A DNA stretch of 39,823 bases, taken from NCBI RefSeq assembly GCF_900112255.1, contig NZ_FOLE01000015.1, positions 1-39,823 of the forward strand, given 5' to 3'. The notes below the pieces were generated by a model. The model searched no databases. It was not told where the DNA came from and saw nothing but the letters and a program-made list of their open reading frames with translations. The DNA is from Flexibacter flexilis DSM 6793 (GTDB taxonomy: Bacteria > Bacteroidota > Bacteroidia > Cytophagales > Flexibacteraceae). Below, piece by piece: positions 1-39,823 of the stretch (its first letter is position 1; every line of letters begins with the position of its first letter). The position numbers and the translations under genes were made by a program.

Positions 1-55
1 TTTTTCAGTGCCTCGCTTTTCAAAATCTTAACCCCTCTCTCGTTTAATCGGGGTG

Positions 56-87
56 CAAAGGTCAGAAACTTTTTTTTAACTTCCAAA
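56..87 (-). promoter_or_regulatory. Promoter copy 1 of the 159-bp array
   Basis: On the minus strand: TTTG (84-87), a 20-base spacer and GACCTTTG (56-63). This fits the Bacteroidota consensus TTTG / TAnnTTTG with one change, T to G at the first base of the -7 box. Upstream is an A/T-rich stretch (88-120) like an UP element. Transcription would leave the window at its left edge. Confidence 0.65.
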
Positions 88-214
88 TCTTTTTCGAAAA
101 TTTTTAAAGTTTTTTCAAGTCTCTACTCATATCAATCGCTCAACACAAGCTCCTTTTCCTTTTTTCAAGACTTTAAGCCGCTCTCGTTAGAACCGCTCTT
201 CCTTAATCGGGTTG

Positions 215-246
215 CAAAAGTCAGCGTTTTGTTTTTATTCTCCAAA
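215..246 (-). promoter_or_regulatory. Promoter copy 2 of the 159-bp array
   Basis: On the minus strand: TTTG (243-246), a 20-base spacer and GACTTTTG (215-222), followed by GCAACCCGATTAAGG. It has the same geometry as copy 1 and an A/T-rich upstream stretch. Confidence 0.65.
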
Positions 247-373
247 TATTTTCGCAAATATTTTTTGAGTTTTTTTATCGCCCTCTATAACTCGTTAGCT
301 AACAACATTATAAAGCTCTTTTACTACTACATAGAACCACCTTCTTTCAAGCCGCCCCTCCTTTATCGGGCTG

Positions 374-405
374 CAAACATCCCCCCTTTTTCTCTATTTT
401 CCTAA
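374..405 (-). promoter_or_regulatory. Promoter copy 3 of the 159-bp array (most diverged)
   Basis: On the minus strand: TTAG (402-405), a 20-base spacer and GATGTTTG (374-381), followed by GCAGCCCGATAAAGG. The spacer has a run of six G where the other copies have none. It is the copy furthest from the presumed transcribed gene and the weakest match. Confidence 0.5.
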
Positions 406-475
406 TATTATCCCAAATTATTTTTAAAAATATTATCAATAACCTCATCTTTAATGAGTTATAAAAGAAAGATTT

Positions 476-1465
476 TTAGGGATACGACGGAATTTCTACA
501 AAAGCAGCCATTTGGTAGTTGCCGACGAGTGAAAGAACCCATTGATTAGGATTTCGGGTGGTTTTAGAAAAGCTTTGTAAAGCTGTTTTTTCCTTCAAAT
601 TATCCTGTGGCATAAAACATGGCACAAATTGGTGTAATTGGTGGTCTGTGAGCTTTTCGACAGAAATAAACTGGTCGTTTTCTATTATTCCCAAAAAATC
701 TAAAGCAAAAAACAACCCTTGCGTCGGTAACATGATACACTGCTCACTAATATCAAATTCCAAAACTTCTTGGTTTTTACCGACCTCCATCACTAAATTC
801 TCTAACAAAACATCTTTGGAAGCAGGTTTTTCGTCAAAATCGGGCTTATGTGCGTGCAGACGCACCAATATTTTAGTGTTTTGGACAGGTACAGTTACTG
901 TAATCGGGTCGCTAAAGCCTGTTTCGTCTTTGAGTATCGTATAATTTCTGTCGTCGCTTATCAAAAACTTGACTTTGCTCACCTTCACCGAACGCCTATA
1001 AGTATTATTTACTCGCACGGCAATAGAGAAATCATCGTGCATTAAGCCATGGAGTTTCCCTTTATACCAAAAGCCTGTCCATTCGCGCTTGCCAATCTTG
1101 CCGAATTTGTCAGCAGCCCCCATCTTCTCGCGTTTGCGAACTGGCGTTTGAGTAACTGTTACTTCCTTTAATAAGAGATTTGATGGCACAAGAAAAATCG
1201 TGTCGGGCAATGTGGCGGCGGCAAACACTACTTTATTATAGCCAACCGACGAAAAGCGAATAGAATCCGAAGATGTGGCTTTGAGGCTGAAAGCTCCCGC
1301 AAAATCCGTATAAGTGCTTTGTTGTGGCGAAGAAACCGAAACCAACGGTAAAGGCTTGCGGGTGGCTTGGTCAAAAACATGCGCCGAATACGCTGTAATA
1401 TGTGTTTGCGCCTGCGCGGTAAACTTCCCTCCTATTATAATAAGCAATAGAATGAGTTTTTTCAT
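476..1465 (-). CDS. Secreted protein with carboxypeptidase-regulatory-like domain
   Basis: A 329-residue exported protein. It starts with a classical signal peptide (MKKLILLLIIIGG, cleavage after AQA near residue 19). Residues about 24-92 look like a CarboxypepD_reg-like beta-sandwich: a variable start, TDFAGAFSL, then a line ending in FSSVGYNKVVF. In Bacteroidota this domain often sits at the N-terminus of outer-membrane or periplasmic proteins. The remaining 230 residues have beta-rich composition and no family I recognise; there is no TonB-dependent barrel and no T9SS tail. It is transcribed toward the 159-bp promoter array and diverges from the next gene. A good -7 box lies only 8 bases before the start codon, so the message may be nearly leaderless. 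Confidence 0.85.
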   Translation of the reverse strand: MKKLILLLIIIGGKFTAQAQTHITAYSAHVFDQATRKPLPLVSVSSPQQSTYTDFAGAFSLKATSSDSIRFSSVGYNKVVFAAATLPDTIFLVPSNLLLKEVTVTQTPVRKREKMGAADKFGKIGKREWTGFWYKGKLHGLMHDDFSIAVRVNNTYRRSVKVSKVKFLISDDRNYTILKDETGFSDPITVTVPVQNTKILVRLHAHKPDFDEKPASKDVLLENLVMEVGKNQEVLEFDISEQCIMLPTQGLFFALDFLGIIENDQFISVEKLTDHQLHQFVPCFMPQDNLKEKTALQSFSKTTRNPNQWVLSLVGNYQMAAFVEIPSYP

Positions 1466-1473
1466 GGAATAGA

Positions 1474-1481
1474 CAAAGATA
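1474..1481 (-). promoter_or_regulatory. -7 box of the minus-strand gene ending at 476
   Basis: TATCTTTG on the minus strand matches TAnnTTTG exactly. No clear TTTG is found 19-20 bases upstream. The distance to the ATG leaves only about 5 transcribed bases. Confidence 0.5.
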
Positions 1482-1604
1482 AGGTCAGTTTATTTCTTTC
1501 TATTCGGAGTTACCTGTATTATATAGTAACATTGTTTCCGATTCAATTAAATATTTGCCAAATTACAAACATTCAAGAAAAATAATAAAACAACGTATCT
1601 TTTA

Positions 1605-1612
1605 TATCTTTG
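1605..1612 (+). promoter_or_regulatory. -7 box upstream of the Wzi/RemB-like gene
   Basis: TATCTTTG matches TAnnTTTG. The expected start of transcription, near 1619, lies before the ATG at 1643 and excludes the in-frame upstream codon at 1610. The -33 box is not clear. Confidence 0.5.
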
Positions 1613-1642
1613 GGAAGATTAAACGCACATTTTACGCAAACA

Positions 1643-3337
1643 ATGAAACAGCATTTACTTACATTATCATTTTTGGCGGTAGCAGGTTTGGCGCAAGCGC
1701 AAAGCACGTTTGCACCCATCAATTACGACTATTATCATTTGCCAGACCGTTATGAGATTCGTTCAGGACGTTTTGCCGACGGATTTTTTACGAGTAGCAA
1801 AGCCTACGAACGTAAAGGCATCGCACAATTAGCCGACACCTTGCTCGCAGATTCGGCGGCACGTTGGTCGGCGGCAGACCGTTTTAACCTCACTTATTTG
1901 CAAAATGACAATGCCGAATGGAGCAAAGCCCCAAACGCTCAAAGTCGTAAAGCCATTTGGGGAACATTTTATCAGCAAAAAGCCGATTTGTACCATTATT
2001 CGGACAAAGACTTTGATTTGCATGTTAATCCTGTCATTTATTTTCAGGGCGGAAAGGACAAAGACGTAGATTATACGCCTTATATTAATACGCGCGGCGT
2101 AGAAATTAGAGGTACGATTAATAAAAAGGTCGGGTTTTATACGTTTTTGAGCGAAAACCAAGCCAGTTTTGCGGGCTATGCCAAAAACTACATAGACTCG
2201 ATTCAGGCTGTGCCGCAAGAGGCTTTTATCAAAAATTTTGATGGCCAAGTGGTTGGCAAAAACTCTAATAGCTACGATTTTATTACGGGCAGGGCTTATA
2301 TTTCTTTTAATCCCGTTAAAAATATCAATGTGCAGTTTGGGCAAGACCGCCATTTCATCGGAAACGGTTACAGGTCTATGATTTTGTCGGATTTTGCGAC
2401 AAGCTATCCGTTTCTAAAACTCAACACGCGCATTTGGCGATTTGAATACACTAACCTTTTTGCCCAAATGAAAACAAGTTCGCGTTTGGCAAATGATAAA
2501 TTTATTCCTAATAAATTTTTGGCACTGCATCATTTGAGTCTTAACGTAACCAAGAGTTTTAACATTGGCGTTTTTGAATCCATTATGTTTGGCCGCGACG
2601 ATAGTTTGCGCAACGGAACATTTGATTGGGCGTATTTGAATCCTGTCATTTTTTACCGTTCGGCGGAGCAGCAGCAAGGCAGCCGCGACAATGCGTTTTT
2701 GGGGATTGATTTTAAATGGAATTTCCTAAAACATTGTTCTTTGTACGGCCAATTGGCGCTTGACGAGTTCAAACTCGACGAAGTGAAAGCGGGTAACGGC
2801 TGGTGGGGCAACAAACAAGCTGGGCAAATCGGTCTGAAATATATAGATGCTTTTGGGGTTAGAAACTTGGATTTGCAAGGCGAAATAAACGTAGCTCGTC
2901 CGTATATGTACGCACACAAAGACGCTTACGGCTCTTATGCACATTACAATCAGGCGTTGGCGCATCCGTTGGGCGCGAATTTCTACGAATACATCGGAAT
3001 TTTGCGTTATCAGCCTGTGGGTCGTTTGATGTTTACAGGCAAAATGTTTGTGAGCAAATACGGCGAAGACACCGACTCTTTCAATTCGGGTGCAGATATT
3101 CTCAGAAGCTACAGCAGCAAACGCCAAGAATACGGCAACAAAATTGGGCAAGGCATTCAGGCCAAACAATTGTATGTGGACGCGACGCTTACTTATCAAG
3201 TCAAACACAATTTGTTCTTTGATTTGAAGATGATTTATAGAGATAAAAAAAGCGATTTGGCCGAATGGTCGCGCAAAACAACCTTCTTGTCGGCGGCGTT
3301 GCGCTGGAACGTAGGGCAACGTTTGTCAGAATTTTAA
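1643..3337 (+). CDS. Outer-membrane beta-barrel protein, Wzi/RemB-like
   Basis: About 564 residues from the chosen start. ATG 1643 gives a clean signal peptide (MKQHLLTLSFLAVAGLAQAQ); an upstream in-frame ATG at 1610 lies on the promoter box and would put 11 charged residues before it. The mature part is rich in aromatic, alternating beta-strand segments, with FNPVKNINVQFGQDRHFIGNGYRSM near the middle and a C-terminal strand ending in Phe, as in outer-membrane barrels. This pattern is that of the capsule-assembly Wzi family, which in Bacteroidota includes the gliding protein RemB. Which of the two roles applies cannot be decided here; there is no capsule or gliding cluster beside it, though an initiating glycosyl transferase lies about 3.5 kb downstream. 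Confidence 0.8.
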   Translation: MKQHLLTLSFLAVAGLAQAQSTFAPINYDYYHLPDRYEIRSGRFADGFFTSSKAYERKGIAQLADTLLADSAARWSAADRFNLTYLQNDNAEWSKAPNAQSRKAIWGTFYQQKADLYHYSDKDFDLHVNPVIYFQGGKDKDVDYTPYINTRGVEIRGTINKKVGFYTFLSENQASFAGYAKNYIDSIQAVPQEAFIKNFDGQVVGKNSNSYDFITGRAYISFNPVKNINVQFGQDRHFIGNGYRSMILSDFATSYPFLKLNTRIWRFEYTNLFAQMKTSSRLANDKFIPNKFLALHHLSLNVTKSFNIGVFESIMFGRDDSLRNGTFDWAYLNPVIFYRSAEQQQGSRDNAFLGIDFKWNFLKHCSLYGQLALDEFKLDEVKAGNGWWGNKQAGQIGLKYIDAFGVRNLDLQGEINVARPYMYAHKDAYGSYAHYNQALAHPLGANFYEYIGILRYQPVGRLMFTGKMFVSKYGEDTDSFNSGADILRSYSSKRQEYGNKIGQGIQAKQLYVDATLTYQVKHNLFFDLKMIYRDKKSDLAEWSRKTTFLSAALRWNVGQRLSEF

Positions 3338-3353
3338 ATAATGAAATTTTGCT

Positions 3354-3361
3354 TACTTTTG
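3354..3361 (+). promoter_or_regulatory. -7 box upstream of ftsK
   Basis: TACTTTTG fits TAnnTTTG and lies 80 bases before the ftsK ATG, just after the stop of the preceding gene. No convincing -33 box is seen. Confidence 0.45.
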
Positions 3362-3440
3362 TGGACGGGCATGGCTGCGGCTGTGCCTCGTCTTTTATTT
3401 TATAGCAATACCATCTGAAAAAGAAATAATCGCACCCACA

Positions 3441-5966
3441 ATGGCGCAAAATACATACAAAAACACGCCCAAAGAACCCCAAGTGGAAAATCCAGCGGCG
3501 GCGAGTAAAAGCAAAGCAAAAAGCGTAAAATCCATTAAAATAAACCCAACCTTTTTGCAAGACCCCAAATTCAAATTCTCGTTGGGTTTTGCCTTAATGT
3601 TGTTTTCATTTGCAGTCCTAACAGCTTTATTTTCAGCTTTATTTACAGGCAAAGCCGACCAAAGCGTTGTAGAAAGTTTGTGGAACGGCACGCTCCGCGA
3701 GTCGGGCAAAGAAGCCGAAAACTGGCTCAAGTTGGGCGGTGCAATCATTGCATATTTTTTAATGTACAAATGGTTTGGTATTTGTTCGTTTTTTGTTCCG
3801 CCATTACTTTTTGCGGCAGCCTATCGCGCCATTTTCAAGAAAAGTTTGATTAACCTCAACCGCATTACACGCTTTGCCGTGTTTATGGCTTTGTGGGTGG
3901 GCTCGTTGTTGGGCTATGTGGTGTATTTGTCGGAAGCCGAAACCAGTTTTGGATTTTTGAGCGGCGGTATCGGCTACGAAATAGCTTTCTTTTTCCATGA
4001 TATGATTGGCTGGGGAACGTGGCTTTTGTTGGTGTTTAGCGGCGGTTTGTTTATGCTTTATTTCTTCGATTTGTCCGTACCAACTGGTAAACCCAAAGAA
4101 GAAAAACAACCAACACCCGAACCTGTCATTACCGAAAAACCAATTATTACGACTTCTGTGCCACTAATAGACGAAGAAGAATTTGAGAAAAATCAGCAAG
4201 CTGAAGAATTAGACGAAGAGACGGACGAAGAAAATTTGGAAATCTTAGACCAACAACCTCCCGTAACGCCTGTTTTACCAGAAACACCTAAAATTCCAGC
4301 AGAACCCGCCTTTACAGTAACCAATACACCAACGCAGGCGCAAGAAGAAGACGAGCAAGACAAAGAACCTGAGTTTGTGATAGAAAAAACGCCGACAGAA
4401 ATCCTGCTCGACGATGACGACTACCAACGTGCCGCCCTAAACGCTGGCGTTGGAGACTATGACCCAAAACTGGATTTACCGTCTTACGCCTACCCTATTT
4501 TGGATTTGTTGCAACCGCATACGGGCAATAACGTACACATCAACAACGAGGAACTGGCCGCCAACAAAGATAAAATCGTGGATACGCTCAGCCAATACGG
4601 CATTGCGATTTCCAACATCAAAGCAACGGTAGGGCCTACGGTTACGCTTTACGAAATCGTGCCTGCACCAGGGGTTCGTATTTCCAAAATCAAAAGCCTT
4701 GAAGATGATATTGCCTTGAGTTTGGCCGCGTTGGGCATCAGGATTATTGCCCCAATCCCTGGCAAAGGCTCAATCGGTATAGAAGTTCCTAACAAAAACC
4801 GCGAAATGGTTTCGATTCGCTCAGTGCTAGCCAACGAACGTTTCTTGAAATCAGATAAAGAATTGCCAGTTGTTTTGGGTAAAACCATTTCTAACGAAGT
4901 GCTTATCATTGACTTAGCCAAAATGCCTCACTTGCTCATGGCGGGTGCGACTGGGCAAGGTAAATCGGTGGGTTTGAACGTATTATTGGCTTCATTGCTG
5001 TACAGCAAACACCCTTCGCAACTCAAATTTGTGTTGGTGGACCCCAAAAAAGTAGAACTTTCGCTTTTCAGCAAAATAGAACGCCATTTCTTGGCCGCAC
5101 TACCCAACTCGGAAGAGGCCATTATTACCGATACTAAAAAAGTAGTGAATACACTCAACTCGCTTTGTATCGAGATGGACACGCGTTACGATTTGCTCAA
5201 AGAAGCCAATTGCCGCAACCTTCGCGAATACAATACCAAATTTGTGGAACGTAAACTTAACCCCGAAAAAGGACACAAGTTTATGCCTTACATCGTGTTG
5301 GTTATTGACGAGTTGGCGGATTTGATGATGACGGCGGGCAAAGAAGTAGAACAACCTATCGCACGTTTGGCACAATTGGCGCGTGCCATCGGTATTCACT
5401 TGGTAGTGGCCACGCAACGCCCTTCGGTAAACGTTATTACGGGTATTATCAAAGCCAACTTCCCTGCGCGTTTATCGTTTAGAGTAACCTCGAAAGTCGA
5501 TTCACGCACGATTTTGGACACTGGCGGCGCGGAACAATTGGTCGGTCAAGGGGATATGCTTTTCTCGCAAGGTTCTGACCTTATTCGTTTGCAATGTCCG
5601 TTTGTGGACACGCCCGAAGTGGAGCGTGTTTGTGATTTTATCGGCGGACAACGTGGCTACGATTCGGCCTATCTATTGCCCGAATACGAAGGCGAAGACG
5701 GCGGCTCAGACAAAGCTGAATTTGACCCATCCGAACGCGATGCACTTTTTGAGGAAGCGGCACGTACCATCGTGCTACACCAACAAGGCAGTACTTCTTT
5801 GATTCAACGTAAATTAAAACTTGGTTACAACCGTGCGGGTCGCCTCATCGACCAACTCGAATCGGCGGGCATCGTCGGGCCATTCGAGGGCAGCAAAGCC
5901 CGCGAAGTGTTAATCAAAGACGAGTACGCGCTGGAGCAACTTTTACGCAAAATTTCAGAGAAATAA
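3441..5966 (+). CDS. ftsK: DNA translocase FtsK
   Basis: An 841-residue septal DNA pump that segregates chromosome termini and activates XerCD at dif. The N-terminus has four hydrophobic segments (about residues 48-70, 95-130, 137-160 and 178-212). A Glu/Pro-rich linker follows (about 215-330), much shorter than in E. coli. The RecA-like motor carries Walker A GATGQGKS (residues 502-509) and a Walker B strand ending in Asp623-Glu624 (VLVIDELADLMM). A C-terminal winged-helix gamma domain (about 768-828, with GSTSLIQRKLKLGYNRAGRL) reads KOPS sites. Its stop is separated from the LD-carboxypeptidase start by only 3 bases, so the two are probably co-transcribed. Confidence 0.96.
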   Translation: MAQNTYKNTPKEPQVENPAAASKSKAKSVKSIKINPTFLQDPKFKFSLGFALMLFSFAVLTALFSALFTGKADQSVVESLWNGTLRESGKEAENWLKLGGAIIAYFLMYKWFGICSFFVPPLLFAAAYRAIFKKSLINLNRITRFAVFMALWVGSLLGYVVYLSEAETSFGFLSGGIGYEIAFFFHDMIGWGTWLLLVFSGGLFMLYFFDLSVPTGKPKEEKQPTPEPVITEKPIITTSVPLIDEEEFEKNQQAEELDEETDEENLEILDQQPPVTPVLPETPKIPAEPAFTVTNTPTQAQEEDEQDKEPEFVIEKTPTEILLDDDDYQRAALNAGVGDYDPKLDLPSYAYPILDLLQPHTGNNVHINNEELAANKDKIVDTLSQYGIAISNIKATVGPTVTLYEIVPAPGVRISKIKSLEDDIALSLAALGIRIIAPIPGKGSIGIEVPNKNREMVSIRSVLANERFLKSDKELPVVLGKTISNEVLIIDLAKMPHLLMAGATGQGKSVGLNVLLASLLYSKHPSQLKFVLVDPKKVELSLFSKIERHFLAALPNSEEAIITDTKKVVNTLNSLCIEMDTRYDLLKEANCRNLREYNTKFVERKLNPEKGHKFMPYIVLVIDELADLMMTAGKEVEQPIARLAQLARAIGIHLVVATQRPSVNVITGIIKANFPARLSFRVTSKVDSRTILDTGGAEQLVGQGDMLFSQGSDLIRLQCPFVDTPEVERVCDFIGGQRGYDSAYLLPEYEGEDGGSDKAEFDPSERDALFEEAARTIVLHQQGSTSLIQRKLKLGYNRAGRLIDQLESAGIVGPFEGSKAREVLIKDEYALEQLLRKISEK

Positions 5967-5969
5967 ACA

Positions 5970-6896
5970 ATGGCCAATTGCATCATTCCCCCAGCTCTCC
6001 AGCGCGGCGACAAAGTCATTATTGTTGCTCCAAGCAAGGCCATTAGCGGCCAAGCTGATGTGGCACACGCACGCCAAATCTTGGAAAGTTGGGGATTGAA
6101 AGTGGAATTTGCAAAACATTTATTTGCCCAACATCATCAGTTTGCAGGCACTGATGCGCAACGCGCTGCAGACTTGCAAGCCGCTTTCGATGACACAAGC
6201 ATCAAAGCTGTGTTTTGCGTACGCGGTGGCTACGGCATGAGCCGAATTATTGACCAAATTATTTTTGATGGAATAAAAAACAGTCCCAAATGGGTGATTG
6301 GTTTTAGTGATATTACGCTGCTGCTTAGTGAATTATATCAAAACGGTATGGCCAGCGTACATGGTATTATGCCCAAACTTTTTGGCCAGCAAGGCGCGGA
6401 ATATTCCGTAGAAAGTTTGCGCCAATGGCTTTTCAAAAAATCCATTCAATACCAAATAACAGGAAGTGCTTTGAACAGAGAAGGCACAGCTACCGCCGAA
6501 CTGGTGGGCGGAAACCTGACGATGTTTTGCCATGCCATCGGCACGCGTTCCGAAATTGACACACGCGGTAAAATTCTGTTTTTGGAAGATGTAGGCGAAC
6601 ATTTGTACCACATCGACCGCCTTTTTTGGCAGTTGCGGCGCAGTGGAAAACTCGCAGGTTTGGCAGGCTTAATCGTGGGGCATTTCTCAGACATGGAAGA
6701 TAATACGCCAAGTTTCGGGCAAAGCCTCCAGCAAATCGTCGCGACGCACACACAAGATTTTGATTACCCAATAGCCTATCATTTTCCTGTTGGCCACGAA
6801 CCCCAAAATGTGGCATTGCCATTAGGTGTACCATTACAGTTTTCTGTTGGAAAACGATACGTTAGCTTGCAAACGCCCCAAACTTATTTGGTCTAA
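5970..6896 (+). CDS. ldcA: Muramoyl-tetrapeptide LD-carboxypeptidase (S66 family)
   Basis: A 308-residue serine peptidase of the LdcA/MccF family, which removes the terminal D-Ala from murein tetrapeptides during recycling in the cytoplasm. The S66 triad can be placed: Ser113 in GFSDIT, Glu206 in LFLEDVGEH and His276 in VGHEPQN. The N-terminal half has the family GGYGMSRI motif. There is no signal peptide, as expected. It follows ftsK by 3 bases, linking cell-division DNA pumping and wall recycling in one transcript. It converges tail to tail with the next gene, with only 4 bases between the stops and no visible terminator. Confidence 0.93.
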   Translation: MANCIIPPALQRGDKVIIVAPSKAISGQADVAHARQILESWGLKVEFAKHLFAQHHQFAGTDAQRAADLQAAFDDTSIKAVFCVRGGYGMSRIIDQIIFDGIKNSPKWVIGFSDITLLLSELYQNGMASVHGIMPKLFGQQGAEYSVESLRQWLFKKSIQYQITGSALNREGTATAELVGGNLTMFCHAIGTRSEIDTRGKILFLEDVGEHLYHIDRLFWQLRRSGKLAGLAGLIVGHFSDMEDNTPSFGQSLQQIVATHTQDFDYPIAYHFPVGHEPQNVALPLGVPLQFSVGKRYVSLQTPQTYLV

Positions 6897-6900
6897 TAGC

Positions 6901-8295
6901 TTATTTTCCGCTACCTTTTAGCACGGTCAGCACCGTATAAATCATAATGCGGAAGTCCATTGCCAGCGACATATTTTCGATGTAAATAATATCGTATTTG
7001 AGGCGGCGCACCATTTGCTCCACATTTTCGGCGTAGCCGTATTTCACTTGTCCCAAAGACGTGATACCAGGTCTTACGCGGTTCAGATGCTTGTAATGCG
7101 GGGCTACTTTTACGATTTGGTCAATAAAATACTGGCGTTCTGGGCGTGGCCCCACCAACGACATATCTCCGATAAGTACATTATAAAATTGCGGAAACTC
7201 ATCAATGCGGGTTTTGCGCATGAATCTACCCCAAGGCGTAATGCGTGGATCGTGGTCGGAAGAGAGTGCAGGGCCTGCCTGTTCGGCATTCGTGTACATA
7301 CTCCGAAACTTATAAATACGAAACGGCAAGCCGCCTTTCCCGATTCTTTCTTGTGAATAAAAAATTGGCCCTTCAGACGAAAACTTAGTCATCAAGGAAA
7401 CAAACAAGTAAAACGGCGAACCAATCGTCAGCACTGCCAGCGATGCGCCTATATCCATGCCGCGTTTTACAACTTGCTGCCAAACGGGCATTAGTTCTTG
7501 TCTGATTTCGACCAAAGGTGTACCAAAAACATGACTTACGCGTACCGCCCCAATCAAGATTTGATATAAGTCTGGGATAATACTCACATTCACATTTGTG
7601 CCTTCTACACGGTTAAGAATATCCTCAATAAGTTTGTGTTCGGAAGGCTCGGTGGCTATCACCACTTGCGTAAGGCTTTTCTCCTGAATAATATTTTCCA
7701 GATTGGTATAACTTCCCAAATGCGGAATCTCGGTAAGAAGGTGTTCGCGCTCTTCGGCCGTATGCACGTAGCCCAAAATACGATTACCCAAAAAACTATT
7801 AGAGCTTTTTAGTTCTTCATAGATTTCTTTGGCCTTTTGTTCTGAGCCTACAATCACCGTATTAAAATAAATAATTCCTTTACGAATAAGGCGGTGCAAA
7901 TGCGTAGTAACTGACACGCGCAAAAGCAATTCCCAAAAGCTATGAATCAGAAAATACGCAAAGGTGTAGAAATAAAAACTCGAATGGCCCGCAACATCAT
8001 CATCCAGTAGAATGGCAACCGAAATAATAGACACGCCCACAAAAGAGACGGCCAAAATAGACAACACTTCCTTTACGCGAGAACGGCGATACACTTGCAC
8101 ATAAAAACCCGCAATCGCATACACCAGCAACCAGAACAAGCCAATCACTGCGCCACTTTCGAGGAGTGTAAACCAAACACTTTCATTATAGTCTGCCGTA
8201 ACGTATTTGCGGGCGATATAAAAACTTATCCAAGCCAACAACGCGGCCAAAAAGTCTGCCAGTAAATAATAAGTGCGTACTATATTTTTTTTCAT
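6901..8295 (-). CDS. Undecaprenyl-phosphate glycosylphosphotransferase (WcaJ-like)
   Basis: A 464-residue polyisoprenyl-phosphate hexose-1-phosphate transferase, the enzyme that loads the first sugar phosphate on the lipid carrier for exopolysaccharide or O-antigen synthesis. It has four N-terminal membrane helices (about residues 8-125), a central Rossmann-like CoA-binding-3 segment (about 140-250), another hydrophobic segment (about 275-300) and the bacterial sugar transferase domain. In that domain KFRSMYTNAE, TRIDEFPQFYNVLIGDMSLVG and GPRPE are the catalytic landmarks. The sugar is not determinable from sequence. The upstream gene on the same strand encodes a lipoprotein 50 bases away, but no glycosyltransferase cluster lies nearby, so the polysaccharide genes must be elsewhere. 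Confidence 0.93.
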   Translation of the reverse strand: MKKNIVRTYYLLADFLAALLAWISFYIARKYVTADYNESVWFTLLESGAVIGLFWLLVYAIAGFYVQVYRRSRVKEVLSILAVSFVGVSIISVAILLDDDVAGHSSFYFYTFAYFLIHSFWELLLRVSVTTHLHRLIRKGIIYFNTVIVGSEQKAKEIYEELKSSNSFLGNRILGYVHTAEEREHLLTEIPHLGSYTNLENIIQEKSLTQVVIATEPSEHKLIEDILNRVEGTNVNVSIIPDLYQILIGAVRVSHVFGTPLVEIRQELMPVWQQVVKRGMDIGASLAVLTIGSPFYLFVSLMTKFSSEGPIFYSQERIGKGGLPFRIYKFRSMYTNAEQAGPALSSDHDPRITPWGRFMRKTRIDEFPQFYNVLIGDMSLVGPRPERQYFIDQIVKVAPHYKHLNRVRPGITSLGQVKYGYAENVEQMVRRLKYDIIYIENMSLAMDFRIMIYTVLTVLKGSGK

Positions 8296-8345
8296 TACTC
8301 TAAATAAAGCTATCTTATAAACTACTAAGTGTGTCTGAAATATTG

Positions 8346-9239
8346 TTACATCTGAACAAGCCGCAAATTATCTACAGCAATAAAATGCTCTTGTGCCCCA
8401 TCTGATTTCCCCAAAATAACAAACTGAAACAGACTACCCGTCTCATGAGAATAGGATTCGGGATACATTTCATCTCCCAAATACACATAAACACGCTTCC
8501 ATTGATTAGCCGTAGCATTGAGCGTCAGACCATAAATATACTGATGTGTGCTAGTAGATTGCACATAAATACCCACACCAATTGGCATGCTGCATTTATA
8601 GCTCATTTCCAAGTAAGTAGGTTTGTACGACGGAATAACAGTACTATCGGTCTGCAACATTTGCAACGTTTCTACCGAATCTTTGGCCGCTCGCATAATG
8701 GCATACTGCTCCCCATTTTCTGGATAATTATCCGTATTGGCGACAAACTCTAGTGGTACGGTACTTTCTTTGCCTTTCTTGATTGCAAACCCTGTAACTC
8801 CCTCAAAACCATCTTCAACTAAAACTTTCGTCGGCGTAAATTTATAACTCGGCGTAAGTTTAGCAGTTTGACCTTTAATAAATTGTACGCTGTGCGTACT
8901 ACGCGAATAAAACGGATATGCTACGCGCTGCGTACGGATGCCATCTACATAAACACCCGCATCTATCCAAACCGTAGCCGCTGAGCCATCTTCATTCGGA
9001 ATAATAGGGATGCGCTTGGCTGGCAACTCGTACGTCCCGATGTATTTAGAATTGACATAAACCCACGCATCCGTAATGCGCTGAATCGGCATTCCATAGC
9101 CATTATTATCAAAACTAAAGGTATCGATTTCTAAATACGCGGGTTCTTTTTGCTCGGGGTTGATAATATCGCAACCCGAAAAACTCGTGAACAAAAACGC
9201 TAAAAATGCGGTTAAAAGTACTGCTCGGTTCATAATCAA
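8346..9239 (-). CDS. Hypothetical lipoprotein
   Basis: A 297-residue lipoprotein of unknown function. The lipobox FSGC places the lipidated Cys at residue 23 after a hydrophobic segment. The body contains a stretch resembling a PEGA-like or beta-sandwich module (ITDAWVYVNSKYIGTYELP), then a C-terminal half with jelly-roll character (LEMSYKCSMPIGVGIYVQ, then a final IAVDNLRLVQM) like carbohydrate-binding or lectin-type beta folds. That reading is an inference from pattern only. A second in-frame ATG (residue 3) is an alternative start. It is upstream of the glycosylphosphotransferase and probably co-transcribed with it. Confidence 0.85.
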   Translation of the reverse strand: MIMNRAVLLTAFLAFLFTSFSGCDIINPEQKEPAYLEIDTFSFDNNGYGMPIQRITDAWVYVNSKYIGTYELPAKRIPIIPNEDGSAATVWIDAGVYVDGIRTQRVAYPFYSRSTHSVQFIKGQTAKLTPSYKFTPTKVLVEDGFEGVTGFAIKKGKESTVPLEFVANTDNYPENGEQYAIMRAAKDSVETLQMLQTDSTVIPSYKPTYLEMSYKCSMPIGVGIYVQSTSTHQYIYGLTLNATANQWKRVYVYLGDEMYPESYSHETGSLFQFVILGKSDGAQEHFIAVDNLRLVQM

Positions 9240-9255
9240 AATACAAGACGGGGTA

Positions 9256-9263
9256 CAAAACTA
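9256..9263 (-). promoter_or_regulatory. -7 box of the lipoprotein gene
   Basis: TAGTTTTG on the minus strand matches TAnnTTTG, 17 bases before the start codon. It is back to back with the pcm promoter at 9287-9294. Confidence 0.5.
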
Positions 9264-9286
9264 AGGCTTTTTTTAGAAGGATAATC

Positions 9287-9294
9287 TATATTTG
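9287..9294 (+). promoter_or_regulatory. -7 box of pcm
   Basis: TATATTTG matches TAnnTTTG; the ATG follows 18 bases later. No clear TTTG 19-20 bases upstream. Confidence 0.55.
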
Positions 9295-9312
9295 TAGGAT
9301 AAAATAGAATCA

Positions 9313-9990
9313 ATGTTTGTAATAGAAGACACATATCGCCAACAAGGACTACGACGCGGCTTGCTCCGTATATTGAAAGAAAAAGGCATCGACAATCCTG
9401 AAGTACTGGGGGCTATTGGCAAAGTCCCTAGACACGTTTTTCTCGAAAGAGCCTTTTTAGAACACGCCTACGACGATAAAGCTTTTCCCATTGGCGAAGG
9501 TCAAACCATTTCACAACCCTATACCGTTGCCCGACAATCCATTTTACTAGAAGTACAAAAAGGCCATAAGGTGTTGGAAATAGGAACGGGTTCGGGCTAC
9601 CAATGTTGTGTCTTGCTTACTTTAGGCGCAAAAGTTTTTTCTATCGAATACAACCAAAATCTTTTCCGAACTTATACCAATTTGTTGCAACGCATGGGAT
9701 ACAATGCTACGTTCCGCTGTGGTGATGGCTCTTTGGGCTGGCCTACTTACGCACCTTTCGACCGTATTTTGGTAACAGCGGGTGCGCCTGCCGTGCCTGA
9801 TGCCCTCATTGCACAACTCGCCCCCAATGGCATTATTGTCATTCCTGTCGGAGCTGACCGACAACAACGAATGCTACGAATACGAAAAGATGCGCACGGC
9901 AATATAACCTCTGAAGACTGCGGCGAAGCGGCTTTTGTACCTTTGTTGGGGGAAAATGGCTGGGATAAGACTTCTTTTTTTAATAGATAA
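9313..9990 (+). CDS. pcm: Protein-L-isoaspartate O-methyltransferase
   Basis: A 225-residue SAM-dependent methyltransferase that repairs isoaspartyl residues in aged proteins. The start is supported by the promoter box 18 bases upstream. Family motifs are all present: PRHVFLERAF (about 39-48), the substrate loop GEGQTISQP (61-69), the SAM-binding VLEIGTGSGYQ (87-97), the acidic SIEYN after beta-2, and ILVTAGAP near residue 155. It ends at a strong UUCG-loop terminator at 10022-10045. It stands alone, with no surE or nlpD as in enterobacteria. Confidence 0.94.
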   Translation: MFVIEDTYRQQGLRRGLLRILKEKGIDNPEVLGAIGKVPRHVFLERAFLEHAYDDKAFPIGEGQTISQPYTVARQSILLEVQKGHKVLEIGTGSGYQCCVLLTLGAKVFSIEYNQNLFRTYTNLLQRMGYNATFRCGDGSLGWPTYAPFDRILVTAGAPAVPDALIAQLAPNGIIVIPVGADRQQRMLRIRKDAHGNITSEDCGEAAFVPLLGENGWDKTSFFNR

Positions 9991-10021
9991 AATGATTTCC
10001 CTTCAGCCAAAAATCTTTGAT

Positions 10022-10048
10022 AAATACGCACTTCGGTGCGTATTTTTT
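10022..10048 (+). terminator. Rho-independent terminator of pcm
   Basis: A perfect 10-bp stem (AAATACGCAC with GTGCGTATTT) closed by a C(TTCG)G tetraloop, running into T6. It sits 31 bases after the pcm stop. Confidence 0.9.
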
Positions 10049-10069
10049 GTATTAATGCTTTATGTATGT

Positions 10070-10195
10070 GCCTCCATAAACTTCTGTATAAGCGTCCTAA
10101 ACTCTTGTATAGCCTCCACGAACTTCTGTATAAGCGTCCTGAACTTCTGTATAGCCTCCACAAACTTACATTATGCCTTCTTAAACTCTTGTATA
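10070..10195. repeat. 21-bp tandem array (six units) in the pcm-Nudix gap
   Basis: Six contiguous 21-bp units start at 10070, 10091, 10112, 10133, 10154 and 10175. Odd units begin GCCTCCA, even units 2 and 4 begin AGCGTCCT, giving a 42-bp higher order. Unit 5 is the most diverged, and a decayed seventh unit may follow to 10216. The minus strand, read from an ATG at 10203, gives heptads such as E-A-I-Q-E-F-R and T-L-I-Q-K-F-V, broken by one stop (10171-10173) in unit 5. The array lies after the pcm terminator and before the Nudix gene. The rest of the 342-bp gap holds only that terminator and A/T-rich DNA. Confidence 0.85.
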
Positions 10196-10332
10196 GGCTT
10201 CATTTAAAGCAGATATGCAGAATTATATGTATTTTTTGGCTTAACAATTAGTTTTTTTGTACCGACAAACTTATCTTTTAGGGCATTTATTAAATATCTC
10301 CTCATTTACATTTTTACATTTAGAATAAAATA

Positions 10333-10899
10333 ATGCTATCCTTCACAGACACTAAGTTATTAGTAGAAAAATATAACGCATTTAACGAAACGGAGGCGGC
10401 TTTTAAGACACAGGTTTTAGACTTTTTGGAAAAAAATCCGCACAACTTCGCCGACCGCCACAATCTCAACGGACATCTTACTGCTTCGGCTTGGATTCTG
10501 GACGCAACCTTCCAAAAATGTTTGCTCATTCACCATGCCAAACTGCAACGTTGGTTTCAGGCAGGCGGCCACATCGAACCCGAAGACACAAGTCTTGAGC
10601 ATGCGGCTTGGCGCGAGGCTACCGAAGAAACAGGCTTGAAAAGTTTAGAAACATTGTCCCGCTACCCACAGATTTGGGACATCGACATTCACCCAATCCC
10701 CGCAAATAAGCAGATGGCGGCGCATTTACATTTCGATATTCGCTTTGCTTTTATGGCCACAGACAAAGAAATTTTGCCACAATTGTCAGAAATTACAGAC
10801 ATTCGATGGATAAATTTGTCCGAATTGCCCAACTACAACGATTCCGAATCACTTTTGCGCATGAAGTCTAAAACATTGGCATTGTGTGAGAAATTCTAA
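10333..10899 (+). CDS. Nudix hydrolase
   Basis: A 188-residue Nudix-fold pyrophosphohydrolase. The Nudix box spans residues 78-102: AGGHIEPEDTSLEH, then AAWREATEETGL, with the metal ligands in R94-E95 and E98-E99. It belongs to the bacterial variety in which the loop before the helix is one residue longer and has Asp in place of the first Glu. The substrate cannot be told from the sequence; candidates are oxidised nucleotides or nucleoside diphosphate derivatives. About 45 N-terminal residues precede the fold (DFLEKNPHNFADRHNLNGHLTA), as in that group. No clear promoter is seen, but A/T-rich DNA precedes it. Confidence 0.9.
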   Translation: MLSFTDTKLLVEKYNAFNETEAAFKTQVLDFLEKNPHNFADRHNLNGHLTASAWILDATFQKCLLIHHAKLQRWFQAGGHIEPEDTSLEHAAWREATEETGLKSLETLSRYPQIWDIDIHPIPANKQMAAHLHFDIRFAFMATDKEILPQLSEITDIRWINLSELPNYNDSESLLRMKSKTLALCEKF

Positions 10900-10912
10900 T
10901 TTTGCACCTTTG
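10882..10912 (+). promoter_or_regulatory. Putative promoter of pdhA
   Basis: TTGT at 10882-10885, a 19-base spacer and CACCTTTG at 10905-10912, one base from TAnnTTTG. It overlaps the end of the Nudix gene and leaves a leader of about 107 bases before the pdhA ATG. Confidence 0.4.
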
Positions 10913-11025
10913 CGTACAGGTTTAGAATTTTTCTGGACTAAAATCACTTTGCATTTAGATTTTGATTTAATTCGCAAATAGCTTTCGTTGCTATACCCTA
11001 TAATACCCCTTAACGGAACAATACC

Positions 11026-12045
11026 ATGAGAGAAAAAAACAAAGTAAAATCGGAGAAAGTAACTTACTCAAAAGAAACGTATCTGTTTTGGTATGAGAGT
11101 ATGTTGCTCATGCGCAAATTTGAGGAAAAAGCAGGACAACTTTACGGCCAACAAAAAATCAAAGGCTTTTGCCACTTGTATATAGGCCAAGAGGCTTGTG
11201 CGGCTGGTTCGGCTTCTGCTTTGCGCAAAACCGACAAATATATTACGGCTTACCGCGACCACGCTTTGCCATTGGCATTGGGTACGTCGGCAAATGCCAT
11301 TATGGCCGAGCTTTTCGGCAAGCAAACGGGCTGCTCTAAAGGGAAAGGCGGTTCGATGCACATTTTCGATAAAGAAGTAAACTTCGTAGGCGGACACGGC
11401 ATCGTGGGAGGACAAGTGCCTTTGGGTGCGGGTTTGGCTTTCGCTGAAAAATATTTGGGTACAGACAACTTGTGTATCGCTTACATGGGCGATGGCGCAG
11501 TACGCCAAGGTGCTTTGCATGAAGCCTTTAACATGGCGATGTTATGGAAATTACCTGTAATCTTTGTAGTAGAAAACAACGGTTACGCGATGGGTACTTC
11601 CGTACAACGCACATCGAATGTAACAGAACTTTATAAACTTGGTTTGTCGTACGATATGCCTTCTGAGCCTGTAAACGGCATGAAAGTAGAAGACATTCAC
11701 GAAGCAGTAAGCCGTGCTGCCGAACGCGCAAGACGTGGCGATGGTCCTACATTCTTGGAGTTCCGCACGTATCGTTACAAAGGTCACTCGATGTCTGACC
11801 CTCAAAAATACCGCACCAAAGAAGAGTTGGAGCAGTACAAAGAGCAAGACCCAATAGAAGACGTTCGCAACACAATTTTGACACAAAATCTTGCAACTGA
11901 AGACGAACTAAATGCCATCGACGAAAAAGTAAAAGAAGTTGTGGCCGAAAGTGTGCGTTTCGCCGAAGAGTCTCCATATCCTCCAGCAGATGAGGTGTAC
12001 AAAGATATTTACGTAGAAGACAATTATCCGTTCATCGTTGAGTAA
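11026..12045 (+). CDS. pdhA: Pyruvate dehydrogenase E1 component, alpha subunit
   Basis: A 339-residue thiamine-diphosphate enzyme subunit that decarboxylates pyruvate and passes the acetyl group to E2. The ThDP/Mg motif is intact from Gly155-Asp156-Gly157 to Asn184-Asn185 (YMGDGAVRQGALHEAFN at the start, VVENN at the end). The family segments GKQTGCSKGKGGSMHIF and YRYKGHSMSDP are also present. The length suits the heterotetrameric (alpha plus separate beta) type; beta is not adjacent on either side. Alternative readings as a branched-chain or acetoin E1 alpha exist, but YRYKGHSMSDP and overall match favour pyruvate. The next 470 bases contain only gene remnants. Confidence 0.92.
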   Translation: MREKNKVKSEKVTYSKETYLFWYESMLLMRKFEEKAGQLYGQQKIKGFCHLYIGQEACAAGSASALRKTDKYITAYRDHALPLALGTSANAIMAELFGKQTGCSKGKGGSMHIFDKEVNFVGGHGIVGGQVPLGAGLAFAEKYLGTDNLCIAYMGDGAVRQGALHEAFNMAMLWKLPVIFVVENNGYAMGTSVQRTSNVTELYKLGLSYDMPSEPVNGMKVEDIHEAVSRAAERARRGDGPTFLEFRTYRYKGHSMSDPQKYRTKEELEQYKEQDPIEDVRNTILTQNLATEDELNAIDEKVKEVVAESVRFAEESPYPPADEVYKDIYVEDNYPFIVE

Positions 12046-12077
12046 TTTTCTTTGAAGTAAAAACAAATAAAAAAATA

Positions 12078-12227
12078 TTATTGAGCAGCAAAGGTAAAAG
12101 TAGCAGTAACTCCATCTTCAATGGTTGTTACTTTTAATTTAGAAGAGGTAAGTTCATTTACTATAGCAGCTGTTATTTCACCATCTGCATCCATCATAAC
12201 AATAGCCGTTTTATCTGTGTCGAACGA
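12078..12227 (-). pseudogene. C-terminal remnant of an unidentified gene
   Basis: The minus strand is open for 49 codons ending at TAA (12078-12080) and reads like a real protein end: DTDKTAIVMMDADGEITAA, then IVNELTSSKLKVTTIEDG and VTATFTFAAQ. An in-frame stop lies at 12228-12230, where the sequence changes to the XRE remnant on the other strand. There is no start codon context of its own. It is best read as the 3' end of a gene whose 5' part was lost. I do not recognise the family. Confidence 0.45.
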
Positions 12228-12469
12228 TTACAAATGTCGCAAGGCAATTACAGAAAAATGAAAATATTTATATTTATATAAGCAAATAACAAACTATTAC
12301 TATTGCCAAAATAGTAGAAATTAATCTTTTTGAAATGTTGTCCTTTCCTTCATCATCTGCATTACCCCAAAAGCCCACAATAGGGATTGATAAACACTAT
12401 GAATTACAAATCCAACAACTTAACGAATACCTAAGGCATATCATCGAAAAACTCGTGGAAAGACAATAA
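12222..12469 (+). pseudogene. Frameshifted XRE-type helix-turn-helix regulator remnant
   Basis: Two plus-strand frames join into the C-terminal part of an HTH_3 regulator. The first (12219-12281) reads VERLQMSQGNYRKMKI, like the recognition helix of the family. The second (12290-12469) reads QTITIAKIVEINLFEML, like the last helices of the same domain, followed by a charged tail (HYELQIQQLNEYLRHIIEK, then LVERQ). The 5' part is missing and an out-of-frame A/T-rich stretch of about 50 bases separates the halves. The second frame has an ATG (12335) that could give a 44-residue peptide, and a hairpin terminator follows 4 bases after its stop. Homology is my pattern reading, not a search. Confidence 0.5.
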
Positions 12470-12472
12470 AAC

Positions 12473-12508
12473 AAATTCCCTTGTAATCAGCTAGTTATAA
12501 GGGAATTT
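12473..12508. terminator. Bidirectional terminator-like hairpin
   Basis: AAATTCCCTT (12473-12482) pairs with AAGGGAATTT (12499-12508), extended inward by TAA/TTA around one mismatch; the loop is 8 bases. It lies between the plus-strand XRE remnant and the minus-strand lipoprotein gene ending at 12517. Confidence 0.75.
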
Positions 12509-12516
12509 ATGGATTT

Positions 12517-12975
12517 TCATATTGCTTTAAATTTATAAAATATAGTAAATGTCCCGTCAATATTTGTCCAAGAATAACGATATTTTAGCGTTGAGTCCGA
12601 AACTTCCACGTATTCTAATTTATTCATGTATTCGCTACTCAACTTAACGTACATAGATTTTTTGTCTGTATTTACGCCCCACGTGCCATTAATAACACTA
12701 TTTTCTCTACATTTCAAATTTCCTTCTTGGGACTCTACTGTATAATCTAATTTATAGGTTACAACATTATCCCTGCTACATTCTGGCAGCACATCCGTAC
12801 TCAATACAGCACTTCCTTTATAATTAGGACTAATAGTGCCAGATTCAAATTTCCAACTTTTAGCAGTCAGCTTAACCACATCAACATCAGGAGGTTGGGG
12901 GTTATCTTTTTTACAAGAAGCTTGACTAAACAAACCCATTAAAAATAAAAAAATAATCGTTCTAACGTTTGCCAT
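12517..12975 (-). CDS. Small lipoprotein, lipocalin-like
   Basis: A 152-residue lipoprotein. The lipobox SQASC puts the lipid anchor on Cys21, followed by KKDN, the Lys/Asp-rich start typical of Bacteroidota surface-exposed lipoproteins. The body begins LTAKSWKFESGTISP and continues with alternating strands (GTWGVNTDKKSMYVKLS, then YVEVSDSTLKYRY), the layout of the lipocalin-like proteins common in this phylum. Function unknown. Composition is more A/T-rich than its neighbours, which fits the accessory nature of the preceding graveyard. Confidence 0.82.
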   Translation of the reverse strand: MANVRTIIFLFLMGLFSQASCKKDNPQPPDVDVVKLTAKSWKFESGTISPNYKGSAVLSTDVLPECSRDNVVTYKLDYTVESQEGNLKCRENSVINGTWGVNTDKKSMYVKLSSEYMNKLEYVEVSDSTLKYRYSWTNIDGTFTIFYKFKAI

Positions 12976-13003
12976 ATTATGTGTTTTAAGAGAATAGAAT
13001 AAT

Positions 13004-13044
13004 AAAAGAGCCGCTAAACTTTTTGTAAACTTAGTGGCCCTTTT
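13004..13044 (-). terminator. Terminator of the DUF5606 gene
   Basis: On the minus strand the arms AAAAG-GCC-CTAA and TTAG-GGC-CTTTT pair with single mismatches between blocks, then TATT follows. It lies 22 bases after the DUF5606 stop and before the next minus-strand gene. Confidence 0.8.
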
Positions 13045-13065
13045 ATTTGTGCAAAATCAAAAGAA

Positions 13066-13488
13066 TTAAGCGGGAGCTTCTTCGGTTTTGGCTACAAACA
13101 AATCTGGAGCGTATTGCACCAAAATATTATACCAAGAAACTAATTTTTTGAGGTCGGAAGTATAAACGCGGCTTTTGTCGCAGTCTTCAATTACACCAAA
13201 CACAAAATCCCAAAGTTCTTTTTCCGAAGACTTAGACGAAAGTTCTACGGTTTTGCCTTCGTATTTCGTAAAAATATCCATCAATACTTTTTCCAAAAGC
13301 ACAGAACCTTCTTTGGATGTGGTATAGATAGAAATTTCTTTCAGAATCGAAACGCGGCTTGTGGCACCTGCTACGATTTTACTTTTTTGAGCGTCAAGGG
13401 TTTCGAGAATTACACCTGTACGTGTTGGTTTGCTAATACGGAAAAGACCGCCTTTGCCTGAAATCGTCGCAATATCTTGTAAGTTCAT
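13066..13488 (-). CDS. DUF5606 domain-containing protein
   Basis: A 140-residue cytoplasmic protein conserved in Bacteroidota and of unknown role. The family start is present (MNLQDIATISGKGGLFRI), followed by ILETLDAQKSK, the short strand KEISIYTTS and the C-terminal SWYNILVQYAPDLF. The N-terminal part resembles a small beta-barrel and the C-terminal part is helical. It is a single-gene transcript with its own terminator. A 12-base motif 40 bases before the start codon recurs before the alpha/beta hydrolase gene at 37934. Confidence 0.88.
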   Translation of the reverse strand: MNLQDIATISGKGGLFRISKPTRTGVILETLDAQKSKIVAGATSRVSILKEISIYTTSKEGSVLLEKVLMDIFTKYEGKTVELSSKSSEKELWDFVFGVIEDCDKSRVYTSDLKKLVSWYNILVQYAPDLFVAKTEEAPA

Positions 13489-13516
13489 ATCTAACGTATT
13501 GTGTGTTGAAAAATAG

Positions 13517-13551
13517 TTTTCGTTAAGAGATTATCAGCACATAAACGAAAA
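13517..13551. promoter_or_regulatory. Inverted repeat around a shared upstream motif
   Basis: TTTTCGTT (13517-13524) and AACGAAAA (13544-13551) form an 8-bp inverted repeat. Between them is AGATTATCAGCA (13528-13539), which recurs exactly at 37971-37982, also about 40 bases upstream of a minus-strand start codon. It could be an operator or promoter element of the DUF5606 gene. Confidence 0.4.
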
Positions 13552-13714
13552 TCGTTGCTGTTTATTGAGCTGTATCCGTATTCTAAGCATTTTTAGAGGG
13601 CGCAAATTTAACAATAAATGCTATTAAAATAACATTGACTGCCAAAATTGAAGCAATGTGATATATATTTCTGCGAAATTTCGTTAGTTTTTCAGCCTCT
13701 AAACAAAAGAAATT

Positions 13715-15589
13715 ATGTTGAAGAAACAAAAATATATCTTCTTGGCTTTGTGGCTGGGCAGTTTTGGCCTCTCGTATGCCCAAAACGATGTGAAGCTGCT
13801 GGAAAAAGGGAAAAAATTTATTGAAGCGAAAAATTTCCCTGCTGCCGTCAAATTTCTGGAAGATGCCGTAACCGCCAATCCAAAAAATGCCGAAGCCAAT
13901 TGGCGATTGGCCCAAGCCTATTTGCAAAGTTCACCCAAAAAACGCGCCCTTACTTTCGCCGAAAAAGCCGTTAGCCTAAGCAATCCCGTACCCGACGAAA
14001 TGTATTTTACGTTGGGGCAAGCGCGGCACATTGCACACGATTTTGATGGGGCGATAGACGCATACAAACGTTCTGACTCAAAGCGTTATAACCGCATAGA
14101 AGTTGCGCGATTGGTGCGTCAATGCGAATTTGGGAAAAAATATGTGGCTTCGCCCACGGCAGCACGTATGTCCAACATGGGCAACGTCGTAAACACAGCC
14201 AACTCCGAGTATTTGCCTTTTATCACTGCCGACCAAATGCGCCTGTTTTTCACCTCGCGCCGCGCCAGCACCACAGGCGGCGAACGCGACCCCGACGACG
14301 GTCTTTATTACGAAGATATTTACATTAGCTACAATCGCGGCGGAGCTTTCGACGCAGGCCAAAATTTACCTTCGCCCATCAACACCAAACAACATGATGC
14401 TTGTATCGGCATTTCGCCCGACGGCCAGACCATGTTTATTTACAGAGGCACAAACGGCGGCGACATTTATATTTCGGAGCTAAAAGACAAGGAATGGAGC
14501 AAACCCGTAGCCTTTGAGAACAACAGCCCCGCGTTTGAGTCGTCGGTGTGTATGTCGGCAGACGGGCGAAAGCTATTTTTCGTTTCCGACCGCAAAGGCA
14601 ACAAAGATATTTATATGTGTCTCCGACAAAAAAACAAATGGGGGCCACCGCGTATTTTGAGCAATAAAATCAATACGCCTTACGACGAGGAATCGCCCAA
14701 CTTGCAAGCCGATGGCAAAACGCTGTATTTCAGTTCCAAAGGCCATAGCAGCATGGGCGGCTACGATATTTTTAAAATCCCGATGGGTGCAGGCGATGCC
14801 ACTGGCGCACCCGAAAATTTGGGTAGCCCCATCAATACTGCCGCTGATGACTTGTATTTTTCACTTTCGGCAGATGGTAAGTATGGTTATTTTGCTTCCG
14901 AAAAAGAAGAAGGTTTAGGCCGCCAAGATTTGTATGTGGTGCGTATGCCGCCGCCGCCTCGTCCGCCAGATGTGGCACTGCTCAAAGGCACAGTGCGCGA
15001 CGAGACGGGCAAGCCGCTCGAAGCGACTATTTCTGTTTCGGACAATGTGAGCAAAGAACAAGTAGCGCAATTCAAATCCAATGGCAGCAGTGGCGAATAC
15101 GTCGTGGCATTGCCAGCAGGCCGCAACTACAACGTAACCATTGAGCAAAAAGACAGGCTTTTTTATTCGGAAAATGTGTCGATGTCTTCGGAAGGTGGCT
15201 ACACCGAATTACGCCGCGAAGTGAAACTTTCCAAGCCCGAAACAGGCGCAAAAATTATTTTAAATAACGTGTTTTTTGATTCGGGAAAAGCTGAATTGCG
15301 ACCAGAATCCGCCACAGAATTACAAAGACTCGTGCAACTTATGCGCCGACTTCCCAAACTCAAAGTAGAAGTAAGCGGCCATACAGATAATGTTGGAAAT
15401 GAAAGGATTAACCAAAAACTTTCGGAAAGTCGTGCCGCCGCCGTACGTACTTTTCTCACGACACAAGGCATAGAAGCCATGCGCCTAACAGCCAAAGGTT
15501 ACGGCAGTGCCAAACCGCTCGGCAACAACGCCACCGCCGAAGGTCGCCAACAAAACCGCCGCACAGAATTTGTGATTACGGGAATGTGA
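13715..15589 (+). CDS. OmpA family protein with PorE-like domain order
   Basis: A 624-residue periplasmic protein with a signal peptide (MLKKQKYIFLALWLGSFGLS, cleavage near YAQ). TPR-like helices occupy about residues 25-130. A PD40/WD40-like beta-propeller follows (about 160-425; repeated blades such as SPDGQTMFIYRG, SADGRKLFFVSD and QADGKTLYFSSK). Next comes a carboxypeptidase-regulatory-like domain (about 437-505) and a C-terminal OmpA domain that binds peptidoglycan (about 515-624, with VSGHTDNVGNERINQKLSES). This order (TPR, propeller, CRD, OmpA) is that of T9SS PorE, which tethers the secretion core to the wall; PorE is a lipoprotein, while this protein has no lipobox. A T9SS cargo at 33068 shows the system is present. 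Its last codons match a direct repeat beyond the Rpn gene. Confidence 0.9.
   Translation: MLKKQKYIFLALWLGSFGLSYAQNDVKLLEKGKKFIEAKNFPAAVKFLEDAVTANPKNAEANWRLAQAYLQSSPKKRALTFAEKAVSLSNPVPDEMYFTLGQARHIAHDFDGAIDAYKRSDSKRYNRIEVARLVRQCEFGKKYVASPTAARMSNMGNVVNTANSEYLPFITADQMRLFFTSRRASTTGGERDPDDGLYYEDIYISYNRGGAFDAGQNLPSPINTKQHDACIGISPDGQTMFIYRGTNGGDIYISELKDKEWSKPVAFENNSPAFESSVCMSADGRKLFFVSDRKGNKDIYMCLRQKNKWGPPRILSNKINTPYDEESPNLQADGKTLYFSSKGHSSMGGYDIFKIPMGAGDATGAPENLGSPINTAADDLYFSLSADGKYGYFASEKEEGLGRQDLYVVRMPPPPRPPDVALLKGTVRDETGKPLEATISVSDNVSKEQVAQFKSNGSSGEYVVALPAGRNYNVTIEQKDRLFYSENVSMSSEGGYTELRREVKLSKPETGAKIILNNVFFDSGKAELRPESATELQRLVQLMRRLPKLKVEVSGHTDNVGNERINQKLSESRAAAVRTFLTTQGIEAMRLTAKGYGSAKPLGNNATAEGRQQNRRTEFVITGM
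15563..15585 (+). repeat. Left 23-bp direct repeat flanking the Rpn gene
   Basis: Begins ACAGAATTTGTGATT and lies in the last codons of the OmpA-family gene (Glu-Phe-Val-Ile-Thr-Gly-Met). It recurs at 16587-16609 with one C/T difference. Confidence 0.8.
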
Positions 15590-15597
15590 TTTGAATA

Positions 15598-15626
15598 AAA
15601 ACCCCGCTAAAATTTAGCGGGGTTTT
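15598..15626. terminator. Bidirectional terminator between the OmpA gene and the Rpn gene
   Basis: CCCCGCTA pairs with TAGCGGGG, flanked by A-run and T-run, with a 5-base loop. It can stop the plus-strand OmpA transcript and the minus-strand Rpn transcript, whose stop is at 15630. Confidence 0.9.
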
Positions 15627-15629
15627 GTT

Positions 15630-16496
15630 TTATTTTTCGAGGCGTAATAGTTCTATTTGCTCAACTGTTAAGCCTGTGTACTTCGCTATTTTTTCGTTTA
15701 TTTCATTATCGGATAGCATAATTTTAGCGATTTCAATACTTCTATCTTGCTTTGCTTTATCTTCCGCTTCCAGTTGCAAACTAAGAGCATCGCTCGCCTT
15801 GACGTGCAAATAGTCCAAATAACGATTATACGCATAATGCTGGTCTTTGTCCAAACGCATTATATCAAATGCCTCTTTTGCTTCGGCCAAACCTTTCGCC
15901 TTAAATTCGTCTTTGACTTCGCTATTTTTGAGAAAATAAACCCACTCATCAAGCGTATCGGTGGCAACATCGTTAAAACTATTCACTTTTATGATATAAT
16001 ATTCAGGAAAAATATCCGAGACATTGAGTTTCGTAAAAGTCTTTTTTTGCTTGCTCGACAGTTGTAGTACGTCTTTTTGGTGCAAGCCCTCAAAATTTGT
16101 TTTGCCTTGATAAATATAATCTTTGCCTTGCCCTAAGTCAAAATAGACAATGTTAATCGAAATTACTTTCTTGATTTCTGAGTAGGCTTGCCCTAAACTC
16201 AGGTTTTCTGTAATGGCTTTGGATACGCCATAAGCCATTCTGTGAAAGAAGTCAATTTCGTAGGTGTTTTGAATTTCAATAATAACTAACTCATTTTTAG
16301 AGTTTTGTGTTAAAATATCAACTCGATTATACTTGTCTTTGTCAATTTCTTGATTGCTTTCGCTTTCTAATATTTCTTTGATTTTAATATCTTCAAAGAG
16401 CAGTTCGGACAAAAAACCTTCCAAGACTACAAAGTTAGCCTTATCACGAAGCAGCCTTTTGATAGCCCAATCAAACCGAATTAGTTTTTTGCTCAT
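15630..16496 (-). CDS. Rpn family PD-(D/E)XK nuclease / putative transposase
   Basis: A 288-residue protein of the Rpn (PDDEXK_2, 'YhgA-like') family, RecA-independent recombination-promoting nucleases. The N-terminus RFDWAIKRLLRDKANFVVLE is the family hallmark. Catalytic residues of the PD-(D/E)XK core can be placed: Asp60 in RVDIL, Glu74 and Gln76 in IIEIQN. The C-terminus (LSDNEINEKIAKYTGLT, then VEQIELLRLEK) is the usual helical tail. The gene is complete. It sits between 23-bp direct repeats that split the end of the OmpA gene from its presumed original terminator, so it looks inserted. It is A/T-rich compared with neighbours. Confidence 0.92.
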   Translation of the reverse strand: MSKKLIRFDWAIKRLLRDKANFVVLEGFLSELLFEDIKIKEILESESNQEIDKDKYNRVDILTQNSKNELVIIEIQNTYEIDFFHRMAYGVSKAITENLSLGQAYSEIKKVISINIVYFDLGQGKDYIYQGKTNFEGLHQKDVLQLSSKQKKTFTKLNVSDIFPEYYIIKVNSFNDVATDTLDEWVYFLKNSEVKDEFKAKGLAEAKEAFDIMRLDKDQHYAYNRYLDYLHVKASDALSLQLEAEDKAKQDRSIEIAKIMLSDNEINEKIAKYTGLTVEQIELLRLEK

Positions 16497-16526
16497 CTTG
16501 TTTCTTTTTGGTAAAGAAAAGAAAAT

Positions 16527-16549
16527 TTAGTCAGATTTTCAGTGACTAA
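16527..16549. repeat. Short inverted repeat upstream of the Rpn gene
   Basis: TTAGTCA (16527-16533) and TGACTAA (16543-16549) with a 9-base loop, 31 bases before the Rpn start codon. It could be an operator or part of the inserted element; nothing more can be said. Confidence 0.35.
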
Positions 16550-16586
16550 GAAGACATTAGCTTGGGATTTTGGTAAATCGGCACTT

Positions 16587-16609
16587 ACAGAATTTGTGAT
16601 TATGGGAAT
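16587..16609 (+). repeat. Right 23-bp direct repeat flanking the Rpn gene
   Basis: Begins ACAGAATTTGTGATT, 22 of 23 bases identical to 15563-15585. It is not part of any gene and abuts the long hairpin at 16610. Confidence 0.8.
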
Positions 16610-16661
16610 AAACACGAGAGTGGGGGGAGCCAATAAATTGGCTCCCCCCACTCTCGTGTTT
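16610..16661. terminator. Very long perfect hairpin terminator downstream of metG
   Basis: A 25-bp perfect stem (starting AAACACGAGAGTGG on the left) with a 2-base apex that would open to a small loop. T4 follows on the plus side. It lies 19 bases past the metG stop and directly after the right direct repeat. It suits a convergent OmpA-metG arrangement before the Rpn gene arrived. Confidence 0.85.
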
Positions 16662-16679
16662 TAAACAAAAATCTAAAAG

Positions 16680-18812
16680 TTAGCTAATTGTTCCGCCGTT
16701 GATAATCTCTTTGGACGGCACAACAAACGCCAAACTTCCGTCTTTGTTTTCGGCCATCAGAATCATGCCTTGAGAAGTGATGCCTTTTATTTCGCGCGGA
16801 GCCAAATTAGCCAACAAACAAACCTGCTGCCCGATAATGTCGGCAGGATTATAATGTTCGGCAATGCCACTTACTACCGTGCGTTTGTCCAGCCCAGTAT
16901 CCAAAGTAAGTTTGAGTAACTTTTTGGTTTTGGGTACGGCTTCCGCTTCCAAAATCGTAGCGACACGTATGTCCATCGCCCCGAAATCCTCAAAAGTTAC
17001 GGGTTCTTTGGCTGGCGGCAATGGCTTGGCAGCCAATTCATTGGCTTTTTTAGTATCCAATAATTTTTGTACTTGCGCGGCTACTACGTCGTCTTCTATT
17101 TTATCAAAAAGCAATTCGGCTTGTGCTATTTCATGGCCTTCGGATAAAAACCAAGTGGCACCTGCTGCAACCCATTTATCACCTTCTCTTTCTCTTATTT
17201 CAGGATATTCACCAGAAGGGAAATATAAAGGGTTATTAATGCCTAATATGCCATACAGTTTCTTCGATGTAAATGGCATGAACGGTTCACAGAGTACAGC
17301 CAAACTTGCTACTACTTGAAGACTTATATGTAAAATTGTTGCTGTTCGTTCGATATCAGTCTTTATTAGTTTCCATGGTTCTGTATCGGCAAGATACTTA
17401 TTCCCCATACGGGCTAATTCCATAAATTCGTTTTGAGCTTCTCTAAAACGATAAGCCTCAATTGAAGTAGCAATACGCTCAGGAGTTATTTTTAACTTCT
17501 CAAGTAATTCATTGTCAATATCATATAATTGCCCGCGACGTGGAACTTTTCCACCAAAAAATTTATGCGTAAGTACAACGGCACGGTTCACGAAATTGCC
17601 GAAAGTGGCTACCAGTTCGTTGTTGTTGCGGGCTTGGAAATCTTTCCACGTAAAATCGTTGTCTTTGGTTTCGGGTGCATTGGCGCAAAGCACATAACGC
17701 AATACGTCTTGTTTTTGGGGAAAATCTTGCAAATATTCATGCAACCAAACCGCCCAGTTGCGGGAAGTCGAGATTTTATTTCCTTCCAAATTCAAAAACT
17801 CATTGGCTGGCACGTTGTCGGGCAAAATGTAATCGCCGTGCGCCTTGAGCATTGCAGGGAAAATAATACAGTGGAAAACAATGTTATCTTTTCCGATAAA
17901 ATGCAAAAGTTTGGTGTCTGGCGACTGCCAATATTTTTCCCAATCCGCAGATTTTACGTTTTTGTGCGCCGCGTGTTCAGGGTTTTGTTTGAAATAATCC
18001 TTTGTAGCCGAGATGTAGCCAATCGGCGCATCAAACCAAACATACAACACTTTGCCTTCTGCGCCCGCTACGGGAACAGGCACGCCCCATTCGAGGTCGC
18101 GCGTAACAGCACGCGGCTGCAAGCCTTGTTCAATCCACGATTTGCATTGACCGTAAACATTTGTTTTCCAGTCTTTATGGCCTTCCAAAATCCATTCGCG
18201 CAACCAGCCTTCGTATTGGTCTAATGGCAAAAACCAGTGTTTAGTTGGGCGCAATACGGGCGGCTCGCCACTCAACATTGAGCGCGGATTTACTAACTCC
18301 GTCGGGCTAAGCGTAGAACCGCAACTTTCGCATTGGTCGCCGTAGGCGTTTTCGTGTCCGCATTTCGGGCAAGTGCCTTGTATGTAGCGGTCGGCCAAAA
18401 ATTGTGCGGATTTCTCGTCGTAGTATTGTTCGGAGGTTTGCTCTACAAATTTGCCTTCTTCGTATAATTTTTTGAAGAAAGCCGAAGAAGTTTCGTGATG
18501 CGTTGCGTTGGAAGTACGCGAATAAATATCGAAGCTAATACCAAAATCTTTGAACGAATCGCCGATAATTTGGTGATACTTATCTACGGCCTGTTGCGTA
18601 GTAATGCCTTCTTTTTTGGCGCGAATCGTTACGGGAACGCCGTGTTCGTCCGAACCACAAACAAAAATCACATCGCGGTTGCGCAAACGCAAATAACGCA
18701 CATAAATATCGGCAGGAATATAAACACCAGCCAAATGCCCAATATGCACAGGGCCGTTGGCATACGGCAAAGCCGCCGTAATGGTATATCGTTGTGGGTG
18801 TGCTAATGACAT
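16680..18812 (-). CDS. metG: Methionyl-tRNA synthetase
   Basis: A 710-residue class I synthetase that charges initiator and elongator tRNA-Met. HIGH is at residues 23-26 ([11 protein letters not shown]). The zinc knuckle Cys148, Cys151, Cys161 and Cys164 is intact. The KMSKS loop reads KISTS (346-350, [10 protein letters not shown]). The anticodon-binding helical domain follows, and the C-terminal OB-fold tRNA-binding domain (about 605-710, [15 protein letters not shown] and [13 protein letters not shown]) is fused, as in the long homodimeric MetG form. It has its own terminator. The 155-base leader before it contains an imperfect inverted repeat. Confidence 0.97.
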
Positions 18813-18869
18813 AATTGATTTACAGCCTTTTGGCTGCCCAAAATATATTTTTGATGAAAATTAAAAACA

Positions 18870-18910
18870 GTGATTAGGCCGTAAAAATACATATTCAGGC
18901 CAATAATCAC
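18870..18910 (-). promoter_or_regulatory. Imperfect inverted repeat in the merC-metG gap
   Basis: GTGATTAGGCC (18870-18880) can pair with GGCC-AA-TAATCAC (18898-18910) around a 2-base bulge, with a 17-base loop. It lies about 60 bases upstream of the metG start and 58 bases past the merC stop. It may be a weak merC terminator or part of the metG leader; no T-run follows. Confidence 0.35.
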
Positions 18911-18967
18911 ACTATCAGACGAATCTGACCAAGAAAACAAGAGAAATTTACGGAAATATATGTGTGC

Positions 18968-19390
18968 TTATGCTTCTTGCATAGCACGCATCATGGTAGT
19001 GGGTTTATGGGAAACTTGGCAACCTTTCGTACAAACCGTCAGGCGGCGCAATTTCCAGTTCAGATAATACGCCCAAGCCGTAACGCCACCACCGATGGCC
19101 ATCATGACAGGTTCGTAGTTGGCAGGCAATAATGTTTTGGTAATCAGGATAATACCAAAGCCCAAAGCCGCCGTAAATAACGCAGAAGCGCGTTTATGAA
19201 TTGAAATATAGTCTTTACCCAACGTGTAAGCGGCAATAAAAACACTGCTTACCAATAAAGTATTTTCGACCACAGGGTCTGCCCAAAAACTTTGACCCAC
19301 GAGCGGCGCAAGCGTAAGCAGCAAAGGCAAGCTCACACAGTGAATCGCGCAAATAAGCGAAAGCGACAAACCAAGTTTTTCTAATTTCAT
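18968..19390 (-). CDS. MerC domain-containing membrane protein
   Basis: A 140-residue inner-membrane protein of the MerC family, with four hydrophobic helices and the family motif CAIHC (residues 14-18, SLICAIHCVSLPLLL), whose cysteines carry metal in mercury transporters. A C-terminal tail has two more Cys and a His (TVCTKGCQVSHK), possibly another metal site. I chose ATG 19390: a perfect promoter at 19436-19466 starts transcription near 19429, so the in-frame codon at 19477 is upstream of the message. In Bacteroidota such genes are usually unlinked to mer operons; the actual metal is unknown. It diverges from oxyR. Confidence 0.88.
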   Translation of the reverse strand: MKLEKLGLSLSLICAIHCVSLPLLLTLAPLVGQSFWADPVVENTLLVSSVFIAAYTLGKDYISIHKRASALFTAALGFGIILITKTLLPANYEPVMMAIGGGVTAWAYYLNWKLRRLTVCTKGCQVSHKPTTMMRAMQEA

Positions 19391-19435
19391 TTTCTTTATA
19401 TCTAAACAAAAAGATAATTTTTTCTGGAATGGCTG

Positions 19436-19466
19436 CAAAGATACAGTCTTGCAATGATGTTGCAAA
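19436..19466 (-). promoter_or_regulatory. Consensus promoter of the MerC-like gene
   Basis: On the minus strand: TTTG (19463-19466), a 19-base spacer and TATCTTTG (19436-19443), a perfect match to the Bacteroidota consensus. Confidence 0.85.
19449..19465. promoter_or_regulatory. TTGCAA-N5-TTGCAA palindrome inside the merC promoter
   Basis: Two TTGCAA hexamers (19449-19454 and 19460-19465) 5 bases apart form both a direct and an inverted repeat. They fill the spacer and touch the -33 box of the merC promoter, the place for a repressor operator. Confidence 0.5.
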
Positions 19467-19500
19467 TAGATAACCAATATTTGAATTAAAATAGTTCGGA

Positions 19501-19532
19501 TTGGGGAGAAAAATAATTAGGTTGTATTTTTG
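19501..19532 (+). promoter_or_regulatory. Promoter of oxyR
   Basis: TTGG (19501-19504), a 20-base spacer and TATTTTTG (19525-19532). The -7 box fits TAnnTTTG. The expected start near 19539 lies after the in-frame ATG at 19530, supporting the ATG at 19566 as the true start. Confidence 0.65.
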
Positions 19533-19565
19533 TTCTATTCCCCAAAACAAAGCAATTGCGTAACT

Positions 19566-20513
19566 ATGAACTTTCAACAATTAGAATATTTGGTCGCGGT
19601 GGACACGCACCGCCATTTTGCCAAAGCTGCCGAATCGTGTTTCGTAACACAGGCCACTTTAAGCATGATGCTTAAAAAATTGGAAGAGGAATTAGACGTA
19701 ATTCTTTTTGACCGCAGTAAACAGCCCGTCGTCCCGACAGCCGTCGGCGTGAAAGTAATCACACAGGCGCGGCGCATTTTGAGCGAAGCTAACCAACTCA
19801 AAGACATCGTGTTGCAAGAAAAAGGCGAACTTACGGGCGAGTTGCGCGTGGGAATTATCCCGACGGTTGCCCCGTATTTGCTGCCGCTTTTCCTGAAAAA
19901 TTTTACCGAAAAATATCCCAAAATCAGTCTTTACATTCACGAATACACCACCGCCAACATTATCGAAAAACTCAAGTCTGGGGAAATTGATGTGGGGATT
20001 TTGGCCACGCCGCTACACGAAAAAACCATCGTGGAAACGCCACTTTATTACGAGCAATATTTTTTGTATGCCAATGAAAATGAAGCTGATAACGACAAAA
20101 AATATATTGTGCCGTCGGATATTAATTTAGAAAAATTATGGCTGTTGGAAGAAGGGCATTGTATGCGCAGCCAGATTTTGAACCTCTGCGAACTAAAACG
20201 TGAATCGGCATTTTACCACAAACTCCACTACGAGGCGGGCAGCATCGAAACGCTTATGAATCTGGTGGACAGCCATTACGGCATTACCGTCATACCAGAA
20301 CTGGCCGCCGTACGCCTCAGCCCCGCCCAACAAAAACAACTTCGGTATTTTGCGCCACCTTCGCCAGTGCGCGAAATTAGCCTTGTGAGCCATTACCAAT
20401 ATGTAAAAGAAAGATTGGTTAAAGCCTTGAAAAATAGCATTTTGTCTGCCATCCCCGACAAAATGAAAGAACAAAAACCAATGCAAATTCTGGACATTCA
20501 AGCACAAAAATAA
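19566..20513 (+). CDS. oxyR: LysR-type peroxide sensor OxyR
   Basis: A 315-residue LysR-family regulator from the promoter-supported start. The winged HTH is MNFQQLEYLVAVDTHRHFAK through residue about 60. In the sensor domain the segment GHCMRSQILNLC places two cysteines at residues 199 and 208, exactly the positions of the disulfide pair of E. coli OxyR (Cys199 and Cys208). This is a strong sign of a working peroxide switch. It diverges from the MerC-like gene; LysR proteins often control the divergent neighbour, but no LysR-type T-N11-A site stands out. A strong terminator begins right at its stop. Confidence 0.93.
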   Translation: MNFQQLEYLVAVDTHRHFAKAAESCFVTQATLSMMLKKLEEELDVILFDRSKQPVVPTAVGVKVITQARRILSEANQLKDIVLQEKGELTGELRVGIIPTVAPYLLPLFLKNFTEKYPKISLYIHEYTTANIIEKLKSGEIDVGILATPLHEKTIVETPLYYEQYFLYANENEADNDKKYIVPSDINLEKLWLLEEGHCMRSQILNLCELKRESAFYHKLHYEAGSIETLMNLVDSHYGITVIPELAAVRLSPAQQKQLRYFAPPSPVREISLVSHYQYVKERLVKALKNSILSAIPDKMKEQKPMQILDIQAQK

Positions 20514-20546
20514 AGCGAGATTCGAGCCTTTTGCCCAAATCTCGCT
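20514..20546. terminator. Terminator between oxyR and manC
   Basis: AGCGAGATT (20514-20522) pairs with AATCTCGCT (20538-20546), followed on the plus side by a T-rich run. It separates convergent oxyR and manC. Confidence 0.85.
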
Positions 20547-20572
20547 TACTATATTTTCTATTTTTTTTTAGA

Positions 20573-21646
20573 CTAAATAAAACGCTTGTCTTTTTTGGCT
20601 TTGGCATCGGCCACAAACTCTTTTACGCGCTGTTCCTCGTCTTTTTGGCAAATCATAATGATACCATCCGACTCGGCCACGATGTAATTAGACAAACCTT
20701 GTATCACTACCAATTTATCTTTAGAGGTTTTGATAATACAATTATTGGTATCGTAAAGCATGGCGTTGGCCTCGATAACGTTCTGGTCTGCGTCTTTGTC
20801 CATGATGTCGTACAAAGATTTCCATGTTCCCAAATCCGACCAACCAAAATCGCTCAACAACACAAATACGTTGTCCGATTTTTCCATAATACCATAATCT
20901 ATCGAAATGCTTTTGCATTGTGGATATGCTTGCTCCACAAAAGATTCTTCTTTTTCGGTAGAATAATATTTTTGTCCTTCGTGGAAAAGCTCGTGCATTT
21001 CGGGTAAATGTGCTTCAATAGCCTTAATCACAGCCTTTGCGCTCCAAATAAAAATGCCAGAGTTCCACACAAAATCGCCGCTATCCAAGAAGGTTTGTGC
21101 CAATTCTAAGTGCGGTTTTTCTGTAAAGGTCTTTACTTTTTTCAGTGCCGAATTACCTTCGATGTACTGAATATAGCCGTAACCCGTGTCGGGGCGGCTT
21201 GGCTTAATGCCCAACGTAATCAAAACATCTTTGTTATAAGAGTTATACAAGGCTGTTTTGATGGTTTTCTCAAATTCTTTTTCGTTCAAGATCACATGAT
21301 CGGCAGGCGAAACCACAATGTTTGCATTAGGATTTTTGCATACGATTTTGTGGGCAGCGTAGGCCACACAAGGAGCTGTATTTTTACCGACAGGCTCTAA
21401 AAGTATTTGGTCGTCGTCCAAAAAAGGAAGTTGATTTTTGACGAGCTGATAATAATCTTTATTGGTTACGATATAGATATTTTCTTTGGGGCAAACATCA
21501 TGAAATCTATCCACCGTTTGCTGAATAAGGCTTCTGCCCGTACCCAATACATCATGAAACTGCTTCGGGTTGCTTGTACGGCTGAAAGGCCAAAAACGGC
21601 TGCCAATCCCGCCAGCCATAATAACTACATAACTATCGTTGTGCAT
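20573..21646 (-). CDS. manC: Mannose-1-phosphate guanylyltransferase
   Basis: A 357-residue nucleotidyltransferase that makes GDP-mannose from GTP and mannose-1-phosphate for glycans. The nucleotide-binding start is IMAGGIGSRFWPFSR (residues 9-23). Family blocks LLEPVGKNTAPCVAYAA, VSPADHVI, FTEKPHLELA, WNSGIFIW and the Mg site region LSDFGWSDLGTW follow. The length shows the pyrophosphorylase alone, without the phosphomannose isomerase half found in bifunctional ManC/AlgA. It supplies a precursor that the glycosylphosphotransferase pathway could use, though the genes are about 12 kb apart. Confidence 0.95.
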   Translation of the reverse strand: MHNDSYVVIMAGGIGSRFWPFSRTSNPKQFHDVLGTGRSLIQQTVDRFHDVCPKENIYIVTNKDYYQLVKNQLPFLDDDQILLEPVGKNTAPCVAYAAHKIVCKNPNANIVVSPADHVILNEKEFEKTIKTALYNSYNKDVLITLGIKPSRPDTGYGYIQYIEGNSALKKVKTFTEKPHLELAQTFLDSGDFVWNSGIFIWSAKAVIKAIEAHLPEMHELFHEGQKYYSTEKEESFVEQAYPQCKSISIDYGIMEKSDNVFVLLSDFGWSDLGTWKSLYDIMDKDADQNVIEANAMLYDTNNCIIKTSKDKLVVIQGLSNYIVAESDGIIMICQKDEEQRVKEFVADAKAKKDKRFI

Positions 21647-21694
21647 TATATTTCAAATAAAAATTATTTCGAATCAAAAAAGAAAATGAGGCCG

Positions 21695-21702
21695 CAAAAA
21701 TA
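21695..21702 (-). promoter_or_regulatory. -7 box of manC
   Basis: TATTTTTG on the minus strand matches TAnnTTTG, 48 bases before the start codon. No clear -33 box. Confidence 0.5.
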
Positions 21703-21814
21703 TCAATTTAATAGCAAAATAGCCATTGTTTTGAAATATTATCACTTTAATAACTTTTTGCTTTGTAGAATCAATAACCGAAAACAGCAAAAAGTAACCG
21801 CTTTTAGATAAAAC

Positions 21815-21843
21815 AAACGCCGCCCAAAATGGACGGCGTTTTT
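21815..21843 (-). terminator. Terminator of the YfiR-like gene
   Basis: AACGCCG pairs with CGGCGTT, extended by CC/GG past one mismatch; on the minus strand the stem is followed by TTTGTTTTATC. It lies 22 bases after the stop at 21865. Confidence 0.8.
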
Positions 21844-21864
21844 ATATGAGAGCTAATAAAATAC

Positions 21865-22440
21865 TTAGTTTATTAAAATAGCAATGCTTTTTAGCTGCGT
21901 TAGCACTTTAAGATCTGTTTTGTCAAGAACTGTCGTATTCATTTCAAATTTTGGTTTACCATCCAACGACACAAAGTTAATTGGGCTGCCCGTTTTGGCT
22001 AAACCTGCTTTTTGGGTGATAATCAACGTATTCTTGTTGCAAGTGCGCAACGCTGTACTCAAAAAATCACTGCTTTGTACAGGCAAAATAAGCATCGGAC
22101 AAACTTTGTCCACTTCATTGACGTTTTTGTAACGCTTCACCAAAATTTTGCGACCATTCACCGTCTTTACATCAGCCATTTTCTTTAGCTCATCTGCAAG
22201 ACCCGTTTCGCCCACTATGCCAATCGTAAATTCGCCTTTGCCATAATCAGAAGGCCATTGAATATATTTCGTAAAGTTATAAATATAAATACAATGAATT
22301 CTATATTCGGCAGAGCGAGCATCAGCAGGAGCTATTTCTGACTGAGCAATAGCAGATTTACTACTGAAAATCAGGGTTGTAAGTATTGCAAAAACAGTAA
22401 AAAATGTTCTCTTTAAGTACATAGCGATTATATTTTGCAT
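21865..22440 (-). CDS. YfiR family protein (DUF4154)
   Basis: A periplasmic protein of 191 residues, or 185 if the second ATG (22422, MYLKRTFFTVFAI) is used; both give a signal peptide ending in AIAQ. The mature start has the family pattern RIHCIYIYNFTKYIQWPSDY, followed by FTIGIVGETGLADEL and a C-terminal INFVSLDGKPKFEMN. YfiR in Pseudomonas represses the diguanylate cyclase YfiN, but Bacteroidota members usually stand beside histidine kinases or alone. No such partner is next to it here, so its role is unknown. It has its own promoter and terminator. Confidence 0.88.
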   Translation of the reverse strand: MQNIIAMYLKRTFFTVFAILTTLIFSSKSAIAQSEIAPADARSAEYRIHCIYIYNFTKYIQWPSDYGKGEFTIGIVGETGLADELKKMADVKTVNGRKILVKRYKNVNEVDKVCPMLILPVQSSDFLSTALRTCNKNTLIITQKAGLAKTGSPINFVSLDGKPKFEMNTTVLDKTDLKVLTQLKSIAILIN

Positions 22441-22473
22441 CTGTTCGTTTTTGATTATCTATTAAAAATATCG

Positions 22474-22504
22474 CAAAGTAACAGAAGGGTCATTCGTTTT
22501 CAAT
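22474..22504 (-). promoter_or_regulatory. Promoter of the YfiR-like gene
   Basis: On the minus strand: ATTG (22501-22504), a 19-base spacer and TTACTTTG (22474-22481), each one base from consensus. Confidence 0.6.
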
Positions 22505-22605
22505 GGGGTAAAAGTACGTGTTTATATGCAAAATAACAATTATCTGCAAGCGAAATTACCAACATTTTATTTACACTAAATCCCGAAAGCGCACAAAAAG
22601 TAACT

Positions 22606-23904
22606 CTATTGTTCTATTTTTAATAAGAAATAATCCTTTTTGCCTTTCTGTACGAGTAGATACTTATTTTGCAACAATGCAAAATCCGTGCCTAACTGTT
22701 GTTCGGCAATTTTGACCTTATTGATACTCACACCGCCAGCAGCAATCATTTTACGCGCCTCGCCTTTGGATTTGAAAACCAAACCATCCAAGCCAGCACC
22801 CAACAAACTAACCACATCCGTAGCCAAATCCTCTGGGCTTACGCTTGCTTGCGGCACGCCTTCAAACACCGTCAAAAGCATTTTTTCATCTATTTGCGCC
22901 AATGCTTCAGTTGTGGCTTTGCCAAACAAAATATCAGAGGCTTGTACCGCCGCTTCGTATTCGGCCAACGAGTGTACGCGTACCGTAATATCTTTAGCCA
23001 GAGCCTTTTGCAAAGGACGTGTATGTGGTGCGGCGGCGTGTTCGGCCTCCAACGCCTCTATTTCCTCTTGGCTTAAAAGCGTGAAAATGCGAATATATTT
23101 TTTAGTGTCGTCGTCCGAGCAATTGAGCCAAAATTGATAAAAAGCATACGGCGAAGTTTTCGCTGGGTCGAGCCATACGTTACCGCTTTCTGTTTTACCA
23201 AATTTGCCACCGTCGGCTTTCGTAATCAATGGCCACGTAACGGCGTAAGCCTCGCCATTGGCTTTGCGGCGAATAAGCTCCGTTCCCGTCGTGATGTTGC
23301 CCCATTGGTCAGAACCACCCATTTGCAAACGGCAACCCTTCGTCTGGAACAAATGCAAAAAGTCGTAGCCTTGTACCAATTGATATGTAAATTCCGTAAA
23401 AGACATGCCTTCGCGCTCTTCGCCCGAAATACGTTTTTTTACAGAATCCTTAGACATCATGTAATTGACGGTGATGTGCTTGCCGATGTCGCGAATAAAG
23501 TCCAAAAACGAAAACTCTTTCATCCAATCGTAGTTGTTCACGATTTCGGCGGCGTTAGGAGCTGCCGACTCAAAATCCAAGAACTTGGCCAATTGCTGAC
23601 CGATAGCGTCCTGATTGTGGCGCAAAGTGGCTTCGTCCAACAAATTACGCTCGGCAGATTTGCCCGAAGGGTCGCCAATCATGCCCGTAGCTCCACCCAC
23701 CAACGCGATAGGTTTATGCCCTGCAAGTTGAAAATGTTTGAGTCCCATTACGCCCACCAAGTGGCCAATGTGCAAAGAGTCGGCGGTCGGGTCTATGCCC
23801 ACGTAAGCCGTCGCGACACCTTGTTTCAACATATCTTCCGTACCTGGCATTACGTCGTGAATCATGCCACGCCAACGCAATTCTTCTATAAAATTCTTCA
23901 TCAA
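22606..23904 (-). CDS. tyrS: Tyrosyl-tRNA synthetase
   Basis: A 432-residue class I synthetase. HIGH is at residues 45-48 (SLHIGHLVG); the KMSKS loop is KFGKT (234-238, [11 protein letters not shown]). Tyrosine recognition residues lie in the segment GYDFLHL and [11 protein letters not shown]-terminal S4 RNA-binding domain (about 365-430; [20 protein letters not shown], ending FLLKIEQ) is complete. Met2 is an equally good start. It diverges from holA. Confidence 0.97.
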
Positions 23905-23942
23905 AATTTATTTAACGATTTCTATCTAATTTTGTAACGGCG

Positions 23943-23974
23943 CAAAATTATTATTCTTGTGCGTGTAGTCCTAA
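23943..23974 (-). promoter_or_regulatory. Promoter of tyrS
   Basis: On the minus strand: TTAG (23971-23974), a 20-base spacer and TAATTTTG (23943-23950). The -7 box is exact and the -33 box is the same variant as in copy 3 of the left-edge array. Confidence 0.6.
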
Positions 23975-24007
23975 CATTTACCCCGAATTTAGCATAAACA
24001 AAACATT

Positions 24008-25033
24008 ATGCCCGTAAGTCCCGAATCCGTTATCAAAGACCTCAAAGAACAGAAGTTTGCACCCGTGTATTTTCTGCAAGGCGAAGAACCTTATTACATA
24101 GATTTGATTTGCGATTTGATAGAAAAAAATGCACTTCCAGAATCTGAACGTTCTTTTAATCAGGTAATTATGTACGGAAAAGATGTGGACATGGGCGTAG
24201 TGCTCAACAACGCCCGCCGCTTTCCGATGATGGCACAAAGGCAAGTGGTAATCGTAAAAGAAGCGCAAGAACTGGCCGATTTGAACAAAGAAGAAGGCCA
24301 AAAATTACTGGGGAATTATATACAAACGCCGTTGCCGTCCACCGTATTGGTGTTTGCACACAAGCACAAAACCATTGACGGGCGCAAGCCTTTGGCTAAG
24401 ATTTTGGATAAAATGGCCGTGTTGGTGGACTCGCCCAAAGTTCGAGATTACAAATTGCCCGACTGGATTAGTGGTTATTTTCGGGAAAAAGGACTCACCG
24501 CCAAGCCGTCCACACTGCAACTCTTGGCCGAAAATATCGGGGCAGATTTGAGTCGATTGGCCAACGAAATAGACAAACTCAGCATCAATTTACAGGGCAA
24601 GCAAACCGAAATTACGCCCGAACTCGTGCAACAATACGTGGGCATTAGCAAAGATTACAATGTGTTTGAATTGCAAAAGGCTTTAGTAGAACGCAATGTT
24701 TTGAAGGCAAACAAAATTATCCAATACTTTGAAGCTGATCCAAAAAGCAATCCGTTGGTGCTGAACGTGGCCGCTCTGTTCGGATTTTTTACCAAAGTTT
24801 TGCTGGTACACGCCGCCACCGACAAAACAGAAAAAGCATTGGCCGCACTGCTAAAAGTAAACCCGTTTTTTGTGAAAGATTATTTGGCGGCTACTCGTAC
24901 TTTTCCGTTTGGCAAAACCATCCAAATCATTGGTTTTCTGCGCGAAGCCGATATTCGTTCCAAAGGCATTGATAGCGGCAACGCCACCGAAGGCGAAATT
25001 ATGAAAGAACTGATTTTTAAAATTTTGCATTGA
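24008..25033 (+). CDS. holA: DNA polymerase III subunit delta
   Basis: A 341-residue clamp-loader subunit that opens the sliding clamp. The start PVYFLQGEEPYYIDLI (about residues 19-34) is the family signature of the AAA-like N-domain, which lacks an ATP site. The middle contains TAKPSTLQLLAENIG and DLSRLANEIDKLS, and the C-terminal collar domain has VFELQKALVERN. It diverges from tyrS. The next gene starts 28 bases after its stop and may share its transcript. Confidence 0.92.
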   Translation: MPVSPESVIKDLKEQKFAPVYFLQGEEPYYIDLICDLIEKNALPESERSFNQVIMYGKDVDMGVVLNNARRFPMMAQRQVVIVKEAQELADLNKEEGQKLLGNYIQTPLPSTVLVFAHKHKTIDGRKPLAKILDKMAVLVDSPKVRDYKLPDWISGYFREKGLTAKPSTLQLLAENIGADLSRLANEIDKLSINLQGKQTEITPELVQQYVGISKDYNVFELQKALVERNVLKANKIIQYFEADPKSNPLVLNVAALFGFFTKVLLVHAATDKTEKALAALLKVNPFFVKDYLAATRTFPFGKTIQIIGFLREADIRSKGIDSGNATEGEIMKELIFKILH

Positions 25034-25061
25034 TAAAGCAAAGAATCAAATCTTACTGCCT

Positions 25062-25619
25062 ATGAAAATCTATATTAAAAATATGGTGTGTCCGCGCTGC
25101 ATCACGGCAGTAGAACAAACCTTTGGGGCATTGCAAATAACACCGCTTAATGTGCGATTAGGCGAAGTTGTTTTGGCCAAGCCACTGGCCGAAGAAGAAA
25201 AATTGATGCTTAAAAACCAGCTACAAACGCAAGGTTTTGAGCTGCTCGACGATGCCAAAAGCCAACAAATCGAACAAATAAAAGCCCTTGTCATTGAGCA
25301 TATTCACCAGAAAGAAGACCAAAAATTTGCGATTGCCGATACCGTGTCGCAGGCCTTGGGCAAAGAATATTCGCAACTCAGCAAGCTCTTTTCCGAAACC
25401 GAAGGCCTGACCATTGAGCAATATGTTATCCGACAAAAAATAGAAAAAGTAAAAGAGTTGCTCGTGTACAACCAACTGAATTTAAGCGAAATAGCTTTCA
25501 AACTTGGTTATAGCAGTGTGGCGCATTTGTCGGCACAATTCAAGAAAGTAACAGGACTTACGCCGTCCGAATTTCGGCAACAGGGCATTGGTTTGCGCAA
25601 GTCCTTAGACCAAGTGTAA
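25062..25619 (+). CDS. AraC-type regulator with N-terminal CxxC metal-binding segment
   Basis: A 185-residue regulator. Residues 1-70 resemble a heavy-metal-associated (HMA) fold: MKIYIKNMVCPRC, with Cys10 and Cys13 in a CxxC. Residues about 85-180 are an AraC/XylS pair of helix-turn-helix units (LGKEYSQLSKLFSETEGLT, then NLSEIAFKLGYSSVAHLSAQ and VTGLTPSEFRQQ). The sugar-binding cupin of classical AraC proteins is absent. The gene precedes copA by 639 bases, and copZ follows copA, so it is most simply the copper-responsive activator of that operon. Metal identity and target are inferred from position. Confidence 0.88.
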   Translation: MKIYIKNMVCPRCITAVEQTFGALQITPLNVRLGEVVLAKPLAEEEKLMLKNQLQTQGFELLDDAKSQQIEQIKALVIEHIHQKEDQKFAIADTVSQALGKEYSQLSKLFSETEGLTIEQYVIRQKIEKVKELLVYNQLNLSEIAFKLGYSSVAHLSAQFKKVTGLTPSEFRQQGIGLRKSLDQV

Positions 25620-25683
25620 CCGCTTTTCCATGAAAACATAAATCCTTTCCAAGATTTCGTAACGCCGCCGCTGGGTTTGCCTG

Positions 25684-25708
25684 CTAATTTTGTGCAAAAG
25701 AAAATTAG
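25684..25708. repeat. Hairpin abutting the 21-bp array
   Basis: CTAATTTT (25684-25691) and AAAATTAG (25701-25708) pair, loop 9 bases. It ends one base before the first array unit. There is no T-run, so it is a poor terminator; it may be a boundary structure of the array. Confidence 0.45.
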
Positions 25709-25709
25709 T

Positions 25710-26192
25710 GAGGCCGTGAAAGAGTTGTAAGAGGCCGTGAAAGAGTTGTAAGAGGCCGTGAAAGAGTTGTAAGAGGCCGTGAAAGAGTTGTAAGAGGCCG
25801 TGAAAGAGTTGTAAGAGGCCGTGAAAGAGTTGTAAGAGGCCGTGAAAGAGTTGTAAGAGGCCGTGAAAGAGTTGTAAGAGGCCGTGAAAGAGTTGCAAGA
25901 GGTCGTGAAAGAGTTGCAAGAGGTTGTGAAAGAGATGCAAGAGGTTGTGAAAGAGATGCAAATGGTCGTGAAAGAGATGCAAGAGGTTCTGAAAGAGTTG
26001 TAAGAGGTCGTGAAAGAGTTGTAAGAGGTCGTGAAAGAGATGCAAGAGGCCGTGAAAGAGATGCAAGAGGTCGTGAAAGAGTTGTAAGAGGTCGTGAAAG
26101 AATTGCAAGAGGTCGTGAAAGAGTTGCAAGAGGTCGTGAAAGAGTTGCAAGAGGTCGTGAAAGAGTTGCAAGAGGTCGTGAAAGAGTTGCAA
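25710..26192. repeat. 21-bp tandem array, 23 full units, upstream of copA
   Basis: Twenty-three contiguous 21-bp units. Read on the plus strand, a unit codes Glu-Ala-Val-Lys-Glu-Leu-stop or Glu-Val-Val-Lys-Glu-(Leu/Met)-Gln, with CAA/TAA as the last codon. Units 1-8 are identical (all TAA), units 20-23 are identical (all CAA), and units 9-19 vary (AAG-ATG forms, one ATG in place of GAG, one CTG in place of GTG). A decayed unit follows and the plus frame closes at 26230-26232. There are no spacers. It fills most of the gap between the AraC-type regulator and copA; the other parts of that gap (25620-25683 and 26193-26258) are A/T-rich with no gene. Confidence 0.95.
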
Positions 26193-26258
26193 GAGATTCA
26201 GTGGATGAAAGCTCGGCCATATTTATTTACCTAACATTTATTTTATCTAACAATCGCC

Positions 26259-28685
26259 ATGCAAAACACAGGCTTTATTTATATAAGTTTAGAAAATTTG
26301 GAAGATGCCCAAGATGTCGCGCGGTTGCAAAAAACGCTTTCCTCAACCGACGGCGTAAGTGCTTCGGGTGTGGAATTTAACAACAGTCGTGTATTTTTTG
26401 AAAGCGCGAAGCCGTTGGACGTTTTCCCTCGAATCATCAAAAATCTTCAGGAGTTGGGTTATAAAATCGCTTCGCGCAAAGAAATTTTCCCTGTAATGGA
26501 TATGTCGTGCGCGGCTTGTGCCGTGAGCGTGGAAAGTGTGCTGAAAACACAAGTCGGCGTGCTTTCGGCGGCAGTGAATTACGCCAATGCTTCGGCGGCG
26601 GTGGAATATGTGCCCAGTGTGGCCGATGCCTACGACCTCAAGGCCGCAGTACAGTCTTTTGGCTACGATTTGCAGGTAGAAAACAGCCCGCAAGCCGACG
26701 AACTTTTAGCCCAACACAAACGCCAGAAATACGAAACATTGCGTTTTAAGACCATCGGCGCGATGCTTTTGGCTGTGCCGCTCATCGTGATTGGCATGAC
26801 TCCGAACCTCATGCACCAGACTTGGGCGCATTACGTTTCGTGGGCTTTGGCTACGCCGATGCTTTTTTATTTTGGACAAACATTTTTTGCGGGCGCATAC
26901 AAACAAGCCAAACACCGCACCGCCAACATGGATACACTCGTGGCCTTGAGTACGAGCGTAGCTTATACTTACAGCGTTTTTAATGTGCTTTTCCCTGAAT
27001 TTTGGCATAGTCGAGGGCTGCACCCACAAGTTTATTTTGAAGCGTCGGCGGTGATTATTGCCTTTATTTTGTTGGGGAAATGGTTGGAAGAAACCGCCAA
27101 AAACAATACGGCTTCGGCCATCAAAAAACTTATTGGGCTACAACCCAAGTCCGTAACGTTGATTTCGGCAGACGGACAACCGCAAGAAGTGGCCATTAGT
27201 GCCGTGCGCGTCGGGGATATACTGTTGGCTAAAGCTGGGGAAAAAATCGCGGTGGACGGCATCGTTACGGCGGGCAGTTCGTTTGTGGATGAAAGCATGA
27301 TTAGCGGCGAGCCTATTCCCGTAACCAAACAAGAAGGCGACAATGTGTTGGCTGGCACGATAAACCAACAAGGCAGTTTTCAGTATCAGGCGCAAAAAGT
27401 AGGTGCGGACACGCTCCTTTCGCAGATAATCAAAACAGTACAGCAAGCACAAGGCAGCAAAGCCCCCGTACAACAATTAGTAGATAAAATCGCAGGGATT
27501 TTTGTGCCTGTGGTGATGAGTTTGGCGGCGTTGAGCTTTGTTGTTTGGTTGGTATTCGGGGGAGAAAATGCCTTTACACACGCGCTGTTGGCTTTCGTTA
27601 CGGTGCTTATCATTGCGTGTCCGTGTGCGTTGGGGCTGGCTACGCCAACGGCCATCATGGCAGGAATCGGGGCAGGTGCTACGCGCGGAATCCTGATTAA
27701 AGATGCCCAAAGTTTGGAGGTTGCCCAAAAAGTAAACGCCATTGTATTAGACAAAACAGGCACTATTACCGAAGGCAAACCCGAAGTAGTGGCAGCGCAA
27801 TGGTTTGATGCTCAAATTATTGAAGCAAAAAATATTTTATATAGCATTGAGAAAAGCTCTCAACACCCAATTGCGCAAGCCGTCGTGCATTGGTTGGAAG
27901 GGCAATGCGAATACAAAGAAATACAGGAAGTGGAAACGCTCATCGGACAAGGCATAAAGGCGCGTTGGAACAGCGATAGTTATTTGGTGGGAAATTTGGG
28001 GCTGCTCGAATCGGCGGGCGTGTCCGTGATGCCCAAAGCACAAGACTGGGTTAGTAGCCGTTTGGCACAAGCCAACACCGTAATTTCGGTAGCTAAAAAT
28101 GGGCAATTGGTGGGTTGCGTAGCCATTGCGGACGCTATCAAATCCACGTCGGCGGAAGCCATCGAAGCCCTGCGCAACTTGGATATAAGTGTGTATATGC
28201 TCACAGGCGACAACGACCAAACAGCAGCAGCCGTTGCCAATGAAGTCGGTATTCGGCATTTTCAGGCCAATGTATTGCCTACCCAGAAAGCGGCTTTTGT
28301 TAAAAACTTGCAGGCGCAAGGCAAAGTAGTGGCCATGGTCGGCGACGGCCTCAACGACAGTGGCGCATTGGCGCAAGCAGACGTAAGCGTCGCAATGGGC
28401 AAAGGCAGTGATGTAGCGTTGGACGTGTCGGCGATTACGATTGTGTCGGGCGATTTGCTCAAAGTTCCCGCCGCCGTTGCGCTTTCCAAACAAACCGTAG
28501 CCACTATCCGCCAAAATTTATTTTGGGCGTTTGTGTATAATTTGTTGGCCATTCCTGTCGCGGCAGGGATTTTGTACCCGCTCAATGGCTTTTTGCTTGA
28601 CCCCATGTGGGCAGGTGCGGCGATGGCCATGAGCAGCGTAAGTGTTGTTACGAATAGTTTATTACTCAAAAATAAAAAGTTTTAA
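26259..28685 (+). CDS. copA: Copper-exporting P1B-type ATPase
   Basis: An 808-residue heavy-metal pump that drives Cu(I) out of the cytoplasm. Two HMA-like domains lead: the first (about 3-75) has lost its CxxC, the second keeps Cys84 and Cys87 (MDMSCAAC). Membrane helices follow. The ion site Cys454-Pro-Cys456 (IACPCALGLATPT) is the Cu/Ag type, and the phosphorylated Asp498 is in DKTGTITEG. The SSQHPIAQ, MLTGDNDQT and VGDGLND motifs complete the ATPase. The last helices carry FVYNLL and MAMSSVSVVTNS, the copper-selective residues. The start is 66 bases past the 21-bp array. A CopZ-like gene follows 14 bases downstream. Confidence 0.95.
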   Translation: MQNTGFIYISLENLEDAQDVARLQKTLSSTDGVSASGVEFNNSRVFFESAKPLDVFPRIIKNLQELGYKIASRKEIFPVMDMSCAACAVSVESVLKTQVGVLSAAVNYANASAAVEYVPSVADAYDLKAAVQSFGYDLQVENSPQADELLAQHKRQKYETLRFKTIGAMLLAVPLIVIGMTPNLMHQTWAHYVSWALATPMLFYFGQTFFAGAYKQAKHRTANMDTLVALSTSVAYTYSVFNVLFPEFWHSRGLHPQVYFEASAVIIAFILLGKWLEETAKNNTASAIKKLIGLQPKSVTLISADGQPQEVAISAVRVGDILLAKAGEKIAVDGIVTAGSSFVDESMISGEPIPVTKQEGDNVLAGTINQQGSFQYQAQKVGADTLLSQIIKTVQQAQGSKAPVQQLVDKIAGIFVPVVMSLAALSFVVWLVFGGENAFTHALLAFVTVLIIACPCALGLATPTAIMAGIGAGATRGILIKDAQSLEVAQKVNAIVLDKTGTITEGKPEVVAAQWFDAQIIEAKNILYSIEKSSQHPIAQAVVHWLEGQCEYKEIQEVETLIGQGIKARWNSDSYLVGNLGLLESAGVSVMPKAQDWVSSRLAQANTVISVAKNGQLVGCVAIADAIKSTSAEAIEALRNLDISVYMLTGDNDQTAAAVANEVGIRHFQANVLPTQKAAFVKNLQAQGKVVAMVGDGLNDSGALAQADVSVAMGKGSDVALDVSAITIVSGDLLKVPAAVALSKQTVATIRQNLFWAFVYNLLAIPVAAGILYPLNGFLLDPMWAGAAMAMSSVSVVTNSLLLKNKKF

Positions 28686-28699
28686 TCCTTGATAATCAG

Positions 28700-28912
28700 A
28701 TGAAAACCCTACAATTCAAAACCAATATTCGTTGTGGTGGCTGCGTGGCTACCGTAACGCCAGCTTTAGACCAAACCGCCGCCATTAGCAAATGGAGCGT
28801 GGACACGAACAGCCCCGACAAACGCCTCACCGTAGAAGGTGAAGTGAGTGCCGACGAAGTAAAAACCTTGTTGGAAAAAGTAGGCTACAAAGCCGAAGTA
28901 ATCAGCGAATAA
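28700..28912 (+). CDS. CopZ-like copper chaperone (HMA domain)
   Basis: A 70-residue single HMA domain. The metal site is Cys12-Gly-Gly-Cys15 (NIRCGGCVATV), in the usual loop after beta-1. It follows copA by 14 bases and shares its transcript, the normal setting for a cytosolic chaperone that hands Cu(I) to the pump. The domain ends at the expected beta-4 (YKAEVISE). Other metals such as zinc cannot be excluded. A terminator follows. Confidence 0.92.
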   Translation: MKTLQFKTNIRCGGCVATVTPALDQTAAISKWSVDTNSPDKRLTVEGEVSADEVKTLLEKVGYKAEVISE

Positions 28913-28932
28913 ATAAAACTCAAAACACAAGC

Positions 28933-28963
28933 CGCCGCCTTGCAAGAAAATTGTAAGGCGGCG
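28933..28963 (+). terminator. Terminator of the copA-copZ transcript
   Basis: A 13-bp stem with one G-U pair (CGCCGCCTT-GCAA against TTGT-AAGGCGGCG) and a 5-base loop. The following T content is modest. Confidence 0.7.
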
Positions 28964-29030
28964 ATTTGCGTTTAACAAACAGTATTTCAAACGGATACAA
29001 TACTTTTTGATAACACCAAACAACTTCTAC

Positions 29031-29936
29031 ATGAAAATCAATACACACAATGTTGTTTCTTTTAAAGAAAAATTCATGCGGCCCGAAACTACGGACGAAA
29101 GTATGCTAAAGGCTGATTTTAGAACGTTCTTTGTGGTGAAAGTAGAAGAAATGTTTCAGTTAATGAAATTGCCAATTCCGCCGATGCGCTCCACTTCGCA
29201 CATCCTGATTTACATCACGGAAGGCGAGGCGATTATGAATATCGGCAGCCAAACCTTTACGATTCACGAAAACGAATGTATGATAGTGGCCGCAGGACAA
29301 GTCTATTCGTTTAGCAATCCAGACATTAACAAAGGCTTTTTGTGCTATTTTGAAGACTTGTTTTTGCTCAATAAATTTTCGGCGGCAGACCTGCGCCAAG
29401 AGTTTGAATTTCTGAATATTTGGGGCAATCCGTCCGTCAAATTGGGACAACCTGTGGCCACGTACACCCAACAATTATTTGAAAGAATATTGGCCGAATA
29501 CACCACACACGGACTGGGCACCAAGCCCTTAACGCAAGCCTATTTTGTGGCTTTGCTCTATGAGATACAGTCGGCGTACAAATCCCTCAACGCCTCAGTT
29601 CAAAATATGGCCGTCGGCCTAACGAATCGTTTTAAAGAACTGTTGACCAGCAATATCAGGACGATGCACCGCGTGAGCGAGTACGCGGCGGCTCTCAATG
29701 TTACGCCCAATCACCTGAACAAAGTAATTAAAAGTGTTACGGGCAAATCGCCAACCAAATGGATAGACGAAACCTTGTTGTTGGAAGCCAAAATGCTGCT
29801 ACACCAAACCCGTTTGTCGGTCAATGACGTAGCCGCCGAAATCGGAGTATTAGATGCGTCGTATTTTAGCCGACTTTTCCGCAAATACGAAGGTTGTACG
29901 CCTTTGCAGTTTCGTAAAAAAATAGATGGCATTTGA
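29031..29936 (+). CDS. AraC-family transcriptional regulator with N-terminal cupin
   Basis: A 301-residue regulator of the Bacteroidota AraC group. ATG 29031 is the likely start; an in-frame TTG at 29007 is a weak alternative. Residues about 40-115 form a cupin-like sensor (STSHILIYITEGEAIMNIGS, then ENECMIVAAGQVYSF). The C-terminal DNA-binding part starts near residue 200 with HRVSEYAAALNVTPNHLNKV, and the second HTH is SVNDVAAEIGVLDASYFSRL followed by EGCTPLQFRK. It lies 154 bases upstream of an old-yellow-enzyme gene on the same strand, with a terminator between them, so that gene is a likely but unproven target. Confidence 0.9.
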   Translation: MKINTHNVVSFKEKFMRPETTDESMLKADFRTFFVVKVEEMFQLMKLPIPPMRSTSHILIYITEGEAIMNIGSQTFTIHENECMIVAAGQVYSFSNPDINKGFLCYFEDLFLLNKFSAADLRQEFEFLNIWGNPSVKLGQPVATYTQQLFERILAEYTTHGLGTKPLTQAYFVALLYEIQSAYKSLNASVQNMAVGLTNRFKELLTSNIRTMHRVSEYAAALNVTPNHLNKVIKSVTGKSPTKWIDETLLLEAKMLLHQTRLSVNDVAAEIGVLDASYFSRLFRKYEGCTPLQFRKKIDGI

Positions 29937-29988
29937 GTAAGCACCACGTTTGGAACAAAAACATCCCAAAATGGCTTGTTTGTGGTGC

Positions 29989-30010
29989 TGGGCATGTCTA
30001 ACAATGCCCA
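29989..30010 (+). terminator. Terminator of the AraC gene
   Basis: TGGGCAT (29989-29995) pairs with ATGCCCA (30004-30010), followed by AACTTTTCTTTC. A second possible stem just upstream (AGCACCAC at 29940-29947 with GTGGTGCT at 29982-29989) makes the whole 70-base region foldable. Confidence 0.7.
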
Positions 30011-30089
30011 AACTTTTCTTTCACCCAAAAATCAGCTATACCTTATTGCGCAATCAAAATAAAATAGTCACTATTTAAACCAATAAAAA

Positions 30090-31196
30090 ATGTCTGCCAA
30101 AGAAATAAAACTTTTAAGCCCCTACCGTTTGGGGAATCTTGACCTCAAAAATAGAATTGTTATTTCGCCTATGTGCCAATATTCTGCCCAAAACGGACTG
30201 GCCAACGACTGGCATTTGGCACATTTGGGAAGCCGCGCCACTGGCGGAGCGGGATTTATTATCCAAGAAGCAACGGCAGTTTCGCCCGAAGCACGCATTA
30301 CTTACGCGGATTTGGGTTTGTGGAATGATGAGCAAATCGCGCCACTCAAGCGAATTGTAGATTTTGTACATCAGCAAGGCGCGAAAATCGGGGTTCAGTT
30401 GGCACACGCAGGCCGCAAAGCCAGTTGCCAACGCCCTTGGGACGGCGGCCACAAAATCAGTCCAGACCACGCCAACGGCTGGCAGACAGTCGCGCCAAGT
30501 GCCGTTGGTTTTAGAGAAGAAGAAGCCGCGCCGATAGCCCTAACTGCCGAAGGAATCCAGCAAGTAAAAGACGATTTTAAAGCCGCCGTGCAACGCACCT
30601 TGCAAGCTGGCTACGACGCGATAGAAATACACGCCGCACACGGCTATTTGTTGCACCAATTTTATTCGCCGCTCAGCAACCACCGAACCGACGAATACGG
30701 CGGCAGTTTTGAAAATCGCATACGCCTCACCTTGGAAGTGGTGCAAGCCGTACAGGAGGTTTGGGGAAAAGAAAGGGCCTTGATTGTGCGCATTTCGGCG
30801 ACAGATTGGGTAGAAAACGGCTGGAACGTACAAGATTCGGTGCGTTTGGCCATTGAGTTAAAGAAATTGGGCGTTCATCTGATAGATACTTCGTCGGGCG
30901 GAAATGTGCTAACCAACATTCCAGCCAAACCAAACTATCAGGTCGGGTTTGCTGCCGAAATTCGCAAGAGCGCAGGCATTGCTACGAGTGCCGTCGGGCT
31001 GATTTCTACGCCGCAACAAGCCGAAGAAATTCTTCAGAACGAAAGTGCCGACTTGATTTTGATTGCCCGCGAAAGCCTCCGAAATCCGAATTTTCCTTTG
31101 TACGCCGCTTATGTTTTGTCTGGAGAAGATTCGTCTGTGAGCCATTGGCCAAAACAGTACGAAAGAGCTTACCCGACGCATGGCGAATGGAAATAA
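30090..31196 (+). CDS. namA: NADPH dehydrogenase, old yellow enzyme (NamA/YqjM-like)
   Basis: A 368-residue FMN enzyme that reduces activated alkenes and other electrophiles with NAD(P)H. Family marks are MCQYSAQNGLANDWH near residue 30, LAHAGRKA near 108, the substrate His pair in IHAAHGYLLHQF, and the FMN-binding HRTDEYGGSFENR. This set is that of the YqjM/NamA group rather than of the plant/yeast type. A stress role in detoxifying quinones or enals is known for the group. The upstream AraC gene may regulate it. A strong terminator ends it. Confidence 0.93.
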   Translation: MSAKEIKLLSPYRLGNLDLKNRIVISPMCQYSAQNGLANDWHLAHLGSRATGGAGFIIQEATAVSPEARITYADLGLWNDEQIAPLKRIVDFVHQQGAKIGVQLAHAGRKASCQRPWDGGHKISPDHANGWQTVAPSAVGFREEEAAPIALTAEGIQQVKDDFKAAVQRTLQAGYDAIEIHAAHGYLLHQFYSPLSNHRTDEYGGSFENRIRLTLEVVQAVQEVWGKERALIVRISATDWVENGWNVQDSVRLAIELKKLGVHLIDTSSGGNVLTNIPAKPNYQVGFAAEIRKSAGIATSAVGLISTPQQAEEILQNESADLILIARESLRNPNFPLYAAYVLSGEDSSVSHWPKQYERAYPTHGEWK

Positions 31197-31234
31197 ATTA
31201 ATCCAACATTTTAGAACAACCATTTAATTTCTCC

Positions 31235-31270
31235 AAAATTCCAAGTGTTAGGTTAATGCTTGGAATTTTT
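31235..31270 (+). terminator. Terminator of namA
   Basis: A perfect 11-bp stem (AAAATTCCAAG with CTTGGAATTTT) then T-run, 38 bases after the stop. Confidence 0.9.
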
Positions 31271-31344
31271 TTGTGAATAAACCAATGGCCTAAATGATTG
31301 AAACGTCCTAAAACTGGATTTTAATATCCTATCACCAAACGGTA

Positions 31345-31377
31345 CAGACACGCAACTTTGTGCTGTCTGGTAGTTGC
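31345..31377 (+). promoter_or_regulatory. Two mutually exclusive hairpins before the 31415 membrane protein
   Basis: CAGACA-c-GCA pairs with TGC-TGTCTG (31345-31369), while GCAACT (31352-31357) can instead pair with AGTTGC (31372-31377). Both stems use the same bases. A weak -7 box (CAACTTTG, 31353-31360) overlaps, so it may be promoter or leader DNA. Confidence 0.3.
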
Positions 31378-31414
31378 AACCCAATGACGCATAATTCATT
31401 GATTATCAAAAAAA

Positions 31415-31879
31415 ATGTATCCAATCGTTTTACAACTTCATTCGGCTTTTAGGTGGTTGGTTTTGGGTTCTTTGCTTTGGGCAATTGGGCAGGCGTATAT
31501 CGGTTACACCCAAAACAAAGCATTTTTGCCAAGCCACAACCGCCTTCGGCACTGGACGGCCACCATTGCGCACATTCAGTTGCTGTTGGGATTTACGCTT
31601 TACGGACATAGTCCCATTGTCAAATATTTTTGGCGCGAAAGCAGCTCGCCGCTTAGCCTCGAAAGTCTGTTTTTCCCTGTTATTCATTTGGGATTAATGC
31701 TGGTAGCCATTGTTATCATTACGATAGGTTCGGCCAAAGCCAAGCGACAAACCACAGACACACAGAAGTTTAAAACAATTTTTGTATGGTTTCTGCTGGG
31801 TTTGTGCATCATTTTGCTGGCTGTGCCTTGGCCATTTTCGCCATTTTCGCCGCTGTCGGCGCGTCCGTTGTTCCGCTAA
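31415..31879 (+). CDS. Conserved four-helix membrane protein
   Basis: A 154-residue integral membrane protein with four hydrophobic helices. Conserved-looking polar positions lie at helix ends or inside: LHSAFRWLVLGSLLW, ATIAHIQLLLGFTLYGH, FPVIHLGLMLVA. The His/Arg pattern recalls small Bacteroidota membrane proteins often labelled as cytochrome b-like, but no heme pair can be proven. Its stop is 18 bases before a DUF3817 gene, also a membrane protein, so the two likely act together. Function unknown. Confidence 0.8.
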   Translation: MYPIVLQLHSAFRWLVLGSLLWAIGQAYIGYTQNKAFLPSHNRLRHWTATIAHIQLLLGFTLYGHSPIVKYFWRESSSPLSLESLFFPVIHLGLMLVAIVIITIGSAKAKRQTTDTQKFKTIFVWFLLGLCIILLAVPWPFSPFSPLSARPLFR

Positions 31880-31897
31880 TTATTTTACGAAATCAAA

Positions 31898-32212
31898 ATG
31901 AAAACATTGTTGTCCAGTAACTTGGGGCGACTCAGGCTTTTAGGAAAATTAGAAGGCTCGTCGTTGCTATTGCTTGTATTTGTGGCTGTTCCGCTCAAAC
32001 ATTTATGGAATTATCCGCTTTTGGTGCAGATTTTAGGGCAAATTCATGGGCTTTTGTTTGTGTTATTTGTACTCAATACCATTAGCGTAGCCACCGAAAA
32101 ACGTTGGGTTTTTAGCCAAACCACATGGAAAGTACTATTGGCTTGCATTGTTCCTTTTGGTACTTTTTACATCGACAAAAAGATTTTGCAGTCACAAGAA
32201 TCAGCACAATAA
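31898..32212 (+). CDS. DUF3817 domain-containing membrane protein
   Basis: A 104-residue membrane protein with three hydrophobic segments. The family pattern is clear: LGRLRLLGKLEGSSLLLLVF, then VPLKHLWNYP, GQIHGLLFVLFV and a C-terminal FGTFYIDKKIL. DUF3817 proteins are widespread and uncharacterised, sometimes found with transporters or flavin enzymes. It follows the 31415 gene by 18 bases and ends at a good terminator, forming a two-gene unit downstream of namA. Confidence 0.88.
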   Translation: MKTLLSSNLGRLRLLGKLEGSSLLLLVFVAVPLKHLWNYPLLVQILGQIHGLLFVLFVLNTISVATEKRWVFSQTTWKVLLACIVPFGTFYIDKKILQSQESAQ

Positions 32213-32251
32213 CTTATTATACAAACACAATAACACTAAATAAACGAAACG

Positions 32252-32286
32252 AAAAAACCTGTAAAGTAACTTGCAGGTCTTTTTTA
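32252..32286 (+). terminator. Terminator of the DUF3817 gene
   Basis: ACCTGTAA (32257-32264) pairs with TTGCAGGT (32271-32278) with one G-U pair, flanked by A6 and T6. Confidence 0.85.
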
Positions 32287-32396
32287 TTTCATATACAAAA
32301 AATATTAAATACAACCCATTGGATTTTGCTGATACTCAATGATGTAAACACATTCTCCAGATTGATATAAATCATATTTGATACTTTTCTGAATCA

Positions 32397-32427
32397 TTTA
32401 AGACCCCAAAGCAATGCTGCACCTTTG
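32397..32427 (+). promoter_or_regulatory. Promoter of the 32481 coiled-coil gene
   Basis: TTTA (32397-32400), a 19-base spacer and CACCTTTG (32420-32427), each one base from consensus. It argues for ATG 32481 over the upstream ATG at 32430. Confidence 0.45.
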
Positions 32428-32480
32428 TAATGTTAATTCAAGGGAATAACAACACATCTTATAAACCAAAAATAGAAATT

Positions 32481-32867
32481 ATGGCTACTAAAACCGTGCA
32501 TATTTCAGACCTTCACCACGAACATAAATTGTGGTCAAATGAATTGACTTTTCAAAAAGAAGAAATAAAAATATTCAAAAATTGGTTAGCTGAAATTTCG
32601 CAAAAAAATACAGCAACTGATATAAAAATGAAAGTGGAACATTTCCAAAATCAATTCATTCTTCACAATGAAGTTTTGGACACATTTCTACACGACATCA
32701 AGGTACACGAGCAAGAATTGGAAAAATTCGCGCAGGAAAATGAAATCGCAGCATCGCACGCCCGTTTCACAGACCACGCCAATTTCCGCGACCGTGTAGA
32801 GACACAACATTCTCTTTACAGTGCCTTGAAACATGAATTTAAAGCATTTACTTCCGAGTATTTATAA
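32481..32867 (+). CDS. Hypothetical coiled-coil protein
   Basis: A 128-residue soluble, helical protein from the chosen start (an upstream in-frame ATG at 32430 would add 17 polar residues). It is rich in His, Glu and Lys: VHISDLHHEHKLWSNELTF, then HFQNQFILHNEVLDTFLHDI and HEQELEKFAQENE. The regular spacing of hydrophobic residues suggests two long antiparallel helices, and the nine or so His could bind metal, but neither is established. Followed by two terminators. I do not recognise the family. Confidence 0.75.
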   Translation: MATKTVHISDLHHEHKLWSNELTFQKEEIKIFKNWLAEISQKNTATDIKMKVEHFQNQFILHNEVLDTFLHDIKVHEQELEKFAQENEIAASHARFTDHANFRDRVETQHSLYSALKHEFKAFTSEYL

Positions 32868-32939
32868 TTCGGAAAGAAAATAGAATTACGTTTCTGATTT
32901 AATAGTGTTTTTGATTGCAACCAATTAGACAATAAAAAT

Positions 32940-32967
32940 CCCCGTTGCCATGTAACGGGGCTTTTTT
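32940..32967 (+). terminator. Terminator of the coiled-coil gene
   Basis: CCCCGTT pairs with AACGGGG around a 7-base loop, followed by CTTTTTT. Confidence 0.9.
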
Positions 32968-32995
32968 ATAATAAGTATCTGAATTTTTTTACACA

Positions 32996-33051
32996 CAAAA
33001 ACCAACCAGTTTAAATGCTTCATGTAAGCCAATAAACTGGTTGGTTTTTTT
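32996..33051. terminator. Second, bidirectional terminator
   Basis: A perfect 13-bp stem (ACCAACCAGTTTA with TAAACTGGTTGGT) flanked by A5 and T6. It serves the minus-strand T9SS cargo gene ending at 33068 and backs up the terminator at 32940. Confidence 0.9.
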
Positions 33052-33067
33052 ATTTTTTGGTAATAAA

Positions 33068-34195
33068 TTATTCTTTTACGAGCCTTAAAATAGTGCTTCG
33101 GCCATCACGACCAACAGCTTGACAGAAATAAATACCCGACTCAAATTTTTCGACCGAAACACTTACTTTTCCCTCCGTTTGCGCTGCTTCTTTTTCTTGC
33201 AAAAGCTGACCTACTGCTGAAAATAAACGTACTTTTTGCAAAAATTCTGCCTCCACAAATACCGTTTTTTGCGCTGGACTCGGATACACTTTTGCCAAAT
33301 AATTATTTGATGATTTTACGCTTACCAAAGATTCATGCGACTGGAATCGTGTAGTCAGAATATTCGTGCCTGCGCTATCAAGTGTAAATTCCAAAATTGG
33401 TGCTTTTTTGCCTACAGCCCAATACTGGCAAGTGTTGGTGCGTATGGCAGGAATACCTAAAGGTAGCGGAATCCAAAGCGGAATTGGGGGACCAATCGGC
33501 AACTGTACAAACGTATGAACTTCTACACTAATTGTATAATCTTGTACCAACAATTGGCGCAAAGCCTGCACCGTATCATTGGGCAAAATCAGTTGCCCAT
33601 AACCATTGATGCTGTCTATTACATCAACGGTCAGCACAAGTTTTATAGAGTCCACCGTAACACTTGAACCACTAATCACGATAGTAGTATCATACGCAAA
33701 CTTTACTTCGCCAGCACCCGACGAGGCCGATACGTGATTATAATTAGCAGGCAAAGGCAGCAGCTCCAACTTTGGAGAAACCGTAAATTTTAAAGAAGAG
33801 AAATCTATGGGAAATAATGAGGAGTCCGTTTGAACAGAATCCAAACCCGCACCCATTACAAAACCTTGCAGGAACAAACCATTGCTTGCTTTTTCCATGT
33901 AAAGATATTGGCCATCTTGGAACATCGCCAAATTAGCCCCCGCAAAAATATTGCCTTGTGGCGTTTGCGATGGATTCAAATAATTGACAGTATCATTGCC
34001 GACACCTTCCAAGTCCGAAAAAATCCAAATTTGATTCGCGCCAGCCGTTCCAAAACCACCCGCATAATTAAGTGCTGTTTTATAAATCACTTGATCGCCC
34101 GCATTAGCCACATCGGCAGCCTGAATCGTAATTTGTGCTTGTGCGTTTAGTGTCCATGCGCACAAGACAGACAATAGATATACTATTTTTTTCAT
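33068..34195 (-). CDS. T9SS type A sorting domain-containing secreted protein
   Basis: A 375-residue secreted protein. The signal peptide is MKKIVYLLSVLCAWTLNAQA. The body is beta-rich with no enzyme motif. The last about 75 residues are a T9SS type A C-terminal domain: VYPSPAQKTVFVE, then VRLFSAVGQLL, the Gly of ESGIYFCQ and a final STILRLVKE. That domain directs export through the outer membrane and is normally cleaved or anchored. The protein shows the organism has a type IX system. The function of the N-terminal 300 residues is unknown. Confidence 0.9.
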   Translation of the reverse strand: MKKIVYLLSVLCAWTLNAQAQITIQAADVANAGDQVIYKTALNYAGGFGTAGANQIWIFSDLEGVGNDTVNYLNPSQTPQGNIFAGANLAMFQDGQYLYMEKASNGLFLQGFVMGAGLDSVQTDSSLFPIDFSSLKFTVSPKLELLPLPANYNHVSASSGAGEVKFAYDTTIVISGSSVTVDSIKLVLTVDVIDSINGYGQLILPNDTVQALRQLLVQDYTISVEVHTFVQLPIGPPIPLWIPLPLGIPAIRTNTCQYWAVGKKAPILEFTLDSAGTNILTTRFQSHESLVSVKSSNNYLAKVYPSPAQKTVFVEAEFLQKVRLFSAVGQLLQEKEAAQTEGKVSVSVEKFESGIYFCQAVGRDGRSTILRLVKE

Positions 34196-34395
34196 AATTT
34201 TTTTGATGATTAACTTATTTAATCACAATATTAATTAATATAAAAAAGATGAAGGGTCGAATTAAATACAAAGCAGCATTTTTGTGTGTTAAAATGATTA
34301 TTTTTAAGGATAAATAGCTAACGAACTAAATAGCCTTGTTTTTGTTTTTATGAAAATGACAAAGCTATTGGTTTGTCTGTCTATCTGTTAGGTTT

Positions 34396-35976
34396 ATGAT
34401 TGCAACGTCTCAATACACGGTACAACACGTGCCACTGCCCCAAACGCAACAGTTTGGGCAACTTTTCTTGGATTTTTTGGCGCAAAAAGAATGGTTAGCT
34501 CCTTTGCATGGGCATTATCCGTCTGTTTTCAATTTTGAAAAACAAATCGCGCTCAAACAAGGTTTTTCCAGCGATTCGCGTAACACACTCACACAAGTAT
34601 TACGGGAACAGTATGCCAATATAACGGTTAGCCCTGAAGTTTCCAATAATATCGAAGCACTTTTGCAACCCAACACGTTTACCATCACGACAGGGCATCA
34701 GCTTAATATTTTTACGGGGCCACTGTATTTTATATATAAAATCGTGACTGTTATCAATGTCTCGCAAAAACTGTCGGAGCAATTTCCGCAATACAATTTT
34801 GTGCCTGTGTATTGGGCAGCCACCGAAGACCACGACGCGGCAGAAATCAATCATTTTAATTTGTTTGGAAAAAAATACGAGTGGACAACCGCACAAACTG
34901 GTGCAGTAGGCCGTTTCAGCACCGAAGGACTTGGCGATTTGCTCGACACACTTCCCGAACGTTTCGAACTATTTGAAAAGGCTTATCGCGAACATCGCAG
35001 CCTTTCGGAAGCTACGTGTATTTTTATAAACGAATTATTTGGTAATCAAGGGCTTGTAATGTTAGATGCAGACCATGCCGCATTCAAAAAAGCCTTGCGG
35101 CCTGTCATGCAACAAGATATTTTTGAGCAACTGACCCAAAAGCAAACCGCTACGGCGCAAACGCTTTTGGAAGCCAACGGCCACAAACCACAAATTCATA
35201 TTCGCGAAATCAACTTCTTTTATTTGGATAAAAATGTCCGTGAACGCATCGTAAAAGATGGCGAGACGTATCGCACCTTGAACACGGATTTGGTTTGGAC
35301 GACGGCACAAATGGCCGAGTTAATAGAAAATTCGCCCGAAAAATTGAGTCCAAATGTTTCACTACGCCCTGTTTATCAAGAACTTATATTGCCAAATCTT
35401 TCGTACACAGGCGGAGCGGCTGAAGTGGCGTATTGGCTACAACTCAAACCCGTTTTTGATGCGCTGCATTTGCCTTATCCGATACTTTTGCCGCGTAATT
35501 TTGTGCTGTTCATCACAGCCGCCAACGCAAAGAAAATCAGCAAATTAGAGCTTTCGCAAGACGACATTTGGCGCGATGAGGCCAGCCTCAAACAGCAATA
35601 TTTGGCGGAAGTGGGTGCGGAATTTTCGGCGGAAATTATCCAAAAACAAATTCAGCAACTTTTTGAACAATTGGGTACTCAAGCAGCGCAAGCCGACAAA
35701 ACACTTCAAGATTTTGTAAAAGCAGAAGCCGCACGCACCGAAAAAATAGTGGAAGGAATAGAAAAACGTGTTCGGAAAGCCGAAGAAAAGAAACACGAAA
35801 CGGCTATTAACCAGATTATTAGCCTCAAACAAAAACTTTTCCCAAATGGTGGTTTGCAGGAGCGCAGCGAGAATTTTTTGAATTATTATGCCAATAATCC
35901 ATTGTTTATCAAGCAATTATTGGAAACGATAGACCCGTTCCGCATCGAATTTCATGTGCTAACGGAAAGTATCTAA
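34396..35976 (+). CDS. bshC: Putative cysteine ligase BshC (bacillithiol biosynthesis)
   Basis: A 526-residue enzyme that adds cysteine to glucosaminyl-malate, the last step of bacillithiol synthesis. Family blocks are TTGHQLNIFTGPLY (98-111), YKIVTVI and PVYWAATEDHDAAEIN (137-152), a nucleotide-binding-like core, and LPYPILLPRNFVL. A long coiled coil (about 410-490) near the C-terminus is typical. Bacillithiol is the low-molecular-weight thiol of many Bacteroidota. Neither bshA nor bshB is nearby. Confidence 0.92.
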   Translation: MIATSQYTVQHVPLPQTQQFGQLFLDFLAQKEWLAPLHGHYPSVFNFEKQIALKQGFSSDSRNTLTQVLREQYANITVSPEVSNNIEALLQPNTFTITTGHQLNIFTGPLYFIYKIVTVINVSQKLSEQFPQYNFVPVYWAATEDHDAAEINHFNLFGKKYEWTTAQTGAVGRFSTEGLGDLLDTLPERFELFEKAYREHRSLSEATCIFINELFGNQGLVMLDADHAAFKKALRPVMQQDIFEQLTQKQTATAQTLLEANGHKPQIHIREINFFYLDKNVRERIVKDGETYRTLNTDLVWTTAQMAELIENSPEKLSPNVSLRPVYQELILPNLSYTGGAAEVAYWLQLKPVFDALHLPYPILLPRNFVLFITAANAKKISKLELSQDDIWRDEASLKQQYLAEVGAEFSAEIIQKQIQQLFEQLGTQAAQADKTLQDFVKAEAARTEKIVEGIEKRVRKAEEKKHETAINQIISLKQKLFPNGGLQERSENFLNYYANNPLFIKQLLETIDPFRIEFHVLTESI

Positions 35977-35985
35977 ACAAAGATT

Positions 35986-36022
35986 TTTGGGAGCGAGGCG
36001 ATAGTCTTTCTCCCAAACTTTT
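35986..36022 (+). terminator. Terminator of bshC
   Basis: TTTGGGAG (35986-35993) pairs with CTCCCAAA (36010-36017) around a 16-base loop, followed by CTTTTC. It lies 9 bases past the stop. Confidence 0.65.
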
Positions 36023-36023
36023 C

Positions 36024-36031
36024 TAAATTTG
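36024..36031 (+). promoter_or_regulatory. -7 box of the BatA-like gene
   Basis: TAAATTTG matches TAnnTTTG, 62 bases before the ATG. The -33 region overlaps the bshC terminator and is not clear. Confidence 0.5.
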
Positions 36032-36093
36032 TCTGAGTGTATCAAGAAAATACATATTTATTCCAACTAACATATTAACAGACAAGGCATTAG

Positions 36094-37146
36094 ATGTTTA
36101 GCGAAGCAAATAATATTTGGGAATGGTTTTCGGGAATTTGGTTTGCCCCCGCAACGCTACTTTCTTTCGACTACGAATTTCCGATTTTGCTTTATGGCAT
36201 TCCTGCCGTTCCACTGCTGTTTTTCTTGCGTTGGCTACTATTTTTTCGTTTTAGGCAAAAAATAGAAATTGCATTTTTTGAAGGCGAGGTAAAAAGGAGC
36301 TGGGGCAGCTTGTTGCGCTTTGTACCCGATATTATTCAGGCCTTGAGCCTTATGCTTATTCTGTTTGCGCTGGCACGTCCGCAGCGCACCAACGAACAAA
36401 TAGAGCAATACACGGAAGGCATAGACATTATGTTGGTACTGGATTTGTCGGAGTCTATGCGCATCGAAGACTTTAAGCCCAACCGCTTGGAAGCCTCTAA
36501 AGAAGTTGCCCGAAAGTTTATCGCTGGGCGTTTTCAAGACCGCATTGGTATTGTAGTTTTTGCGGGTGATGCGTTCTCTCTTTCCCCATTAACTACTGAT
36601 TATAAACTACTTGACACGTATTTAAGTGAAATAGATTTTGGACTTATCAGCAAACCAGGTACGGCCATCGGCAGCGCGTTGGGCGTTGCAACTAACCGCA
36701 TGCGGGAATCCAAAGCGCGTTCTAAAGTAATGATTCTCATCAGCGACGGCGAAAACACAGCAGGAAATATTGACCCAATCACCGCCGCAGAACTCGCAAA
36801 AGCCTACGGCATCAAAATTTATAGTATTGCGGTGGGCAAAGAAGGTGCCGTTCCTGTCGGGACAGATGCTTTCGGCAATACGGTTTACGAAGAAAATACA
36901 TTGGACGAAACGACTTTGCGCAAAATTGCATCTATCGGAGAAGGTCAGTTTTTTAGAGCTTCCAACAACAAGGCTTTAGACGAGATTTTTAACAAAATCA
37001 ACACTTACGAAAAAGCAGAAATCAAAGAAACGCGTTTCAAAGATACGCGCGACTTTTATCACATTTACCTGACTTGGGCAATTGTCTTTTTCTTGCTTTG
37101 GTTGGCCACCAAAAATACATTTATGTCCAACGCCCTCGAAGACTAA
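36094..37146 (+). CDS. batA: VWA domain-containing protein, BatA-like
   Basis: A 350-residue membrane protein. Two N-terminal helices (about 30-52 and 72-95) precede a von Willebrand A domain (about 108-300), then one C-terminal helix (about 326-343). The metal-dependent adhesion site is complete: Asp117-x-Ser119-x-Ser121 (LDLSESM), the Thr of KPGTAIGSAL and the Asp of ISDGENT. This is the BatA layout of the Bacteroides aerotolerance operon. The usual partners (MoxR ATPase, DUF58, BatB, TPR proteins) are not adjacent, which is unusual. Its stop overlaps that of the convergent hydrolase gene by 4 bases. Confidence 0.9.
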   Translation: MFSEANNIWEWFSGIWFAPATLLSFDYEFPILLYGIPAVPLLFFLRWLLFFRFRQKIEIAFFEGEVKRSWGSLLRFVPDIIQALSLMLILFALARPQRTNEQIEQYTEGIDIMLVLDLSESMRIEDFKPNRLEASKEVARKFIAGRFQDRIGIVVFAGDAFSLSPLTTDYKLLDTYLSEIDFGLISKPGTAIGSALGVATNRMRESKARSKVMILISDGENTAGNIDPITAAELAKAYGIKIYSIAVGKEGAVPVGTDAFGNTVYEENTLDETTLRKIASIGEGQFFRASNNKALDEIFNKINTYEKAEIKETRFKDTRDFYHIYLTWAIVFFLLWLATKNTFMSNALED

Positions 37147-37934
37147 GCCGCTTTTTCTGAGGATAAACGCTTGATAAAATTAATAGAAATCTGATTGAAT
37201 TGTTCGGGCTGATCCACGTTACAAACGTGTCCGCTATTGCTCACCACATACAATTCCGAATGTTTGTGCTTGTCCACAATCATTTTTACAGGCGGCAAAA
37301 ACATATAATCTTCTTCGCCCATCAGATAAAGCGTCGGAATCGGCAATTCCTTTTCTTTGAAATAACGCAACAGCGGATTTACTTCGTAAGTGAGTCTGTA
37401 CCAGCGCAAAAACTCTTTTTGACAAAGTTTTTTCGCTTCGTTTATAAACAAAGTTCGCGAACTTTTATGTCGTTTTTTGGGCATAATAATCCATGCAAAA
37501 AGGCTATATAACCACATATACGGCACTATATTTTTGAATAAATTACCAGCTCCCGACAAAAATCGTGCACGGAAATTCAGACGCGTAATTGCTCCGCCCA
37601 ACACCATAGATTCGATGCGATGCGGAGCAAGTTCGCCAATGGTTCGGATAATAATCGTACCTAACGAAATGCCCACAAAATGCGCTTTTTGAATTTGCGC
37701 CGAGTCCAACGTATCCAAAATTTCTTTGGCAATATCCTTAAAAGAATAATTGCTGTAATTGTTCAAAATTTGTTTGGACTTTCCGTGTCCGCGCAAATCC
37801 AGCAGCATTACATTAAAATTCTGTTTGTAATCTTTCAGTTGCTTAAACCAAATAGACGAGTTTCCGCCTGCGCCATGCACAAACACCACCCAAGGTGCAG
37901 TTGCATTTAGTTCAAATTTTTTGAAATATAACAT
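37143..37934 (-). CDS. Alpha/beta hydrolase
   Basis: A 263-residue serine hydrolase with the full triad: Ser90 in GISLG, Asp209 in GEEDYMF, His236 in SNSGHVC. The oxyanion region is VFVHGAGGNSS. A cap domain rich in aromatic residues sits between (about 120-185). Substrate unknown; no signal peptide. It is the last gene of the minus-strand bactofilin operon, 50 bases after ctlX. A 12-base motif upstream (37971-37982) is shared with the DUF5606 gene, so it may also have its own promoter. Confidence 0.9.
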   Translation of the reverse strand: MLYFKKFELNATAPWVVFVHGAGGNSSIWFKQLKDYKQNFNVMLLDLRGHGKSKQILNNYSNYSFKDIAKEILDTLDSAQIQKAHFVGISLGTIIIRTIGELAPHRIESMVLGGAITRLNFRARFLSGAGNLFKNIVPYMWLYSLFAWIIMPKKRHKSSRTLFINEAKKLCQKEFLRWYRLTYEVNPLLRYFKEKELPIPTLYLMGEEDYMFLPPVKMIVDKHKHSELYVVSNSGHVCNVDQPEQFNQISINFIKRLSSEKAA

Positions 37935-37970
37935 ATACGTGTTGTTGTGTTTGTAGAAATCGTTAGTAGC

Positions 37971-37982
37971 AGATTATCAGCA
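37971..37982 (-). promoter_or_regulatory. Shared upstream motif before the hydrolase gene
   Basis: AGATTATCAGCA (plus-strand reading) recurs exactly at 13528-13539. Here it lies 37-48 bases upstream of the start codon, there 40-51, and the flanks are also alike (CGTTA, TTGTGT). Confidence 0.4.
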
Positions 37983-37984
37983 AT

Positions 37985-38917
37985 TTATTTTTGAGGTAAA
38001 AATACTTCGGCAATCATGCAGCGTGCACTTCCACCGCCCACGTATTCGATGGTCGGAATCGGCAACGCCAACAATTTACCATATTTTTCCATTTGTTGTT
38101 TTTGTTCGGCACTAAAACCATTCAAAGCACTTTCGGACATTACAACCACGCTACCACCGTTGTTGGTAGCCAACTGAATAATATTTCCACAAAAACTTTT
38201 TTCGGTTTGCTCCAATGAAATATCAATTACTTCGCGGTGTTTGGCAAGCTCCGTTAGTACGCTGGCGCGTTCTTTTTCGGGAATAGCCTCCGCACAAATC
38301 ACAGCAAATTTATCGCCAATACTCATCACTACATTTGTATGGTAAAATTCTTTGCCCGTCGAGCTAATCGCATCAAAAACAACTGCTTTTTCATAGCCCA
38401 ACATTTTTACAAAATTATTGACCTGTACTTCTTCCGTTCGGATGGAGCGCGAAGCATAAACTACTTTATTAATTCTGTCAATCACCATACTGCCCGTTCC
38501 TTCCAAAATCGGGCGGCTGGTATTTGTTCCGCCCAAATACAACAAGCCATTCACCGACAAGTTATTTTTAGCAAACAAATTTTCCACATCAGGCCAACGC
38601 AAGGCCTCCGCTCGGCGATTTGGCGCGTACATTGGATAAATAACTACCGCACCAGTGGATTCTGTGGAAATCCAATTGTTCGGAAAAACAGCATCTGGCG
38701 TTTTAGCCGCGTGAGGTTCTATGTTTTTTCCCAAAACCAACACTTTTACACCTGCCTGCGTGAGTAACTGAACGGCTTTTTCAAACTCATTGAGAGCCAG
38801 TTCGTTTACATTTTGTTGTTCGGGATTATGTTGAAATTCGTTGTCAGTTGCAGTTTGCTCATTGAAAGCAAAATCCACAGGCCTAACCATCAAAACGGTA
38901 TTAGTTAATTGATGCAT
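37985..38917 (-). CDS. ctlX: Citrulline hydrolase / arginine deiminase-related protein
   Basis: A 310-residue guanidino-modifying enzyme of the amidinotransferase/arginine-deiminase fold, of the group called CtlX. Active-site segments are DAVFPNNWIST (about 75-85), GTGSMVIDR, FYHTNVVMSIG with the catalytic His, and GGGSARCM with the nucleophile Cys300. CtlX is thought to act on citrulline or a related substrate; the reaction here is inferred from the family. It lies 9 bases after atpZ, an unusual partner. Confidence 0.88.
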   Translation of the reverse strand: MHQLTNTVLMVRPVDFAFNEQTATDNEFQHNPEQQNVNELALNEFEKAVQLLTQAGVKVLVLGKNIEPHAAKTPDAVFPNNWISTESTGAVVIYPMYAPNRRAEALRWPDVENLFAKNNLSVNGLLYLGGTNTSRPILEGTGSMVIDRINKVVYASRSIRTEEVQVNNFVKMLGYEKAVVFDAISSTGKEFYHTNVVMSIGDKFAVICAEAIPEKERASVLTELAKHREVIDISLEQTEKSFCGNIIQLATNNGGSVVVMSESALNGFSAEQKQQMEKYGKLLALPIPTIEYVGGGSARCMIAEVFLPQK

Positions 38918-38926
38918 GTGTATAAA

Positions 38927-39157
38927 TTAAGAATTGTCTTTTCCTAAATCTCTAATCACAGCCACGAGCGAAATCGTAACGGCAAGCAAACTTAACGAAA
39001 TAGTCATATAAGGGACTTTCAGCTTCCAGTAACCATCAAGCCAAATACCCGCATAGGTAAAAAGTCCAATAGTTGCCACCATCTGAAATGCCAAACCCGA
39101 ATACTTTGCATATAAGTTTGCGGATTTACGAAAGTTTTTTGATTTATCGTCTTCCAC
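38927..39157 (-). CDS. atpZ: AtpZ/AtpI family protein
   Basis: A 76-residue membrane protein with two helices (about 22-42 and 49-69) and the family pattern YSGLAFQMVATIGLFTYAGI. AtpZ proteins help assemble the ATP synthase c-ring or bring in Mg or Ca, and in Bacteroidota they normally precede atpB. Here they precede ctlX instead, with no ATP synthase gene in the window. The gene is 6 bases after the bactofilin stop. Confidence 0.88.
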   Translation of the reverse strand: MEDDKSKNFRKSANLYAKYSGLAFQMVATIGLFTYAGIWLDGYWKLKVPYMTISLSLLAVTISLVAVIRDLGKDNS

Positions 39158-39163
39158 AAAAGC

Positions 39164-39556
39164 CTATTTTGTAGTTTGTTGTTGGCTCACCGTGTTGCCC
39201 ATTTTACAAAGGCCATTAAATACAGCTCCTGCTTCTACCACCAATTTAGCCGTATTAATATCTCCATTGATAACTGAAGTAGTTTTTAACGTCAAAAGCT
39301 CGGCTATATCTGTTTTTCCTTTTACTGTTCCCGCAATTTCTGCATTTTGAGCAGTGATATTACCCTCTATTTCAGCAGATTGCCCCAAAACTATTTTGGC
39401 TTTAGAAACCAAATTGCCAATTAAACGGCCTTCAATTCTAATATTTCCATTCGTAATAATATTACCCTCAATCACAGTTCCTTTTCCGATAATATTATTA
39501 GAACTGCTCGCATCTTCTGCGGTTCTTTGCTCCTCTTTGCTGCCAAATAGTGCCAT
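39164..39556 (-). CDS. Bactofilin (polymer-forming cytoskeletal protein)
   Basis: A 130-residue bactofilin. After a flexible, Ser/Glu-rich N-terminus (MALFGSKEEQRTAED) comes the right-handed beta-helix of short repeated rungs: NIIGKGTVIEGNIITNG, NIRIEGRLIGN, IVLGQSAEIEGNI and VINGDINTAKLVVE. Bactofilins polymerise without nucleotide and organise cell-wall and envelope factors. It is the first gene of the operon with atpZ and ctlX, and a near-perfect promoter precedes it. Confidence 0.95.
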   Translation of the reverse strand: MALFGSKEEQRTAEDASSSNNIIGKGTVIEGNIITNGNIRIEGRLIGNLVSKAKIVLGQSAEIEGNITAQNAEIAGTVKGKTDIAELLTLKTTSVINGDINTAKLVVEAGAVFNGLCKMGNTVSQQQTTK

Positions 39557-39622
39557 AAGTTTTTGGTTAAAATTGAATTAGTAAGACAGTAATATGTAAA
39601 GTATTGAAAATAGGGTGATCAG

Positions 39623-39654
39623 CAAAGATAAATAAGATAGCACTTAAAGGCAAA
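39623..39654 (-). promoter_or_regulatory. Promoter of the bactofilin operon
   Basis: On the minus strand: TTTG (39651-39654), a 20-base spacer and TATCTTTG (39623-39630). Both boxes are exact matches. The leader would be about 60 bases. Confidence 0.8.
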
Positions 39655-39744
39655 AGAAAAGCCTTTGAGTAAGTATATCCTTGCAAAATAAAAACATGGG
39701 CTTGTTTTTAAAAACTTATTTAGGGAATGGTATAAACAGCAAAG

Positions 39745-39771
39745 AGGGTCATCTCTTGTGAAGATGACCCT
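39745..39771 (-). terminator. Terminator of the rRNA operon
   Basis: AGGGTCATCT (39745-39754) pairs perfectly with AGATGACCCT (39762-39771) around a 7-base loop. On the minus strand it comes 9 bases after the 5S gene and is followed by CTTTGCTGTTTA. Confidence 0.85.
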
Positions 39772-39780
39772 GTGCTTAAT

Positions 39781-39823
39781 AAGGTTGGCAGCTACCTACT
39801 CTCCCACGTGTGACCGCAGTACC
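39781..39823 (-). rRNA. rrf: 5S ribosomal RNA, 3' end (partial)
   Basis: On the minus strand the sequence ends GTGGGAGAGTAGGTAGCTGCC, the conserved helix near the 3' end of bacterial 5S rRNA (E. coli: GCGAGAGTAGGGAACTGCC). About 43 of some 110 bases are in the window; the rest is beyond the right edge. The exact 3' end is uncertain by a few bases (about 39781-39785). Confidence 0.9.

Follow-up and report, generated by a model that had tools for sequence, protein, structure and literature searches.

Leaders with several promoters are an established feature of rRNA (rrn) operons, with two promoters in E. coli and four in series in Streptomyces. As summarized for E. coli, rrn promoters P1 and P2 are accompanied by an AT-rich UP element and a GC-rich discriminator, with control by ppGpp and initiating nucleotides (PMC4696680). 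Bacteroidota promoters are described with TTTG at -33 and TAnnTTTG at -7 (PMC7366714, PMC9723704), the former drawn from 23 B. fragilis promoters (PMC7366714) and the latter spanning -12 to -5 (PMC9723704). No paper on the rRNA promoters of the order Cytophagales turned up in the literature searched, most subscription journals lying outside its coverage.

Here we analyse a promoter array at the left end of a 39,823-nucleotide stretch of Flexibacter flexilis DSM 6793 (hereafter the window), which is the whole of contig C15 in a 4.25-Mb, 48-contig genome. On sequence evidence, we read the locus as the leader of a leftward rRNA operon carrying four tandem promoters of the Bacteroidota main-sigma type, a leader that probably precedes at least three rrn operons; we put the probability of this reading at about 0.85. 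The array shares both boxes and a spacer of 20 with Bacteroidota main-sigma promoters but departs from them in having G for the first T of the -7 box (position -12) and CAnCCC after it. It resembles E. coli P1-P2, as that account presents them, in its tandem promoters within an rrn leader, A/T-rich upstream tracts and G+C-rich discriminator, and differs in consisting of four copies of one sequence with Bacteroidota boxes. Streptomyces leaders are alike in promoter number, whereas their sequence and sigma consensus are unrelated. Neither the array nor a link between G at -12, CAnCCC and ribosome-synthesis promoters was found in the literature searched.

Three promoter copies at a 159-bp step

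Three promoter-like sites of the form TT[T/A]G-N20-GAnnTTTG-CAnCCCGAT lie on the minus strand at window positions 47-405, near the left contig end. The features, in window coordinates, are as follows.

365..405, minus strand: P1, the outermost promoter; TTAG at 405-402, 20-base spacer, GATGTTTG at 381-374, discriminator CAGCCCGAT at 373-365
406..435, minus strand: A/T-rich tract upstream of P1, putatively UP-element-like by position
206..246, minus strand: P2; TTTG at 246-243, 20-base spacer, GACTTTTG at 222-215, discriminator CAACCCGAT at 214-206
247..275, minus strand: A/T-rich tract upstream of P2, putatively UP-element-like by position
47..87, minus strand: P3; TTTG at 87-84, 20-base spacer, GACCTTTG at 63-56, discriminator CACCCCGAT at 55-47
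88..112, minus strand: A/T-rich tract upstream of P3, putatively UP-element-like by position
1..95, no strand assigned: contig-end overlap, the join to the rrn operon; exact match to the ends of contigs C25, C22 and C9

An earlier note on this DNA had described three promoters repeated every 159 bp, and their spacing is exactly 159 and 159. Its two remarks on the boxes hold as well: TTAG replaces TTTG in the outermost copy only, and G replaces the first T of TAnnTTTG in all three.

Motif and periodicity are both beyond chance, since shuffled sequence reproduces neither. The exact block GAnnTTTGCAnCCCGAT occurs three times in the window, at P1-P3 only, and not once in 400 dinucleotide shuffles of it. 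The 450-bp leader matches itself best at a shift of 159, scoring 0.543 against a maximum of 0.469 in 1000 shuffles. Between copies, clear similarity starts at the A/T tract before the -33 box, a recurrent companion of the promoter copies, and reaches some 25 bases beyond the discriminator; elsewhere it drops to background, so that the conserved part is the promoter and not the whole 159-bp unit. With P3 as reference, the other two window copies match at 72% and 63%.

Two other assignments were discarded. Promoters for a rightward gene are ruled out because both the boxes and the nearest gene (476-1465) point leftward; promoters of the sigma-70 type (TTGACA/TATAAT) are ruled out because none was found in window 1-700. 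The gene at 476-1465, just upstream of the array and co-directional with it, encodes 329 amino acids with a CarboxypepD_reg-like domain. Some 70 bp separate its stop from the P1 -33 box, and a search for an intrinsic terminator between the gene and the array found none. Elsewhere in the window, a 21-base unit is repeated in tandem at 25710-26195 (23 copies, 94% matches), and a shorter tandem array with a 21/42-base period occupies 10063-10203.

The array leads into an rRNA operon

An exact 95-base overlap joins the array to 16S rRNA. A genome search located a single 16S gene, at 3695-5205 on the minus strand of the 5,591-bp contig C25, where the minus-strand order is 16S-tRNAIle-tRNAAla-23S-5S. 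The final 95 bases of C25 are identical to the opening 95 of the window, and to those of C22 and C9 read in reverse. The earlier note had proposed a multi-promoter leader of a leftward rrn operon, and this join bears it out: just left of the window, where a protein gene would have spoken for something else, stands 16S on the minus strand. The window's other end gives a matching picture. Its last 95 bases (39729-39823) are the first 95 of C25 and take in the end of 5S with the hairpin that follows, which places the window between two rrn operons, both leftward.

The same leader recurs in this genome. A leader search returned five places, all in C15, C22, C9 and C25, and the leaders of C22 and C9 are 93% and 90% identical to the window leader over 486 and 451 bp. 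In each of the three leaders found, P1, P2 and P3 recur at two steps of 159 bp; the search for this unit in other rrn leaders of the genome, suggested in the earlier note, thus gave a positive result. Homology between the window leader and the other two stops near the A/T tract upstream of P1; the gene flanking the leader in C22 and C9 points away from it. Three contigs sharing one 95-base end probably reflect a repeated rrn operon that the assembler collapsed, and on that reading the genome would have three or more rrn operons, every one with a leader of its own.

A fourth copy, P4, lies outside the window at 5433-5470 on the minus strand of C25, 113 bp nearer 16S, so the 159-bp step is not kept throughout the array. 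The 16S start follows about 240 bp beyond the P4 -7 box. All four copies have a -33 box (TTAG in P1) and a 20-base spacer, and in all four the first -7 position is G in place of consensus T. Between P4 and 16S, 146 nt before the gene, a boxA-like GTTCTTTGA is a candidate antitermination site; a second match lies in the 16S-23S spacer, and the same pattern matched only one of five Emticicia leaders (L014). The 16S leader and trailer are able to pair, according to a prediction made with no shuffle control.

Outer copies, P1 above all, could be decaying relics of tandem duplication, with only the inner one or two promoters working. P1 is indeed the copy least like the others, with its TTAG and a run of G in the spacer. 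Yet all three leaders agree in the boxes, 20-base spacer and discriminator of P1 despite variable surroundings, and TTAG -33 boxes recur in Emticicia arrays; we regard decay as unlikely. The P2 boxes, too, are identical in C22 and C9, and those of P3 in C22, C9 and the end of C25. Three things can be read directly from the assembled DNA: the array, its place before 16S-tRNAIle-tRNAAla-23S-5S, and the fact that it recurs both within the genome and in related genera.

Related arrays keep the boxes at different steps

Rrn leaders of Emticicia, another genus of Cytophagales, are among the closest counterparts in the survey below. They have the same boxes, a spacer of 20, GAnnTTTGCAnCCCGAT and two to four tandem copies before 16S, but their steps, where read, are 92-117 bp and not 159. 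In family f10 the copies of an array stand 103 to 121 bp apart, and the 159-bp step of this genome is the longest seen. At four Emticicia loci (L015, L028, L031 and L032) the innermost copy is TAnnTTTG with no CCC, which recalls the division between P1 and P2 in E. coli; unlike these, the innermost copy of the Flexibacter flexilis array keeps G.

Likeness extends into the early transcribed stretch, about 15-25 bases past the -7 boxes, where this genome and Emticicia share AGAGAG after CCCGATT. The 16S identity between the families that share it is about 83%. The 16S of this lineage shares no more than 84% identity with any other full-length 16S gene compared; against that of one f1 sister, identity is 85% over 805 bases.

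The copies resemble one another just beyond the boxes too, where a promoter alone would call for no likeness, and this could suggest a leader repeat of another kind (RNA-processing, structural or dispersed). We consider this very improbable: the unit is found in this genome only in rrn leaders, its conserved blocks and their 20-base spacer fit the -33 and -7 consensus in the literature, and the boxes persist in other species whose steps differ widely from those here.

T at -12 prevails in ordinary upstream regions and scorable tRNA promoters

G at -12 is not shared by stable-RNA genes at large. We sampled 30 tRNA loci among those listed (46 tRNA matches), taking as promoter a TTTG-N19/20 match within 150 bases. 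T stood at -12 in 9 of 9 distinct arrays with a scorable promoter, the remaining tRNA loci having no strict match. The earlier note had suggested that the shared G might mark stable-RNA promoters; this did not survive, as all nine scorable tRNA arrays have T and the promoter of a ribosomal-protein gene, bL28, has G. What rrn and tRNA genes do share is the C-rich discriminator. Over six discriminator positions, mean G+C is 4.5 in four rrn copies, 4 at bL28 and 3.7 in nine tRNA arrays, against 2.3 for 29 ordinary promoters, some of them chance matches; the rrn discriminators are G+C-rich as in E. coli P1-type promoters.

Ordinary upstream regions favour T. Across 1,021 of them, drawn from 2.06 Mb, T at -12 occurred 29 times in sense and 8 times in antisense orientation, and G 5 versus 2. 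Counts over the whole genome, which is mostly coding, gave 109 GA sites versus 45 for the reversed control and 201 TA sites versus 68; both exceed the control, so this count alone would not single out T. By these sequence matches, then, T is the -12 base of ordinary upstream regions and of those tRNA promoters that could be scored. The genome has 13 GANNTTTGCANCCC sites, 11 of which fall in rrn leaders.

Ribosomal-protein genes add a mixed picture. At L220 (G000:C12:13815-13994), bL28 is preceded by TTTG-N19-GATATTTG-CACTCCG, G-type like the rrn promoters. Our search with E. coli ribosomal-protein queries, over part of the genome, yielded no more than bL21, bL27 and tsf. In front of bL21 stands TAGCTTTG; tsf has GAGATTTG with no clear -33 box. 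Weak tufA and fusA matches were set aside as other GTPases on account of low identity.

The earlier note had also taken the common G to predate the duplication. This is plausible and not required: a shared constraint explains G equally, because G also occurs at bL28 and at rrn of other families.

G at -12 recurs before ribosome-synthesis genes in the phylum

Exact matches to the long pattern are rare and concentrate on translation genes. Across 84,980 genomes we found 38 stretches, 26 of them outside coding sequence, and 24 of these 26 precede rRNA (16, four of them presumed), ribosomal-protein (7) or tRNA (1) genes. Emticicia supplies 14 of the 16 rrn-leader stretches; with so many matches from one genus, the counts are not independent. 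The 16S start lies within the locus in seven of the 16. L031 ends at the 16S start, L033, L045 and L010 each share an overlap with a contig from the same strain that bears 16S, and L015 was assigned by its likeness to L031. The four presumed cases (L012, L019, L025 and L038) rest on contig ends; L012 and L019 have tandem copies, and a suffix test did not join these two to a 16S contig of their species. The ribosomal-protein sites, identified by Pfam, are bL28 four times, uL3, bS16 and bL35. The two upstream sites before other genes precede a DHH protein (L043) and a ComEC-like protein (L011), the latter site also lying inside an open frame. The remaining twelve stretches are inside open frames and include all nine from outside Bacteroidota; L042, which lies in an 87-aa open frame and has no gene found after it, is counted among these twelve coding matches.

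The tRNA case is L018 (1-300), from a Chitinophagaceae MAG, where the promoter of tRNA-Leu is G-type (GATATTTG-CACCCCGAT), whereas the tRNA promoters scorable in Flexibacter flexilis have T.

Within the order, the shorter pattern TTTGN{19,20}GANNTTTGCANCCC occurs in 56 of 390 genomes at no fewer than 100 places, versus 2 for the reversed pattern. Among the 30 order-wide loci listed, 22 have bL28 as next gene (by translation), three are rrn leaders and five lie at other places; the rrn leaders are that of this genome (L136) and two presumed from contig ends (L145 and L146). An Rfam scan found no RNA family in 20 loci: the two non-rrn sites of the Flexibacter flexilis genome, 16 loci on the bL28 side and two presumed rrn contig ends.

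Selecting loci by protein, not by promoter, gives the frequency of G at bL28. We took the 41 best-scoring bL28 loci, 40 of them scorable (L216 yielded no start). The -7 box begins with G in 30 of the 40 (f11 1, f12 12, f19 16 and this genome 1) and with T in 10 (nine f1 sisters and one f22 locus); five f12/f19 loci and four f1 loci were scored by the -7 box alone, having no -33 box that passed the stricter pattern.

Rrn promoters elsewhere in the order are mostly T-type. Scanning 900 bases or fewer before 16S in 18 other genomes with a readable 16S start, we found nine T-type, one G-type and one weak A-type, and no match in seven. The G-type genome (G140) also has a T-type site further up, and G087, G025 and G069 have three T-type sites in one rrn leader. 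Among ten genomes of f1 sisters, one (G138) gave a 16S, a fragment; ahead of this fragment, CATCTTTG is paired with TTGG at a spacer of 18, and a GATCTTTG higher up is paired with TGTG but lacks a C-rich stretch. Both rrn and the unlinked bL28 promoter carry G in this genome and in f12 genus g77.

These distributions could arise if G at -12 were a neutral inherited variant, spread by duplication and gene conversion among rrn leaders, its likeness to bL28 being a coincidence of lineage. Rrn promoters of several groups in the order use T, the f1 sisters have T at bL28, and rrn copies within one genome are plainly related. Neutrality is nonetheless hard to square with G at bL28 in f11, f12 and f19 as well as at both unlinked promoters in this genome and g77, with the concentration of exact matches in the phylum on translation genes, or with the predominance of T in ordinary upstream regions. 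We judge neutrality unlikely, while leaving it an appreciable share of probability. Taken at the level of sequence, G at -12 is a frequent, lineage-dependent trait of ribosome-synthesis promoters and not an obligatory one, and its combination with CAnCCC is concentrated on rRNA, bL28 and single cases of other ribosomal proteins.

A proposed link between promoter sequence and growth

Our best reading is a ribosome-synthesis promoter signature, amplified in tandem here, whose activity and regulation we infer. RNA polymerase has a footprint of about 80 bp. Because the steps of 92-159 bp exceed one such footprint, each copy could load polymerase independently, and all four transcripts would run on into 16S; we hold both to be very likely.

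How output might be set is more speculative. The off-consensus -12 base and the C-rich discriminator may give short-lived open complexes; as at E. coli rrn P1, the initiating nucleotide and ppGpp would then couple output to growth. By analogy with that promoter, open-complex instability tying output to growth is a proposal that we rate somewhat below an even chance.

A broader version would make GAnnTTTG-CAnCCCGA a distinct Bacteroidota cis-code that distinguishes ribosome-synthesis promoters from ordinary ones and, within this genome, from those of tRNA genes. Its targets would be rRNA, the bL28 operon and single cases of uL3, bS16 and bL35-bL20. Such a code would tie the output of rRNA and selected ribosomal proteins to growth via open-complex instability, with tandem multiplication before rrn in lineages like this one. 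We advance it tentatively, at just short of even odds.

Control of rRNA synthesis in Bacteroidota is little described in the literature that our searches reached. A short signature of rRNA promoters and some ribosomal-protein promoters, one -7-box base off consensus, would make the question of that control directly testable. Tandem arrays with lineage-specific steps may likewise serve as a natural series on what a second, third or fourth rrn promoter adds.
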